64,000 nt of DNA from Rhodothermales bacterium (GTDB taxonomy: Bacteria; Bacteroidota; Rhodothermia; Rhodothermales; Bin80). How positions within the stretch are numbered: position 1 is the stretch's first letter; the number at the start of each line of letters is the position of its first letter. Under the pieces are notes generated by a model. The model did not search any database. It was not told the DNA's origin and worked only from the letters and a program-made list of their open reading frames with translations. The DNA lies in contig CATQHT010000001.1 of the NCBI GenBank assembly GCA_958296045.1, forward strand, positions 434,001-498,000, given 5' to 3'. This document shows positions 1-64,000 of the stretch, in pieces. Made by a program: the position numbers and the translations under genes.

Positions 1-1277
1 CCGAGGGAGTGGATTGTTACCGCGAGGTTCCGCCGCTGGAAGAATAGGATGGAGACATCGTCGGGCTTGAGCTCGGTGTTGCCATCGCGGATGTCTGTGC
101 GGATTCGGTCAATGAGGTAGTCACTGTGGGTCTCAATGATAAACTGTTGCTTTGCTGCCGCTTTGCAGAAAAGGCCGCCAAGCGCAGCTTGAGCGCTAGG
201 ATGGAGGTGGACTTCCGGCTGTTGAAGGAGGAACATCTTTGGACCTTGAGGTCGTAACACTTCGGTGACCAAAGGCAGGACCTGACTTACTCCATAGCCG
301 ACATCGATCATATTCCGATGAGGACCCTTATCGTCCTTGCCAAATTTCCTGACTTGGATCTGAAATGGTCCGCCCTTCGTGTCACCGAGTACCTTGATAT
401 TGATTTCGTCGAACAAGCCAGCGTCTTTCCCGAACTCTTCAATTGCCTGTTTCATTGATTGCCATGCGCTCGAGTCCTTTCGTGCTGCGGTTGCGAGCAA
501 CGGGGGAACGTAATCCCCTTCCGGGTCGGGGATCGCTTGGCTGGGATCGTACGTTCTTCGGGGCCGCGATCTCACTGGGGCGCTGGCGAAAGGCCTAGGT
601 AAATGGGGTGCGTCGTATTCGTAGAGTTGCTCGATGTCCTTAAGATCTTGCGCGTTGGGTGGGTGCTCGGTCCCATCCCGGCGCTCGAGGTGTTTTGGTT
701 CAGTACTTGCAACCCAATGGAACCTGTGGATCAGGTAGCCTAGCGGGAGTAGGTCACGTTGCAGACCTGTCCAACCGTAAGGTGAGGCAAACAATACCGT
801 GGGTTGAGAACCAAAGGGGTTGCACATCCATCGGCCGTTGGAGGTCGCGACAATGAGTGAAACGCTTCTGTCCGTAGCGAAGCGGCATTCTGCCCAAGCG
901 CCTTCTCTCTCGATGCGCCGAATACTCGGAAACACCCCCGCGTCGTCTCGTCGGAAAGTGATATCGTAGCGGTATGGAGTTATCTTGGTGTTGGGGCGCT
1001 TACGGCCAAGCGTGTCCATCGAGAATCCCGCAGTGAAGCTGTTGGCACGTTTACCGCCGCGATAGTGGGCAACTTCATCAAAGCTGCCGAGGTCGTAGGG
1101 GGGGTCCTTGAAGTCTGGAAGGTGTTCACGAATTGCCACATCCCACAGCGCTCTGACCAGCGCCAGGAACGAGGTCTTACCAGTACTATTCTCGCCGACC
1201 AAAATGGTTAACGGGGCGAGTCGCGCGGTCTGTTTCTCATTGAAGCACCGAAAACCGGCGACAGTGAGTTCGTTCAC
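1..1277 (-). CDS. AAA-family ATPase, OLD/AAA_15-AAA_21 type (3' end off the window)
   Basis: Reading the minus strand from a GTG at 1277 gives about 425 uninterrupted codons that run off the left edge. AGGA about 10 bases upstream supports this start. The N-terminus has the beta-strand typical of SMC/OLD-like ATPases and then a Walker A motif GENSTGKTS near residue 30. The C-terminal part has the ABC-signature-like stretch GYGVSQVLPL, the Walker B context LLQQPEVHLHPSAQ and the H-loop ETHSDYLIDRIR. This is the layout of stand-alone ABC-like ATPases used in defence modules (OLD, Septu-like and retron-associated ATPases). Because the C-terminus is missing I cannot tell whether a nuclease (TOPRIM, HNH) or a separate partner follows. 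The order of motifs makes the family secure and the exact system unknown. Confidence 0.85.
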   Translation of the reverse strand, partial: MNELTVAGFRCFNEKQTARLAPLTILVGENSTGKTSFLALVRALWDVAIREHLPDFKDPPYDLGSFDEVAHYRGGKRANSFTAGFSMDTLGRKRPNTKITPYRYDITFRRDDAGVFPSIRRIEREGAWAECRFATDRSVSLIVATSNGRWMCNPFGSQPTVLFASPYGWTGLQRDLLPLGYLIHRFHWVASTEPKHLERRDGTEHPPNAQDLKDIEQLYEYDAPHLPRPFASAPVRSRPRRTYDPSQAIPDPEGDYVPPLLATAARKDSSAWQSMKQAIEEFGKDAGLFDEINIKVLGDTKGGPFQIQVRKFGKDDKGPHRNMIDVGYGVSQVLPLVTEVLRPQGPKMFLLQQPEVHLHPSAQAALGGLFCKAAAKQQFIIETHSDYLIDRIRTDIRDGNTELKPDDVSILFFQRRNLAVTIHSL

Positions 1278-1799
1278 GGCGAAGGATCCTGTGGGATGAT
1301 GTGACAGCCAACGTAAGCGTCCAGAAAAGTACAACTTGGGTGGACATCTAGTTAAGTCGATACCCGTGATTCACACATAAGAACTCAGGCATGACCACAA
1401 TTTGTAAGCCAATGCGCCCGGCGGATGGGACTTTCAGCGCCCAGCCTGCTGTAGCTCAACGAGGTTGTGTGGGAAAGGGCGTGCATGGGAGCTCAATGAG
1501 TAGGATAATTCACAAGAGGAGGTCTGAGAATCGCCGCAAGTCGGCTAAATTACTCGATCAGATGTCATTTGCGGCAATTCTGGTGCCCGCGGCGCGCTTA
1601 AACCGCCCAATTCGCGCCCACAAGAGCGGTTTTCAGGCGGTTCTCCGCGATTCCGCCTTAAATGGGTGGTAACACGTACGCTTACGTCGGAGCCGCACAG
1701 AGCCCGTAGCAGTCGCTCACAAGCCGCTGTTACTGATGATGTCACTCGTTCGGCCCATAGGCCACCGCGTTCGCCTCGCACTCTATCGGGGACCAGCGT
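1278..1799. other. Gene-free stretch upstream of the edge ATPase
   Basis: Only short overlapping frames without recognisable motifs are seen on either strand. The part next to 1277 should hold the ATPase promoter, but I find no convincing -35/-10 pair. I see no tRNA or obvious hairpin. Confidence 0.4.
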
Positions 1800-2030
1800 C
1801 TACGTGAGGAACTTCTCGACGGTGCCTCGGCTGGCACGCTGGTTGTGCGGATTGGGCGGCGGCATGGCGGCGGACTGCCAGCGTCTGGCGACCTGGAGCT
1901 CGGTGAGGCCAGCTCCGCGGGCGGCCAGGTCCTGCGCGCGACCTACGCGCCTGGAGTGGCCAGCGAAACGCCCGTTGATGCCAGCAACCACAGCGGCTGC
2001 CCTGATGCGGTTAGCGATGGTGCTCGCGTG
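1800..2030 (-). pseudogene. Tyrosine recombinase (XerC/D-like integrase) C-terminal remnant
   Basis: The minus-strand frame downstream of a TAA at 2033-2031 reads through residues typical of the last helices of tyrosine recombinases. It contains AAAVVAGINGRFAGHS, then RRVGRAQDLAARG, then a stretch resembling the usual AGRW...MP..Y segment. The HxxR-type motif (GHSRRVG) is present, but the position where the nucleophilic Tyr is expected reads as Asn, within MPPPNPHNQ. Only about 77 of roughly 300 residues remain and there is no start. This is an inactivated fragment of an integrase, as often left at the border of an integrated island. Confidence is good for the family and high for non-functionality. 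Confidence 0.65.
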
Positions 2031-2065
2031 TTACCTCACGTCAAAACTCCACTACAATGATAAAC

Positions 2066-2217
2066 CCGGGCGGAGGACGCAAGGACCTGACTACCAAACC
2101 CCAAAATCCCCTTCTAGCCCCTGCCCTGTGCCCACGAATTTGGCTCACCTCCTTCGCAGGCAGCGGCCGCTTAGAAAAGCCCTAAATGCTTATGTGCCGC
2201 GCGGGGCATTATAACCT
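2066..2217 (+). mobile_element. Remnant of an IS256-type right end
   Basis: The sequence around 2085-2140 matches base for base, with scattered changes, the last codons and downstream DNA of the intact IS256-type transposase at 20290-20370. The shared peptide is L-P-N-P-K/R-I-P-F, here broken by two in-frame stops (TGA, TAG). Both copies also share a CATTATA near their outer end. It is a small decayed 3' end without the body of the element. Confidence 0.6.
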
Positions 2218-2364
2218 TGCGCGCACGGTCCTTTCCGAGTCGGGCCGTGGAGCAGCTCTTAGCAGCGAGGACGTGTCAGTGGTTCGTTGAGCTGTTCGAT
2301 CGGCGATATGCGAAGGCTTCACGGGGTCGGCGCGTGTCGCCCAGCCAGCTAAGTCCTTGTTGGG

Positions 2365-3408
2365 CTAGAAAGTGACCGAAACGACCCGGCCTACGGCAGG
2401 CGCTCCGCATGATTCGCGCTCAATCAGGATCGGCTGGAGCAGCTGCCGGGGCGCGCCCTTCCGTTTGCCCTCGACCAGGTCGATCAGCAGGTTTGCAGCG
2501 CGCTGCCCCATAGTGTAGATGGGCTGCTGTATCGTTGTCAGTGGGGGCACCGTGTAACGGGCTGACGGCACATCATCATAGCCGATCACAGAGACATCCT
2601 GCGGCACCCGAAGGCCGGCTTCACTAATTGCGAGCAGCGCGCCCATTGCCTGTGCATCAGAGGTGCAGAACACGGCGGTAGGACGATGAAGCAGCAGGCG
2701 CTGCATGCACCTGTAGCCGGTGCGGTGTGAAAACTCTCCCGCGTACGTGAGCGCTTTGGCCGGCTCCAGATCATGTTCGCGGTGTGCTCTCTTGAACCCG
2801 TTAACGCGATCCAGCGCCGCCTGGGCCTGCAGGTTGCCAGCGATCAAGCCGATGCGGACATGCCCCAGCTCTATCAGGTACCGGGTGGCCACATAGGCGC
2901 CGTTCACGTTGTCTACGTCCACCGAAGGTAGATGCGTGTTCTGAGTGTCGTGGCCCAGGATCACCATGGGCTTGTTCATGGAATCGATGACTTCGGCCGC
3001 TTCGGCGGCCACCGACTGCCCGATAAGGCAGAAGCCGTCCATGCTGTGCCCTTTGAGGATCTGGTGCTTGAGTGCTGGATCCAGCTCCTGAGAGATGACG
3101 TTCAGCGATGCGAAATACCCACGGCGGATGCATGCTTCCGAGAGCCCCAAGAATGTCAGTGACCAGAAGGCGTTGGCGAAAATGTCGTTGCGAAGGCGCG
3201 GCGCTAGGATCGATATCTGGTGCGTCTTATCCAGCGCTAGGCTACGTGCCGCCGAGCTTGGTGCATAGCCGTAGCGTTTGATGATTTCCTGGACGCGGGC
3301 ACGCGCGTCTTGGCTTACGTAAGGTCGGTTGTTGATGACCCGCGACACTACGGACCGCGAAACGAACGCGGCCTTAGCGATATCATCTATGTTGACCTTG
3401 TTGGGCAT
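2365..3408 (-). CDS. LacI/GalR-family transcriptional regulator
   Basis: A 347-residue protein with the full family layout. The N-terminal helix-turn-helix at about residues 6-25 (IDDIAKAAFVSRSVVSRVI) is followed by the hinge segment near 48-60 and a periplasmic-binding-protein-like effector domain to the end. The late segment VPQDVSVIGYDDVPSARY is characteristic of LacI effector domains. The ATG at 3408 is the only start that keeps the HTH. Such proteins are normally sugar-responsive repressors. No sugar gene lies beside it here, since the next gene on the same strand upstream is a RecQ-like helicase 258 bases away. It therefore looks stranded among accessory genes, and its operator and ligand cannot be told. 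Confidence 0.93.
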   Translation of the reverse strand: MPNKVNIDDIAKAAFVSRSVVSRVINNRPYVSQDARARVQEIIKRYGYAPSSAARSLALDKTHQISILAPRLRNDIFANAFWSLTFLGLSEACIRRGYFASLNVISQELDPALKHQILKGHSMDGFCLIGQSVAAEAAEVIDSMNKPMVILGHDTQNTHLPSVDVDNVNGAYVATRYLIELGHVRIGLIAGNLQAQAALDRVNGFKRAHREHDLEPAKALTYAGEFSHRTGYRCMQRLLLHRPTAVFCTSDAQAMGALLAISEAGLRVPQDVSVIGYDDVPSARYTVPPLTTIQQPIYTMGQRAANLLIDLVEGKRKGAPRQLLQPILIERESCGAPAVGRVVSVTF

Positions 3409-3666
3409 GGTGTATAAAGGTCTCGGGTGCGTGTGGGTCGAAGGGGGCCTTCAAGCTATTGGACATCGTTGTGAGAATACGCAATTTGGGTGACACGGCC
3501 TTCGGCATGAGCCAAGGCGGCGCCCTGCTGGTTTGGCTGTATGTGTCTTGCGCCGCCGGAAGGGCTGCTTACCTGCACGAAATACGAGAATGACGCCGCC
3601 TTCGGTCGCGAATCGGCTCATCGCTGAGGACATCCCAGTGCTGCGGCCGTAGCCTGTGCCAAGCGG

Positions 3667-6180
3667 CTACCACTTTTCGGAGGTGACCAGCGCAAACGGC
3701 AGCACTGCACGGCACCCTGCTTTCCTCAGCTCCGCACTCGCGTACGCGAATGCCCATCCATGGTCTAACAGGTCGTTTACCAGCAATACGGGTTCTTCGG
3801 ATACGTGTTGAGCATCTGCCTGCAGACTATTACTGAAATGGATGGCTTGTCCTAGGCTATTTAGGAGTGAATGCCAAGGGGCTTCCTTGTGACTCTTGTA
3901 GAGCACTACGGCTGTGTTGCCGGATTCTCCTGGTCCGTCGAACTTCCACACGGAGATCGGCCCATGCAAGCGGCGGCTTTTGGCCAGGTGCGTCAAAAAC
4001 CGTATGGCTCGTTTCTCCAGTTCTGGACTGCAACGTACCACAAGGCGGTCCGCGTAGCGCAGCGTTGTGCGCCTGATCTTGTTCCGGGGCTTCAAGTCTG
4101 TGCGCAAGAGCACTTTGTTGGGATCTTCTGGCGTGAGCACCAGATACTCCAGGTGTGCTTCACCCGGCTTAAGCGTCACGGTTAGGTCGCCATCCCATTC
4201 AGGCCGAAGTGCCGCCTTCAGCGGGAGTCGCAATGACTCGGCCAGCCTCTTTGCAAAGCGTCGTATGCGGTCGGACTCTGGCTGCACTATGGACGGGATA
4301 TATGTGATCCACCGTGCGGCACCATAAAGCTCTGAGCGGTCGATATGCATAGCTGCATCGTCCACAAGGGCTGCCTCGAACTCGTTTGTGCTGAAGCCTC
4401 GCCGTGCCATACTGCCTATGTCACGGTCATACAGGCTGCAAAGGGTGTCACCGAATTCGCAACGATGTTCGTTGGGTATGAACGTGATCTCTGGCCATGC
4501 CCAACGTAAGCGGGGCCTGAGCTCGTGGTCCCATCGTTTCAGAAGCGTTTGGGCATTCCTGGCGATGCGTGTGTCTGTGTGGGTAGGCAGCATATTGAGG
4601 TCTGGGGGCTTGAAGTCGCCGATTTCGCCGTCCAGCGCGTGTACCAGATACTGCATATACCCAGACCGGAGCTGGGAATACTCCCCCATCTGTTTAAGCT
4701 CAAGCTTACGATGTGCGATCACACGCTTAGCGCGCTTCCAGAATTGTTCGCTCACAGGCTCACCAGTAGCCACCCACAGGTCTGTGCCCTGCTTCCGCGG
4801 AATGTGCCGGGTGCTCACAACGGCTTCATTCCCATCCAGGTCTTCCTCTTCCACTTTAACGAAGGGGGCAGGCTGTTCGGTAGCTAGAATCTTCATCCAG
4901 GACGCCAGATGTTTGCGCTCAATGGCGGTGCGACGTGCAAGCTCCTGGAGGTGTAGGCCGGATAGGCCGGTCTGAAGGTTTTCGGTGCTATTCTCCGAGG
5001 TCTGGGCCGCACTGGCGGCTTCGACCAGAGCCTTTAATATCTGGTCTACCTGTTCTCGGCTGGGAAATGCCCAGCGCATGAAGTACTCAACGATGTTAAA
5101 GTCTTCGTATCCGCACAGCATGGTGGCATATGCCTTCTCAAGTGCCCGGCCGGCTCTGCCAACCTGCTGATAGTAGCCGACTACAGAGCCTGGGCGCTGG
5201 TAGTGCACGACAAAGGCTAGGTCTGGCTTGTCAAACCCGATACCGAGGGCGATGGTAGCCACCAGTGCCTTGACCTTGTTCTGGTGCAGGTGATCTTCCA
5301 GCTTCTTGCGAATCCCTGGATGATTCTTGTCTGTCTCGCCCGAGTAGGCTTCTGCTGCTATGTCGCACAGCTGCAGCCAGTACGTCACCTGACGTGTAGC
5401 CTTCCTAGAAGAGGTATAGATGATTCCTGACCCGCCGATTGTACGAAGCTGCTCTGCCAGCCATGCCATTCGGTTTGCTCTAGCGGGCATGGAGATGTTC
5501 TGCAACAGTAGTGACGGGCGCCCCAAGTCGCCCGTAATTAAGGTCATGGTGTCTCCCAGGAAGCGCTTCAGGTCATCTTTGACACGTTGGTTGGCGGTGG
5601 CGGTGGTGGCTAGCACCCGAGTTGTGCGTGGCAGCTGTCGCACAAGGTTTTCTATGCGCCGATAGTCGGGCCTGAAATCGTGTCCCCAGTCGGACAGACA
5701 GTGTGCTTCATCCACCACCAACATGGGCAGCCTTTCGGCAATATCGGTGAGGATGGTTTCATTAAACGTGGTGTTAGCGAGACGCTCGGGTGTGACCAGC
5801 AGGATGTCGCAGCTATGGTCTTCGGTGACCGCTTTTCTGATGTCGGGCCACACACCCCTGTTATCTGCGCTGAGGTACATGGCTTTGACCCCCATCTTGT
5901 GCGCATTGCGCACTTGGTCGCGCATCAGCGCCACGAGCGGCGAAATCAGCAGTGCGGGGCCTGGCAATTCGCGCGTGCGCATCATCTGTTCCCGCACCAG
6001 CCGCGCGGCGATAAAGTAGACGAAGCTTTTTCCCCAGCCGGTTTTCTTCACTACCAGGAGGCGAGAGCCACGCTCTACTGCGGCCCTGATGGCTTCCTCC
6101 TGACCGTCCCGAAACTCAGCATTAGCGTTACCAGTCCCGCGCCGCAGCAGCGCAAGGGCGCGCTTTTGGTCGTAAGTCAT
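3667..6180 (-). CDS. RecQ-type helicase with C-terminal phosphoribosyltransferase-like domain
   Basis: An 837-residue SF2 helicase. Visible motifs are motif I TGWGKS (residues 47-52), DEAHC (157-161), ATTATAN (191-197), the RecQ-like motif V region ALGIGFDKPD (311-320) and motif VI QQVGRAGR (338-345). The last 50 or so residues, VLLVNDLLDHGWAF...LRKAG...VLPFAL, resemble the PRPP-loop region of type I phosphoribosyltransferases (ComFC-like), although the usual DD is ND. The middle 450 residues have no motif I can name. The gene lies 60 bases downstream of a DprA-like gene on the same strand, so the two are probably co-transcribed. A helicase, a PRTase-like domain and DprA together mirror ComFA/ComFC/DprA of natural competence, but here as a compact accessory operon. 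A role in DNA defence or in handling incoming ssDNA is an inference. Confidence 0.88.
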   Translation of the reverse strand: MTYDQKRALALLRRGTGNANAEFRDGQEEAIRAAVERGSRLLVVKKTGWGKSFVYFIAARLVREQMMRTRELPGPALLISPLVALMRDQVRNAHKMGVKAMYLSADNRGVWPDIRKAVTEDHSCDILLVTPERLANTTFNETILTDIAERLPMLVVDEAHCLSDWGHDFRPDYRRIENLVRQLPRTTRVLATTATANQRVKDDLKRFLGDTMTLITGDLGRPSLLLQNISMPARANRMAWLAEQLRTIGGSGIIYTSSRKATRQVTYWLQLCDIAAEAYSGETDKNHPGIRKKLEDHLHQNKVKALVATIALGIGFDKPDLAFVVHYQRPGSVVGYYQQVGRAGRALEKAYATMLCGYEDFNIVEYFMRWAFPSREQVDQILKALVEAASAAQTSENSTENLQTGLSGLHLQELARRTAIERKHLASWMKILATEQPAPFVKVEEEDLDGNEAVVSTRHIPRKQGTDLWVATGEPVSEQFWKRAKRVIAHRKLELKQMGEYSQLRSGYMQYLVHALDGEIGDFKPPDLNMLPTHTDTRIARNAQTLLKRWDHELRPRLRWAWPEITFIPNEHRCEFGDTLCSLYDRDIGSMARRGFSTNEFEAALVDDAAMHIDRSELYGAARWITYIPSIVQPESDRIRRFAKRLAESLRLPLKAALRPEWDGDLTVTLKPGEAHLEYLVLTPEDPNKVLLRTDLKPRNKIRRTTLRYADRLVVRCSPELEKRAIRFLTHLAKSRRLHGPISVWKFDGPGESGNTAVVLYKSHKEAPWHSLLNSLGQAIHFSNSLQADAQHVSEEPVLLVNDLLDHGWAFAYASAELRKAGCRAVLPFALVTSEKW

Positions 6181-6240
6181 CGGATCGCTCTTGGATGCAT
6201 GATGTCCGAATACTTCGTCAGCGCAGACGATCTGAGTCTC

Positions 6241-7863
6241 TCAATGCTGGGCTTCACCTGGGTCGCCCTGATCAAACACTATCTTACGCTGTACGGATAC
6301 AATCTTCTTCTGCTTAGCTCCCTGCGCGGATGGGGGTAGGGAAGTTTCCGCATCGCGGCTGGAGTGATCTGAGACAGCGTTCTTTGACGATTTGTCCAGA
6401 TTCTTGGGGTCCAACCCTGGGCACTCTTCGTCGGCAGCGGTTTCTTTCTCAGTGGTTTCGGCAATGGTAGCATCCTGACCAGCAAATAGCGCACTCTCAC
6501 CTTGCAGTCTGGGTACCGGGTCTATAGCCGGCGGTGCTGCTTGGCTGTCGGTGTGGGGGCGTAGGTCCCTTTCCAGTGCAGTAGGGATTGGTGAGGTTTC
6601 CAGATCGCTTTTGGCGTGAAGTGAGCCAGCGCCCTCCGAGGATTCGTCTGGATACTTGCGGTCCGAGCTTGAGCGCTTGGTGTCAGCCAGGGGCTCTTTC
6701 TCAGGGGCTTCAGGCGTAGCTGCTTTGGGGCTAGGCGGTGCTGCATGTTCATATCGTGTTGCGCGTACCGAGCCTGATGTAGATTGCAGTGCTGCCTGGC
6801 TGTTGGTGCGGGAGCGCTGGTTCGTTGGTGGATTCTTGCGAGAAGATTCTCGCGCAGCTTCCTCTAGCAGCAGCCGGAATTCGCGCGGTGCTCTCGGGAC
6901 CGGCCACCAGCGAGCTCCGCTCCGCTGCAGGGTAGTCATTTTGAGGTTTGGCTCAATGTCTTGGCGCAGAAATATGGCCTGACCGTGTTCGGCTTGCAGC
7001 TGTTGGTGTATGCTTCGATGGGTTGCTGAATCGAGTTGCTCCAGGCTTGTTACCAGCACGGCATCGGCCAGAGCCCAGGCGCATGCATTGGCATCCAGCA
7101 CGCTATGCGCTACGGGTGCCATGGTCGGGTCCACGGGGGAGCAGATCACGAGCCTTCGGGTCGCGAAGTGCGGTATGAAGAATTGATCGAGCACTACGTG
7201 TCGCAGGTTGCCGCTGAGCACGGTCGCAGCTGTCCCGCCTGCGTGTAGGGCTCCGCCTATCGCACTGCGCCCGACGCCATCACTGGTGGAGGATAAGACG
7301 GTGCATTGAGCCTGAGCGGCCAAGCTTACCGTATTGGTGATAAACCGTTGCAGATGAGCATTTGTCCGGCTAGCGTTGCCGACAAGTGCTAGACCTCCCT
7401 TCGTTAAGAGCTCCTTATTGCCACGTCCGTAGAGGACTGGCGGGGCATTGGCGCGGAGTCTGCGCTTCAGTGTACGGGGATATTCCTGATCGGCTCTGGT
7501 GACGACCCATATTGCGCGATTACGCCACTTTTCGAGTGCCAAGCTCAAGAGAAAGCCTCGATTCAAGAGCCGCATGATGGTTGCTGCCCTCGGAGCCATG
7601 CCGCAGCGTTGCAGGACGGCGTCTGCACCCGGGCCAAGCAGATCGGCAGGCGTATGCCCTGCCCTATGGAGCCTCTCTGCAAGTTGGCCATACCGCTCGG
7701 GATCCAGTGGCGTGACCTGCCCTCCCCGGTAGAGCTCCCCTTGCCGCGCCGAAGTGCGTCGCCTGCCGCGCCCCTTATAGCGGCGTTGGGCAAGCAAGGG
7801 TTGCGTGAGCAGTAATATCGCCTGTGCGTTTTCTGACAGGTGACTTGGCCAGGACGTACTCAA
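6241..7863 (-). CDS. DprA/SMF-like (SLOG superfamily) protein with long repetitive tail
   Basis: A 540-residue protein. Residues 115-340 carry a DprA-type Rossmann core. P-P-V-L-Y-G-R-G at 141-148 is followed by LALVGNASRTN where DprA usually has VAIVGSR.....T. Next come a stretch equivalent to the GIDxxAHxGAL segment (DGVGRSAIGGALHAGGT, 195-211) and a terminal W-P-V-P. Several canonical glycine and histidine positions are changed. Residues 340-540 are hydrophilic, Ser/Glu/Lys-rich and probably disordered, and they contain a two-unit imperfect repeat of about 80 residues. The first 110 residues are helical and of unknown function. It precedes the RecQ-PRTase gene by 60 bases. DprA proteins bind ssDNA and load RecA; SLOG relatives can also bind nucleotide ligands. 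Which applies here is unknown. Confidence 0.75.
   Translation of the reverse strand: MSTSWPSHLSENAQAILLLTQPLLAQRRYKGRGRRRTSARQGELYRGGQVTPLDPERYGQLAERLHRAGHTPADLLGPGADAVLQRCGMAPRAATIMRLLNRGFLLSLALEKWRNRAIWVVTRADQEYPRTLKRRLRANAPPVLYGRGNKELLTKGGLALVGNASRTNAHLQRFITNTVSLAAQAQCTVLSSTSDGVGRSAIGGALHAGGTAATVLSGNLRHVVLDQFFIPHFATRRLVICSPVDPTMAPVAHSVLDANACAWALADAVLVTSLEQLDSATHRSIHQQLQAEHGQAIFLRQDIEPNLKMTTLQRSGARWWPVPRAPREFRLLLEEAARESSRKNPPTNQRSRTNSQAALQSTSGSVRATRYEHAAPPSPKAATPEAPEKEPLADTKRSSSDRKYPDESSEGAGSLHAKSDLETSPIPTALERDLRPHTDSQAAPPAIDPVPRLQGESALFAGQDATIAETTEKETAADEECPGLDPKNLDKSSKNAVSDHSSRDAETSLPPSAQGAKQKKIVSVQRKIVFDQGDPGEAQH
6320..6800 (-). repeat. Two-unit imperfect tandem repeat inside the DprA-like tail
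   Basis: Two segments of about 240 bp, roughly 6560-6800 and 6320-6560, encode similar sequence: SQAA...EAPEKEPLAD...SPIPTA and SQAA...ETTEKETAAD...SLPPSA. The similarity is also visible in the other reading frames, so it is a DNA-level duplication rather than only compositional bias. Confidence 0.55.
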
Positions 7864-8479
7864 CTGGTGCTTGGGTCAATCATGACTGGGATGTCTAACA
7901 GATTAGCGGCGCATCCCATGGCTCCCGCTAATATATGGCCAGACGGTGCTGAATTCCGCAGGGTTGGTTTCTGGCCGATTTGCCACGGCCAAGCCGAGTC
8001 TCGGTGGCTCTTGCGCGACGTGTCTGCCGGTCCCCACGCGTGTCCGAATATACGTCTGCGTCGATTGCACCAAGGGGCTGGTCTGCAACATCTGTGGGGC
8101 ATGCCAGGTCACCGGGCTGCCTTTACTTGGTCGCCGCGGCCGCGAGGCAGGTGCGCTTCCCCGGTCCCGGCGTGGCCCAAATCAGGACCAGAACAACGTA
8201 CAGCGATAGTCATCGCAAGTCCTCTGAGATTAAGATCGGCACAATGTCATCATACTGTCGTGAGCCGAAAACGGTGCGGTGCTCGCGTGCGCCGTAACGC
8301 AATCGTTGCAGACTGTTTACTGCAGACATCGGGTGCGGATGGTGGGCCATTCTTAGTGGAACGGTAGCAGTCTTTAGAGGGGAATATCGGGTTTTGGTTA
8401 GTCTCTGGCATCCAGTAGCGCTTTTCGGAGCTTGGGCCGGTGTACGCGGTTGGGGGTCAGATTCAGCTTGGGTGCTGCA
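7864..8479. other. Intergenic stretch upstream of the DprA-like gene
   Basis: I see no gene I can support. A 69-codon minus-strand frame (8112-7903) and an overlapping plus-strand frame with paired cysteines near 8060-8100 exist, but neither resembles a family I know. The promoter of the DprA/RecQ operon should lie here. Confidence 0.35.
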
Positions 8480-8747
8480 TACGTGAGTGCCAATGCCCCT
8501 CAGACGAAGATGCCGCGTACTTGCGGCGCCAGTACACCAGCTGACTACACGTTATGCCATGCTCCTGGCAAAATGCCTCCGCACGCTGCGTTCCACGAAA
8601 ATAACACGCGATCAAACGGAAACATCACTGCCGATGTGCCCCTAATTCTCGTTGCCATGCAAAGACCTCATGGATTGGTCAATAGAACCTCCTACAAGGT
8701 CGGGCAACAATTCTAGCTATTCAAGATGCAGACTTTCGGACGGATAC
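8480..8747 (-). mobile_element. IS66-type element B: tnpA-side end (remnant)
   Basis: About 265 bases resemble 37560-37825 closely. Shared blocks include GTTATGCCATGCTCCT, a GATTGGTCAATAG block and the outer end GACTTTCGGACGGATAC. By comparison with the intact IS66 element at 12.6-15.6 kb, this is decayed tnpA (helix-turn-helix region) plus the terminal inverted repeat. Reading frames are broken. Confidence 0.6.
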
Positions 8748-8905
8748 GCTGCGCGGGGGTAGAGTGGCGCCATTTGTTGGCTTCGGGCTGGGTACTGCAA
8801 GGTCGTGGGGCTGCTGGGCCATCCGGTTGGCAGCTTTCTTGGCGGGCGTAACGGTGCTACGGCAGCTGCCCAAGCGGCTTGATGGGTACTCCAGGGGAGC
8901 TAGCA
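8748..8905 (-). repeat. IS66-type element B: tnpC-side end (remnant, copy 1 of 3)
   Basis: A roughly 135-bp block also found at about 17766-17900 and 36765-36925, with common stretches such as GGTCGTGGGG, CCGGTTGGCAGCTT and TACGGCAGCTGCCCAAG. In the 36.7-kb copy it lies just outside the tnpC end. Here it directly abuts the opposite end of the same element type at 8747, without the first 45 or so bases. Confidence 0.6.
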
Positions 8906-8963
8906 CTACCCTGAAATCACATCACCGACTTAACAACTAACGTGTCCAAAGCATCCGTCAGGT

Positions 8964-9308
8964 TTAGGATGCCATCCTACCTCGTGATTTTGTGACAAGT
9001 GATGTATAGCTCACCAGAGTGGATGGCCCGCTGGAGCCGTTGGCGGTACACTTCGATCGAGTGGGGCCGTAAATACGAGGGTTAGCTCGGGGCTTCGGGA
9101 GCGTAATGTGCCCTTCGGCTGCCAGCACACGCAATGTATTCATGCAGGTGGAGTGCTGTTTGCGGTCGCGCGCATCGACAAAGCCGAACTGTTCAAACGG
9201 TACGCCCCCAAGGGTCTGCCAGCTCCCGTCCAGGTGCGCCGTCCAGGTCTCCGACAGGGCTGGCACGACCCTGCAAAGAGTTGTGAGAATCCCGAGCTGT
9301 ACTTCCAT
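8964..9308 (-). pseudogene. Possible IS4-related N-terminal fragment
   Basis: A 114-codon frame whose middle part, CMNTLRVLAAEGHITLPKPR, resembles the N-terminal domain found in some IS4/DUF4338-bearing transposases (a 'cR..L..Le..G.I.LP' pattern). It lies inverted relative to the IS4 C-terminal fragment that follows. No catalytic part is present. It could be a coincidental frame. Confidence 0.3.
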
Positions 9309-9479
9309 ACAGGCAAACTAACAGGTACGAAACGTATTGTTAAGTCCTAGTTTAGGCTACAGGGTAGGCTTAGCGTAATGGACCAGGGAGCGGATGTATT
9401 CGAGATCCTAGCGGCGCGGCGCACATTGCAGTGGACGGATGTACTGATTTGGGCCAAACATGATCGGAGTCTGGGTGAG

Positions 9480-9913
9480 GACCATGATCGGCTGTGTGCA
9501 GTGGACCCCCTGCCGGTATAGTGGACCTATGGGTAGATCGTCTGAGTCTTCGGACGAAGTCTGGTCGGATCACGCACAAGGGCCGTCCGAAGGGCAATGC
9601 ACGCATGGAGGTGCGTTGTCACCAGGTGACGCTGCCGGCAAAAGGCGGGTCTGCCGAAGGTCCCGCCAAGGTTTCCGCGGTCCACGTTCGTGAGATAGCG
9701 TCACCCAAAGGTGCAGATCGCGTTGACTGGTTTCTGCTAACTACCGTGGAGGTTACGTCGTTTCAAGAGGCAGAGCAGATTCTGGAATACTACACCCTGC
9801 GCTGGTGCGTGGAGGACATCTTTCGGGAACTTAAGACCGGCTGCCGCGTCAAGAAGCTGCGCATGCAGCAGGCTCAGAACTCAGCAATTCGAGAATTACG
9901 TTGGAAGCGATGA
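9480..9913 (+). pseudogene. IS4-family transposase fragment (C-terminal catalytic region)
   Basis: The frame contains AVHVREIASPKGADRVDWF, then LLTTVEVTSFQEAEQILEYY, then LRWCVEDIFRELKTGCRV. This is the Y-(2)-R-(3)-E-(6)-K signature region of IS4/Tn5-like transposases, with the order W-x-L-L-T-T before it. The frame ends shortly after at RELRWKR, so the last helices are missing, as is the N-terminal half. It is the same subfamily as the decayed copy at 29.8-30.8 kb. Confidence 0.75.
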
Positions 9914-10407
9914 TGGGCGGCTACATGAACCGAAAGCACGCCCCACCGCTTGGGCACGAAATCATGTGGCATGGTTAAGCAAGTCTGCAGATGCGCGCCA
10001 TAGCCTACGCAGAACTCAGAGCGATATACGACCTTGCGGAGTGCCCGTTACCTTAGCGCATGGTGTAGGCTCGGCAAACTCACCTGTTTCGTTCACCGCA
10101 CGCTGCGCAAGGTGTATGCCCGCAAAGCGAGGGGAGTACACGCGCCCGTCCCGGTCGGCGCAGACACCCTTAACCCATGCCCGCTACGCGAAAGGCCTTG
10201 ACTTTGCGAATCTATCACTTAGAACAGCGTATAATTCGCTTTCGGCGTGAAGCTTGGATCTCCCGCTATGAGGGGCTATGCTTCACTTTCCAGATAACCC
10301 AGTGGTTGGGGGCCAAGCTGCGCTCGCCCTATGCACCTTGACGGCTCGCTGTTAATTTGCTCGAGTGAGTACAGGGTGGATCTAACCACCATTAGGACAG
10401 AGTTGAC
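9914..10407. other. Gene-free stretch before the STAND gene
   Basis: No supported gene. A possible promoter for the next gene is TTGACG near 10339 with an AT-rich TTAATTT 12 bases downstream, but the spacing is poor. AGGACAGAG just before the GTG at 10408 is a plausible ribosome-binding site. Confidence 0.35.
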
Positions 10408-12618
10408 GTGAAGAATTCCCCAGAATTGACGCCCGACCATATACGGGAGATTCGAAAAGGGCTTGGCCTGACGCAGGAGGATGCCAGCAGGCTATTGGGA
10501 TGCGGTCCTCGGGTCTTTAGCAAATACGAGTCCGGGAACCTGAAGCCATGTGCCGCTGTGGTCAATTTGCTTCGTGTACTGGATGAAATTCCCGGTGCGA
10601 CACGGATCCTTCGAGGCGAAGAGGTTCACCTAGCGGCATCTACGATGCCCGCACCGTTCGAGGTGAATGCCGATAACATTGCGTCTCTTAAGCCTTCTTC
10701 ATTTTCCGATCTCCTACGACGACTTCTCCATGCTGAAGCCCAACAGCACGGCATTCCCGAAGTCGGCATCCATGTTGCCAGTACCCTAAATGCTCCCGAT
10801 GGAGGGGAAGATGGGCGAATATCATGGCGAGGTGAGCCCAATCACACACGATTTCTGCCTTTCCGGCTATGCCAGTTTCAGCTAAAAACAAGCAACATAC
10901 GCCCCGCTCGGGCGGGCAAGGAAGTAGTCACGAACGGAGGCGAAGTGAAACCGATGGTCCGCTCGGTGCTCGAGCAGGGTGGTCACTACATCATGCTTTG
11001 TGCACACCCCTACAACCGGCAGCAGATTGAGGAGCGGCAGCGGAAAATCTGTAGCGCTCTTATGGAGGCTGGATTGCAAGACCCGGGTGATCAGATCAGG
11101 ATTATGGAAGCCAGCCAAATTGCCGTGTGGGTGAATGCCCACCCACCGGTTGCCCTCTGGGTTAGGGAAAAGAAAGGACTCGGGACACCTGGCGGCTTTG
11201 TTACTTGGGAGTTTTGGAAGGGTCGAAGCGAACACTCTGTGCCATGGGTAAACGATCCCCGTCTGACTGACCTGTGCTGCAAGCTTAGGGAGCGGGTGAC
11301 CAAGCCTCGCTCGGTTCTCCGGGTGGTTGGATTGTCAGGCATCGGTAAGTCCCGGCTCTGTCTTGAAGCACTGAAAAGGATCGACGACCACCAGATTGCT
11401 GGCCGCTCGCTTCGCGACTTTGTCATCTACGTAGTACAGTCTGAAGAGGATATGCAAGCAGCCCACTTGGTCGTCAGGGAATTGGCCGCCACCGGCGGAC
11501 GTGCCATCGTGGTCGTAGACGACTGTGATTTTCGGCAGCATGACAACTTGACCCGGTTAGTGGCGCGTCAGGAGAGCCGCCTCTCGTTACTCACCATCGA
11601 TAATGAGATTCCCTCTCAAATCGATGCCAACAACACTATCAAGCTCGAAGAGGCTCCAGAGATTGTCATCGAAACCATCGTTGACCAAGTTGCTAGGCAT
11701 ATGCAGGGGTTGGACCGGCAACGCCTTGTACGCCTATCTGAGGGATTCCCGGAAATTGCAATCCGAATTGCCAGGGAATCTAAGACGAGGCGGCATCTCA
11801 CTTATTCGACCAACGACGAACTCATTAACGAGTTCGTCTGTGGTCGAAGACCCGAAGATAAGGGTTTGTTGCTCCAATCGGCCCAACGTATCGCGGTATT
11901 CGGGCCAGTAAGAATTGAGTCTACAGCAGAGGCAGATCTCGGCACGGTTCAAACGTACGGAGCGGAATACTCAACCGGAGGCGATCTCGCGAGAATTGCT
12001 GGCATTGGTCGCCAAATGACCCGCGAAGACCTATACGCAGGAATCCAAGTACTCACCCAACGAGGTGTATGCAAGCGTAGTGGAGGGCTCGGGACAATTC
12101 AACCGCGACCCATTGCAGTTGCGCTTGCGAAACGACAGTGGATAGAATGGGACAAGAAGAAGTGGGACCAAGTGCTATCGGGCGGCATCGGTTCCTACTT
12201 GAGTGTCTCGGCGGCCCAGCGCCTCGCCCAACTGAATTTTTCGGACATAGCAAACAATGTTGCAGAGCATGTCTGCCGGAAGGACGGGTCCTTCGACCAA
12301 GGCGATGGCATTGTCGCTCAGGGCCGTGCAAAGGTGCTGTCGGCGCTTGCTGAGATCGCCCCGGATGCCGTTGCACAGCACATCGATCGTTCTTTGAATC
12401 GCTTGGTTCATCTGCACAATCTAACACTCGATGTGCGCAGCTCTCTCGTTCGTGCGCTGAGCACGATTGCCTTCCGTTCCCGGACCTTCATGATCGGTGC
12501 CCGTCTTCTGCTCCGATTGGCAGTGGCTGAAAGTAAGCTCTGGAGAGCGGGTGCGTCACGCCAGTTCGTAAAACTGTTTTCCCCAATACTTGGGGGCACC
12601 GAAGCTGACGGCGAGTAA
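10408..12618 (+). CDS. HTH / PD-(D/E)XK / STAND NTPase, N-terminal part (gene interrupted by IS66-type element)
   Basis: The open frame gives 736 residues, of which the first 735 belong to the native gene. Residues 9-62 form an XRE/MqsA-type helix-turn-helix (LTQEDASRLLG...SKYESG). Residues 95-245 look like a restriction-endonuclease-like domain with DGGEDGRI (131-138) and QFQLK (156-160), an E-to-Q variant of (D/E)xK. Residues 270-480 carry a STAND/AAA NTPase with Walker A GLSGIGKS (308-315) and Walker B AIVVVDDCD (366-374). The rest is helical. The stop at 12616-12618 is supplied by the first bases of the inserted element. The native gene continues at 15650 and, when rejoined, encodes about 1,387 residues. 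This architecture resembles antiviral STAND (Avs-like) proteins, where C-terminal repeats sense phage proteins and the N-terminal nuclease is the effector. That role is inferred. Confidence 0.85.
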   Translation: MKNSPELTPDHIREIRKGLGLTQEDASRLLGCGPRVFSKYESGNLKPCAAVVNLLRVLDEIPGATRILRGEEVHLAASTMPAPFEVNADNIASLKPSSFSDLLRRLLHAEAQQHGIPEVGIHVASTLNAPDGGEDGRISWRGEPNHTRFLPFRLCQFQLKTSNIRPARAGKEVVTNGGEVKPMVRSVLEQGGHYIMLCAHPYNRQQIEERQRKICSALMEAGLQDPGDQIRIMEASQIAVWVNAHPPVALWVREKKGLGTPGGFVTWEFWKGRSEHSVPWVNDPRLTDLCCKLRERVTKPRSVLRVVGLSGIGKSRLCLEALKRIDDHQIAGRSLRDFVIYVVQSEEDMQAAHLVVRELAATGGRAIVVVDDCDFRQHDNLTRLVARQESRLSLLTIDNEIPSQIDANNTIKLEEAPEIVIETIVDQVARHMQGLDRQRLVRLSEGFPEIAIRIARESKTRRHLTYSTNDELINEFVCGRRPEDKGLLLQSAQRIAVFGPVRIESTAEADLGTVQTYGAEYSTGGDLARIAGIGRQMTREDLYAGIQVLTQRGVCKRSGGLGTIQPRPIAVALAKRQWIEWDKKKWDQVLSGGIGSYLSVSAAQRLAQLNFSDIANNVAEHVCRKDGSFDQGDGIVAQGRAKVLSALAEIAPDAVAQHIDRSLNRLVHLHNLTLDVRSSLVRALSTIAFRSRTFMIGARLLLRLAVAESKLWRAGASRQFVKLFSPILGGTEADGE
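12607..12614. repeat. 8-bp target-site duplication, left copy
   Basis: GACGGCGA occurs immediately left of the IS66-type element and again immediately right of it at 15642-15649. Removing the element plus one copy restores the reading frame of the STAND gene. Confidence 0.95.
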
Positions 12619-13014
12619 CCGTCCCGTAGACAGCATTTAAGCCGGGAGGTTTGCCCTGCTTATATTTTGGTGCGGTCTTCTATGGCTATGCGGTAACCTC
12701 GGCTTCGGGCAGGTTGAGGTATCCTCAACTCGGCAGAGCAGCCATGATTGGTAGCTCTGACAGGTATCGCTATTCGCCGATGTTCTTTGGGAGTCTGGTT
12801 GCGGGTGCGGGTGATCTTCTATTGAGGGCGCACCTAGTCAATGATCGAGCGGCTATGTGGCTGCAGTGCGGACTGGGATTGAAATGCTTTTTTGGCATGT
12901 AGGCGGCGTAGTCACGCAGGTATAGCCGCGTATGCAAGGGCGGATCGTAGGTGCAGTATTACGTACGGATGGAGGTAGCAGAGTATGGTTCATGGTCTTG
13001 CTCCGCGCATCCTT

Positions 13015-14649
13015 CTATGGAGGTGCCGGGGGATGGAGTGGCTGCCACTGGTGAGGTAGTAGCAGGTGGATCTTTTTGGCTGGATGTCCCGCTGCAATGC
13101 GTGGCAGCACATCTTCGAGCCATTTTACGGGATTAACGCCATGCAACCGGCACGTTGCCAGGAGCGTGTAGAAGGTGGCCATCTGCTTGGCTGCGTGGTG
13201 GGATCCGCAGAAGAGGTAGTTCTTGCGGCCGATCGCAACCGTGCGCATGGCCCTTTCGACGGCGTTGGTATCAATTTCCAGGCGTCCGTCGTCGATGTAT
13301 CGGCACAGCCGGTCCCACCGCGCCAGCGTGTAGTGCTTGGCCTTGCCGAGTAATCCCTTTGGGAGCGTATTCTGCTGCTGGAGCCACGTTTTAAGGTGGC
13401 GCAATACGGGTTTGGCCTTTTGCTGCCGCGCGATGCGTCGTTGTTCTGCAGAGGCATGGTTCTCGCGCAGCTGCGCTTCTATCCGGTAGAGCTTTCCTAT
13501 TTCCTTCAGCACGAAGGCAGCTCTGTCGGGATCGGTACGGAGGGCTTGGTAAAATTTGCGTCGCGTATGGGCCCAGCAGTTGGCCAGTATGATGCCGACA
13601 TCCCGAATGAAGGTCTCGTAGGCGATATATCCGTCGGTATGCAGCACGCCCTGGAACCCATGCAGGAATCCTCGTGGCACCTTGCTTCCGCGTCCGGGTG
13701 CGTATTGGTAGACCAGCAGCTTCTGTTTAGGGCAATGGTAGACCCAGAAGTATCCGCGATGAGTGGACCCTTTCTTCTTGCGATCCTGCACGCGGATCGT
13801 GGTCTCGTCCACCTGCAGGTATCCGCTCTTGCGTACCTGATCGGCCACGGCAAGCGCGAGCTGTTCCAGGTCAAAGCCTACCTTATCCATCCAGTTTCCC
13901 ATGGTGGACGATGGGATCTTATAGCCCGAGCCGCGCTCTATTATCTTGGCTAGGCGGTAAAGCGGTAGACCATCCTCGACTTTGGACGTAACAAGGTGCG
14001 CCAGCAACGATTCATGTACTCGCCCGCTGGGAATAGTGCGCGCAGGGAGTGGAGCGATACGCAGCCCCTTCGAAGGATCGGTGCTATGCGCAAATACGCG
14101 GCGCCTATAGTGGATCTCCTTCAGGTACCCTGGCTCCCACGCTACCACCTTGGTACTCTCAATTCGAATCGGTTTCCAGCCTTCCAGGTCCCCTTCGGGG
14201 TTAAGAAAGATCTCTTCACTTGGCAGGTCGTCTGGCAGTTTGCTACGCTGCCCTTGGCGCCGCGTCTTGGGTTTGGCGTTCGCGCGATGGTCCTTAGTCG
14301 GTGTGCCCTGTACACCCGGACGCGAGGCCGACGTATCTGCGGTCGCTGACGGTGGCGGCTTCTGATCCGCTGTCGCGCGGATGTCGTCGCTCACAGGCGC
14401 CTTTAAGCGCTCGCTTGTGCTGCCGAAGAGCTTTTGGGAGAGCTCACTGAGCTGGTCATTGAGCTTGGCCATATCCTCGGCCAGACCTGCGCGCGTTGCC
14501 TCCAACCGCCGCCGTTGCGTACGCTCCTCGCTATGCAGGCGCCGCCAATGGTCACGCTCCGAACGAAGTCGCTCGACCACCGCGCAATGGTCCGGCTCGA
14601 GCCTCGCGCAACGCGGACAGGGGTGCTCCTGGGCAGGGATACTTGGCAC
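13015..14649 (-). CDS. tnpC: IS66-family transposase TnpC
   Basis: A 544-residue DDE transposase. An N-terminal coiled-coil-like region (residues 20-80) precedes LSQKLFGSTSERL, the hallmark of IS66 TnpC. The catalytic core shows VDETTIRVQD (first Asp), LHTDGYIAYE (second Asp) and DTNAVERAMR (Glu), followed by IGRKNYLFCGSHHAAKQMA and the C-terminal WLEDVLPRI typical of the family. It lies downstream of tnpB with a 55-base gap. No internal stops are seen, so it looks functional. Confidence 0.96.
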   Translation of the reverse strand: MPSIPAQEHPCPRCARLEPDHCAVVERLRSERDHWRRLHSEERTQRRRLEATRAGLAEDMAKLNDQLSELSQKLFGSTSERLKAPVSDDIRATADQKPPPSATADTSASRPGVQGTPTKDHRANAKPKTRRQGQRSKLPDDLPSEEIFLNPEGDLEGWKPIRIESTKVVAWEPGYLKEIHYRRRVFAHSTDPSKGLRIAPLPARTIPSGRVHESLLAHLVTSKVEDGLPLYRLAKIIERGSGYKIPSSTMGNWMDKVGFDLEQLALAVADQVRKSGYLQVDETTIRVQDRKKKGSTHRGYFWVYHCPKQKLLVYQYAPGRGSKVPRGFLHGFQGVLHTDGYIAYETFIRDVGIILANCWAHTRRKFYQALRTDPDRAAFVLKEIGKLYRIEAQLRENHASAEQRRIARQQKAKPVLRHLKTWLQQQNTLPKGLLGKAKHYTLARWDRLCRYIDDGRLEIDTNAVERAMRTVAIGRKNYLFCGSHHAAKQMATFYTLLATCRLHGVNPVKWLEDVLPRIAAGHPAKKIHLLLPHQWQPLHPPAPP

Positions 14650-14704
14650 GCCCTATTAACTCACGGCATTTGCAAGTAGTTTCGAGAATTTTATGTGAAG
14701 ATAC

Positions 14705-15043
14705 TTATGAATCGGAACCCCGAAACCGGCGTCGATAGCGTACCGTCGAAAGCTGCACCCCGTCCAAGGGCATCATGAGCTCCGTCCATAAAGGCGTCGC
14801 GGTCTCTAGAAGCTCAAACGTCCGCGACTCGAGGCGCTTGTAGTACAAAACCCAGCCGCTGCAGTCCCAAACCAGAAATGTGATATATGTCCGACGGCGG
14901 TTGATGAAAACGAACACATCGCCCAAGAAAGGATCACGCTTCATGCCCGAGCGCACCAGACCGCACAACCCGTCAAAGCCCTTGCGCATGTCCGTAGGCT
15001 CCCGGTAAAAATGAAACACGTGCGACGGCCCCAATGCTAACAT
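14705..15043 (-). CDS. tnpB: IS66 family accessory protein TnpB
   Basis: A 112-residue protein beginning LGPSHVFHFYREPTDMRKGF and continuing GLCGLVRSGM...DVFVFINRRR, the IS66 Orf2/TnpB signature. It is required with TnpA and TnpC for IS66 transposition in studied elements, though its biochemical role is unclear. It overlaps the end of tnpA by 7 bases (15037-15043), suggesting translational coupling. Confidence 0.95.
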   Translation of the reverse strand: MLALGPSHVFHFYREPTDMRKGFDGLCGLVRSGMKRDPFLGDVFVFINRRRTYITFLVWDCSGWVLYYKRLESRTFELLETATPLWTELMMPLDGVQLSTVRYRRRFRGSDS

Positions 15044-15354
15044 GACTGGCTCCGCTCACGCTGTAACGCCGATCCGAGAAAGTCCGCCAATACCGGCGTG
15101 TACCCGCGCAGACGCGCGCCGCCTGGAAACTCGACCTTTATCAACGCCGGCTCATGTACCTCCAGTGACGATACCTCCACCAAGGCGCCCGAAGCCCGAG
15201 ACACAGATGCCGCGTACTTCTTGCGCCAGTAGTAAAAACCACGCTCCGACAAGCCGTGCCCAAGGCACAACGCCTTCAGACTCTGCGCACCACCAAAAAA
15301 CGCGCCACCAGCGGAAACATGTCCTCCGAACTACGACGTAACGATGCCATTGCA
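15037..15354 (-). pseudogene. tnpA: IS66 TnpA, apparently frameshifted at a T6 run
   Basis: The C-terminal frame from 15270 encodes CLGHGLSERGFYYWRKKYA, the helix-turn-helix region of IS66 TnpA, and continues to 15037. The natural N-terminus MASLRRSSEDMFPLVARF starts at an ATG near 15352 but is one base out of frame, and it changes over at a run of six T (minus strand, 15295-15300). Seven T would join the two. This is either a mutation or a slippage site used for programmed frameshifting. I cannot distinguish these from sequence alone. Confidence 0.7.
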
Positions 15355-15641
15355 TCCCCCAGTTAAGCTGCTCACTGACCGATGTAACAATATCGGCAAC
15401 TCAAGCCCCTCAGCGTAATATGTACACTACGGGACACTTATTCCCCGCCGGTGACGACCACTACATGCCTGAAGCAATCCCATAGAGACCTGCTCGGTAT
15501 CGCAAATCCAAGCCGTCAGGTCACGACTGAGGATGCTCCCAACCTGCCTGGAGCAGAGGCTACGGCATAACCACATAGAACCCCATCAAAACATAAGATG
15601 GCCACACGGCCTGCATTCAATGTAGGCTACGGGACGGTTAC

Positions 15642-15649
15642 GACGGCGA
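15642..15649. repeat. 8-bp target-site duplication, right copy
   Basis: Second GACGGCGA, identical to 12607-12614. It is in the same codon phase, so the interrupted gene continues as GAC GGC GAC GCT. Confidence 0.95.
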
Positions 15650-15659
15650 CGCTCGACTG

Positions 15660-17606
15660 TTGTTTTTCGACGAAGTTGCCGACATGAGCGACGAAGCCCA
15701 GTTGGTACATGTCATCAAGGCTTTGGTCGAGGGCTGCAGTACAGGAGGTTATTCATGGACGGTCGGTCCCGAGATTCAAGGCTCCCGGCGAGCGCTGGTT
15801 CCCTGGTATCCAAACTCGAAGCAAGAGTGGGACGAATACATCGCGAAGTGTGTGGACCGTCTTGGGCAACTTGCTGAGAGAAACGACACTGCAGGGGAGG
15901 AGGCCCGCTCGAAATTCGGCTTGGGAATCCAGTCTCTGGTGTTCGCCGGATTCCTCGAAGCGGTGAAAGAAGTCATCGTACGAGTTGCCCTTGCTGGCCA
16001 CAATTGGACAATAGCACTACGGCAACTCAAGGTCGTCCTGCACTACGACTCCGAGCGCCTCGAGGACGAGACGACCGATCAGGTTCGGGTTTTGGTCGAG
16101 TTACTTGAGCCCACCTGCCTCCGGGGGCGTGCCCGGGTTCTCGTAACTGAGCCTCCGATGCCGGGATGCAGAGCAGAGGAGTTATCAATACAGGCGCAGG
16201 TTGAGCAATACCGCGCCAAAGTTCAAGACTTGGCCGATGAGCTTCTAAGGAACCCACGGCAGCTCAGGGTAATCCTACCCGAGCTCAGCGGTGGAAGCCA
16301 GTCGTTGGCGACCGAACTGGGAGAAGCAATAGCGAAGCGCGCACCGTTACCGCTTACTTGGCTGGAGCCGATTGCTCAGGCGGTCGTTGGTGTGCCCGCG
16401 TCCGATCGGAACTATGACTTGCTCTCGGGATTCGTCGCGGTCCTCCCAACGCAATTTCGCGATGAGGCCGAAGCCTTCAAGACGAAAGCGATTTCATCAC
16501 CCGAGCTCTCGTCAGCATTTCCTCGGATTTGCAGGTGTGCTGGCCTCATCCCAGAGGACATTGCCCGTGTCATAAATGCCTTGGCCCGTGGTACCTTGTT
16601 GCCATGGGACCTGCACCACTGGGCCCATACTTCGGTGCTCGAAAAGATTGCCCCCGCCGAGGTGGCGGTGCTGCTTGACGCGATGCTTGACCACAGCGCT
16701 CCGTCTTTTGCACTTGCAGTCACCATATTGGGACGGATTACCATAAAAGAGGAACGTGTAACTGACAGGAACCGACCGCAGATCCTCAGGATTTCACAGT
16801 TTTGGCCCCAGGTTCTAAAGATGGTCCAGAACACTGGACGGTGGAGTATGACGGAAACCAAACCTCCACGGAGCCTGGCGGGGCACGGCATCGTCCCGAG
16901 CATGACCGAATACTACTTCGAAAAGGCTGTACTGAGAATGTTGGCCAAGGGTCGGGAAGACTCCAATGCACGCACGGTGGCTTTGGCTCTCGCCCGAACT
17001 CTGGTTTGCAGAGACTACTGCTGGTGGCTCGATGCGAAGCGCACGAGTACCAAGTCGGCTCCTGTACTCAGCAGAATCCTGGCCGGCTTTCCAGAGATCG
17101 TATGGCCGCTTGTAGGAGTAGAGATCGTGACAAACCCCGAGTTCGCAAATCGTATGAGCTATGTTCTGGGTTGTCCGTTCACCTTCGGCCAAAACGTCAG
17201 GCCACCGATCTTGGATCTTCCAGAAGACACACTCTTCGCGTGGTGCCATGCCAACCCTGATGGGGCTCCCACCTTCACGGCGAAGTGTGCGCCGATTCTC
17301 TCCACCGAAAGTGACGATGCGGATGGCGGTATGCTCCACCCCGTTATTTCTCGACTTCTGGACGAATTTGGCGAACGCGCTGATGTGCAGCGAGCCTTGG
17401 AGAGCAACATCCATACCTACGGCTGGTTCGGTTCCTCTGCCAACCACTACACCCGCTTCCAAGACCCCTTCGAAAGACTTCGTACCCACTCAAAGCCGAG
17501 AGTGCGGCAGTGGGCGGAAAGGATGCAACGCAGCCTAGCGCGCCGCTTCACGCGTGAGACGAATCGAGACCAGGAGCGCGAGATGCAAGGGCATTGGTTC
17601 CGTTGA
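15660..17606 (+). CDS. STAND NTPase C-terminal part (downstream of IS66-type insertion)
   Basis: About 650 codons remain open from the insertion point. The stretch from 15650 joins in frame to codon 736 of the gene starting at 10408. The TTG at 15660 is only an open-frame start and is not convincing as a real initiation site. The sequence is helix-rich with TPR/HEAT-like spacing and no catalytic motif, as expected for the sensor/repeat half of a STAND protein. W-rich segments (FQDPFERL, near the end) and a basic tail close it. Alone it is probably not expressed or not active. I recognise no closer family. Confidence 0.7.
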   Translation: MFFDEVADMSDEAQLVHVIKALVEGCSTGGYSWTVGPEIQGSRRALVPWYPNSKQEWDEYIAKCVDRLGQLAERNDTAGEEARSKFGLGIQSLVFAGFLEAVKEVIVRVALAGHNWTIALRQLKVVLHYDSERLEDETTDQVRVLVELLEPTCLRGRARVLVTEPPMPGCRAEELSIQAQVEQYRAKVQDLADELLRNPRQLRVILPELSGGSQSLATELGEAIAKRAPLPLTWLEPIAQAVVGVPASDRNYDLLSGFVAVLPTQFRDEAEAFKTKAISSPELSSAFPRICRCAGLIPEDIARVINALARGTLLPWDLHHWAHTSVLEKIAPAEVAVLLDAMLDHSAPSFALAVTILGRITIKEERVTDRNRPQILRISQFWPQVLKMVQNTGRWSMTETKPPRSLAGHGIVPSMTEYYFEKAVLRMLAKGREDSNARTVALALARTLVCRDYCWWLDAKRTSTKSAPVLSRILAGFPEIVWPLVGVEIVTNPEFANRMSYVLGCPFTFGQNVRPPILDLPEDTLFAWCHANPDGAPTFTAKCAPILSTESDDADGGMLHPVISRLLDEFGERADVQRALESNIHTYGWFGSSANHYTRFQDPFERLRTHSKPRVRQWAERMQRSLARRFTRETNRDQEREMQGHWFR

Positions 17607-17720
17607 TGTCGGGGAAAGCGACAATCGATTGTAGGATTGGCTCGGGATCGCATGTTTCGTGCCCGCGACTCGAGCCTCTGTGGGAAGCCTGTGAGGTGGA
17701 GCTGCTTCTGTAGCCGCAGC

Positions 17721-17900
17721 GTATCTGTCCAGAAGTCCAGTTATTTGAGCGCATTTCAGCTGATCGGTGCCACGCGGAGGTGGTTTGGTGCCATTTGTCG
17801 GCTTTCGAGCTGGGCACTGCAGGGTCGTGGGGCTGCTGGGTGCATCCAGTTGGCAGCTTACCTCGCTGGCTTGACGGTGGTACGGCAGCGGCGCGGAGGT
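17721..17900 (-). repeat. IS66-type element B: tnpC-side end (remnant, copy 2 of 3)
   Basis: It begins GTATCTGTCCAGAAGTCCAG at 17721, an inverted counterpart of the outer end at 8719-8747, and continues with the shared 135-bp block (GCAGGGTCGTGGGG...CAGTTGGCAGCTTACC). No transposase body follows. An IS256-type remnant lies next to it. Confidence 0.6.
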
Positions 17901-18239
17901 GAGCCATTATTGGTGGAAAATCGGCTTCACGGGAGAGGGAGGGTTGTCTGAATTCCCTTACCACATCGCCCTCTTTAACGATGCCACTAACTGCCGGAAT
18001 CCTGTAACGTCTGCGGTATCCAGCGGCGCTTTGGCGGGTGTCGGCGACTGGAGGTTGTATCTCTTGAAGCAATGCAACCTGATAATTGAGCTTCTGGGTC
18101 GCGAGTGGCCCGATCCTCCATTGCAATCTCTGGTGGCAGCTGACGATGCGGGTTCAGAGACGCAGGGCAACACAGATGGTAAGTCGGTTGTACCATTGTG
18201 TTCGACGTGTGGTAACGATTCCGAGCATCAAGAGAAAGC

Positions 18240-19053
18240 TGAAGATCCGTTCTTATCGCATTATCGGCTGGAAGCAGACCGTGCGGATCGTGCTTATGAG
18301 GAGTTTTGCACACGCTCGTTTACTGACGAGAACTTCGTGGCTCTCTGGATGAGTGCCGCATACGTCCAGGCGGTGCAATACACCTTCGTTGTGGGCGTCA
18401 CCGAAGCCGGGTACAAGCGGATATTGAGCCTGGCAGCCTGCTCGTTGCAGCATACGGAGGCATTAGAGGGAATGCTGGAGCAGCTTGCGCGCCGCGGGTT
18501 GCGCATGAGCGAGAGCCTGTTGTACGTAATACCGGGCGCCGTGGGGCTCAGGTGGGCGTTGGTGGCCCACTCTGGTGACCGCATCGTTGTGTAGCGCTGC
18601 CTTGCTGAGAAGCGTGCGCGGGTGCTGAGCTATCTGCCGCAGGAGTATCGTCTGAAGGTGGGCCGTGCGCTGCATCATGCATGGGGCGCGCTGGAATATG
18701 GTGATGCTCTTGGGGCCCTGAAGCGGCTGCAACAACGGGTGCACCGCATCAATGAGTCGGCTGGCCGCGCGTTGGCCAAGGGGCTGGAAGAGACGCTCAC
18801 CGTGCACCGTGCCGGGGCCTATATGGCATTGGGGCGCAGCTTAACGACGACGCGCGTGATTACGCGTCTGGCGCAGCGACTCTGTGGGCGCCTGCGCCAA
18901 CGCTCAGACTGGATGCCATCGGATCAGCGCAGTACCTTTATGGCCCTTGACCTGATGGCCATGGAAGCAGGGATGTACCGCTTGGGCCACGCCGCGTATC
19001 TTCCGGCGCTGCGTGAGCAGCTTACCGGCTTAAATCAACCCCACTCTACGAGA
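18240..19053 (+). pseudogene. Decayed IS256 (mutator-type) transposase
   Basis: The frame from 18240 shows VVGVTEAGYKRILSLA, HTEALEGMLEQLARRGLR and, after a TAG at 18592-18594, RCLAEKRARVLSYLPQEY and GLEETLTVHRAG, closing with LPALREQL. This is the mutator/IS256 core in order. The second catalytic Asp (VIDGAKGL in the intact copy) reads VIPGAVGL, and the QRC.WHKRENV segment is lost at the stop. The sequence is well diverged from the intact copy just downstream, so it is an older insertion of a related element and not a recent duplicate. Confidence 0.75.
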
Positions 19054-19055
19054 AT

Positions 19056-20342
19056 ATGAGCGCATTTACGATCACAATCACGGCTGACGGGCGAATAACA
19101 GGGATCCAGGAAGCCTTTTCGAAGATGAGCTTGGTTGACCTCATCGCTCGCGTGGTCAACTGGCCGAGTCTGCATCTGAAAATGATCCTGGCCGTCATGG
19201 CTGCGGAGGTCGAGGCGCTTTGCGGCAAACGCTACAGCAGGAAGGGTGCCAGCCAGAGGCCTTGCTACCGGCATGGCACCAACCCCGGTACGGTCCGCAT
19301 TAGTGGGCGCCGTGTGCCGATCAGGGTGCCCCGGGTACGCGACGTGAAGGTAAAGTGCGAGCGTGTCCTGCGCAGCTATCGCACGTTTCACGAGGCGAGA
19401 ATCAATGAAGATGCGCTCATGCGCACCTTGTTCTTCGGCGTCAGTCAACGCAACTACGAGGCCATCGCGGACGAGTACACCGATGCGTTCGGGCTGAGCC
19501 AATCATCGGTAGGTCGCATCTTCCGGCGCAGCGCTGCGAAGGTACTGAAGGAATTCCATGAACGCCCGCTGAACGACTACGATCTGGTAGGTCTGTTCAT
19601 CGATGGCAAGTACTTTCGCAAGCACCAGGTGCTCATCGCCATGGGGCTGACCTCTGAAGGTAAGAAGGTCGTTCTTGGGTGCGTCGAAGTGGGGTCCGAG
19701 AGCCAAGAGGCCACCAAGGGGCTCTTAGAAGACCTGCTCGACCGGGGTCTGCAAATACATCAGGGCCTGCTCTGCGTCGTCGACGGCGCCAAAGGGCTCC
19801 ACGCCGCTATCAAAGAGGTCTTCGGCGGCTTCGTGCAGGTGCAGCGCTGCTGTTGGCACAAGCGGGAAAACGTCGTGGCCCACATGAGCAAAGAAGATAA
19901 GCTCGTATATCGGGCGCGCCTGCAGAAAGCCTATCAGATTCCAAACTACAGAGACGCGAAGGCGGAGCTCCTATCGATCAAGGACGACCTGGAAGCCTCC
20001 AACCAACTCAAGGCCATGAAGAGTCTGGAGGAAGGCCTGGAGGAAACGCTCACGATCCAAAGGCTCGCAATAGCCAAAGAGCTCGGCCAAAGCCTGCGCA
20101 CCTCCAACTGTATTGAGAATCTCAATAGCACCCTCGGCAGATTGACGCGCAATGTTTGCAGTTGGAAAAACTCGGCACAGGTCCACCGCTGGATGGCGCT
20201 GGCTCTCATGTATGCAGAACCCAAACTGAAAACCATCCCCAATCACCAACACCTGCTCAAGCTCCGAGAGGCACTTATAAAGGCCAGGACCCGACTGCCA
20301 AACCCCAGAATCCCCTTCTACCCCCTACCACGTTTCCACTGA
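19056..20342 (+). CDS. IS256-family (mutator type) transposase
   Basis: A 428-residue intact transposase. DDE residues are visible in LVGLFIDGKYF, LLCVVDGAKGLHAAI and SLEEGLEETLTIQRL, with the conserved QRCCWHKRENV between. The C-terminus carries SNCIENLNSTLGRLTRNV and RWMALALMYAEPKL. The ATG at 19056 begins MSAFTITI. The downstream DNA ends near 20370, where a group II intron reverse transcriptase frame is cut off. The element therefore appears to have landed in that gene. I could not define its left inverted repeat. Confidence 0.95.
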   Translation: MSAFTITITADGRITGIQEAFSKMSLVDLIARVVNWPSLHLKMILAVMAAEVEALCGKRYSRKGASQRPCYRHGTNPGTVRISGRRVPIRVPRVRDVKVKCERVLRSYRTFHEARINEDALMRTLFFGVSQRNYEAIADEYTDAFGLSQSSVGRIFRRSAAKVLKEFHERPLNDYDLVGLFIDGKYFRKHQVLIAMGLTSEGKKVVLGCVEVGSESQEATKGLLEDLLDRGLQIHQGLLCVVDGAKGLHAAIKEVFGGFVQVQRCCWHKRENVVAHMSKEDKLVYRARLQKAYQIPNYRDAKAELLSIKDDLEASNQLKAMKSLEEGLEETLTIQRLAIAKELGQSLRTSNCIENLNSTLGRLTRNVCSWKNSAQVHRWMALALMYAEPKLKTIPNHQHLLKLREALIKARTRLPNPRIPFYPLPRFH

Positions 20343-20363
20343 TTTTGGCCTACCCCCCGGACA

Positions 20364-20975
20364 TTATAGCACCACGGCGGCCTGGACGATCTTTTCCTCC
20401 CATGCCGCTAGGCCGAGTGGTCGCTGTCTACCATCCGGCTTGGGTATGAATACCCGCCACGATGGTCTCGCTCGGTACGCTCCGCTGTGCACACAGTCGT
20501 GAAGGCCAGCCAAGCGGCCCTCCAGCCCTTCCGTATACGCATGCCCTGTTTTGCCGTCCACACCCGCCGATGCGTTCTTCTTCAGCGAGTAGAACGCGTA
20601 GCGTAGCGCAGGGACATGGATAGGGTGCCGTAACGTTGTGAGACGCTCCTTGGATTTCCGTCTGACGAATTGACGTAACCGATTGAATCCATGGGACACC
20701 TGGGCCCGATCCTGCATCTGGTCGGTGTAGGAGTCTCTCGGCTTCCCCTTGGGCGAGGTCCTTCGCGCCAGCGACTCCGCAGGGCCGCGTGGCCTTTGTT
20801 CGCCGCCTTCACAGCTAGTATTACCTCGTCTGACTTCTTCACGCCGTACCTCTCCAGTTGTGGGGGTTCCCCCTTCCCTTTGCGGCGCTGTACGACCGCA
20901 GAGCAGCGTGAAGATCTCTCAGGTCCTGACACCTTACGTACGTGCGTCCCTGGGCTCTCGGACACCGCGTGCATA
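20364..20975 (-). pseudogene. Group II intron 5' fragment with reverse transcriptase/maturase N-terminus
   Basis: The minus-strand frame from about 20780 reads ESLARRTSPKGKPRDSYT, then NASAGVDGKTGHAY (RT domain 0/1), RPSWRVFIPKPDGRQRPLG and EEKIVQAAVV. It then breaks off at the IS256 boundary near 20370. This is the start of a group II intron-encoded protein, with about 140 of 400-500 residues left. The GC-rich non-coding stretch from 20780 to 20975 upstream has the position expected of intron RNA domains I-IV. I have not folded it, and domains V and VI are absent. The catalytic YADD motif lies in the lost part. Confidence 0.8.
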
Positions 20976-21103
20976 TTCCACGGAAAAAAACCACTCGTTC
21001 CACGGTATGGCGACCACCGATTCCACGGTTAATCGACCACCTGATTCGGCGTGCTGAGTCCGCGCTGGATAGCGCTGCATCGTGACTGTTCTGGGTACCA
21101 TTT

Positions 21104-21883
21104 TCACGGCTGTCTGGCGTCAGTTACGCTTGTCTTCTCTGGAAGGTTCTGCCATTGTGGCAGACGCTGTCTCATGGACTCTCCCTTCAGCGCGATGTGG
21201 TGTGCATTGTGAATGAGGCGATCCAGGATAGCATCAGCGAGTGTTGGGTCTTCCATGCCTTCGTGCCACACACTCACAGGCATCTGACTGGTAACGACGA
21301 TGGATCCCTTCTGATACCGATCATCGATTAGCTCAAGCAGATCCCGCTGGTGCAGCGCACTGATTCGTGACAACCCCCAGTCATCGAGAACCAGTAGGTG
21401 GAAGCGCGTCAACTGCTTCAGCAGTTTCAGGAAGCGTCCGTCCCCGTGCGCGAGTTGCAGATCTTCCAGAAGACGATGCAGTCGGTGGTAGCGTACGGTG
21501 AACCCCTCCATGCAGGCTTTATGCGCCAGCGCGCACGCCACGAAGCTCTTGCCGACACCGGTGGGTCCGGTAATGATCACATTGTGATGTTTGCCCACCC
21601 AGTCGCAGGTGGAAAGCGAGGCCATCAGGCGCCGATCCAGATTGCGACCGCGACGATAGTCCAGATCGGCCATGGAGGCCTCCTGGCGTAACCGGGCGCG
21701 GCGTAGGCGCGACCGCAGGCGCTTGTTGTATCGCACGATCTCCTCGTGGTCAACCAATAGGCCCAGGCGGTCCATGAACGGGAGCTGCTCCATTTCCGGT
21801 TGGGTAAGCTGATCACGCAGCGCGCGCGCCATGCCATGCAGACGCATCTGCTCGAGCTTGTCAAGGGTAGGGTGTAGGAGCAT
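21104..21883 (-). CDS. istB: IS21 transposition helper ATPase IstB
   Basis: A 259-residue AAA+ ATPase with Walker A GPTGVGKS (about residues 105-112) and Walker B LLVLDDWG, and the family segment YRRGRNLDRRLMASL before the P-loop. IstB assembles on DNA and stimulates IstA at the target. It overlaps the istA stop by the usual ATGA arrangement at 21883. It is intact. Confidence 0.95.
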   Translation of the reverse strand: MLLHPTLDKLEQMRLHGMARALRDQLTQPEMEQLPFMDRLGLLVDHEEIVRYNKRLRSRLRRARLRQEASMADLDYRRGRNLDRRLMASLSTCDWVGKHHNVIITGPTGVGKSFVACALAHKACMEGFTVRYHRLHRLLEDLQLAHGDGRFLKLLKQLTRFHLLVLDDWGLSRISALHQRDLLELIDDRYQKGSIVVTSQMPVSVWHEGMEDPTLADAILDRLIHNAHHIALKGESMRQRLPQWQNLPEKTSVTDARQP

Positions 21884-23424
21884 CAGTCCTTCGAGGTTTG
21901 GTGAGGAGAATCCGATTTGGTGTCGTAATAGCTTGGGCCCCGGATGTTGTCATGGTCTATGGGAGGCGGAGACACCGAGTCCAGCGGATGCTTGTCGAGT
22001 CCATTCTTCAGGATGGACGCGATGCTCCTGTACGAGCGGGTGCCGATAGCGATTGCCCGCGTACACGCGTTTTCCATGCGGCTCTTACCGTAGATGCGAG
22101 CCAAGCGGAGCAGGCCCATGAGCGTGCGGTAACGAATCAGCGGGTGCCGCTCAGCATCGATGATCTGCCGCACGATATTGTGTGTGTCCGGCCCGATGCG
22201 TTCTGCCTCGGTTACGAAGCGGCTCATATCGTTCATTTGGCGCTGGGCGTCCGGCATGTGTTCATCCTTGGTGGTGACCCCTTTCTGGTGGCTACGCGGG
22301 TGCGTCGCCACCCGTTTGTCGTCAAAAAATACCTCAAGGGTGGTATCTGTAAGGCGAACCTGTACCGAACGCCCTACATATCGATAAGGAACGCTATAAC
22401 GGTGCCAGCGCACCTCGATGTGCGCATCTCTGTGCACCTTGGCTTTGCGCCACTCCGCGTGCTCGTACGGCTCCGCCGGCAAGGGCTTCATCGCTGATCG
22501 CTCCCACGTGTCAAACCAGCTCTTACGACTGCCTTCCAGCTTCTGAAAAGGCCGCTCGTTAAGCTCCTTCAGATGGACACGAATGTGCCGGTTCACGTGC
22601 GCTAGACCGATGAAACGCTTATCGCTTAACGGAGCCAGAATGCGCCTCTCTGCATGCAACACGGCTTGCTCGACCTTGGCCTTGTCCCTGGGCTTCCCGG
22701 GACGCGTAGGCACAACCACGGTCTTGTAGTGCATCGCAAGATCCTGATACGACGGATTGATCTCCGGATCGTATCGGTGGGCCTTGCGCACGCCACTCTT
22801 CAAATTGTCACAGACCACATAGGAAGGCACCGCCCCGAAATACTCGAACATGCGACGATGCGAGCCCAGTCAGTCCCCAAGACGCTGCGTCCACGTGGCC
22901 TCAACGTAGAGATAATTGGAGAATCCCAGCACACCAACAAAGGTCTCCACCCGACGCCGCTTACGCGTAAGCTGGTCTATCGCCTCCAGGCGCATGCCTG
23001 CATAGTCCACGAAGGCCGAATGACCCGCAGGATGATCCATCGGAACCGTCACCTGGCCAAATTCCTTCTTCCAGGCAGAGTAAAGAGCGCAGAACTTGCT
23101 GTAGCCGTAACCATCGCTGTGGTCCCGCCTGTACCGCTCCCACATCAGGCGCCGCGTGAACCCCTTGACCTGCATCTTACGCTCCACCTCGGACCAGTCC
23201 GGCAACGGACGCGTCTCCTTGGCAACCTCCGGCGGACCATAAAGCAATGCCTTCAACTTGGCCTCCGGCATACCCTCGGGCAAAGGCCAATGCACACCCG
23301 CTGCCTTAGCACGACGCAAGTAACCAAGTACCGTGCTGTGCGATATTCCCAGCGCACGACCGATACCACGTACGCTCAAATCAGACTCCGCAGACAACCG
23401 CAGAACGTCCCACAAAACACGCAT
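21883..23424 (-). pseudogene. istA: IS21 transposase IstA with a single internal TGA
   Basis: The ATG at 23424 gives MRVLWDVLRLSAESDLSVRG with a helix-turn-helix GIGRALGISHSTVLGYLR. The frame continues through AFVDYAGMRLE (first Asp of the DDE core) to WTQRLGD, meets TGA at 22872-22870, and continues in the same frame with LGSHRRMFEYFGAVP and SYVVCDNLKSGV to the end. Related proteins have Trp here (RLGDWLGSHRRMFE is the expected continuity), so one G-to-A change explains it. The rest of the DDE core (KAKVEQAVLHAE) is intact. The copy is a near-intact pseudogene of about 514 codons. Confidence 0.88.
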
Positions 23425-23627
23425 AACAACCCTCTTGTTTGGGATAAGTACCCCTCTTTTGGTAAGTAAAGAGGGTACGATACCACCTGCGCTTGACCTG
23501 CCGCCATCACCCGCGACAGGCAACAATAACCCGTTTCTAACTCCGCCAGACTGCCAATTTGGCAGGCCCGTTAACCGACCTCCTACACCCCGCCGCCACC
23601 GGTCGGCGCGCGCCAGCTCAGGTGGTC

Positions 23628-23760
23628 GATTAGCCGTGGAGCCACTGGTCGATTTCCCGTGGAATCGGTGGTCGATTTCCCGTGGAATCGGTGGTCGATT
23701 TCCCGTGGAATCGGTGGTCGATTTCCCGTGGAACCACTGGTCGATTTGAAGCGGAATACG
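23628..23760. repeat. 23-bp tandem terminal repeats of the IS21 element
   Basis: Five to six head-to-tail units of GGTCGATTTCCCGTGGAATC plus three bases, the inner four nearly identical and the outer ones diverged. They lie outside istA at the left end of the element and are probably multiple IstA binding sites. Confidence 0.85.
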
Positions 23761-23765
23761 CACAC

Positions 23766-24374
23766 CGCGGGACTCCAGCCCTCCGCACCATAGCGGTGGA
23801 GCCGATGTTGCCTTCGACCTTACGGAAAGTCTCGGCATCCCGGACCATGGCCTTTTCGGTGCGCATTAGCCCTGGCCACACGGGCCGCTACCGACGCTTC
23901 GCTGTCACCCTCACGAGGAACAACGCACGGCGCGCGGAGACATGCAGTTGGGTGAACTTTCATGACACGGGACTTTCACCCGCTATACTGCGTCGGTTAG
24001 CCTGACGCACCCGTCGACTGCTTGCCGTTTCCGCGATAATGGCGGCGAGAGCAGCATGTGCTGTAGGTGGCATTCCTTTTTTTCTTCGCCACCGACACGG
24101 ACAATATCCCGCACTTCGCGGTGCTGCCGTGTCCTTCGATATGGCTCACGCAGTGCAAGAATGAATGCTTTGGTACTACTGGGGACGTGAGGTGCCAAAT
24201 TGGCATTCCGAGGCAACTAACGGCACGCTTTCGAGTTACCAATATAGCAGCACATATGGCACAACCACGACTATCTTTCCCGCCGCCTTTCCCGCGTAGC
24301 TTGGCTGTTAGTTGGCGCGTTTAGCAATGCATGTATGAGACCATGTACGTCCTGGGATCTCGGCACTTCGCTCC
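23766..24374. other. Gene-free stretch between IS21 and an AAA ATPase
   Basis: Overlapping short frames on both strands have no recognisable motif. The last 100 bases should contain the promoter of the downstream ATPase. I see no clear consensus. Confidence 0.35.
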
Positions 24375-25640
24375 ATGAAGAAATTCTCTCACGCACGTTC
24401 CTCGTGGATCGATAAGCCGCAGGTGACGCCGCCGGCCGAGTTGGTTCCGATTCTGGATGATGATCGGGGCCCCGCGACGTTTTTCCATGGGCGTGAACGT
24501 GAGCTTCATGCTTTTCGAGAGAGACGAAAAAAAGCGCACCTAACGAACGGTGGTACCATCTTTCTCGTGCAGGGCGCGCCGGGCGTTGGTAAGACGGCCT
24601 TGCTGCACGAATGCGCCCAGCGGGCTGAAATGGACGGATGGCGCGTGGCTGACATTGACTACAATGCTCTGTACGACCCTGGTACACTAACGGATCAGTT
24701 GGACGAGTTGTATGCAGAGCGTGAGATTATCAACCGCAAACGCACGGTGGAAGGCGATGTCGGAATCACTATTGCTAAGGGACGCTTCGGCAAGACCGAG
24801 GGTCAGTCTTCAGAGTATCGCGGCGCAAGTGTACTTAAGACTCTGAAGAGTGCTGCGCAGTCCAGCGGCCTCGTGCTGGTGTTTGATGAAGCACAAACGC
24901 TTCATAAGGACATCGGCGGACCACATGATTCTGAATTGACGCGACAACTCAAACTAATCCACAACGGTAAGGTAGGCGCACCCGTGATCCTGCTGGCGGG
25001 CGGGCTGGGTATATCCAAGTCCGTGTTTGGTACGTTTGGAATTTCCCGCTTCGTGACAGGCTGCGTAGTGAATCTGGGGCGGTTGTCGCCAGAGGCGGAG
25101 CGGGAAGTTATCCGTGACTGGTTGGTTAAAGCTGGAGGTGCACATGGCGCCCTGAAGGATCTGACACACTGGATCGATACGATTGCGGCAGAAACCTACG
25201 GCTGGCCACAACACATACAGACCTATGCGCCACCGGCTGCACGGTGGCTGCGTGAAACCGGCGGTACGTTGACTGAACAGGTTCCTGCTGAGGTATTGGC
25301 CAAGGGGCACGAAAGCAAGATTGAGTGCTACGAAAGCAGGGTTGAAGGTACAAAGCTGATTTACAGAGAAACACTTGCGAATCTCCTACTGCAGAAGGGG
25401 CCAAATGCTTCGTTTAGGGAAGAGGAGTTGATCACGGCCTTCCATCGTGTAGGGGGGCCGGGGGACGCCGCGGCCGTCTTTCAGCATGCCTTGTACAAAG
25501 GGGTTGTGGTCGAGCGGGGTGACGGTCGCTTTGCGATTCCGATTCCGTCCATGCATACTTGGATGGTGCAGGAATACGCTAACCCTGCACGGGATCTTCC
25601 ACCAATGTCCCCCTCTAATGAGACGCCAGCCGCGCGCTAG
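24375..25640 (+). CDS. Stand-alone AAA/ORC-like ATP-binding protein
   Basis: A 421-residue P-loop ATPase with Walker A QGAPGVGKTAL (residues 66-76) and Walker B VLVFDEAQT (167-175). A sensor-like LLAGGLG follows, and then a C-terminal winged-helix-like region. An N-terminal F-x-G-R-E-x-E-L segment (FFHGRERELHAF) is the usual entry motif of ORC1/Cdc6-type AAA_16 ATPases. It has no obvious effector domain and no close neighbour on the same strand. Such solo AAA proteins are common in accessory islands and may act in DNA transactions or defence. I cannot name its job. Confidence 0.8.
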   Translation: MKKFSHARSSWIDKPQVTPPAELVPILDDDRGPATFFHGRERELHAFRERRKKAHLTNGGTIFLVQGAPGVGKTALLHECAQRAEMDGWRVADIDYNALYDPGTLTDQLDELYAEREIINRKRTVEGDVGITIAKGRFGKTEGQSSEYRGASVLKTLKSAAQSSGLVLVFDEAQTLHKDIGGPHDSELTRQLKLIHNGKVGAPVILLAGGLGISKSVFGTFGISRFVTGCVVNLGRLSPEAEREVIRDWLVKAGGAHGALKDLTHWIDTIAAETYGWPQHIQTYAPPAARWLRETGGTLTEQVPAEVLAKGHESKIECYESRVEGTKLIYRETLANLLLQKGPNASFREEELITAFHRVGGPGDAAAVFQHALYKGVVVERGDGRFAIPIPSMHTWMVQEYANPARDLPPMSPSNETPAAR

Positions 25641-26239
25641 AAGCGGGCAATTCTCAAGCGGAGCAAGAATCGGCATCGCGACCAAGGACTGAGGTGGTAA
25701 GTCCCTCCCGATGCATTTATCTGTAAGGGTCGCCGTCTAGTGTTCATGGACATAAATACTAGAACGTATAAGCAAGCCGCTGGCACCTGCGGAAAGGAAT
25801 GGCCATCTTGGTTCAACTAGGAGGCCAATGATGCCCAGATCCCGCCCGTACGTCGTATGCGTGCGGTGGTGTACACCCCGGCCCGCCGCGAGTGCCTCGT
25901 AGGCCAGGCGGGATGTGGAGAATAGGCTTGCCTTTTTGTCGTAGTTGTACCCCCGCTGGGGCGTGCGCTTTCTGACCAAGCCATACGGCACCCACTTCCT
26001 GCCTAGTTGATGGGAGTAGGAACGGACTATACCACGGAGCCGCAGGGGTCAGGCGACCGCACACGCTACCATGCGGCAGGCCCCCTCGGGATGTTCCGCT
26101 GCGGACCGGCAGGTGCCGCGCTCCTCTTTGTCGCTGGCCGCTATCTCACGTATGCGGTCTCTCGACGTGGTACGCTGCGCGATGACGACGCTGGTGGTTC
26201 CTGGAACAGGCGCTGTTGAATCCGCCACGGTGGCCCTGC
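25641..26239. other. Stretch without a supported gene
   Basis: Two minus-strand frames at 25737-25991 and 25813-26064 overlap each other and resemble nothing I know. The part near 26100-26239 may be further decayed IS21 sequence, since it lies downstream of the istA remnant, but no motif survives. Confidence 0.3.
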
Positions 26240-26485
26240 TACCGATGCGGGAGCGGCTTACGCGGGCAACGGCGCGCTTGAAGCGCTTAACGCCCCCTTA
26301 CAAAGTAAGGCCAGCAGCTTGGCATCTGTCATATCGTCTGGCAGAGGCCACGTCAGCCCTGCCCCCGAGCTCGATGCAGATTAGGTGTTAACCACCGTGT
26401 GCGATAGCCCAAGGGATTGAGCGGTCGCGCGAGCACTCATCTCGAAATGGATTGATAGACGCAAAACGTCCTTCAGAACACGCAT
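26240..26485 (-). pseudogene. Second, decayed IS21 istA N-terminus
   Basis: The ATG at 26485 begins MRVLKDVLRLSI and continues to ARATAQSLGLSHTVVN, matching the helix-turn-helix of the IstA at 23424. A stop follows, and in a shifted frame WPLPDDMTDAKLLALL matches that protein's later WPLPEGMPEAKLKALL. Frameshifts and stops show a dead fragment. No istB partner is seen. Confidence 0.75.
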
Positions 26486-26877
26486 GGCCACTTAGGAGGC
26501 GGCCTGCATCACAGCGAAAACTGAACGACCAAAAGCGTACTACACCTCACATGGTAGCCTGCATAGTTGTTAGCCTGTCCGATCCCTCGCAAGTGATTGG
26601 GCACAGGTGCGCGAAACCCCAACTCTTGCGGCCGTACGGACAGTCCGGCCAGCGTGGCCGATCGGTGCTTCCCAGCAGGCTGGACGGCATTGGATAGGCC
26701 TATGGCCACTGGTTCCTACAATGCCCTCGGCTTCCGCGCTGACCTTTAGGGCGTCCATTCATTTCCAGGGAATATGTGGGGCTTGATTTCTCCCTGGGTC
26801 GGCGCATCCCTGAGCGTATATCGATAAATGCCAAATGCGGTGATGCATCAATTATCTGTACTTGGGCAGGCGATATC
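26486..26877. other. Intergenic stretch downstream of the pyrE fragment
   Basis: I see no gene. It may include the decayed terminal region of the IS21 remnant, but the 23-bp motif is not recognisable. Confidence 0.3.
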
Positions 26878-27369
26878 CTACGTCTTTGTGGCAGCCTTGT
26901 ACCGGTTGCTCCACGCTATCGGGTCTTGCTGAAAGCTCCTTAGCGCATCCAACTCTGGCTCACTTAACAGGTCAAAGACCAGTGCACCGTGCAGCAAAAC
27001 ACCAAGGTCTGAGATGGCAATGAGGGGTGACCCCGACTCTTTGAACAGCTCCCTCACGCCCGGGATATCGTACGTGAAGATGCTAAGCACCGCATCCGGG
27101 GCACGGCCTGTGATTGTGCGAACGACGTTTACGACACGCAAAGATGATTCACCCGAGAGCACCAGATCTTCCACTACGAGCGTGCGCTGACTTGGTTTGA
27201 GGATGCCTTCGACCTGCTTTTGCGCGCCATACCCTTTGTGCTTGGATCGCACATACGCCATGGGTACGTGCAGGCGTTGGGCAAGGAGTGCAGCATGAGG
27301 GATGCCGGCGGTCGCTACAGCCGCAATGCAGTCAGGCTCTAGGGGCCTGAGCCGTAGGAACGATCACAT
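26878..27369 (-). pseudogene. pyrE: Orotate phosphoribosyltransferase, C-terminal two thirds
   Basis: The minus-strand frame reads FLRLRPLEPDCIAAVATAG, IPHAALLAQRLHVPMAYVRS, a K-x-K-G-x-G loop and TLVVEDLVLSGESS, the PRPP-binding VVEDL-x-x-x-G-x-S motif. It ends with DPIAWSNRY, close to the usual PyrE C-terminus. PyrE joins orotate and PRPP to make OMP in pyrimidine synthesis. The frame opens only after a TGA near 27370, where the transposase-bearing DNA begins. The missing N-terminal part is found on the other side of the transposase at 29374-29129. Confidence 0.85.
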
Positions 27370-27480
27370 TTGCTTTCGTGGGCCGGATTGCCGGTCAGCC
27401 GTACAGCCCAAGGCAAATGGTGTCCGTTGGCAGCCCTTTCTTGTCTTGGGGCAGCCCTATTCACCTGAGTTTTGTTGCCT

Positions 27481-29040
27481 TTACGTCACATTTGCCACCT
27501 GCATTGCAAATAGCCTTCTCAGATTCAGACTTAAGCACACCAGGTCCCACTCGCCAGCAACCTTTTTCAGTCCCCGAACGCTGAATTGTCGAAAGCCGAG
27601 GACAGACTTTATCCAACCGTTGGGTGCCTCCGAGAGCCACTTGCGCTCGCGGTAGACCGCGTGCCCCTCCTTCGTACGCAGCTTGTCCCACATGCGTGCC
27701 GTAGCGGGCCGTGTCTCTGGATTGATGGATCCCACCTTCCCGCTCTCCCGACCGACGGCGATATAGCCATCTATGCCGCGGGTGTTCAACGCGGTGATAT
27801 TGGCCTCGCTGCAATAGCCTGCGTCCGCTATCACAATAGCGAGCTGCTGACCATAGGTATCTTGGGTGGCCGTTACCATCGGCAAAAGCTGATCTTGGTC
27901 TGTAGCCTGGTTAGTCACGCGTGTTTCCACGACTAACTGGTTGCGCCCGTCCACTACCGTTTGTGCATTGTAACTTTGCTGGAAGCCATCCTGGCTCGTC
28001 AGCATGATGCGGCTTTCGGGATCGGTGAAATTGCTTTGTGCCTTGGCTTCGGGTTCCCCGAACGGACGCTTGTACGCTGGACCCCCTTTCGGATTGCGCT
28101 TCTGCCCCGGCTCGCGCCCCTTAGCCTCATCCCTCTCCCGCTGTCTGGCTTTCAAGTTGGACTTGGCCTTTCGGATGTTGGCAAGCTTCTTCCGCCTGCG
28201 TGCAATCTCCTCCTCCACACTGCTATCCGCGGGGACTTCTACGAACAGGTCGGTCGTATCCGTCGGCAATTCTGGAGACGATGGGGACGAATCCACTGCC
28301 TCGGTGGGCTGTGTCGTGTCAACCCCCTGCTTTTTGCTGCCAATCGCTTTGCTCGCACGCGTGCGCTCCGCCTCCATTGCATCAAGAGCAGCTTTACGAT
28401 CTGCGCGAGTAGACAGCGCCGGCGGCAACTCGTCGCCCCGCACTTCCTCTCCTAACAACGCGTCTTCTACCTCATCCTCCTCCTGCGCCTGCGCCAACAG
28501 CGCGTCAACCTCTGACTGCAGCCGCTTCTCCTCCTTGTTCAGTCGCGCGTAGCTCATCGCCTTACGCTTACTCGCATTCGCCCTGACTTTGGTGCCATCA
28601 ATCGCAACCTTCCCCCAACCAATCAAGCCAGAATTCTGTGCCATCAAGACGACCTGAACAAACAAAGCACGGAAATCCTGGAAATGACGCTGCCGGAACG
28701 CACAAATCGTACGATGGTGCGGCATGTTATTGGCCGCCAGTACACGGAAGGCAATATCAGTCTCCAACTTCTGCGCAATCTGCCGCGATGAGGTGACCCC
28801 TGTGGCATAAGCGTAGATCAACACCTTCAACATCATGGCAGGATGATAGGGTCTATTGCGGCGCCCATCCCCCTCGTATGGAGCAAAAAAGGGCGCAAGG
28901 TCCGCGCGGTCTACAAAGTCAGACACGAAAAAAGCCAGGTGATCCTCTGGAAGCCAGTCCTGGAGCGATGGTGGCATCACCACCGGATCCTCTGGTGCAT
29001 ACGGGCGAAACGTTGTCGGCATGGGCTTAAGGGACGGCAA
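27481..29040 (-). CDS. IS1182-family transposase
   Basis: A 519-residue (or 513 from an internal ATG) DDE transposase. The N-terminal segment LPEDHLAFFVSDFVD and RPYHPAMMLKVLIYAYATG is the family's DUF772-type domain. The core shows KVAIDGTKVRANAS (first Asp), a long charged Ala/Glu-rich spacer, QDGFQQSYNAQTVVD, VIADAGYCSEAN (second Asp) and LRTKEGHAVYRERKWLSEAP with the catalytic Glu region. It ends NLRRLFAM. The gene is uninterrupted and sits between two pyrE fragments. I could not find convincing inverted repeats to fix the element's ends. Confidence 0.93.
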   Translation of the reverse strand: MPSLKPMPTTFRPYAPEDPVVMPPSLQDWLPEDHLAFFVSDFVDRADLAPFFAPYEGDGRRNRPYHPAMMLKVLIYAYATGVTSSRQIAQKLETDIAFRVLAANNMPHHRTICAFRQRHFQDFRALFVQVVLMAQNSGLIGWGKVAIDGTKVRANASKRKAMSYARLNKEEKRLQSEVDALLAQAQEEDEVEDALLGEEVRGDELPPALSTRADRKAALDAMEAERTRASKAIGSKKQGVDTTQPTEAVDSSPSSPELPTDTTDLFVEVPADSSVEEEIARRRKKLANIRKAKSNLKARQRERDEAKGREPGQKRNPKGGPAYKRPFGEPEAKAQSNFTDPESRIMLTSQDGFQQSYNAQTVVDGRNQLVVETRVTNQATDQDQLLPMVTATQDTYGQQLAIVIADAGYCSEANITALNTRGIDGYIAVGRESGKVGSINPETRPATARMWDKLRTKEGHAVYRERKWLSEAPNGWIKSVLGFRQFSVRGLKKVAGEWDLVCLSLNLRRLFAMQVANVT

Positions 29041-29128
29041 GTAGCGCTAACACACACATATATGTACCTACAATCATAAAGATGCATATATGCAGTGGGT
29101 ACAGGGTGACTGTTCCAAAGATGCCACG

Positions 29129-29374
29129 TCAGCAAGCACCGCCACCATGCATAACGGGTGCTACTGCATCGCAGGCTCCTAGGCCTCTGTTGCGTACCTC
29201 TTCCTCAAAGGCATTCGTGATCATCGTGCGGATCCGCGGATACGAGATGGTGAGGCGATTGTCGCAGTACATGGGGCAAGGCATGCCAGACCCCAAGATG
29301 AATGGCTTGCCGGGAGAAATGACTACCGCCTTGCAGCGGAGGAGCTCAATGGCAATTTGCTGGCTGAAAAACAT
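29129..29374 (-). pseudogene. pyrE: Orotate phosphoribosyltransferase, N-terminal fragment
   Basis: The ATG at 29374 begins MFFSQQIAIELLRCKAVVIS and continues PGKPFILGSGMPCPMYCDNR and SYPRIRTMITNAFEE, a clear PyrE N-terminus. The frame then loses similarity, although DNA at 29165-29200 still resembles the start of the C-terminal fragment (AGGCC..CTA.GAGCCTG). The two fragments therefore overlap by about 30 diverged bases. That suggests a duplication at the insertion or two pyrE copies. Confidence 0.8.
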
Positions 29375-29784
29375 GGACTTCAGAAGCTGTGGTCACAATT
29401 GGGGATGAGCAGCGCAAAAGGTAGGCCATTCCGGTTGCGGAGCCAAATCTGGCATCTGTCGCGCCATGCAGCACGGGCACAGGGACTGAGGCCCGGGGCT
29501 TGGCGAATGCCATGTTTCCTAGCCACCGGCCTCTGTCAGGTGGGCATACGCTGCCCAAGGTAGCGCACCATGGGTGCTTATAGGCATGCACTCACGGTCC
29601 CCAGCCGCCAGCCGGAAAGCAGGCCCGTTGGTACTGCCCTGCCCCGGTATTCGGGCCCATCTGCCCGCGGCCACGGCCACGGAATCAGAGTTTACATCCA
29701 AACCAGACCATAATCGTATAGGTCCAGATGAGCGGTTATTGGGGGAGGCCTCTTGCTTACTGGCAAGAACGTGCAGGATAGTTC

Positions 29785-30836
29785 TGGACCCAGTCATCGG
29801 CTGCAACCAGACCGCGGCGAAGACGCGTGGGATGCATATACATACGACGCTGGCGACCGCCTCCGACGGTCTGTTGTTGGGCGTGTTGTGCTGCAGCTTT
29901 CGGGATCCCTCGCACGGTTCCCTGAAGCCGAAGGCCCAGCGCTGGCTGGTCGCCTACCTGGACATTTGTGCGGCGGCTGATCAGATCTCCCGCGAGATTA
30001 GTGTGATCTGTGTCATGGACCGGGAGGGCGACAGTATTGTGACCTTCGACGCCCAGCGTCGTCAGAGCCGCGTGCCGATGCAAGTTAGAGCGCGGATGGA
30101 TCGCAGGTTGGCAAACGGCAGGAAGTTGTTTGAGATCCTCGCAGGCGGCCCGTCGGGCGCAAGCGCGCGGATCGAGATCAAGTAAGCCACCGCGCGCCCG
30201 AAGTCACGGGGCAAACCCGCCTAGCCCGGGTGCAGCTATCACATAGCGGGCGCCGAGGTGTGGTTCGACCGGGTAATGTTGCTGGCCACAGCCCTAGATG
30301 TACAGCCGGTGACGATGGACGGGGTTCACATCTGGGAGCTGGCCCCGCCGCTAGGCGAAGTGACCATAGAATGGTATCTGCGAACCAGTGTAACGGTGCA
30401 AACGCTGAAGGAGGTCCTGCAGATGTTGGACCACTACATGAAACAGTGGCACATTGAAGCCTTTTTCCGGGTGCCTGAGAGCGGTTGCAAGGTGGAGCGT
30501 TTAGCGCTGCGCACGGCGCTGCGTCTGCGGCGTGCGATTGCGATCTATTGCGTCATATCGTGGCGCCTGATGGTGCTGACGCTGTTGGAACAGTCCGTGC
30601 CAGAGTGGGACTCGGAGGTTTTCGTCACCGAGTCGGAGCTTCGTTCTTAGACCAGCTATGCTGGTTGTGTGAAGTTGTCCCGGCCCGGTCCGCTGCAAGA
30701 GCCCATCTTGCTGGTGGCGGTACTCGAGGGGTAACAGAGTCGCCCTGGCGACGGATCGCCCAGTATCCAGGTCATGTGGCGCGGGTTGGAGCGATTGGCG
30801 TTGGCTACACTGGGACACGAGGCCCGAGATGCCGAG
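29785..30836 (+). pseudogene. Decayed IS4-family transposase
   Basis: Pieces appear in the order of an IS4 transposase. GCNQTAAKTRGMHIHTTLA and VICVMDREGDSI (DDE Asp region) are followed by a stop at 30183. Then, in another frame, come IEWYLRTSVTVQTLKEVLQM, QWHIEAFFRVPESGCKVERL (YREK region with the Lys region altered) and RAIAIYCVISWRLM, and finally a third frame with VMWRGLERLALATLGHEA. At least two frameshifts and two stops are present. It is the same subfamily as 9480-9913. Confidence 0.8.
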
Positions 30837-30840
30837 TAAG

Positions 30841-31199
30841 GGCGGCTGTGTCCTGCAGTAACCCGTGAACTGTGATCAGGTCACATCGCAGGATTCCTAA
30901 ACCCTGCTGGAGCTTCATGCCCACGGTAAGCCGGGCCTTCGGCCGCACAGCCAGCGTAAATCGCGTTGAGCCGAACGAAGCGTCCCTGCACAACAGAGCC
31001 ATGAGCCCACAGCCCAAAATCCTGTGCCACATGGAAACATTTCATGTCGCTCGACAACGACTGGACAAACTTCTGACGCCCCCAAATGCGTAAGTCTACT
31101 AGTTAACTTGGGTAAGCGGCAGGGCTACCACGATGAGCTTCTTGCGCGTCCGCACTGAAGCCTCGATTGGGCCTTCCCGAACACGGCTCGTCATCCTCA
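30841..31199. other. Intergenic stretch after the IS4 remnant
   Basis: A 75-codon minus-strand frame at 31032-30805 is not recognised and partly overlaps the IS4 remnant. Nothing else is visible. Confidence 0.3.
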
Positions 31200-32788
31200 T
31201 TACGCGCCCCACACGGTGATGGGGGTTCCTTTCCAAGCGCACCGCTGCCGGAACACCCTGTCGGCCCAACTTCTCCCCTTTCGCATGTCGAAGACGAGCA
31301 AGTGCCCGGCTTTCGCGTGGCTGATGTCCATGTACGCCGCTGTTTGCTTGAGCCCCTTCGCGACTGTTCGCTCCCAGGAACGGCCCTCGCGAACCAGCTT
31401 GCACTCGACCACAAACCGACTCTCAGCGTCGTCTTCATCGGGCCAGATGATCAGCAGATCGACCCGGCGGCTTCCCAGCGCGTACTGCCGCTTAATCCGG
31501 CCGTGGCCACTGACCACCTAGTGCAGGAACGCCTGCAGCACCAGCTGCGGACCTGCCTCCGTGTACTGCGCCCGCTCGATCCAGTGCTCCGAATTCTGCC
31601 GAAAGAAATCTTGAAACGCCGTGAGCAGCTTATCGAGTTCGAGGCTACCGTCCGCTTCTACGTACCATACCATGCGCTGCTCTGGCATCTCGTCCACGTG
31701 GACTGACGTAGGCACATGGGGCAGTACTTCACCATAAATGGGGTTAGCGATTTGCAGCGGCGGCTTCGGCGCCACCAGCCCGAGGTCGCGCACGTACTCG
31801 ACATCGAACGTGGAATGCATTCCCTCACCTCCGCTCAGCAAGGGTTCGACCACTCGTCTCACCTGAGGCTCGCACAACTTGTCGGCTAACTGGTCCAGGT
31901 GGGTCTCGCGGCGCACGATGAGCGCCTCGCGGGCCTCAAACACGTTGCGCTTGGAAATCGCTGTCCCGCGCTCGCGGACGGCTCTGGCCAAGAAGCATAC
32001 CTCTTGGGCGAGCGCGTTGACCAACCAAGGCTGTTCCCGGGTCTGCCCCCACACCGTCGCCACCGCCTCCAGCTCGAACAACTGACCGGTAGCGGCTGAA
32101 TGCTGGCCCAGCAATGCCTCCACCTTTGCTCGGGTGAAGTTTCCTAGGCGTATCGACTTAGTCTTGACATTGAAGACACTTCCCCCATGATCACCTCTTT
32201 CGCGGAGCTTGCGTGGATGCGGTAGTCACGCACGTCACGCACCCCGCATAGGACTACGCTCTTCGGAAACCCAGAGGGGCGGTGGGCGTAGCCCGCCCTT
32301 AACTGCCGCAGCACAGACACCAGTGAGTCGCCCACCATGGCGTCTATCTTGTCGATCAGCAGAACCAGCGGCGAAGATTCAGCATGTGCCCAAACGTCCA
32401 GCAATGTTCCCAGCGCCGCGTGGGGACGAATGGACGCGTCGAACTGGTCCGCCATTCTTGCCGTAGCCACATCTCTGAGCGTATTCCGGGCCTCTCGAGC
32501 GATCTCGGAGGCGATCGCCCCCATCGCCTGTCCTATGTTTTCGCGCGCGGTCTCCGCGATTTCAATATTGATGTAGCCGCAACGGTAGTTGCCCACGCTC
32601 CCGCCGTTGAGTAGATCGCGTAACGCCAGCAGAGCGGAGGTCTTGCCTGTTTGGCGGGGTGCGTGGAGTACGAAGTAGCGCTTACTCCGCTCTAGGGACA
32701 ACACTTCACTCAGATTCACGCGGTCCAGCGGCGGTACGTAGTAGTGATCTTCCAGCCGCACGGGACCAACAGTGTTGAAGTCGCGCAT
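31200..32788 (-). pseudogene. AAA ATPase with C-terminal PD-(D/E)XK nuclease domain (frameshift plus nonsense)
   Basis: The ATG at 32788 begins MRDFNTVGPVRLEDHYYVPP, followed by Walker A APRQTGKTSALL, Walker B LVLLIDKIDAMVGD and SVVLCGVRDVRDYRI. Near 32175 a run of five G should be six: with one more base the frame continues GSVFNVKTKSIRLGNF into the second open segment (32123-31518). A TAG at 31520-31518 then interrupts LQAFLH/VVSGHGRIKR, after which RRVDLLIIWP, RFVVECKLVR, GLKQTAAYMD, GHLLVFDMRKGRSW and ITVWGA complete the nuclease-like domain. The family normally has about 520 residues in this order. It is a two-lesion pseudogene whose intact form is widespread, often in variable regions. 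Its function is not established. Confidence 0.88.
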
Positions 32789-33046
32789 GAACAATAGGTC
32801 AATCAAGCTCCAAGTCTTGGGCAAAAACATCACACACATAAACCCAGAATTAAGTCAGCCACCTTTGGTTCCGTTCTGTTGGCAGTGAGGAAAGGCGCAC
32901 CGAGCAGGCCCACCTTCGGACTGCCCTCTGTGCAAATCTTGGGTGGTGCAACTCGTGGTTTGATGAGTGTATTCTACGTAGCGAATCCCGGCTTCTTCAG
33001 ACGCCCTTTTCCTGACCCTTAGCGCCACCAAACTACGTCACCAGGT

Positions 33047-33340
33047 ATGACAACAGACAAGCAGAATCACACGAAAGGAAGGCCAGACCCCGAGGTTATT
33101 CCGCGTGCGCAACGCCGACGGTTTTGGCTCGCTGATAGGCTCTGCATCCTTGATGAGGCAGATGCCTGTGAGGGTAAGACCGCGCTGGGTGCGCTGCTGC
33201 GCACGGAGCGCTTTTACGCGTCCCACCTTAGCAACGGGCGCAGGCAGAAGGCTCAAGGCCGGTTGACTGCAGGGGCGCGGAGTGAAAAGGGGTTTGGAAA
33301 GGTCAGGGCAGAAAGGGACGCAGCAGTGCGGAAAAACGCT
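33047..33340 (+). pseudogene. IS3-type orfA fragment
   Basis: The frame contains RRRFWLADRLCILDEADAC and then GALLRTERFYASHLSNGRRQ and a K-x-R-A-E-R-D-A-A-x-x-K-N-A-R-L-E-R coiled coil. This is the layout of IS3-family helix-turn-helix OrfA proteins. The frame then runs into unrelated residues, and no orfB with a DDE core follows. It lies just before the dam-like gene. Confidence 0.65.
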
Positions 33341-33484
33341 AGGCTGGAGCGCCACCTGCTAGGCAGCTCGCTGCTCAGCCGGGGAGTCTTCTCCTCCCGA
33401 GCCTCAATTCTAGTTGTCGTTGGACACAAATGTTACCTACATTACGGCTCCAGCTCGTCAGCGACTGCTCAAACCTAACTAGGC

Positions 33485-34354
33485 ATGGTGCAATCCCTTC
33501 TCCAGGAGTTCGGGAGGTCAACTATCTTGGCAGCAAACGTAGCCAGCGTGCCACAGCGCAGTCCACTCCGATATCCCGGCGGGAAAACATGGCTCGTGCC
33601 CCATATCCGTAAATGGTTGGCGGATCCTGTCGACATACTCATCGAACCATTTGCTGGGGGAGGGGTCGTAGCATTGACTGCGGTTATGGAGGACCTGGCG
33701 AAGCGGGCCCTAATGGTGGAGTTGGACCGAGACGTATCCTCCTTCTGGCGATCGGTGCTGGAGCACTCAGAGGAGCTGATCGAGCGCATTCAATCCTTTA
33801 TTCCCAGCCGGGATGGTGTCGAGCGCATAGCCCATGCGGCATCGCGAAGTGTTCTCGATCACGGATTCCGCACGCTTGTCCTGAATCGCACGCGATACGG
33901 AGGTGTCTTGACACCTAAAGCCTCGCTCATCAGGAGCGGAGAAAATGGCGCTGGTATTAGCTCCCGGTGGTATCCTGATACACTGGTGGACAGGATAAAG
34001 AACATTGCTGAGCATTCTGATAAGCTGCTTTTCTGCGAATCCGATGGTGTGCGCTTACTGGAGTTACTGTGCGACCGGCCGGGTGCAGCTTTCTTTGTGG
34101 ATCCGCCGTACACGGCTAAGGGCGGAAAGCAGCCGGGCACCCGACTCTACAATCACAACAACTTGGATCACGCACGTATTTTTGCTGCTCTGGCTGAGAG
34201 TCAGGCAAATTTCCTGATGACCTACGATTGCTCTTCCGAGATCATCGCCCTGGTCCGTCGGCACGAATTCCACGCAGCCCTCGTGGAAATGAAAAGCCGC
34301 AGCCACCTCAGGATGCCTGAACTGCTCATTACGCGCGACAGACTATTCACATGA
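33485..34354 (+). CDS. DNA N6-adenine methyltransferase, Dam/D12 class
   Basis: A 289-residue alpha-type adenine methyltransferase. PLRYPGGKTWL (27-37) and EPFAGGG (54-60) form the SAM-binding motifs X and I, and DPPYT (206-210) is catalytic motif IV. Dam from enterobacteria is about 278 residues, so the length fits. The start at 33485 gives 25 extra residues before the conserved part, and a later start is possible. It is followed at 78 bases by a ParB-like gene and then by a putative effector, all on the same strand, which suggests a modification component. The target sequence cannot be read from the protein by eye. Confidence 0.92.
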   Translation: MVQSLLQEFGRSTILAANVASVPQRSPLRYPGGKTWLVPHIRKWLADPVDILIEPFAGGGVVALTAVMEDLAKRALMVELDRDVSSFWRSVLEHSEELIERIQSFIPSRDGVERIAHAASRSVLDHGFRTLVLNRTRYGGVLTPKASLIRSGENGAGISSRWYPDTLVDRIKNIAEHSDKLLFCESDGVRLLELLCDRPGAAFFVDPPYTAKGGKQPGTRLYNHNNLDHARIFAALAESQANFLMTYDCSSEIIALVRRHEFHAALVEMKSRSHLRMPELLITRDRLFT

Positions 34355-34432
34355 GTTGCCGCGTAATCACAGAGCAGTACGGCTGGCAGTTCCTGACAAT
34401 CACGCCACACCCCTAATAGCCCGCCAGTCCCC

Positions 34433-35491
34433 TTGGAAATCAAACATTTTCCACCGTCCGACCTGTACCTTGACCCTAAGAACCCAAGGATCAGGTTCAA
34501 GGAATTCTCTTTGAAGGACCAGCAAGCTATCGTGCGTTGGCTCTGGCGCAATAAGTCAGTGAACGAATTGGTGGACTCCATCCTCGCAAATTGCTACTGG
34601 GAGCATGAGGAGTTATTCGCGACCAAAGAGGAGGACAGATTGGTCGTAGTCGAGGGTAACCGCCGTCTCGCGGCCGTAAAGATCATCTCCGATTCTGGCC
34701 TGCGGGAGCGGCTCGGAATCCAGCTAGACAATCCGCCACAGGCTGTTCTCGATTCGATCCGAAAACTTCCGGTGATCCTCGCATCGCGAGAGAAGCTGTG
34801 GAGTTTCGTCGGGTTCAAACATATCAACGGACCGCAGGCTTGGGATTCTATCGCTAAGGCTGAGTACGTGTTCACCTTGCGAAAAAACTTCGGCTTGAGT
34901 CTCAAAGAGATCGCATCAGGGATCGGAGACCGTCACGAAACCGTGACTCGCTTGTACCGAGGATACGTTGTTCTTCGGCAGGCACAAGACCTGTTCTCTT
35001 TTGATACGTCAAACACCCAGAACCCACGATTTCCCTTTTCCCATCTATGGACCGCGCTGGGCTATGTGTCCATCCAGAACTACTTGGGAGTTGATGGCGA
35101 AATGCTTGGTAACGAAAACCCGGTTCCAGACGACCGCCAGCCACAATTGCAGAATCTCATGGATTGGCTTTTCGGGAACCGGTCTCAAAATATCGAGGCA
35201 AAGGTTCGTCGCCAGAATCCAGACCTCCGGAATCTTGCGTACGCGCTTTCGACCCCCAAAGGCATAGGCTTGCTGGAGTCCAGCGGCTCGCTTCGGGCAG
35301 CGCTGGACGCTTCACTAGGTGACACTTACCTGTTTCGTACCGCGCTCACAAGGGCCGATTACCGCGCGCGTGAAGCCATGCAGTATATATCGACAGGGTT
35401 CAATGGCGAGGACGACTTGGTGGCGATAGGGCATAGCCTCTATAAACAAGCGAAGTCTCTCAAGTCCCTCATGACACCCGATGAGCCTTGA
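34433..35491 (+). CDS. ParB/Sulfiredoxin-domain protein
   Basis: A 352-residue protein. The N-terminal ParB/Srx-like domain has VVVEGNRRLAAVK (residues 71-83), the ERR/GNRR nucleotide-contact loop. It is followed by a helix-turn-helix-like segment LSLKEIASGIGDRHETVTRL (about 155-175) and a helical C-terminus. ParB-like folds bind CTP or ATP, and some act as nucleases. The first usable start is TTG at 34433, because stops close the frame just upstream. It lies between a Dam-type methylase and a putative effector gene, with its stop overlapping the spacer to the next ATG (35494) by no more than 2 bases. The three genes look like one operon. The function in the cassette is not known. Confidence 0.8.
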   Translation: MEIKHFPPSDLYLDPKNPRIRFKEFSLKDQQAIVRWLWRNKSVNELVDSILANCYWEHEELFATKEEDRLVVVEGNRRLAAVKIISDSGLRERLGIQLDNPPQAVLDSIRKLPVILASREKLWSFVGFKHINGPQAWDSIAKAEYVFTLRKNFGLSLKEIASGIGDRHETVTRLYRGYVVLRQAQDLFSFDTSNTQNPRFPFSHLWTALGYVSIQNYLGVDGEMLGNENPVPDDRQPQLQNLMDWLFGNRSQNIEAKVRRQNPDLRNLAYALSTPKGIGLLESSGSLRAALDASLGDTYLFRTALTRADYRAREAMQYISTGFNGEDDLVAIGHSLYKQAKSLKSLMTPDEP

Positions 35492-35493
35492 CC

Positions 35494-36456
35494 ATGAACG
35501 CGAGCCAAGCGGTCGAAGGTCACGCCGACTGCCTAGAGAAGGCCTGCCTGGAAAACCCCATGCGCTTTCTTGCATGGACCGACGTGATCCGCGACCTAAG
35601 ACTCACCGCCTCCGAGGATGAAGCGGTCGCGACGTACGGTGAATCCGCGGAGGAAATGTCAGATATCGAGGTCGCGACGTACGGTGAATCCGCGGAGGAA
35701 ATGTCAGGTATAGAGCCCTTCGAGACAATTCTGGAACGCTGGACGGAAGTCCTGACGCATCGCACCTAAGCTTGCGGGCCGGGTAGCGCATACCCATTCG
35801 AGATCGGTCGGCAAGGAATTAAGCTTAAGTGTCGTGGAGAATCTTGCCCTGCATACCTGTTTCAACTTCTTGCGTGTCTTGGTAGCAGGCACAAACTTTC
35901 CGATGGTGCCACGGTCTCCAAGTTGTTTGAGGAGTTGAGTGCGGCAGCGGCTGGTCGGTACCTCGGTGATAGTAAGACATCTGTAGTATTCGGATCTCCG
36001 CGCCGCGACCTCCCGAAGAGCTTTCGTGACGCTGTCGCGCACCTAGCAGATCTCTTGCAAGAGGGGACGGCGTGCAGGGACCGGGCGGGGGTAGAGCAGT
36101 CAAAAGACGATGGTCTTGATGTCGTGGCGTGGAGGGAGTTCCCCGATCTGAAGCCTTCGAAGATGATACTATTTGGCCGGTGCACAGTCGGCCAGCATTG
36201 GAAGGGCAAGGCATACGAATTGCGGCCTAGGAATTGGTGCAAGAAGAACTTCGCTGCATCTCTCGCCATGGACCCGATCCCGGCACTCTTCGTCCCACGG
36301 GCCTTATCGGAAAGGGACTTCTCCAACGCAGGAATGGGTCAGATCGTGCTTGACCGTTGCCGTATCTCAGCACTATGTTCGGGAACATTAGATGATGGAC
36401 TTGAAAGGCGGCTCTGGGATTGGATTGACGCCTCCCTGACGAGAACTTTGTGGTAG
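35494..36456 (+). pseudogene. Putative effector/restriction-like protein of the Dam-ParB cassette, with in-frame TAA
   Basis: The ATG at 35494 opens a frame that stops at TAA 35767-35769 after 91 residues. The same frame then continues without a further stop to 36456, through AYPFEIGRQGIKLKCRG, FQLLACLGSRHKLSDG, KLFEELSAAAAGRYLG, VVFGSPRRDLP, DDGLDVVAWREFPDLKP, KMILFGRCTVGQHWKGK and FVPRALSERDF. The pattern LDVVAW...ilFG.C..G..W..K is one I associate with uncharacterised proteins beside ParB-like genes, and its spacing would suit a PD-(D/E)XK-like fold. Read through, it is 320 residues. The stop may be a nonsense mutation. Alternatively, two proteins might be made, the second starting at a non-ATG codon. 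No family name can be given. Confidence 0.6.
35626..35715. repeat. 45-bp in-frame tandem duplication
   Basis: Two adjacent 45-bp units (35626-35670 and 35671-35715), nearly identical, each encode VATYGESAEEMSDIE or its one-residue variant. The unit preserves the frame. It is probably a recent duplication. Confidence 0.9.
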
Positions 36457-36723
36457 CCCCCGGGTTTCCCCGGGGCCCCGCACAGATCTGGACATGCGCG
36501 CTAACGCATTTGGCTCCTCCCTCAGGCCGCGCTCCCCAGCATGACGTTAGGATGTGGTCGCCCATCTTTCCAGCCGTGAACGGTACGCCGATTCCGTGGC
36601 TCTGTGTCTGCAGCCTCCAGACAGCTCATATAATCCGGTCCTGCGCCCGGTATGGACCCGACTTTCCGCTTTCTCCTCGGGTGCGGCCCTTCACTCCGCC
36701 AACTCAGCATAGGCCGTTTCGTT

Positions 36724-37825
36724 GTATCCATCCAGAACTCCGTTTATTTTAGCTGATTAGTGCCGCGCGGAGGCGTGGTTGCGCCATGTGTTGACTCCAA
36801 GCCAGATACTGCAGGGTCGTGGGGACACCGGGTGCAGCCGGTTGGCAGCTTACCTTGCTGGCGTGACTGTGTTACGGCAGCTGCCCAAGTGGCCTGAGGT
36901 GCTCTGGGGGAGATAGCGGTGGGTGCACGCAGGGCGTTTGGGTGGCGGTGCGTTGCGGTGCAGGTCTTGCGCTCAAAAGCGGCGCAGAGGGGCTCATGCG
37001 CTGGCGCACACGGGTGGGAGCTGTATCTGTGAGGTGGGGGCACGGTCACACTTGGTCCACGGACGTGGCAGCAAATTGCCGATGGCAGTGGTGTGCATCG
37101 GCATGCGCTTTAGCACATCTTCTAGCCAGGCTTGTGGATCAATGCCGTGGCATTCGCAGGTGCTCAGCAGCGAGTAGATGATAGCAGCGCGCTGGGCTGC
37201 TTCGTGTAACCCGGCATGCAGGTAGTTTTTTCGCCCAGCACCAAAGGGCGGATGCTGATATGCGTACGACGGCGAGTGATCGACAAATAGACGCCACCCG
37301 ACAACGGATCCCGCTTCATTCCCGACCGAACCAGACCGCACAAGCCGCTCCAGTCCCTTCCGCAGGTCCGCCAACTCGCGATACACGTAAAAGCGGTCAG
37401 AAGGACCCAGCCCAATCACGAGCTGCCACCCTCACTATGAATCAGCGCCGACAGAAACGACGACGAACCCAGCGAAAACACACGCCAACAGGCGCTGCCT
37501 GGAAGCCGCAATGCCGCTAACGTTCCCCCGTCCCGCCGAACACGTGAATGAGCATCCACAAGCGCGTCGCCCACCACCTCAGACGAAGATACCGTGTACG
37601 TGCGGCGCCAGCAAGACAGTTAACTACGCGTTATGCCATGCTCCTCGCAAAATGCTCCCGTACCTTGCGTACCACGCAAATGGCATGTGAGCAACGGAAA
37701 CATCACCTCAGATGTGCCCATGACTCCCGTTGCCATGCCTCCACATAACGGATTGGTCAATAGGCCTTCCACTTATGTCGGGCCATAATGCTACCCGTCC
37801 AATATGCGGACTTTCGGACGGATAC
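36724..37825 (-). mobile_element. Internally deleted IS66-type element B (1.1 kb)
   Basis: The ends are GTATCCATCCAGAACTCC at 36724 and its inverted counterpart ...GGACTTTCGGACGGATAC ending at 37825. The left 200 bases are copy 3 of the 135-bp block. A single minus-strand frame (37419-36994) fuses a TnpB start (GLGPSDRFYVYRELADLRKG) to a TnpC end (GRKNYLHAGLHEAAQRAA, STCECHGIDPQAWLEDVLKR), so most of tnpB and tnpC is gone. The tnpA side (37440-37825) is decayed. No target duplication is seen (GTTTCGTT versus CCATAGTC). Confidence 0.75.
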
Positions 37826-38049
37826 CCATAGTCCGCACTCGCAAGCCCGAGCCAGGAACCTCATTTCAGGCAAGAGAAAGTGAAGCGCGGCACCATGGGA
37901 AGCAGCAAAAACGGCTGACCAGTCTGGTCACTTCGAGGTGCCAACTTTGAGGCAACGTCTCCGCCGCAGGTCAGTGGCAACCGGACCCGGTGCAATGGCG
38001 TCAATGGTAAGGCAGGATTGTTGTGGGCAGGCAGCGCAGAGCAGGTCCT

Positions 38050-38099
38050 CAGAAAACACAAAAGACGAAGGCCGCCTGCACTTGCACGTACAGGCGGCC
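38050..38099 (-). terminator. Rho-independent terminator of the cadherin-repeat gene
   Basis: A perfect 9-bp stem, GGCCGCCTG at 38070-38078 and CAGGCGGCC at 38091-38099, has a 12-base loop. On the minus strand it is followed by a T-rich tract (CTTCGTCTTTTGTGTTTTCT). It starts 35 bases past the stop at 38134. Confidence 0.85.
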
Positions 38100-38133
38100 C
38101 TCGTTCTTGCTCCAGGTTGGCTAAGCCTGCGTC

Positions 38134-41100
38134 TTAGTTAAACTTCACAATTCCGCGCAAGCCGACGCGCGTGTTGCCAATCGTAGAGCCCTGGACATGC
38201 TGCTCTGCAAACACATCCAGCGACACGATTTTACGTTTGCTGTCTGGTGCAGTGAGCATCGCGAAGCGCGTACCCGCCTGAACCTGGTAGCCAGAAGACG
38301 CATTGTTGGTCCAACGTCCGAAGGGTGCTACGCGGGTCCTGCCATTAGCAGGCACCTTGTAGCCGACCCGGACACCGATGCGATCGGGTTCCATTGTGCC
38401 CGTGCCGGATTGCCTATAAGGAATCATCTGGCTTAGCGAACCCTCCTGACGCATCAGCGCATCCGCGCCACCATGCGAGTTGCCCCAGCTCGGCTCGACC
38501 GACAGGGCCAGACCTTCGTCGCCGCCAGGCGTCAGGCGCACAGCGATGCTGGCACCCCAATCCGAAAAGTCTTCTGCCTGGTGGAGCAGCAGCGTCCGCG
38601 CGCGCAGGTCAATGCTCAAGCCGGATGGTGCGTGGGCGTAGCGGCCCGCAATGCCGCCCTCCGCGCCGAATCCGCTATCCACATCGCCATCGTCAACCCT
38701 CAGGCCAAGCGACACGTTGCCACTGTACGAAGACGTACCGTCAGACCGGCGAATGCTGTACTCGGGCGCCAGACGCAGGCGCTGCGCACCAGCGTCCACC
38801 TCTTCAACATAGGCCCTGTTGGCGTCAGAGACGATGTTTACACTAAAGACATCCGCCTTCAGGGCAAATGAGCCGGACAGCTCTTGACGCACGCCCAACG
38901 CGACCAAGGCAATTGATAAGTCGGTGGAAAAGTCGCTGCTCATTTCCTCATCGATATCGGCGCTACCGGTGCCTGCTCCAAAGACGCCCCAGATGTCAAG
39001 TCCATCACGCGGTGTGAACCGGAGGTACGGGTGGTATGCAGTCATGGACACATCTATCTTGCCACCGCCGTTCAGCGAGCTCATATAGTCTACCTCGCCA
39101 GAGGTGATTGACATCGCTAAGCCAAGCATGAATCGGCTGCTAAGGTTATAGTCAGCACCGAAGTACATGGACGAGGTGGATCCCTCCATGGAGAAGCCGT
39201 TGTCCGGCGCACCTTCAAAGCCGCCGGCATTACCCTGGCCCCAGATAGTGAAGGCGCCTCTTCTGGCCAGGAAAGAGGACTGCGCGATAGCATAACCGCG
39301 GGACATGGCAAAGGCATTGCCTATGCCGCCTATGCCTATCCTACGGCCGCCGATCCTAGCTCCAGGCACGGATGCGCCCGGAGTCATATGGAGCCTGGAC
39401 GCGGCGGGCATGGGTGCATGCAGGCCTATCATGCCCAAGGCCGAGCGTGCCAGTGTCTGCCAGGAACAGTCTTGGCCAGTGCCAAACAGGCCGCAGGAGA
39501 GTGAATGTCCCATCATGTTCACATGGTTGCGGCTACTGGAAGACATCATCCTTCCGCCAATCACCTCAACGGCTTCCGTACCAATGGCGCGAGCCATCGC
39601 TGCCAGCGAGTACTTCAGGGTACGGGACCGCTCTGCTCGGGATGCTTGCACGTCCACTGTCATGTCCGTCCGCGCTTGTAGCCCGTCGGGGTCTGTCGCC
39701 ACCACGGTGACGGTGGCGGTACCAATCATGAGTCCCACCACCTGCAGCTGATTGCCGGATACGCTCACGCCTACGACCGCGTCCTGGGTTGTGGTTGCCG
39801 TATACACCAGCGCATCGCCGTCTGGGTCGGTAAAGGTGCCAGAGATGTCTGTGGTATATTGCGTGCCCACCTGCAGACCGATTGCTGAAAGCTGCACAGA
39901 AACCATGGGCGCCTCATTCTCATCCAGGATGGTGACATTGACGGCCGTCGTGGCCATCAGCCCACCCACATCTGTTGCGGTAGCAGTGAGGCTGTAGCTT
40001 CCAGGTCCGCCTTCAAAGTCTTCCCCGGTGCCGGTGTAGCGCACCTCGCCAGATGCGTCAATAGCAAACTTACTGTCTCCTCCGCTGATAGAGAATTGCA
40101 GCACATCGTTATCGGGGTCTGAGGCTTGGGTCATGCCCAGCATCACCGGTCCTGGCATGTTTTCGGACAGGCTGAAGTTGTACGATGCAGCGTCGAAGGA
40201 AGGCGCTTCATTCTGGTCTGTCACATAGACCGAGATTTCCGCTTCTGCCTTCAGGTCTCCCGGGTCTTTAGCGGTGACCATGAACTTGAAGGGACCTGTG
40301 GTGCTTTCGTAGTCTTCTCCGCTGCCCACATAGGAGACCTCACCGGAGTTATTGACTTGGAAGTTGGATGCACCGGAGCCGCTCAAGGAGTATGACAGCG
40401 AGTTGCCGTCCGGGTCGGTAGCAACAGCACTTCCGAGGTCCACGGGTCCAGACAGGTTCTCTTTAAGGTCAAACCTATAGCTGTTCTCTGCGAAGGCGGG
40501 TGCTTCGTTGACGTCACGAATCGTTACGACGATACTGGTCTTATCCTCGCCGCCATCGGCAATGGCCACGGCATCGAACTTGTACGTGCCCGGACCATTC
40601 TCATAGTCTTCGCCTCGGCCCGTGTAGCTCACCTCACCGCTTCTGCCGTCGACGTTGAAGAAGGTCGCGTCGGCGCCTTCGAGGGTATAGACGATCTGAT
40701 CATTCTCAGGGTCTGTGGCTGCTACCATACCGAGCGACTCGGGTCCAGAGACGTTCTCATCCAAGGCGAAGTCATATCGACTACGCGCGAACATCGGTGC
40801 TTCATCCTGATCCTGGATGGTGACCGTGACGTTTGCTTGTCCACTCTTATTCCTGGTATCGGTCACAACAGCCATAAACGCATACGATTTAGGGTCAGAC
40901 TCGAAGTCCTCGCCCGATCCCACGTACGAGATCATGCCAGCCGAACTGATTGCGAAGTTTGCAGCGGCCGAGCCTGAGAGGGAATACGTAAACGTCAGAT
41001 TCTCTGGATGCGTGGCGACCGCCGGGCCGATATCAAGCGGACCGGCCCGGTTTTCCTGCAAATTGAACGCGTAGCTGGCATTGCCGAACACTGGCGCTTC

Positions 41101-44049
41101 GATCACGTTGGTGACATCGATCGTCACCGTAGTCGTTCCAGATAGGTTCCCTCTATCGGTAGCGGTCAATGTCAGGGTGTACTTGTTCGGGGGCGTCTCA
41201 AAATCCTCACCGGGGCCGTTGTACGTTATTTTGCCCTGTGCCACGGCAAATCTAGATGCACCAGTACCAGACAATCCGTACCTGACAGCGTCACCCGCAT
41301 CTGGATCGCTTGCTACAGCGGTTCCTACGGCCGCACCGCTAGCTATGTCCTCCTTGATGGAAAAGGCGTATGCCGTGTTAGCAAACGAGGGGGCCTCATT
41401 CACGTTGGTAATGTTTACCGTGACGGGAACGCTCACGGTGGAATCGGACGTTGACGCCATAACTTGGAACGAAAAGCTCTTGGTTGTGGACTCAAAGTCT
41501 GCGCCGGTACCGTGATATTGAAGGTTGGTGCTATAGGCACCGGCGGCGCTGCTCGTGGTTCCCAAACGAAACAGGTCGCCCGAAGGTGCCCCACCCAATG
41601 CGAATCCGATGGCCACGTTTGCCACCACGGAGGCTTTTATTTCGCCCAGGCCGATAGGAGTGGAGCTGCCGTTCCTGTTCTCAGCCAGTGTAAACGTGTA
41701 GCTGGATTGACTGAATGCTGGTGCTGTTGACCCAGGCTGGGAAATTGTTATCAATGCAGTCACGGAGTTGTTTCCGCGGTCGGTGACTGTCACTGTTAGG
41801 GTATATGACGCCCGCGCTACTGATGCCGTCTCGACATATTTGACTTGCCCTGTGACGTGGCTGATATCAAAGTGGTCGCTGCCCGACCCTGACAGTGCAA
41901 GGGTCAGGTTAGATTCATCGCCGTCGTCAGGATCTTCTACTGTGACCGTTCCTACTAAGAGTCCGTCGTCTGGGATGCCCCCGCTTACATCCAAGGTTTC
42001 CCATACGTATGGAGCGCCCACGAAGGTTGGGGGAGATCCACTGCCGCCTCCTCCTCCGCCGCCACCACCACCACCGCCTCCTCCGCCGCCGCCGCCACCT
42101 CCACCTCCACCACCGCTACCGCCTACATCGACATTGATTGTCCGAGTGGCGCGGCGGCTGGCGGCGTCGTTAGCTACCAGCGTAAGCGAGAAGTCCGCGC
42201 TTTCGCCGGGTCCTGTGTAGTAAAGGCGGCCGTCAGTGGCTCCGATGTTGAAGAGGGATGCCTTAGAGCCCGTCAGTGAATAGGTATATGGCGCCCTGCC
42301 TCCCGCGGCTGTGCGGAGGTCACCCGACAAGGCGGTCGTTACGGCGCTATTGGTTGGCATCGTGACTGTAAGCGGCGTCGAAGGTACGAACCGCAGGATA
42401 CCCTGGGAACCCGAGTGCGAAAGCACTACGTACGCATAGGACTTCTCGCATGTCGAAGCATTAGGGTTAACAAGCAGGCATGGAGACGTTCTTTCCGTGG
42501 CCTCAATCGTCAGCTTAATGTCTGGAAGCGTCGTTGCGGAGATGAAGCTGGGTACCGGCTCTTTCCCTATGTAGGTGATGACGCCGGTATCTACGTCAAC
42601 CTTTACGCTGTCGTCATAACCGCCATTGTCGGTGGCGAGGGCGGTTATGCCATCGGTACAAAATTTGTCGTCAGTATGGTCTCCTGGAGTGGCAATCCCC
42701 GCGACGAAGCAGTCCGTAGCAGTTATCTCGTACGTAATTTTTGAGCCGGGCACCAAGCTGGAAGCGCTTACCGTCCCGACGGTGGTTCCCATGACCGTCC
42801 CCTCTTTCAGGGCAAAAGCGTACCCGTACTGACCGTCCTCCTCACCTATGGGGGCGCCGTCGCCCTTCGCTAGGGTTTCGCTATACATCGGCTGGTCGAT
42901 GATGGCAATTTTGAAGGGATGTGGAGTACTCGCACCACCGGAGGTGGCCGTGACTATTACATCATGTACCTGTTCACTAAACGTCTCGCTTTCATTAAAC
43001 TCGGGGCTATCGCCCGTATACTGCAGCATTGGGGTAGCGCCCGCCAATACCTGGTATTCGCCCTGCTCGTCACCACCAGTCACAGCATAACCGATAATTG
43101 CTCCCGAGTCATCGGGATCCTTGACGGTAAACGTTCCTACCGTGACCGGTGTGATTGATCCGTCGACGTTTTCAGGGATCGAGAACTCGTACGGAACCCT
43201 CGGATCCTCTGGATCATCGGCGTCGGGAGCGTCGGTAAACACCGGCGCTTCGTTCACATCTGTAACTTCCACGTATACCGTTACGGATGTTTCGCGGGGG
43301 TTATGGCCTCCGCCGTGGTAACGGGCGATTACCCGTAGCACATACGCGCGTTTGGGATTGGAAAACGACTCGTAGTCAACCTCAGGGGCAGTGGCAGGTC
43401 GGGAAAGGACACCGCCGCCAGTCTCGGTGCTGGTTATTGTACTGTCCCCGGGATGTGGAAGGTCGGGCCCTGGAGCTACTTCAAAGCCCCGATCAATAGT
43501 AGCGCGGGTGGCAAAGAATCCCCATGAAATTTGGGTACCCTCAGGTGCCCCACAGACTTGAAAGTCGGGGTTCGCCGTGCTCTCCATTTTTACTGGCTGA
43601 GCGTTTGTGGTCCTTGCCGTCTCGGTCCACGTGTAATCTAGCAAAGCATCCGATGCCCTATCATTCTCAGGCATCGAGACCGTCATGGATGCGAGGGCCC
43701 TGACTGCCCGCTGAATGTGACTCTTACCTTGCGCGACCGTGCATCGGTCGTCTTTATCTAGGGAAGCGTCTCCGCTTCCGGTTTGCGGCTCGTGCTTGAT
43801 CAGGTCATCAAGGTAGATCCTGAAGCCCGAGGAGTTGCCATATGTCTGCGTTCCGCCGATGATCCGGCTCTGCGCACTGGCAGACTGCGGCACTCCCAAG
43901 GCACCAACCATCAGCACGCAAAGTACTACGGGCATCCAGGCTCGCCGAACGCCGCGAGGACTCAGCGGGCGCAACGCGCCAAGGCGCGCCAAGGCGCCGC
44001 GCGGAGCAAATGAACTAAGGGGTGATCCAATCACCTTGACGATCTGCAT
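38134..44049 (-). CDS. Giant cadherin-repeat surface protein with autotransporter-like beta-barrel
   Basis: A 1,971-residue protein. The ATG at 44049 is preceded by AAGAGG at good spacing. A long n-region and hydrophobic core (WMPVVLCVLMVGALGV) end in a SASAQ cleavage site near residue 60. About ten cadherin-like domains follow, with recurring DVNEAP/DENEAP boundaries, ENxxGP, ATDPDxD and GEDFE-type calcium-ligand motifs; at least six in the second half are tandem units of about 100 residues. A run of about 28 glycines sits near residue 660. The last 330 residues alternate short beta-strands and turns (FTIWGQGNAGG, YFGADYNLSSRFMLG, GVRVGYK) and end VGLRGIVKFN, consistent with an outer-membrane barrel. 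It is likely displayed outside the cell for adhesion or cell-cell contact. It stands alone, with a terminator downstream. Confidence 0.88.
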   Translation of the reverse strand: MQIVKVIGSPLSSFAPRGALARLGALRPLSPRGVRRAWMPVVLCVLMVGALGVPQSASAQSRIIGGTQTYGNSSGFRIYLDDLIKHEPQTGSGDASLDKDDRCTVAQGKSHIQRAVRALASMTVSMPENDRASDALLDYTWTETARTTNAQPVKMESTANPDFQVCGAPEGTQISWGFFATRATIDRGFEVAPGPDLPHPGDSTITSTETGGGVLSRPATAPEVDYESFSNPKRAYVLRVIARYHGGGHNPRETSVTVYVEVTDVNEAPVFTDAPDADDPEDPRVPYEFSIPENVDGSITPVTVGTFTVKDPDDSGAIIGYAVTGGDEQGEYQVLAGATPMLQYTGDSPEFNESETFSEQVHDVIVTATSGGASTPHPFKIAIIDQPMYSETLAKGDGAPIGEEDGQYGYAFALKEGTVMGTTVGTVSASSLVPGSKITYEITATDCFVAGIATPGDHTDDKFCTDGITALATDNGGYDDSVKVDVDTGVITYIGKEPVPSFISATTLPDIKLTIEATERTSPCLLVNPNASTCEKSYAYVVLSHSGSQGILRFVPSTPLTVTMPTNSAVTTALSGDLRTAAGGRAPYTYSLTGSKASLFNIGATDGRLYYTGPGESADFSLTLVANDAASRRATRTINVDVGGSGGGGGGGGGGGGGGGGGGGGGGGGSGSPPTFVGAPYVWETLDVSGGIPDDGLLVGTVTVEDPDDGDESNLTLALSGSGSDHFDISHVTGQVKYVETASVARASYTLTVTVTDRGNNSVTALITISQPGSTAPAFSQSSYTFTLAENRNGSSTPIGLGEIKASVVANVAIGFALGGAPSGDLFRLGTTSSAAGAYSTNLQYHGTGADFESTTKSFSFQVMASTSDSTVSVPVTVNITNVNEAPSFANTAYAFSIKEDIASGAAVGTAVASDPDAGDAVRYGLSGTGASRFAVAQGKITYNGPGEDFETPPNKYTLTLTATDRGNLSGTTTVTIDVTNVIEAPVFGNASYAFNLQENRAGPLDIGPAVATHPENLTFTYSLSGSAAANFAISSAGMISYVGSGEDFESDPKSYAFMAVVTDTRNKSGQANVTVTIQDQDEAPMFARSRYDFALDENVSGPESLGMVAATDPENDQIVYTLEGADATFFNVDGRSGEVSYTGRGEDYENGPGTYKFDAVAIADGGEDKTSIVVTIRDVNEAPAFAENSYRFDLKENLSGPVDLGSAVATDPDGNSLSYSLSGSGASNFQVNNSGEVSYVGSGEDYESTTGPFKFMVTAKDPGDLKAEAEISVYVTDQNEAPSFDAASYNFSLSENMPGPVMLGMTQASDPDNDVLQFSISGGDSKFAIDASGEVRYTGTGEDFEGGPGSYSLTATATDVGGLMATTAVNVTILDENEAPMVSVQLSAIGLQVGTQYTTDISGTFTDPDGDALVYTATTTQDAVVGVSVSGNQLQVVGLMIGTATVTVVATDPDGLQARTDMTVDVQASRAERSRTLKYSLAAMARAIGTEAVEVIGGRMMSSSSRNHVNMMGHSLSCGLFGTGQDCSWQTLARSALGMIGLHAPMPAASRLHMTPGASVPGARIGGRRIGIGGIGNAFAMSRGYAIAQSSFLARRGAFTIWGQGNAGGFEGAPDNGFSMEGSTSSMYFGADYNLSSRFMLGLAMSITSGEVDYMSSLNGGGKIDVSMTAYHPYLRFTPRDGLDIWGVFGAGTGSADIDEEMSSDFSTDLSIALVALGVRQELSGSFALKADVFSVNIVSDANRAYVEEVDAGAQRLRLAPEYSIRRSDGTSSYSGNVSLGLRVDDGDVDSGFGAEGGIAGRYAHAPSGLSIDLRARTLLLHQAEDFSDWGASIAVRLTPGGDEGLALSVEPSWGNSHGGADALMRQEGSLSQMIPYRQSGTGTMEPDRIGVRVGYKVPANGRTRVAPFGRWTNNASSGYQVQAGTRFAMLTAPDSKRKIVSLDVFAEQHVQGSTIGNTRVGLRGIVKFN
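42043..42125 (-). repeat. Polyglycine-coding GGN tract
   Basis: About 28 consecutive glycine codons (CCX triplets on the plus strand) inside the cadherin-repeat gene. It probably forms a flexible linker. Such tracts are prone to length change by slippage in multiples of three. Confidence 0.9.
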
Positions 44050-45912
44050 AGCTGTTACCTCTTACAGGTTGTTGAATGCGTGAGAGGCCCCAAGGCCCCA
44101 AGGCCCCAGATGCCACGACGCGAATATAACGGTAATACCACCGTCGGGCTGGAAATGCCCCCTCCAATCGCTCCGGCTGCCTAAGGGGGGTAACGAGAAA
44201 ACAAGGGGTTCCACCGCTGCTCGCACCATTGCGATGCCATCGGACTGCCAAGGCTTCAAGGGCCCGAAAATGACCCGAGAGGGCCGTGCGCGCGAGGCGC
44301 CAGCGGCTGGTAGAAGCCGTTTCGGAAGACGCTCGCCGTGCTCCCGGCTTTCGCAGTCGGGTCCAGGTCGGCGCGTAAAAGAACGGAAGAGGATGGCTGC
44401 TGTCAGATTGCTAGCTGCGGTTGTCCATAGTGCCAGAGGCATAGCGCAAACATAGAGCCAAGCGGTAACCCGGCCCTGCCCTATGGTTGTACACGTCACG
44501 GTGCGCATTGATGCAGCAGGGTTCGTGTTTCTACGTCCGCCATGCGATTCCAGCCTGAATGGGCACAGTAGTGCTGTCACGGACCTGACAATTCCCATTT
44601 CCTGAGTATACACGCAGCAAGCAGCAGATACTCAATGGCGACACTGGAGCGGGCTTTGTCTCTGCGCACTGCGCCAGCGCAATCCAGCGATACATTTCGT
44701 TAAGGGGACTCTCAGGCAGCAAGATACAGTAAAGGTAATGTAATTGCAAGGAATATGTCAACAACATACCCGCCGCATATTCAGTAGTGCGCCACAGCTC
44801 ACGGTGTGGATTCGTTGCGGTTCTGCACGCGGACACATATCCTGCTCATACCGTTTCTGGCGTTCCCACGCCCATACCTAGCAGGCGCGCCGAAGGGATA
44901 CACCGACGCCCAGCGGCATCTAAAGCACTCGGGAATCGGTGCAGAAACTTCCATGGATGGCATGGGCAGACGTTACGATAGCACTGACACCATCCGAGAA
45001 ACGTCCTATTGACAGCGTAAACATGCCTATCAGTTAAACCTATGGATGAGGTGTGCTGGGCTACATGCGAAGGTCATCATTGCGGATATCGCACTGTAAT
45101 GTGATACTTTAATTCTATAGGGCCGATTGAATCCAAGCGGTCAATTAGTTGGGAAGTAATTAATGTTTCACATCCACTGTTTTTGCACGGGTTATGACAA
45201 TATAACTGTCCCGGCACTTGGGATCTCCTATGCGTGCGGGTAACATGAATGGCAGCTCTTTACCAATGCAGGAGTCCATGGCAGCGGATATATGGAAACG
45301 GCAAGGCCAGACATGGTCAGATGGAATGCGGCCGTCAAGGCCCACGCTGGCACAGCGGAGGACGTCAAAATGTGATCGCTGATGTACATGATGGCGACGA
45401 TTACGCTGTGGCCGCGCGTGCGTACATCACATTCAATGGCCCGCAAGAGCCCCCGCCCTTCCCTCGTGAGCTTCGCACTCTCGGGTGATGGCTATCAACA
45501 CGCCGAGCATGGGGGCAAGGCATCCCGCGGCGCCCTGGGCCCTTGAAGACTATCTCTACCGACGAACGGTGCAAGCCGCCGCGGCACGACATGCACCGAG
45601 GGGGCTCCCCTGCAGCAACGGGTGAGGCACGGCAGTGTTGAAGGTAACAGCGAGGTGTCTGGAGGCAGCCCCGAAATCGCATGCCTCGCATGATGTGGTG
45701 ACGCACAAGCGGCAACCATTTGGCTACGGCAGGTGGGAATTGTAAGCCGATTGCCTCGTCTACACAAGGGGCTGCGCTGCTTGTCCTCTGCATGCAGCCA
45801 TACGGAGCACCGCTGCAAACACGGTTGCGCGCGAAGGATACCACTGCAGAGGTGGCACGGACCGCATCAAGCCAGATACATGGTGGCTGCATGGAGTACA
45901 CGACAGCCTGGG
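44050..45912. other. Long stretch with no supported gene
   Basis: 1.86 kb contains only overlapping, motif-free frames on both strands. A threefold 9-bp iteration of GCCCCAAG(G) lies at 44087-44108, just upstream of the surface-protein gene. The segment 44990-45180 is noticeably AT-richer than its surroundings. The promoter of the surface protein must lie near 44060-44200. I see no clear consensus. Confidence 0.4.
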
Positions 45913-46109
45913 CTCGACTTTGTCACTTGTAGTGAAGTGAGAGGTCGGACCTCCCCTGTCCCCGTTCTGGGGGGCGTTTTTCCGGGTGCTATGGAGCCTT
46001 TCTGATTACCGGAGCGGTCGGTGGTGGCTTAGGGGGTGTTCGCCCCTGTCTTGCGTGTCCTTCGTCGTATTGGGGCCCCTTGATCGGGTCTCATCTGTCC
46101 GAATCGGAC
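45913..46109. repeat. 0.2-kb direct repeat, copy 1 (IS1634 left end)
   Basis: About 197 bases, over 95% identical by eye to 51432-51627, lying between the IS end and the transposase stop. Similarity starts abruptly at CTCGACTTTG in both copies. Confidence 0.85.
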
Positions 46110-46171
46110 ACAGCTCACGCTACTCCTTCTGGAGTGGGTACTGGCGTGAGGCATGGGGGGCGTCACAGCAT

Positions 46172-47962
46172 TCATGAATCAGGAGGTTTTTTCAGATCGT
46201 TCGGCTCACTGGAGTATTCCTCCTTGCTTCTTGTCGCCGCGGGATCGTAGCTCATGCCCAGACAATGGACGATCCGCTGCAAGCATGGCGTCAACTTCTG
46301 ATCCACTTTGAGGACGATATAGCGGTGCTTACTCTTTGGTAGCACCGTGGTAATCCGATGGATCCGGTTGAGTTTGAAGCGGAGCGCATTCCAGCTTTCA
46401 TGGACATGGTTGGCCTTGAGCTTGGTGCGGATCAAATGGGACACGTGGTAGGCCAGCACGGTAATGAACAGATGTCCTTCAATCCGCTCATCTTTGCTGT
46501 GATAGATAGGCCGTAATCCCAGGTCGGACTTCATGACTCGGAACGTGGCCTCAATTTCCGTGAGCCGCCAGTAGGTGCGCGCAATCTTTTTGGCAGACCA
46601 GGTGGTATGGCTGGTGCTGAGCACATACCCTCCGGCGGCCTGGGTTTTTTTCTGATGGGAGGTACGCTTGCTAAACGTGACCGATGCGGCACGCTGTGTC
46701 CCCTCCTTCTGCTTCACCTCAACCTCATACAGGTGGGCCACCGACTTGTACTTCTCCTGCAGGCGACCAACCTTGCGTTCGACTTTCTTGATATTTTTCA
46801 GGCGTCTGGGCACGGGCAGTCCCTCATGGAGGTATTGCAGTGCCGCTTCAAACTGGTCGCATTTGGTCTGCAAGATCTGCTCGTCGGTGGCCTGCCGGGC
46901 TTCACTGTGTACATAGACGCGCACTACTCCCTCCTCCTCGGGGAGCTTCCAAGCCCGGACTTTCACCTCATTAGCGGTTACAAACTCTTGATCGGGTGCC
47001 TGGGTGGGCACAGGAGGCACCCTTTTTCGCTCCACACAGATCCAGTTGAGGTTGTTGTCCTTCAAGTACGCCAGATTTGCTTTGGTGGCAATACCGGCAT
47101 CCATGATGATGGTGGGCGTCGCTCCGTTCAGGTTCTCTATGGCCTTTTGGAGCGTAGCCGGCTCGCTCGCGTTGCCAGGTAGAATCTCCACACCGCGCGG
47201 GAATCCCGAGGCATCGAGCGTCAGCGCCAGCGTGACCAGAGGACAATCGCTCCGCTTCTCTTTGCTGCGCCCACGACGAAGGAGTTCTCCTTTCTCCCGA
47301 CCGTGATAAAAGGCATTTGTTAGATCATAAAACACGATCGTCTCGTCAAAATCCAACACCCTCTTTGTGTTTCCAAAGAGGCGGTTCATGATCTCATGCC
47401 GGTGCTTGTGCAACCGGTCTGAGCATCGGTACAGCATGCTCAGACTTGGCTCCTGGAGGTTCAGCAGCTCCAGGATACTGGAGGTCTCCGTCATCCACTT
47501 ATGGGTGCGCCGTTCACTGCCGGGACAGAGCATGCGTCCGACGATCAACGCACAGGCGAGCTTGATATGATTTTCGGGAAACTCGAGTTCACGCAAGAGT
47601 TCTTCCATGCCCAGCAGTTCGAGCGCTTGCAGCGCTAGGCGCTCGCCTCCGACGGTCTTGGCGTCGGGGTTGTAGACCTTGTCTGTAAGAATGGTGTCGC
47701 GACCATCCGGGTGTTTTGCATTGATGTCAAAGCCTTGGTCCAGAAGTCGTTTGACGATATCATCGACCGCGTTCTTCAGGTGCTCATCCTCTTCCTGTAC
47801 GGGGATGCGCGCTTGTCCTTTCAGTCGGGCGGTGACCTGCTTGGCGAGTTCGGGCCAGTCTTGCTTAGGGATACTGAAATCCCGTCCGAGGTTGAGTAGG
47901 GTACGGTGGGTGGATTGTCCTTCGACGCGTACGGATTGAAGGAGCGCGAATGAGGTTCGCAC
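46172..47962 (-). CDS. IS1634-family transposase
   Basis: A 596-residue DDE transposase of the IS1634 (COG5421) type. The N-terminal part has the family's HRTLLNLGR segment. The core shows VLDFDETIVFYDLTNAFY, GRSKEKRSDCPLVTLALTLD, FPRGVEILPGNASEP, TPTIIMDAGIATKANLAYL (Asp) and, near the end, EATFRVMKSDLGLRPIYH and RIEGHLFITVLAYHVSHLIR with the Glu region. It is uninterrupted and full length. The start at 47962 gives MRTSFALLQSVRVEG, and a start slightly upstream may exist. Confidence 0.95.
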   Translation of the reverse strand: MRTSFALLQSVRVEGQSTHRTLLNLGRDFSIPKQDWPELAKQVTARLKGQARIPVQEEDEHLKNAVDDIVKRLLDQGFDINAKHPDGRDTILTDKVYNPDAKTVGGERLALQALELLGMEELLRELEFPENHIKLACALIVGRMLCPGSERRTHKWMTETSSILELLNLQEPSLSMLYRCSDRLHKHRHEIMNRLFGNTKRVLDFDETIVFYDLTNAFYHGREKGELLRRGRSKEKRSDCPLVTLALTLDASGFPRGVEILPGNASEPATLQKAIENLNGATPTIIMDAGIATKANLAYLKDNNLNWICVERKRVPPVPTQAPDQEFVTANEVKVRAWKLPEEEGVVRVYVHSEARQATDEQILQTKCDQFEAALQYLHEGLPVPRRLKNIKKVERKVGRLQEKYKSVAHLYEVEVKQKEGTQRAASVTFSKRTSHQKKTQAAGGYVLSTSHTTWSAKKIARTYWRLTEIEATFRVMKSDLGLRPIYHSKDERIEGHLFITVLAYHVSHLIRTKLKANHVHESWNALRFKLNRIHRITTVLPKSKHRYIVLKVDQKLTPCLQRIVHCLGMSYDPAATRSKEEYSSEPNDLKKPPDS

Positions 47963-48096
47963 CTGGCCGTTTTTGCGGCGGTAATTAGAGGCTCGTACGA
48001 AGATGGCGCTGCGCGTCTGGTCCGGGGTGGTGTTACGGCGCCGATCGCGGCGCGTTCCCGGAGGCCCTATCTATTTCACTACAACGCGATCGGCGA

Positions 48097-48407
48097 CAAT
48101 ATCGACGAAAAACGGCGCTGAAATCGGCCCGCTAGGAGGAAAACGAAGAAAAACGAGGCCCCGCCGTCAGCCTGAGTGACAAAGATGGCCGAAATCGGCC
48201 CTCCAGGCGGATAATTGAGGGCGAACGAGGCCCCGCCGTCAGCCCGAGTGCCAAAGATGGGTGGGGAATGGTGTGACGTAGGATGAGGGCGTCCGTTGGC
48301 GGTCGCTGCGCGTTCGCAAAGTCTGCGTGAAAGATGCGCGGCTTGCGTCGAGCTTGGGCGGCATATCGTATTTTACTCCAGCTTCTTATCCACCGTCGCC
48401 ATAGTCT
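48097..48407. repeat. 71-bp tandem repeat upstream of the YgjP-like gene
   Basis: Two units, 48120-48190 and 48191-48261, share GAAATCGGCCC, ACGAGGCCCCGCCGTCAGCC and CAAAGATGG. GATGGCCGAAATCGGCC at the joint forms part of a hairpin. There is no gene in the interval. Confidence 0.7.
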
Positions 48408-49151
48408 TTGCGTCTGCCAGAAGAAAGCTCCTCCGTGCAGTGGGAAAGCCAAACGCTATCCTACCAGATCGTCCGCAGTCAGCGGCGTAAAAAGACGGTG
48501 TCCATCTCGGTACATCCAGATGGCGGGGTGCGCGTGGCCGTGCCGGCGGCCATGGCAACCGCAGAAGTTGATGCGATGGTGCTTAAGGACGCGGCTTGGA
48601 TTTCGCAAAAGCTAGAGTTCTACCGCTCCCAAGATCCGCCCGCGGTGCCGAGCGACTTTGTGACCGGTGAACCGGTCTCCTACCTTGGGGTCGTATACTA
48701 CCTTGCCGTTGATGGAGGCAGCACGGGCAGTGTGCACATCAATGGTCAGCATATTCATGTGCCCATTACTTTGCCTGCTGTTGATGGCCTCCTGCAGGCC
48801 ACCCAGGTACGTAGCGCACTAATCGCTTGGTTTTTTGATCAGGCCTGTCAATTTCTACCGCAACGCATAAGGCACTGGTGCAGCACCATCGGCCTGCCTT
48901 TACCCCATGCCATGGTGGCAGATCAGAAACGCTGCTGGGGCAGCTGCGGTCCTGGCAACACGATCCGCCTGAACTGGCGCATCATGCAATCTCCCGTACG
49001 TCTGGTGGACTACGTGGTGGTCCACGAGCTCATGCACATGATCCACGCCAACCACAGCCGCCACTACTGGCGAACGGTAGCCTCTGTCATGCCGGACTAT
49101 AAGGATCGCCGTAAAGAGCTGAAACTGCGCTACGCGGATCTGGACTGGTAA
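48408..49151 (+). CDS. YgjP/DUF45-like zinc metallopeptidase
   Basis: A 247-residue protein of the YgjP-like family (M48-related, SprT-like fold). The zinc motif is H206-E-L-M-H210 followed by His at 213/216 (HELMHMIHANHS), preceded by the family segment KRCWGSCGPGNTIRLNWRIM. The N-terminus has the usual YQIVRSQRRKKTVSISV beta-hairpin. The start is TTG at 48408 or GTG at 48435, because TAG at 48402 closes the frame. Family members are often found beside type I restriction genes, but none are here. Its position next to an IS1634 element leaves it as a solitary gene. Confidence 0.92.
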   Translation: MRLPEESSSVQWESQTLSYQIVRSQRRKKTVSISVHPDGGVRVAVPAAMATAEVDAMVLKDAAWISQKLEFYRSQDPPAVPSDFVTGEPVSYLGVVYYLAVDGGSTGSVHINGQHIHVPITLPAVDGLLQATQVRSALIAWFFDQACQFLPQRIRHWCSTIGLPLPHAMVADQKRCWGSCGPGNTIRLNWRIMQSPVRLVDYVVVHELMHMIHANHSRHYWRTVASVMPDYKDRRKELKLRYADLDW

Positions 49152-49989
49152 CGCTCAAGTCCACACACGCTGAAGCAGACGCAATGGCCGAGGCGCGTGG
49201 GCTGCGGGCCGCACCGCCATGCCTCGTGGCTACGTCCGTGCTGAGTACGACGCGCAACCTCCTCTTAGATAATGGGGCACTGCAGGAGTACGCTACTCAC
49301 CACGTTCGCGGGACATGGCGCCTGCAGCGGACGGCGGAGATTCTGAGCCGTTGACCGCTGAGCTGGCGAGACCCCCTGGGCGAGATGCGATGATTGCATA
49401 AGAGAGCCATTGCGCGCTCCATGTCGTCCCCGTGGCTCGGGATCCCATTGACGTTGAAATAGGACTGAGCAACGGCTTCTACATCGGTTACCTTGCTGGC
49501 ATGCAGGGGCAACGCGGGATCTTGGAAACGCTTCGCAGTGCCGTGCCAGAGGTGTCGGCGTCGGCTGCGGCACACCGTGACAAGCGCCGGCGTGCGCTTG
49601 CAGGTCTCGTTTCAAAAAGAAAGTCAAGCCCATAGGTCCCCCATCCTGAAAAATGCGTGAAGTTTTTCAGGTCGCGCGCGACTCCCGGTCAGGACCGCAT
49701 CTGCAGTAGAGCCGTGCGTAGGCGAGGGATCAGTGCATGGGCTGATAGCCAGCGGGGTATCGGATGTTCATGACGGTTGGTAGAGCTTTTCGATTGTCAG
49801 TCTCGTTTGTGAGCTCTGCACTAATGGAATCTATAGTCATATGGGGCATGGAGGCCGGGGTGCTAGGCTGGTGTCCGAACTTACCGTATGGCAGTTAGAC
49901 TGCGAGTGGAGCATTTCCCGGCTACCCGTATCCGCCTGTCGCGACTGCCATGCACATTGCCTTCGCTGCCAATGGCTCAGCAGACCGCT
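49152..49989. other. Stretch without a supported gene
   Basis: Both strands have frames of 60-120 codons around 49265-49635. None shows a motif I recognise. The downstream part, 49640-49980, has nothing visible. Confidence 0.35.
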
Positions 49990-50225
49990 TGTGCGGTTGG
50001 GATCAATGGGAAGAATAGGTTGGGGTCGTAGGCTGTCTGTTTTCTCCAGATGGTCCACAGCACGGCCAGAATCTTGCGCTGCGCATTCAGGCGCGCATGT
50101 GTGCGGTTGTTCGTGCGATCCAGCGAGGCCTCAAAAAAAGCGCTTCACCTCGTTCGAGTCCTTGCCGCCGCGCATGCCGTCCATCCAGGCGCGATAGCTA
50201 GTGCTTGTCAGAGAATAGGGCATTT
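49990..50225 (-). pseudogene. IS110-like transposase C-terminal remnant
   Basis: The minus strand reads TSTSYRAWMDGMRGGKDSNE, then, after a seven-T run that shifts the frame by one, ASLDRTNNRTHARLNAQRKI, LAVLWTIWRKQTAYDPNLFF and a stop. The closing pattern (R-K-I-L-x-V-L-W-x-x-W-x-x-x-x-x-Y-D-P) is the usual end of IS110/IS116-type transposases. The rest is missing. Confidence 0.5.
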
Positions 50226-50447
50226 TGGGCATCTGCCTGGCTGGAGCAAGGTCGGGGGCACGCTGGGGGCCCGATAGGGACGCTGGTTTGAGCGATGGGA
50301 AGGGTAACAGAAGCGCTGCACGGCCATTTCTGACCCTCAACCGGGTTTCGTTAGCTCCTGGCGGCGCAGAGTGGATTCAGCTTACCCGTCGCGGGCTGGT
50401 CGGAAACAGAAAAAGAAGGGCTCAGCCGAAGCTGGAGCGGGCGAGCC

Positions 50448-51414
50448 TTAAGTGGCCTTCGCGCGAGCGGCGTGCCAGGCGCGTCCTTTCGCTTCTTTTT
50501 TCCTGACCACTTTGCCTAGTCGGTGAATGATTGCCGACAGCATCCCCAGCTCTACCAACCGATCGAAGCCCTCCTTTCCGTGGGTACGTATGAGCCCCAT
50601 CCCCCGCTGTTGCAGGTTGTTGATGGCGGACTCGATCGCAGGATGCTCTAGACGCGCCTTGATAAGATCGGGATGAGACTCCCGCTCGCGTTGTTTCGCA
50701 TTGCGGTAACCAGGCTTGGGCATAACGTTCAAGTCCAGTAGCTCATCCAAGGCGTCGCGATTCTTCGCAGAGTAGAAGGCCTTATCCATGCTGCAGGACG
50801 TAAGCGACGGATAGCGCTTCTTTGCTTCGCCTATGAAACCCACGATCATGGCCTTATCGCCCCTGTCGTGCTGCACATGGTGCATCAAGATGAATTGATG
50901 CTGATCCTCCAGCGCGGGTGTCCAGATTACCTCGGATTACCCGTCCAGCTTGGATCGGATTGGGTGCACGAATTCGTCGGATTACGCACCCTAACGCCTT
51001 TGTGATGATCTGGCGCGCAACCGCAAGGAATTGACGTACGCGGTCGAGGAAGCCATTCTTGCGGACCTTACGGCAACGGCGATAGGCTGTCGTTAATCTC
51101 TTCACCCACCAGCGGGCCTTGCGCCAGCCCTTCATTCCTAGCGACTTGCAGTGTCCGTACAACTCGTTAACCAGACTGCGCAATGCATCACAGAGAAGTC
51201 GTACGTCCGTGGGCCACTCCACGTTGGTACGCGCTACAGCCGAATCCGCGCGGCAGCGCAAGGCCTCTTTGGCGCCATGCTTGAGCTCCTTATGACCCTT
51301 TGCTACCACCACTTGGTTGATCTCGTCGAGCACCTCCTTCGTCAGCAGGGACACATTGTCGACCAGTGTTTGCACAGAAAACCGCTTCTTACTGACGTTG
51401 CTGATCATGAGCAT
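50448..51414 (-). pseudogene. ISNCY/IS5-like transposase, frameshifted
   Basis: The first segment from 51414 (NVSKKRFSVQTLVDNVSLLT, VLDEINQVVV) gives the family N-terminus. A frameshift between about 51000 and 50940 moves the frame to LEDQHQFILMHHVQHDRGDK. This leads into SLTSCSMDKAFYSAKNRDAL (Asp), MPKPGYRNAKQRERE, HPAIESAINNLQQRGMGLIR (Glu) and a basic tail. With the frame restored it would be about 330 residues or more, shorter than intact family members. It directly abuts the 0.2-kb repeat at 51432. Confidence 0.8.
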
Positions 51415-51431
51415 CTGACGCAGCGCCTTAT

Positions 51432-51627
51432 CTCGACTTTGTCACTTGTAGTGAAGTGAGAGGTCGGACCTCTCCTGTCCCCGTTTTGGGGGCGTTTTTC
51501 CGGGCGCTATGGAGCCTTTCTGATTACCGGAGCGGTCGGTGGTGGCTTAGGGGGTATTCGCCCCTGTCTTGCGTGTCCTCCGTCGTATTGGGGCCCCTTG
51601 ATCAGGTCTCATCTGTCTGACTCGGAT
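51432..51627. repeat. 0.2-kb direct repeat, copy 2 (solo IS1634 end)
   Basis: It matches 45913-46109 and ends in unrelated sequence after CTCGGA. There is no transposase body. It probably marks an old deletion of a second IS1634 copy. Confidence 0.8.
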
Positions 51628-52005
51628 TTAGCGACGCAGCCTTCGTCTGCCATTTCCCCAAGTATTTCCCTTAACACCGTGATGTATGCCGCATAGATTA
51701 GCCGCATGTTCCAGCAGAGCCAGATTCTTCATGCGCTGAGCGAGGCGCCTTCGCAGGTGTTCCTGAACGGCGTTTTGGCTGATGGGGGTCGGAAGAACCG
51801 CACTGCCATCGCCCAGCCTGTGTGTGTAGCCTTTAACTTTGTCGACGCCCGCGGGCAGGTAGCCTGCGCGCCTAAAGGCCCCCTATCTGAGCGGAACCAT
51901 CCCTATGGCGCCTTAGCAGCGAAAGGGAACATGTATGCGCACGCAACGGTTCTGTGCCTCCTTTGGGTCCCCAGTGACCCACTTCGCAGCCAGACGCATC
52001 CCTAT
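51628..52005. other. Leader region of the metabolic gene run
   Basis: An open frame from 51706 leads in frame into the lipoprotein at 52006, but its residues lack a signal or known motif. I treat 51706-52005 as non-coding. Promoter elements for the gene run should lie here; TTCCCTTAACACCG...TATGCCGCATAGAT near 51665-51700 is a weak candidate. Confidence 0.4.
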
Positions 52006-52476
52006 ATGAGACCCTGGGTGGCAGCCGCAGCGCTCGTCGCAGTGGCGGCAGCGCTGCAAGTAGGGTGCGTCAGCACGCCAGCGGGCGTCACCATCGAATC
52101 GCGCGCGCCCAAAGACACTACGCAAGCGAACCTGCCGCCAATGGTCAAACGCGCATGGATCTTCGTAGAAGGCGTCCAGCAAAGTACAACACCCGCGACC
52201 GTGACCGTGCGGCGGTCGTTTGAGATTACCAACGTGTCACTGCATGTCGGCGCGGAATTCGATAAAGTGCGGCACTACGAAATTGAACGTAACGTCACAG
52301 GAAGCCGCAGGATGCTGGACTTCAGCTTTAGCGGATCCTTTCAGGGCGGATACCTGACCTTCAGCGCAGGCGAGCTGTCCATCGACCGCAAAGGGCGCCA
52401 CATCATCCCCTTCTTCGAAGGACCCATCCAGATCATTGATCACGAGTACGACCTCGTGCTCCTGGTTCAGCAGTAG
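52006..52476 (+). CDS. Small lipoprotein of unknown function
   Basis: The chosen ATG at 52006 gives 156 residues beginning MRPWVAAAALVAVAAALQVG followed by Cys 21, a clear lipobox (L-Q-V-G-C). A longer frame to 51706 would bury this signal. The mature part is beta-rich (VTVRRSFEITNVSLHVG, LDFSFSGSFQGGYLTFSAGE) and may form a small sandwich. It precedes the creatininase-like gene by 22 bases. I recognise no family. Confidence 0.75.
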   Translation: MRPWVAAAALVAVAAALQVGCVSTPAGVTIESRAPKDTTQANLPPMVKRAWIFVEGVQQSTTPATVTVRRSFEITNVSLHVGAEFDKVRHYEIERNVTGSRRMLDFSFSGSFQGGYLTFSAGELSIDRKGRHIIPFFEGPIQIIDHEYDLVLLVQQ

Positions 52477-52498
52477 GCGGACAGCGCGCAGCATCCCC

Positions 52499-53287
52499 AT
52501 GAGTGGCCGCCCCTATATTCTTGCCGAAATCAACTGGCGGCAGGCGCAAGATATCCCCTACTGCGTCGCGATCCTGCCTTGGGGTGCCACCGAAGCACAC
52601 GGATACCACCTGCCCTACGCCACCGATAACATCCAGGTGGATCACATAGCAGCAGCCAGCGCGCACTGGGCATGGGCCAAAGGCGCGCAGACAGTCGTGC
52701 TGCCTACCGTGCCCTTTGGCGTCAACACGGGACAGCTGGATGTAGCGCTTGACATCAACATGATGCCCAGCACCCAGGCTGCGCTCCTGGGCGATGTGGT
52801 ACAGGTGCTCGCACTCCAAGGTATTAGCAAACTGGTGGTGCTCAACGGTCATGGCGGGAACAACTTTCGCCAAATGATCCGCGAATTAGGAGCACGGTTC
52901 CCGGGCATGTTCATCTGCGAAATCAACTGGTTCAAGGTGCTTCGAGGCAGCGAATACTTTGACGAGCCTGGCGATCACGCCGGTGAACTGGAAACCAGCA
53001 ACCTGCTCCACTTGGCACCCGAGCTTGTGGCGCCGCTCTTGGAGGCGGGCTCTGGCGCGGTGCGCCCTTCGGCGCTGCGCGGCATCCGCGAAGGCTGGGT
53101 TTGGGCAGAACGTGACTGGCTCAAAGCAACCGTAGATACTGGCGCGGGCAACCCTGCCCTGTCCACCCCAGAGAAAGGACGACGATTTCTTCAGGCGCTG
53201 ACGGCCAAAATCGGGGCCTTCCTGGTAGAGCTGGCAGCGCAGGACCTCGATAATCTGTATATCGATCCACCGCCAGCGACACCATAG
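52499..53287 (+). CDS. Creatininase-family amidohydrolase
   Basis: A 262-residue protein of the creatininase/MftE fold. Metal ligands are seen in LPWGATEAHGYHLPYATDN (E32, H34, D43), NGHGGN (116-121) and DHAGELETS (159-167, with E163). Family members cleave creatinine or formamide-type amides, or process the mycofactocin peptide. There is no mycofactocin gene here, so the substrate is open. There is no signal peptide, so it is cytoplasmic. The ATG at 52499 is preferred because residues before it (a longer frame to 52436) overlap the previous gene. Confidence 0.93.
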   Translation: MSGRPYILAEINWRQAQDIPYCVAILPWGATEAHGYHLPYATDNIQVDHIAAASAHWAWAKGAQTVVLPTVPFGVNTGQLDVALDINMMPSTQAALLGDVVQVLALQGISKLVVLNGHGGNNFRQMIRELGARFPGMFICEINWFKVLRGSEYFDEPGDHAGELETSNLLHLAPELVAPLLEAGSGAVRPSALRGIREGWVWAERDWLKATVDTGAGNPALSTPEKGRRFLQALTAKIGAFLVELAAQDLDNLYIDPPPATP

Positions 53288-53336
53288 GATCCTATCCCCT
53301 ACCCCCTTGTCGGCTCAATCACCGCACAACCGCATC

Positions 53337-54146
53337 ATGAGAATCTCTGCAGCGATCTGTCTTGTACTGCTGCTCTCGACTACAGCGCAGGCGCAGCACC
53401 CGCTGGGCGAGCAGCTGCAGGAGCTGGACCGGCTCCTGCAGGAGGCCCGCGCGCACAGCACCGCCGCGTCAGAGGCTGCCACGATAGACGAGGTCAGACA
53501 GCATGCTGACGGCGTCTTTGTGACGATCTGGGGCCAGCCTTCCGGCTTGGCAGATCGGATGGGTGGCGCCGCAGCAATGCACGGATGGAAGACCCGCTGG
53601 CAGACTACCGGTGAGGAATTTGACGAGAACCATGTCGCCCGGCACGGCAATACGCCTCCAGCGGTGGACGACCCCACACAGCTCGGGTTCATGGGGCGTG
53701 CCAGATTCTTAAGGCGCGCTCTGGTGCAGCAATACGAGGCGGACCCCGCACAACAGCACTTGCAACACGTGATCGATGCGCTTAATAATGTGATTGGCTG
53801 GGTGCGGCTGGATGACGGGGTGACCAAAGCGGAAAACCAGCCGCGAGTGGATCTGACCTATATGTGGGACGCGCCAAGCGAGTTCTGGAATACAAGCGCG
53901 GATACGGGATGGCTGCATGAGGCCATGGCGCAGGCTCTGAACATTTTGAAGACCAACTATGGTGACAACCTGGCCATGGCGCACGCCCATGCCGCAGCGA
54001 TAACGGCGCTCCTGGACAAATGCCGCTATGGCGTCGATGCCAACGGCGATGGCGCGGTCGCGCCAGTACTTATGGAAGGCGGACTAAGCACCGCCCTGGA
54101 GCATGCCGGATATGCCGGCCTCATGCCAACGACTGAACAGCAATGA
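53337..54146 (+). CDS. Secreted protein of unknown function
   Basis: From the ATG at 53337 there are 269 residues with a signal peptide (MRISAAICLVLLLSTTAQAQ). The mature part is helical. A D-x-N-x-D-G-x-x motif near the C-terminus (GVDANGDGAVAPV) would bind calcium as in EF-hand or dockerin loops. W-rich stretches (MHGWKTRWQTTGEEF) and histidines suggest a periplasmic binding or haem-contacting role, but this is a guess. Its stop overlaps the start of the next gene by 4 bases (ATGA), so the two are translationally coupled. Confidence 0.8.
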   Translation: MRISAAICLVLLLSTTAQAQHPLGEQLQELDRLLQEARAHSTAASEAATIDEVRQHADGVFVTIWGQPSGLADRMGGAAAMHGWKTRWQTTGEEFDENHVARHGNTPPAVDDPTQLGFMGRARFLRRALVQQYEADPAQQHLQHVIDALNNVIGWVRLDDGVTKAENQPRVDLTYMWDAPSEFWNTSADTGWLHEAMAQALNILKTNYGDNLAMAHAHAAAITALLDKCRYGVDANGDGAVAPVLMEGGLSTALEHAGYAGLMPTTEQQ

Positions 54147-57100
54147 AACAGTTCACTACTGTGGCGGTCGCGCTGCTCTTAGCAGGCGGCCAAGCTTCCC
54201 ACGCTCAAGACGAAGGGTGGCAGACGCTTCTGGACAGCACCTCACTTGAGGGCTGGGAGCAGGCGGGGCCCGGTGGGTTCGACCTGCAGGAGGATGGGTC
54301 CGTCCTCAGCCACGGCGGCATGGGGCTCTTCTACTACGCCGCACAGTCGTATCAAGACTTTGAGCTGGAGCTCAAGTGGAACGTGAATAAGCCTAGCGCC
54401 AATGCCGGTGTGTTCGTACGCTTTCCGCCGTCGGATGACCCGTGGGTTGCAGTGCGCGAAGGCTACGAAATACAGATCGACAATAGCCGTGACCCGGACC
54501 ATGTGACGGGCAGCATTTTCGCCATCTCGGCGCCATTTCGCATGCCAGCCAAAGGGCCTGGGGAATGGAACGCGTTCCGCATCCGGGTGGAAGGGCAACG
54601 TTACCGGGTGTGGCTGAATGGCCATCTGGTCAATGACTTCGTCGGCAACCGGTCGCGCGAAGGACATATAGGGCTGCAGAACCACGATGACAGCTCTCAG
54701 GTGGCGTTTCGGGACATTCGCATCCGAACGCTGGAGGGTAATGGTAATGCGCCGATGACGCTTGCTCAGCTGGCTCCAAAGGCGGACCCCGCAAGTGAAG
54801 TGGAAGAGATCCGGGTCCTGATGGTGACTGCCACGCACGGGTTTCGCCATGGCGCCGCCATCCAGGCGCAGAAAGAGGTCATGACCGCCTTATCTGCCAC
54901 TACGGAGCTGCGCGTGGATACCACCGAAGATCTAAGCAAGCTCAACCGCGACACCCTGGCGCAGTATGATGTGCTCTTTTTGGCCAACAGCACGCTGCGC
55001 GCACCGCGGCCAGAGGGGGCTTTAGAGCCCGAAGAGGTGACGCTCGAAGGTACGTTCGCCAATTATGATGTGGTGATGCAGGTGCCAGACAACACCTTTG
55101 AGGGCACGCTGGCACTGTCCGGGACCGAGGATGCGCTTACAGGCGCGATAGCGTTTAAGAGGTTTCCGGGGATTATGGCACTAGAAGAGGCAACCCTAGA
55201 CGCTGATTCGCTCACCATTGCCTGGGAAGCGGAAGGCGTAGGCAGGATGGCCGCCACGCTCAAAGTCCAAAGGGACTCGCTCATAGGTACCATCAGCTTC
55301 ATGAATATGCAGATGCCGCTGGTGGGAGCACGCGCGGTAGATCCCGCACAGCGCTGGCAGCTGTCCATCGGTACACCCCAAGGAGCTATGGAGGCGGAGC
55401 TCGTGCTGGAAGACACGACGGGGTCTATCACCTTTCTGAATGACACGTTCCCGCTCGACGATCTGGTGCGAAGTGACGGGGAGTTGACGTTCTCTTTTGA
55501 CGGCGGAGAGTTTGGTACCGTCGGTGCCGAAGCGCAGCTCACTGGTGGCGAGCTTAGCGGGACCCTCTCGGCTGGTGTCATGACCCTCTCGTTTACCGGT
55601 GTGCACGCGGATACCGAAGAAGAGGAAGCGAACACGCCGATGATCTCCGTCGAGCAGCAGCTCGCCATTATGGAGTTTCTGCGCAATGGCAACGGCATCG
55701 CGGTGGCGCATGCGGGCCTTGATGCGCTCTACCACTGGGATGAATATCGCGAAATGGTCGGTGGAGGACTCTTTGATTCGCACCCTTGGACGCAGAGCGT
55801 GCGCATCACCATCGATGACCCGGACAATGTGGCCACCCGCCACTTCGGTGAAGACTTCTGGATTCGCGACGAGATCTATGTGCTCGACGAGAATCCCCGC
55901 TGGACCAGCCGCGTCCTGATGTCTCTGGACACAGAAAGCGTAGAGCTGACAGGCGATTTGGCGGGCCAGGAGCGTAACGACTACCCCATTGCATGGATAC
56001 GCAAGCACCTGGGCGGCCGCATCTTTGTCACCAAGCTCGGCCACTTTGCCGACGTGTGGAAGACGCCTGCCTTTCAGGAGCATATAGTGCAAGGTCTTCG
56101 TATCGCAGCAGGAAGAGCGGACGCGGACTTCGGCGGGCGTCGCATCAAAGAGGTGATTGCCCAAGAGGTCTGGCCCGATGACATCGCGGTCGATGAGCGC
56201 GGCAACGTGTGGATCGCGGAGCTGCGAGGAGAGATCTACCACTACGATGCGGCCACCGGCGACTGGGGCCAGATTGGCAAAGTCTGGACGACCGACCCCA
56301 CCAACATCGAGCACGGCCTCTATGGCATCGAGGTGGACCCGGCCTTCTATGACGGCAGCCCGTACGTATACCTCTACTACGCGGAACAGCACACCTTCAT
56401 GAATATCCTTTCCCGCGTCGAGTTTGCCGGGGGAGTGCTCCGTATGGAAACCGAAGAGGTGCTGCTGCGCGTGCCTACCGAGCCCACCTGCTGTCACCAG
56501 GCCGGAGACCTGGAATGGGGCCCTGATTCCACGCTCTACCTTTCGACGGGCGACAACGGTATGTCCGAGGTGCGCCCCGACTGGGAACTCAGCGAAGAGC
56601 GCCTGGAGGCCTTCAAAACACGGCACCAGCTTAAGGATATTCACTGGTCGCGAAACGTTGATTCGGAGCGCTCCGCCCAAAACCTGCAGGATCTGCGCGG
56701 CAAGATTTTGCGCATCAACCGCGATGGCACCATCCCGCACGACAACCCCTTCTTTGGCGAGCCCGGCGTGCGCTGGGAAATCTATGTGTACGGCCTCCGC
56801 AACCCGTACCGGTTTAAGGTGGACCACCAGACGGGAGCGCTGTATATCGGCGTGGTGGGGCCGGATGCCGCTTTCGACTACGACGAATACGTCGTGTCAT
56901 CCGAAGGCGGCGAGAACTTCGGCTGGCCACGCACGCTGGGAGCGTTGTTCTATAATGAGTGGACGCCGGACATGATTCCGGGGTATGCGCCGCCCTTCTG
57001 GGAGTACACGTACGAAAGTGGTGGCCGCTCAGCGACGGTAGGTCCGATCTATCGGCACGAAGGTAAAGGAGCGTTTCCGTCGATCCTACAGAACAAGCTA

Positions 57101-57658
57101 TTCGTGTTCGACTGGGCGCGCCGGTGGATCAAGTACGGGGAGCTGGTCGAGGGAACGTTTGCCAGCGACCAGGAGCGCGATGTGCGCCAGGAGGTGCCTG
57201 AGATCACGATGCCTGCGATGCGGCTGGTCAACATCAAGACGTTTGACACGCTCACGGACACCGCACCGATCTCCATGGAGCTCGGGCCCGACGGCAGCCT
57301 CTACGTAGCGGAGTTCGATGGATTCTGGGTTCCGGGTCCTGATGCGCAGGTGACCCGATATCGCTGGCTCGAAGGCAATCGTCCGCCTCTGGGGGATGCT
57401 CGCATCATGGATGAAGGAGACGGTCGTTTCCGCTTTGACGCGTCGGACCTGCACGACCCAGACCTGGATCTGCTGACGTATCACTGGGATTTCGGAGACG
57501 GCCATGAGAGCTCGCGTCACCTTGTGCACCACCGATACGAGGCGCCGGGCGAGTATCCTGTAGTGCTGACGGTCACCGATGCGCGCGGCATGGTTCGTAC
57601 GATTGCCCGTACGGTGCACCTGGAGCCGGCGCTGCCATCGGGGCCCAACGGACGATAG
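54143..57658 (+). CDS. DUF1080-ThuA-sorbosone dehydrogenase-PKD multidomain protein
   Basis: A 1,171-residue secreted protein (signal to about residue 21). Residues 24-200 are a DUF1080/3-keto-disaccharide-hydrolase-like sandwich (GWQTLLDSTSLEGWEQ ... GEWNAFRIRVEGQRYRVWLN). ThuA starts at 222 (IRVLMVTATHGFRHGAAI) and resumes at 503-660 (GIAVAHAGLDALYHW ... KLGHFADVWK). Between them, 290-500 is an inserted beta-rich segment of two similar halves, each with a 'G..L.G' pattern. Residues 665-1070 are a glucose/sorbosone dehydrogenase propeller (DDIAVDERGNVWIAELRGEI, CCHQAGDLEWGPDSTLYLST, YGLRNPYRFKVD). Residues 1075-1165 are a PKD domain (YHWDFGDGHESS). It probably oxidises or processes a sugar at the cell surface or in the periplasm. 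Confidence 0.93.
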   Translation: MKQFTTVAVALLLAGGQASHAQDEGWQTLLDSTSLEGWEQAGPGGFDLQEDGSVLSHGGMGLFYYAAQSYQDFELELKWNVNKPSANAGVFVRFPPSDDPWVAVREGYEIQIDNSRDPDHVTGSIFAISAPFRMPAKGPGEWNAFRIRVEGQRYRVWLNGHLVNDFVGNRSREGHIGLQNHDDSSQVAFRDIRIRTLEGNGNAPMTLAQLAPKADPASEVEEIRVLMVTATHGFRHGAAIQAQKEVMTALSATTELRVDTTEDLSKLNRDTLAQYDVLFLANSTLRAPRPEGALEPEEVTLEGTFANYDVVMQVPDNTFEGTLALSGTEDALTGAIAFKRFPGIMALEEATLDADSLTIAWEAEGVGRMAATLKVQRDSLIGTISFMNMQMPLVGARAVDPAQRWQLSIGTPQGAMEAELVLEDTTGSITFLNDTFPLDDLVRSDGELTFSFDGGEFGTVGAEAQLTGGELSGTLSAGVMTLSFTGVHADTEEEEANTPMISVEQQLAIMEFLRNGNGIAVAHAGLDALYHWDEYREMVGGGLFDSHPWTQSVRITIDDPDNVATRHFGEDFWIRDEIYVLDENPRWTSRVLMSLDTESVELTGDLAGQERNDYPIAWIRKHLGGRIFVTKLGHFADVWKTPAFQEHIVQGLRIAAGRADADFGGRRIKEVIAQEVWPDDIAVDERGNVWIAELRGEIYHYDAATGDWGQIGKVWTTDPTNIEHGLYGIEVDPAFYDGSPYVYLYYAEQHTFMNILSRVEFAGGVLRMETEEVLLRVPTEPTCCHQAGDLEWGPDSTLYLSTGDNGMSEVRPDWELSEERLEAFKTRHQLKDIHWSRNVDSERSAQNLQDLRGKILRINRDGTIPHDNPFFGEPGVRWEIYVYGLRNPYRFKVDHQTGALYIGVVGPDAAFDYDEYVVSSEGGENFGWPRTLGALFYNEWTPDMIPGYAPPFWEYTYESGGRSATVGPIYRHEGKGAFPSILQNKLFVFDWARRWIKYGELVEGTFASDQERDVRQEVPEITMPAMRLVNIKTFDTLTDTAPISMELGPDGSLYVAEFDGFWVPGPDAQVTRYRWLEGNRPPLGDARIMDEGDGRFRFDASDLHDPDLDLLTYHWDFGDGHESSRHLVHHRYEAPGEYPVVLTVTDARGMVRTIARTVHLEPALPSGPNGR

Positions 57659-57679
57659 GCTGACTATTCTGGCGAATGT

Positions 57680-58192
57680 ATGCGGACGGTCTTTGGCGTT
57701 ATAACCCTACTAGTGGTGGCAGCGGTGGTTGTAGCCTTTGCGGCGTCGCCCACAGCAGACGAGGGCGAAAAACTCTACTTGTCCCGGTGCATGTCCTGCC
57801 ATCAGGTGGACGGCCTGGGCATCGCGGGGGTGTTTCCGCCGCTGGTGAAGACAGACTGGGTGACCGGTGACGAGGGGCGCCTGATACGCTTGGTGCTTGA
57901 CGGCATGATGGGCGAGGTCAAGGTGGACGGGGTCATATACTCTGGCGCCATGCCACCGTGGAAATCTTTTCTCTCCGACGACGAGGTGGCGGCGCTCTTG
58001 ACGTACATTCGTGAAGCCTGGGGCAACGACGCTTCCGCGGTGACGGCCCAACAGGTGGCACGCGTGCGCGAAGCGTCCGCTGATCGTTCCACTCCGTGGA
58101 GCGCCGAAGAGCTGATGCAGCCTAGCAACCAGGGCATACCCGGCTCTTTGGAGGCGCTCTTTGCCCGTCCCGACACCTCGAGTCACCGCTGA
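57680..58192 (+). CDS. Class I cytochrome c
   Basis: 170 residues: a hydrophobic N-terminal signal or anchor (VITLLVVAAVVVAF), then haem motif C37-M-S-C40-H41 and the axial Met in SGAMPPW (M91). The C-terminal part extends to 170 residues with a charged tail. It fits a membrane-tethered or periplasmic electron acceptor. It lies 21 bases after the sorbosone-dehydrogenase-type gene and 4 bases before the SMP-30 gene, so it very probably takes electrons from the quinoproteins of this run. Confidence 0.93.
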   Translation: MRTVFGVITLLVVAAVVVAFAASPTADEGEKLYLSRCMSCHQVDGLGIAGVFPPLVKTDWVTGDEGRLIRLVLDGMMGEVKVDGVIYSGAMPPWKSFLSDDEVAALLTYIREAWGNDASAVTAQQVARVREASADRSTPWSAEELMQPSNQGIPGSLEALFARPDTSSHR

Positions 58193-58196
58193 AGCT

Positions 58197-59237
58197 ATGC
58201 GTCGCTTCGTGCCGTTATCCCCTTTCCTGTTGTTTGTCATGGCAATCTTCCTGGCGGCGTGTGCGCCGCAGCAGGCTGGCCTTTATGAGACGATTGGATC
58301 CATCGAGCGCCTGGATCCCAGGCTGGATGCCTTGGTGCCCGCTGACGCTGCCTTGGAGGTCGTCGCAGACGGGTTCGAGTGGTCCGAAGGTCCGTTATGG
58401 ATTGGGGATGCCGTGCTGTTTTCCGACATTCCGCCCAATGCGATCTACCGGTGGGACGAGGTCCAGGGCCTGATGCTGTTCCTTCAGCCTTCCGGCTACA
58501 CGGGGTCGGCGGAGCGCACAGGAGAGGTTGGCTCCAACGGGTTGACGCTAGATGCCAGTGGCAACCTAGTGCTTGCCCAGCACGGCGATCGCCGCATCGC
58601 CCGGCTCACCGCGCCGCTCAGCGCTCCCGTGCCCGAATACGAAACCTTGGCCGATCGATACGACGGGAAGCGCTTCAATAGCCCGAACGATCTGGTGTAT
58701 CACCAGACAAACGGGCACCTATACTTCACGGACCCGCCCTACGGGCTGGAAAGGAATGTGCTTGACCCGGCGAAAGAGTTGCCATTTCAGGGCGTATATC
58801 GCTTGGGTCCCGATGGGACCGTTACGCTGTTGGACAGCACCCTTACGCGTCCTAATGGCATCGCCTTTTCTCCAGATGGCCGCATGCTCTATGTAGCCAA
58901 TTCGGACCCACAGCATCCGGTCTGGGTCACCTACGATGTGGATGATGCCGGGATGGTTGCCAATCGCCGGGTGTTTTTTGATGCCAGCCACCTTGTCGCC
59001 CAAGGCCGACCTGGACTGCCAGATGGCCTAAAGGTTGATGCTCAGGGCTATCTGATGGCAACGGGCCCGGGCGGTGTCCTCGTGCTCGCACCCGATGGCA
59101 CCCATCTGGGCACGCTAGTCACGCAACAGGCGACCAGCAACTGCGCCTTCGGCGATGATGGCACGATGCTGTACATTACGGCCGACCGGTACCTGCTGCG
59201 CGTGCAGCTGAGCACCGTGGGCAGAGGGTTCGAGTAA
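58197..59237 (+). CDS. SMP-30/gluconolactonase-like lipoprotein
   Basis: From the ATG at 58197, 346 residues with lipobox L-A-A-C22 (MAIFLAAC). The propeller shows the family pattern: EVVADGFEWSEGPLW near the start, GSNGLTLDASGNLVLAQHGD, KRFNSPNDLVYH (calcium/zinc ligand Asn-Asp), YFTDPPYGLE, TRPNGIAFSPDGRMLYVANS and RPGLPDGLKVDAQGYL with its catalytic Asp. These proteins hydrolyse sugar lactones such as gluconolactone. Placed next to quinoprotein dehydrogenases, it would open the lactone they form. The stop-to-start gap to the cytochrome gene is 4 bases. Confidence 0.93.
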   Translation: MRRFVPLSPFLLFVMAIFLAACAPQQAGLYETIGSIERLDPRLDALVPADAALEVVADGFEWSEGPLWIGDAVLFSDIPPNAIYRWDEVQGLMLFLQPSGYTGSAERTGEVGSNGLTLDASGNLVLAQHGDRRIARLTAPLSAPVPEYETLADRYDGKRFNSPNDLVYHQTNGHLYFTDPPYGLERNVLDPAKELPFQGVYRLGPDGTVTLLDSTLTRPNGIAFSPDGRMLYVANSDPQHPVWVTYDVDDAGMVANRRVFFDASHLVAQGRPGLPDGLKVDAQGYLMATGPGGVLVLAPDGTHLGTLVTQQATSNCAFGDDGTMLYITADRYLLRVQLSTVGRGFE

Positions 59238-59432
59238 GATAGAGTCACATTCGCTGGGCTCAACTCACCATTCTCCAACCCGCGGACCGATCCCCTGCCC
59301 TTGAGCCGACACCGAAGCCGACGCCGGCTATCTTGCAGCACTGAGGGTGTCACGCGGCTTCTTACAAGCCCCGCGCACCACATGCGGTACTACTTTCCCG
59401 TGCTGCGCCCTACCATTCTGTAGCCTTTGCAC

Positions 59433-61589
59433 ATGAACCGGATCGTTACGATCTGCGTCGCGCTGATGTTTTGCTTGTTGGCCTGCACCACCACGCCGAC
59501 GCACGACGCAGACCCCACTCGCACCTGGTCGGTGTACTTGGGCGATCATGGCAGCAGCCAGTATTCGTCGCTTACCCAGATCAATCGATCCAATGTGGAC
59601 AGCCTGGCGGTGGCCTGGTCATACACCACAGGGGATGCCGATTCGGCTGGGCGCACGCAGATCCAGACGAACCCCATCGTGGTGGGTGACGTTTTGTTTG
59701 GAGTATCTCCTCGGATAAAGATCTTTGCTCTAGACGCCGCTACAGGCCAGGAGCGCTGGACCTTCGATCCTTTCGCTTCGGGGGCGGTGGCCGAAGGACC
59801 TTCCATCCTGCGCGGCGTTTCCTATTGGCCAGGAGATCGTGACCATATCGCAAGGGTGCTGTTCACGGCCGGGGCGCGTCTATTTGCGCTTGATGCCGCA
59901 ACAGGGGTGCCCATCCCGTCCTTTGGCGATGACGGGTCCGTGAACCTGCGCGAAGGGCTAGGAAGGGACGTGACGGGCCTGTCCGTGCGGGCACGCACCC
60001 CGGGCACCATCTACCGCAACCTGCTGATACAAGGAACCAGCTTGTCGGAAGGGCCGCGCAGTGCTCCAGGACATGTCCGAGCGTTTGACGCGCGCACGGG
60101 CGCCATGGAATGGATTTTTCACACCATCCCCCATCCAGGAGAATACGGGTACGACACATGGCCGGAAGATGCCTACCTTCGCTCTGGAGGCGCCAACGCC
60201 TGGACCGGCTTCAGCTTGGACCAAAAGCGTGGCATCGTCTTTCTGCCAACGGGCTCGGCAGCCTTTGACTTCTGGGGCGGCGACCGCAAAGGCGAGAATT
60301 TGTTTGCCAACACGCTCTTAGCGTTGGATGCCGCGACCGGCGAGCGCATCTGGCATTTTCAGATTGTGCACCACGACCTATGGGATCGCGACCTGCCGTC
60401 GCCTCCCAACCTAGTGACGATTGAGCGCGACGGTATGACGATCGATGCGGTAGCGATCGCGACAAAGAGCGGACACATATTCATGTTCGATCGGGAGATG
60501 GGTACGCCGCTCTGGCCGGTGGAGGAGCGGCCTTTTCCGGCGAGTGACCTTCTGGGTGAGGAAGCTTGGCCTACCCAGCCATTGCCCACGGCGCCGCCGC
60601 CTTTTGCGCGTCAGCACTTTGGGGAAGAAGACATCACGGATATCGCGCCTGAAAACGCAGCGTATGTCAAGGAGATATTCAAGACGGCGCGTTCCGCGGG
60701 CCAGTTTGTGCCGCCCAGCACGCAAGGCACGATGATTTTTCCCGGCTTCGACGGTGGCGCGGAATGGGGAGGATCGGCCTGGGATCCCACTACCGGCCTC
60801 TTGTACGTTAACAGCAATGAGATGCCGTGGATTCTGACCATGGTGGAGCTGAACCCGGATGACGCGGCGTCGGGCAGCGGACTCTATGCGCGCTACTGCG
60901 CCGGATGTCACGGTAGCGGTATGGAAGGCAACACGGACCAGTCGTCTCCCGCCCTACTTGGGCTGCGGGATCGTGCCACGCGGGAAGAGGTCGCTCAGCA
61001 GATCCTGCGAGGCAAGGGTTTTATGCCCTCGTTTGGTTTCCTCACCGAGGACGAGGTGGCTCGTATCACCCGCCTTCTGTTTGGCGAGGTGAATCCAGAT
61101 GTGTCTGAAGCATCCGCTACAGACGAGGATATGGAAAGGCTCAGCACCGCTTTTGCAGGAAGCCCTTACGGGCATACCGGCTATAACCGCTTCTTTGACC
61201 AAGAAGGCTATCCGGCTGTCAAGCCGCCATGGGGCACGCTAAATGCTATTGACCTTAGTGCTGGACAAATCGTGTGGACCGTCCCGCTAGGAGAGTTCGA
61301 TGCACTCACCGCTCGTGGCATCCCCATCACGGGCACCGAGAACTATGGAGGACCTGTAGTGACGGCGGGCGGTTTGGTCTTTATCGGCGCGTCAAAGGAC
61401 GAACGCTTTCGCGCTTTTGACAAGGACTCTGGAGCCGTGCTCTTCGAGATGCAGCTGCCCGCTGGTGGCTATGCCACGCCAGCGACGTACGAGGTGGATG
61501 GCCGCCAGTACGTTGTGATTGCGGCCGGGGGCGGCAAGATGGGCACCAAGTCGGGCGACACGTACGTCGCCTTTGCGCTGCTGGAGTAA
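59433..61589 (+). CDS. PQQ-dependent dehydrogenase with inserted cytochrome c domain (lipoprotein)
   Basis: 718 residues from the ATG at 59433 (a codon at 59427 is also possible). A lipobox at L-L-A-C18 is followed by a quinoprotein eight-bladed propeller: WSVYLGDHGSSQYSSLTQIN, SPRIKIFALDAATGQERWTF, WHFQIVHHDLWDRDLPSPPN and FMFDREMGTPLWPVEE match the glucose/alcohol dehydrogenase PQQ family. Haem motif C489-A-G-C492-H is set within the propeller (residues 480-560), with FMPSF as a possible Met ligand, and the propeller then resumes (NYGGPVVTAGGLVFIGASKD ... YVVIAAGGGKMG). It is a membrane-anchored periplasmic enzyme that oxidises a sugar or alcohol. It is separated by 195 bases from the lactonase gene, so it may have its own promoter. 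Confidence 0.93.
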   Translation: MNRIVTICVALMFCLLACTTTPTHDADPTRTWSVYLGDHGSSQYSSLTQINRSNVDSLAVAWSYTTGDADSAGRTQIQTNPIVVGDVLFGVSPRIKIFALDAATGQERWTFDPFASGAVAEGPSILRGVSYWPGDRDHIARVLFTAGARLFALDAATGVPIPSFGDDGSVNLREGLGRDVTGLSVRARTPGTIYRNLLIQGTSLSEGPRSAPGHVRAFDARTGAMEWIFHTIPHPGEYGYDTWPEDAYLRSGGANAWTGFSLDQKRGIVFLPTGSAAFDFWGGDRKGENLFANTLLALDAATGERIWHFQIVHHDLWDRDLPSPPNLVTIERDGMTIDAVAIATKSGHIFMFDREMGTPLWPVEERPFPASDLLGEEAWPTQPLPTAPPPFARQHFGEEDITDIAPENAAYVKEIFKTARSAGQFVPPSTQGTMIFPGFDGGAEWGGSAWDPTTGLLYVNSNEMPWILTMVELNPDDAASGSGLYARYCAGCHGSGMEGNTDQSSPALLGLRDRATREEVAQQILRGKGFMPSFGFLTEDEVARITRLLFGEVNPDVSEASATDEDMERLSTAFAGSPYGHTGYNRFFDQEGYPAVKPPWGTLNAIDLSAGQIVWTVPLGEFDALTARGIPITGTENYGGPVVTAGGLVFIGASKDERFRAFDKDSGAVLFEMQLPAGGYATPATYEVDGRQYVVIAAGGGKMGTKSGDTYVAFALLE

Positions 61590-61596
61590 GCTTGGC

Positions 61597-62310
61597 CTAC
61601 ATCTGCAGGCGGCGGATTCGTATATGCTGAAACCACACCTGATCCCCGTGGTCCTGCAGGCAGACATGTCCGCTGGATTCCTTGCCGTAGCGGGGCATAT
61701 CGATCCATTTGCTGTTGGCAATGCGTTCGTTCCAGTCGTTACTGCCGAGCTCATAGGACACGATCCTTTTGCCGTTCATCCAATGCTCCACGTGAGCACC
61801 ATGCACGATGATGTGCACCGAGTTCCATTCGCCCACCGGCTGCACGACACGCGCTGATGGCGCGTGCATGTCGTAGTTGGCGCCTGCAAGACGGTCGTCC
61901 CCCTCCTTTGCGTCTGGATGGTTGTCGTCATCGAGCAGCTGGAATTCGGGCCCGGTGCGCCATGGGTAGTCGTGCTCCTCGCTGACCCGAAACATGATTC
62001 CGCTATTACCGCCTTCGGAGATTTTCCAATCCAGCGCAAGGCGAAAGTTATCATACACCTCGCGCGTGACGATGTCACCGCCTTGCCCTGTGCCGGTAAA
62101 GTGCAGTGTGCCGTCGTCAAGCGTGCTCCATGCGGCGGGCAGGCTGTCCTGCCGGTATCCGCGCCAATGGTCTGCCGTGAGCGATACCCAGGACGTGTCC
62201 ACAGCAACGGTAGCAGTCGGCTCATTCACGGCGTCGGGGGAGGATTCGGAGGATTGACAGGCGGCCGCGGCAAAGGTGGCCGAAAGGGCTAGCACACAGG
62301 CGATGCGCAT
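61597..62310 (-). CDS. DUF1080 lipoprotein
   Basis: 237 residues with a lipobox (TFAAAAC18). After a short linker the whole mature part is one DUF1080/3-keto-disaccharide-hydrolase-like sandwich: WVSLTADHWRGYRQDSLPAA, LHFTGTGQGGDIVTREVYDN, NSGIMFRVSEEHDYPWRTGP (key acidic region), VVQPVGEWNSVHIIVHGAHV and HVCLQDHGDQVWFQHIRIRR. It converges with the PQQ gene with a 7-base gap. Its substrate is unknown. Confidence 0.93.
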   Translation of the reverse strand: MRIACVLALSATFAAAACQSSESSPDAVNEPTATVAVDTSWVSLTADHWRGYRQDSLPAAWSTLDDGTLHFTGTGQGGDIVTREVYDNFRLALDWKISEGGNSGIMFRVSEEHDYPWRTGPEFQLLDDDNHPDAKEGDDRLAGANYDMHAPSARVVQPVGEWNSVHIIVHGAHVEHWMNGKRIVSYELGSNDWNERIANSKWIDMPRYGKESSGHVCLQDHGDQVWFQHIRIRRLQM

Positions 62311-62517
62311 TAGAGTGATGGCTTAAGAGTGGTGATTACGGTTGAAGCGGGTCCTGAATGAAACGCAGCGCAGCGGGAGTGTGCCAGTGGGCGTCGGACA
62401 TGGCCAACCGCTCATTTGGTGCATGCTCTCCCGACTCGAGGGCACGATCTGGCGCAGATGGCCAAAGCTGCATGCAACAGGCACGGTATAACGCCGCAAT
62501 GGGGTACCACTTGGAGA

Positions 62518-63774
62518 CTACTCCGTCACCGGCACCTCCTCGTTGGAATCCTTGAAGAACAAGGCGAAGAAGATGGCGAAGACCACCGTCAGACCCGCAA
62601 ATAAGAGCCAGAACGTGCGCCACTGCGGAAGCGCCAACGTGCCATTGGTGCCAACCGCGTTGACAAAGATCCCGGAAATCTGCGTACCGAGAAAGAATCC
62701 CACGCCCTGCGTCAAGAGCACCAGCAGCCCCTGCACCTGACCCCGGATCGCCGGCGCCGTCTTCTTATCCAGGTAAATCTGACCCGTCACGAAAAAGAAG
62801 TCGTAACAGATGCCGTGCACGGCGATGCCAATCATAATCATCCAGAACGTGCCCGTCATGGCCGCTCCAGCAAACAACGTGAAGCGTGCCACCCAGGCCA
62901 GCATCCCCAAGAGTAGCATCCACTTCACACCCAACCGCGCGAAAAAGAACGGTATCAGCAGCATGAAGATGATTTCCGACCACTGGCCGAAGCTCATCTC
63001 GAAGCTCGGGTTCGAGAAATGCGCGAGACTGAGCCCCTCGTTCAAGTCCTGGAAAAAGACCGGAGCGTACGGGAAGTAGGTGCCAAACGCGATGAAGATG
63101 AGCATGGCCGCGGCCAAGAACACCAGAAACGAGCGGCTCTTGAGCGCGCGAAACGCGTCAATACCTGCAATCTGCTTCCATGTCGTCGTCTGCCCCGCAG
63201 ATGGCGGCGGCGTATGCGGCAACGTAAAGCTGTACAACCCCATAAACACCGCGGCGCCTGCGCCGATATACAGCCCCGTAGGCGAAGAATCCTGCTGCAA
63301 AACATAGCCCATAAAGGTGCCGATCGCCGCCCAACCCAGCGTGCCGAACACGCGAACCACAGGAAACTCCTTCTCTTGGTTGTCCAAATGGTGGAATGCC
63401 AAAGAAGCGGTCAAGCCCAGCGTCGGGAAGTAACACAGCGCATGCAGCCCCAACAGCGGCAAAAAGAGCCCCGTGCCCGCAAACTGCGGCATCAGACCCA
63501 TGGACACGCCCGACACCAGAAACAGCACGCCTAGCACCTTCTCGGAATCGAAGAATCGGTCCGCGACCATCCCCAGAAAGAAGGGAGCGATGATGGCGCT
63601 CAATGGGCCCAACGCGTATGCCACCTGGATGTACGCTCCCATCTCGATGGTCTGCATATAGTTGCCCAGCGTGGGCGCCCACGCACCCCAGATCAAGTAC
63701 TGGACAAACATCATGACGCTCAAGCGAGCGATGCGGCCTACATTCATGGTCTTACCGGTGAGGGATTGCGCCAT
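62518..63774 (-). CDS. MFS transporter, nucleoside:H+ symporter-like
   Basis: 418 residues with about twelve hydrophobic segments. The opening MFVQYLIWGAWAPTLGNYMQ and LSAIIAPFFLGMVADRFF are typical of the NHS/XapB-like MFS branch found in Bacteroidota and Planctomycetes. A later GICYDFFFVTGQIYLDKKTA and LLTQGVGFFLGTQISG fit this as well. It is probably a carrier for a nucleoside or sugar related to the pathway. The start could be 63774 or the ATG at 63747 (MNVGRIARLS). It lies upstream of the DUF1080 gene on the same strand, with a 207-base gap. Confidence 0.93.
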   Translation of the reverse strand: MAQSLTGKTMNVGRIARLSVMMFVQYLIWGAWAPTLGNYMQTIEMGAYIQVAYALGPLSAIIAPFFLGMVADRFFDSEKVLGVLFLVSGVSMGLMPQFAGTGLFLPLLGLHALCYFPTLGLTASLAFHHLDNQEKEFPVVRVFGTLGWAAIGTFMGYVLQQDSSPTGLYIGAGAAVFMGLYSFTLPHTPPPSAGQTTTWKQIAGIDAFRALKSRSFLVFLAAAMLIFIAFGTYFPYAPVFFQDLNEGLSLAHFSNPSFEMSFGQWSEIIFMLLIPFFFARLGVKWMLLLGMLAWVARFTLFAGAAMTGTFWMIMIGIAVHGICYDFFFVTGQIYLDKKTAPAIRGQVQGLLVLLTQGVGFFLGTQISGIFVNAVGTNGTLALPQWRTFWLLFAGLTVVFAIFFALFFKDSNEEVPVTE

Positions 63775-64000
63775 TGTTGGCTGGGTCTTGGCTGTTGCTG
63801 CCGAGAAGGAACCGTAATGTAGGTAACTTTCGGCAATAGGTTATGCTTTTCGGTGAGTAAGTTAGTCCAAACAGGGCGGTGCACGTCATAGACTGGGTCA
63901 ATAGCGTGCTCACACGCGGGCTTCCGGGCTACAGGAGACTCGGGGAGTGACTTTCAAGGCGCAATGCCCCGAGTTATCCGCTGGTCGCGCGTGAACGTGG
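63775..64000. other. Upstream region of the MFS gene
   Basis: No gene is seen in the last 226 bases. It should contain the promoter for the MFS gene. There is an AT-rich block at 63800-63860 but no clear consensus pair. Confidence 0.35.

Follow-up and report, generated by a model that had tools for sequence, protein, structure and literature searches.

A divergent, order-swapped PsyrTA/RqlHI variant in a Rhodothermales genome

The gene pair and its surroundings

The window analysed here, a stretch of 64,000 nucleotides from a Rhodothermales bacterium (contig CATQHT010000001.1), carries on its minus strand two co-oriented genes, a DprA-like gene (6241-7863) followed after a gap of 60 nt by a gene for a RecQ-type helicase (3667-6180). 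An earlier note, made from the sequence alone, had described two genes 60 bases apart, and both open reading frames are present at the coordinates it gave. The TTG start of the first gene directly follows an in-frame stop. The features of the locus are as follows, in window coordinates.

2365-3408, minus strand: LacI-family regulator, a conserved neighbour of the pair with a 66% identical counterpart beside the related locus L117
3667-6180, minus strand: PsyrT/RqlH-like gene (PADLOC PsyrT), 837 aa, RecQ-type helicase with a C-terminal phosphoribosyltransferase (PRTase)-fold domain
3742-3789, minus strand: altered PRPP loop, residues 798-813, VLLVNDLLDHGWAFAY, where the canonical form is VLLVDDmvDSrWTlTv
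3880-4200, minus strand: insert of 107 residues (661-767) in the loop before the 'NS..Q' segment
4201-4470, minus strand: first half of the PRTase-fold domain, residues 571-660, AlphaFold2 pLDDT mostly 80-98, with PRTases as its Foldseek matches
5071-6120, minus strand: RecQ helicase core, residues 21-370, with motif I TGWGKS, motif II DEAHCLSDWGHDFRP, motif III and motif VI QQVGRAGR
6241-7863, minus strand: PsyrA/RqlI-like (DprA-like) gene (PADLOC PsyrA, Pfam), 540 aa, TTG start, first of the pair
6244-6858, minus strand: low-complexity C-terminal tail, residues 336-540, replacing the winged helix of many relatives
6907-7533, minus strand: SLOG (DprA Rossmann) domain with its pocket motifs lost

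The PADLOC PsyrT model matches the 837-residue protein at 624 bits (E 9.5e-188) and the PsyrA model the 540-residue protein at 205 bits (E 4e-61). The earlier note was right about the three activities, the operon and the conflict or defence setting, and had been unable to verify a named match; such a match exists in PsyrTA, also known as RqlHI. Because PADLOC names both genes, a new and unnamed system was ruled out, and the pair is a toxin-antitoxin-like module of a known kind. The note had treated an exact match to a known system as decisive against its idea; the match to PsyrTA goes most of the way and stops short of exactness in gene order, the insert and both pockets. We do not file the pair as canonical PsyrTA because it departs from that form in three of the properties tested, gene order, PRPP loop and partner pocket. 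It is a divergent PsyrTA variant, known only from the window's genome and from L117, a locus in another genus of the same family.

The LacI regulator adjoins the pair in both carriers. A three-gene module that would include it was considered and rejected, and since its ortholog in G145, a genome of the same genus as that of L117, stands without the pair, we treat the regulator as an anchor gene that is probably not part of the module. Defence-like genes occur near the pair within the window. An OLD-like ATPase, whose best PADLOC matches are NsnB (135 bits) and PDC-M55A, lies across the window start (L121:13902-15335; window 1-1334 plus upstream sequence). At 10408-17606 there is a PD-Lambda-4_A-like STAND gene whose N-terminal segment is MqsA/HTH-like; an IS66 element seems to have divided it into a 5' part (10408-12618) and a 3' part (15660-17606), with the IS66 transposase at 13015-14649 between them. 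A D12-class adenine methyltransferase and its neighbour (33485-35491) match PD-Lambda-5_B at 146 bits and PD-Lambda-5_A at 58 bits.

Helicase, PRTase-fold domain and SLOG domain

The N-terminal part of the 837-residue protein matches Pfam DEAD and Helicase_C and, above its cut-off, the RecQ subfamily model TIGR00614, in agreement with the earlier identification of a RecQ helicase. The protein is 55% identical to its counterpart in L117 and at most 47% identical to canonical relatives. It keeps 117 of 128 highly conserved positions within residues 1-400, and in motifs I, II, III and VI every catalytic residue is the one found across the family, so that, judged by its residues, the helicase motor appears intact. 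The AlphaFold2 model of the whole protein has a mean pLDDT of 84 and is good except at residues 450-464, 663-712 and 748-767. Residue numbering against E. coli RqlH, checked on a chromosomal E. coli copy (L138, 698 aa), is exact, with K49 as the motif I lysine, D148 as the DEAH aspartate and D663 as the PRPP-loop aspartate; the last of these aligns with D803 of the window protein.

The C-terminal PRTase-like segment proposed in the earlier note escapes Pfam, whose PF00156 matches 50 of 62 family members, the window's not among them, and is recovered by fold. When the AlphaFold2 model of residues 560-837 was searched with Foldseek, virtually all of the top 50 PDB matches were PRTases, including APRT, XPRT, PurF, HGPRT, H. 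pylori ComF and ShosT with PRPP-Mg, the best match having a modest E value of 2e-3 at a Foldseek probability of 1.00. Independent agreement comes from the family profile, whose PDB matches are PRPP synthetases, HGPRT and PurF. By predicted fold, the PRTase-like segment is real. It is interrupted by the insert, as the distance between residues 660 and 768 is 107 residues in the window, 108 in L117 and 4-6 in all 91 others. The insert has no match in Pfam or the PDB and is modelled at low confidence by AlphaFold2. By the usual topology of type I PRTases, we infer that the insert sits in the flexible loop linking the second strand to the PRPP strand. In PRTases, this loop closes over the active site.

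The PRPP loop itself is altered at positions that scarcely vary elsewhere. Relatives carry D802 in 91 of 91 cases, S807 in 89 of 91, T810 in 90 of 91 and, outside the loop, N781 in 90 of 91; at positions 802, 807, 810 and 781 the window has N, H, A and H, and L117 has N, Y, S and S. The window loop thus reads N-D-L-L-D-H-G-W-A against the canonical D-D-x-x-D-S-x-W-T, and the form V-N-D-L-L-[DE]-[HY]-G-W is common to both carriers. D802, S807 and T810 occupy positions that, in HGPRT-like PRTases, bind the ribose hydroxyls and the 5'-phosphate. The other acidic residues of the loop, D803 and D806, are retained in the window (L117 has E at 806), hence PRTase chemistry may still be possible. Across residues 768-837, 9 of 16 conserved positions are retained.

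The partner protein is matched by Pfam DNA_processg_A (E 1.4e-15), is 43% identical to the L117 gene product and, like it, begins with the N-terminal signature of the family, LSENAQAILLLTQPL. The earlier description of a degenerate DprA/SLOG protein holds, with 19 of the 39 SLOG positions that are conserved at 90% or more being kept, against at least 87% in relatives with intact pockets. In the window GSR has become GNA, SGGARGID has become SSTSDGVG, and MxRNxxIY and GGTWxGAxE are lost; the same four motifs are lost in L117. To the earlier question of whether the ligand-binding residues of the SLOG pocket and the PRTase loop are kept, the answer is that most are not. The C-terminal tail yields no Pfam HTH match and is 27% identical in amino acids between the window and L117. 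It contains a 41-nt direct repeat of 78% identity (window 6531-6571 and 6786-6826), which suggests that the tail may have grown by duplication. Against the DprA equivalog model TIGR00732 the protein scores 40 bits, below the cut-off of 191.

Gene order, descent and accessory status

The comparison set comprised 93 complete PsyrT loci from GTDB genomes and the window's own class, and gene order was counted over 91 distinct loci. The conserved pairing that the earlier note had suggested looking for is present, the DprA-like gene standing only downstream of the helicase, and directly so, in 82 of the 91; it lies on both sides in one locus and only upstream in two, and was not detected in six. Downstream DprA-like genes usually overlap the helicase or lie 15 nt or less away. 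The two loci with the gene only upstream are the window and L117, and the window pair is an exception to the published survey in which rqlH always lies upstream of rqlI (PMC4670107). In a tree of the helicase region, the window and L117 fall inside a fully supported branch of 27 rows whose other loci have the toxin gene before the antitoxin gene. Ordinary type II toxin-antitoxin operons place the antitoxin first, as is the case at the window locus.

A second, unrelated PsyrT branch (L019-L026, L086 and L119), drawn mostly from the same bacterial family, also has PsyrA proteins without a pocket; it keeps the toxin-antitoxin order, has no insert and retains an intact DD pair, and differs from the family at other PRTase positions. 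A strict law by which a pocketless PsyrA implies loss of the DD motif was tried and failed on this clade. Among the 93 members, the lowest conservation scores of the PRTase core belong almost only to the two branches with pocketless PsyrA and to L115, at which no PsyrA partner was detected. This pattern hints that the PRTase and SLOG pockets are functionally coupled, and it is a hint rather than a test because only two or three independent events are involved. In L086, two pocketless PsyrA genes stand in a row after the helicase; the whole sequence of L026, which comes from a genome of the window's family, recurs within L086 without a single difference.

The window's genome has a second, canonical PsyrT (L120 10308-12455, loop LLIDDAVDSRWT; region L120:7668-14813, G000:C1:875667-882812) with PsyrA genes on both sides, each a tandem of one SLOG domain with an intact pocket and one without. 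On the E. coli plasmid NZ_OX030731.1 (L137), the hsdS and hsdR genes of a type I restriction system flank a PsyrTA pair, and the same gene in E. coli AVS0935 is apparently interrupted by ISEc52, its remainder being annotated 'ComF family protein'. Searches for further members of the variant with the insert-containing profile found none beyond the window in 395 genomes of the phylum and no match in viral contigs; no plasmid or phage record matched over 80% of the window helicase, and the locus DNA has no near match in plasmids.

The two carriers belong to different genera of one family, and both genes have open frames in each. Between them, second and third codon positions differ by 0.22 and 0.60 in the helicase, 0.34 and 0.68 in the SLOG domain and 0.26 and 0.69 in the PRPP half of the PRTase (residues 767-837); second positions thus differ less than third, a sign of constraint at the protein level in all three segments. 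In the insert the codon-position differences are 0.47/0.42/0.55, a weak bias. The LacI regulator is 66% identical between the carriers and the PsyrT helicase region 61% (tree alignment) or 66% (residues 1-400), and the closeness of these values fits vertical descent. G145 retains the LacI gene on one side and, on the other, the genes that follow the pair, and lacks the pair itself, so that 4.85 kb in L117 correspond to 530 bp in G145, an empty site with the same flanks. The comparison of an occupied and an empty congeneric site makes the pair accessory, either lost in G145 or gained twice. Upstream of the pair in L117, at about 10140-10430, lies a short frame that is absent from G145 and that by eye resembles MobC/ribbon-helix-helix proteins.

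Interpretation and relation to known systems

In E. coli, rqlH and rqlI form an operon, and RqlH is toxic and SOS-inducing without RqlI; the D663A substitution or deletion of the PRTase domain abolishes most of the toxicity, and RqlI co-precipitates full-length RqlH, not RqlH without its PRTase domain (Russell and Mulvey 2015, PMC4670107). By analogy with RqlHI, toxicity and its restraint by the partner through the PRTase domain may also hold for the window pair. The literature consulted offered no explanation for the toxin chemistry of the RqlH/PsyrT PRTase or for what the DprA-like partner senses. Rousset et al. (2022) grouped shosTA, syrTA and rqlHI as DprA-antitoxin systems and reported phage protection for a DprA-PRTase pair (PMC9122126). 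A role in defence is not settled even for canonical PsyrTA members, since one test of PsyrTA from E. coli NILS69 detected no protection against phage and found a growth defect (PMC12409345).

We consider the pair to be, probably, a divergent and order-swapped offshoot of PsyrTA/RqlHI in which the sensor motor still works and the pockets of effector and antitoxin have been re-tooled. For the trigger, ligand and outcome of the variant, we infer the following. The RecQ-type motor of PsyrT would patrol DNA and engage it where it is abnormally single-stranded or damaged, as may happen when a phage infects the cell. The effector would be the C-terminal PRTase-fold domain, which PsyrA would bind and hold inactive until the trigger arrives. 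In the window lineage, both the effector's PRPP pocket and the antitoxin's SLOG pocket have been remodelled, and about 105 residues have been inserted into the loop that closes over the PRTase active site. Because this pocket and its closing loop are changed, the effector has probably ceased to be a canonical, PRPP-dependent PRTase, while its antitoxin would probably be a protein-binding brake rather than a ligand-binding one. Against this interpretation stand the small number of variant members, two in all with one in a draft genome, the retention of D803 and D806, an insert that combines weak codon-position bias with no known fold, and the negative phage test of the NILS69 system.

A bolder form of this reading, which we advance tentatively and think more apt to be wrong than right, is that of a PsyrTA lineage in which the ligand pockets of effector and antitoxin were lost together and a new domain of about 105 residues was placed in the PRTase catalytic loop. 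If so, both pockets of the ordinary family would serve one shared ligand or reaction, either because the SLOG pocket reads or reverses what the PRTase makes or because PRPP gates the brake, and the variant would be driven by its motor, independent of PRPP and equipped with a new type of effector. In this natural variant, with the motor retained and both pockets gone, the roles of the parts are separated, and its comparison with the canonical copy in the same genome could tell whether toxicity and restraint depend on the use of PRPP and on the SLOG pocket.

The main rival is a working PsyrTA whose PRTase continues to use PRPP through the acidic D803 and D806, the remaining changes being tolerated lineage drift. 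We judge this unlikely, if well short of negligible. It draws on the PRTase fold, the protein-level constraint on the loop segment and the retention of D806 and of D803, the equivalent of the E. coli aspartate whose mutation abolishes most toxicity; it has to contend with changes in both members at D802, S807 and T810, with a large insert in the flexible loop and with the loss of the partner's pocket as well. Decay of the locus into a functionless relic is unlikely because two genera share the changes, and we give it little credence. Motifs are eroded in two domains, and IS elements abound nearby, where the defence-like gene apparently split by IS66 also lies, but in two genera, at about 43-55% identity, both reading frames are open over their full length, the altered loop (ND, GW) is common to both, the helicase motifs are intact and the codon-position bias persists. 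Slighter still is the chance of an accessory to DNA uptake or recombination that would apply DprA-, ComFA- and ComFC-like activities to incoming single-stranded DNA; the DprA homology and the PRTase and helicase parallels with comF (PMC4670107, PMC5512222) favour it, but the protein has lost GSR and SGGARGID, motifs of the DprA type, a canonical dprA (189 bits) is present in the genome as well, the family acts as a toxin-antitoxin system in E. coli and the pair is variably present within one genus. Least probable of all is a pseudo-toxin/pseudo-antitoxin decoy or regulator that would bind the partners of the genome's canonical PsyrTA. Both carriers do hold a canonical PsyrT with tandem-SLOG PsyrA genes, but so many of the 16 family genomes have that copy (most of them) that co-occurrence is uninformative, and a mere decoy would not need a fully kept motor.

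Our preferred reading, a re-tooled offshoot of PsyrTA, can be placed among the known systems as follows. The competence proteins ComFA, ComFC and DprA combine the same three kinds of activity, and the parallel drawn in the earlier note is apt without being new, having already been published (PMC4670107; PMC5512222); they differ in being encoded by separate genes, in using another helicase family and in a DprA with canonical pocket motifs, which the window protein lacks along with a match to the DprA equivalog. DpdF, of the 7-deazaguanine DNA modification system, is also a RecQ-like helicase with C-terminal similarity in some models, but its model scores 264 bits on the window helicase against 624 for PsyrT, and no other Dpd genes adjoin the pair, which places it outside Dpd. 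ShosTA, a DprA-PRTase pair of E. coli P2 hotspots, likewise joins a DprA-like antitoxin to a PRTase-fold effector, and ShosT with PRPP is among the PDB fold matches of the window domain; ShosT has no RecQ helicase, whereas the window PRTase is fused to one, and the ShosA model gives the DprA-like protein 26 bits against 205 for PsyrA, so the pair does not belong there. With PsyrTA of P. syringae and RqlHI of E. coli the pair shares a RecQ-type helicase with intact motifs and a C-terminal PRTase-fold domain, an adjacent co-oriented DprA-like partner, a nested position in the PsyrT tree and strong PADLOC matches for both genes. It differs from them in its reversed order, where theirs is helicase-first, in the PRTase insert of about 105 residues, in the replaced D, S and T of the PRPP loop and in a PsyrA without SLOG pocket motifs and with no C-terminal HTH seen. 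The kind of system is ordinary, its form is not, and the pair stands as a new PsyrTA variant.
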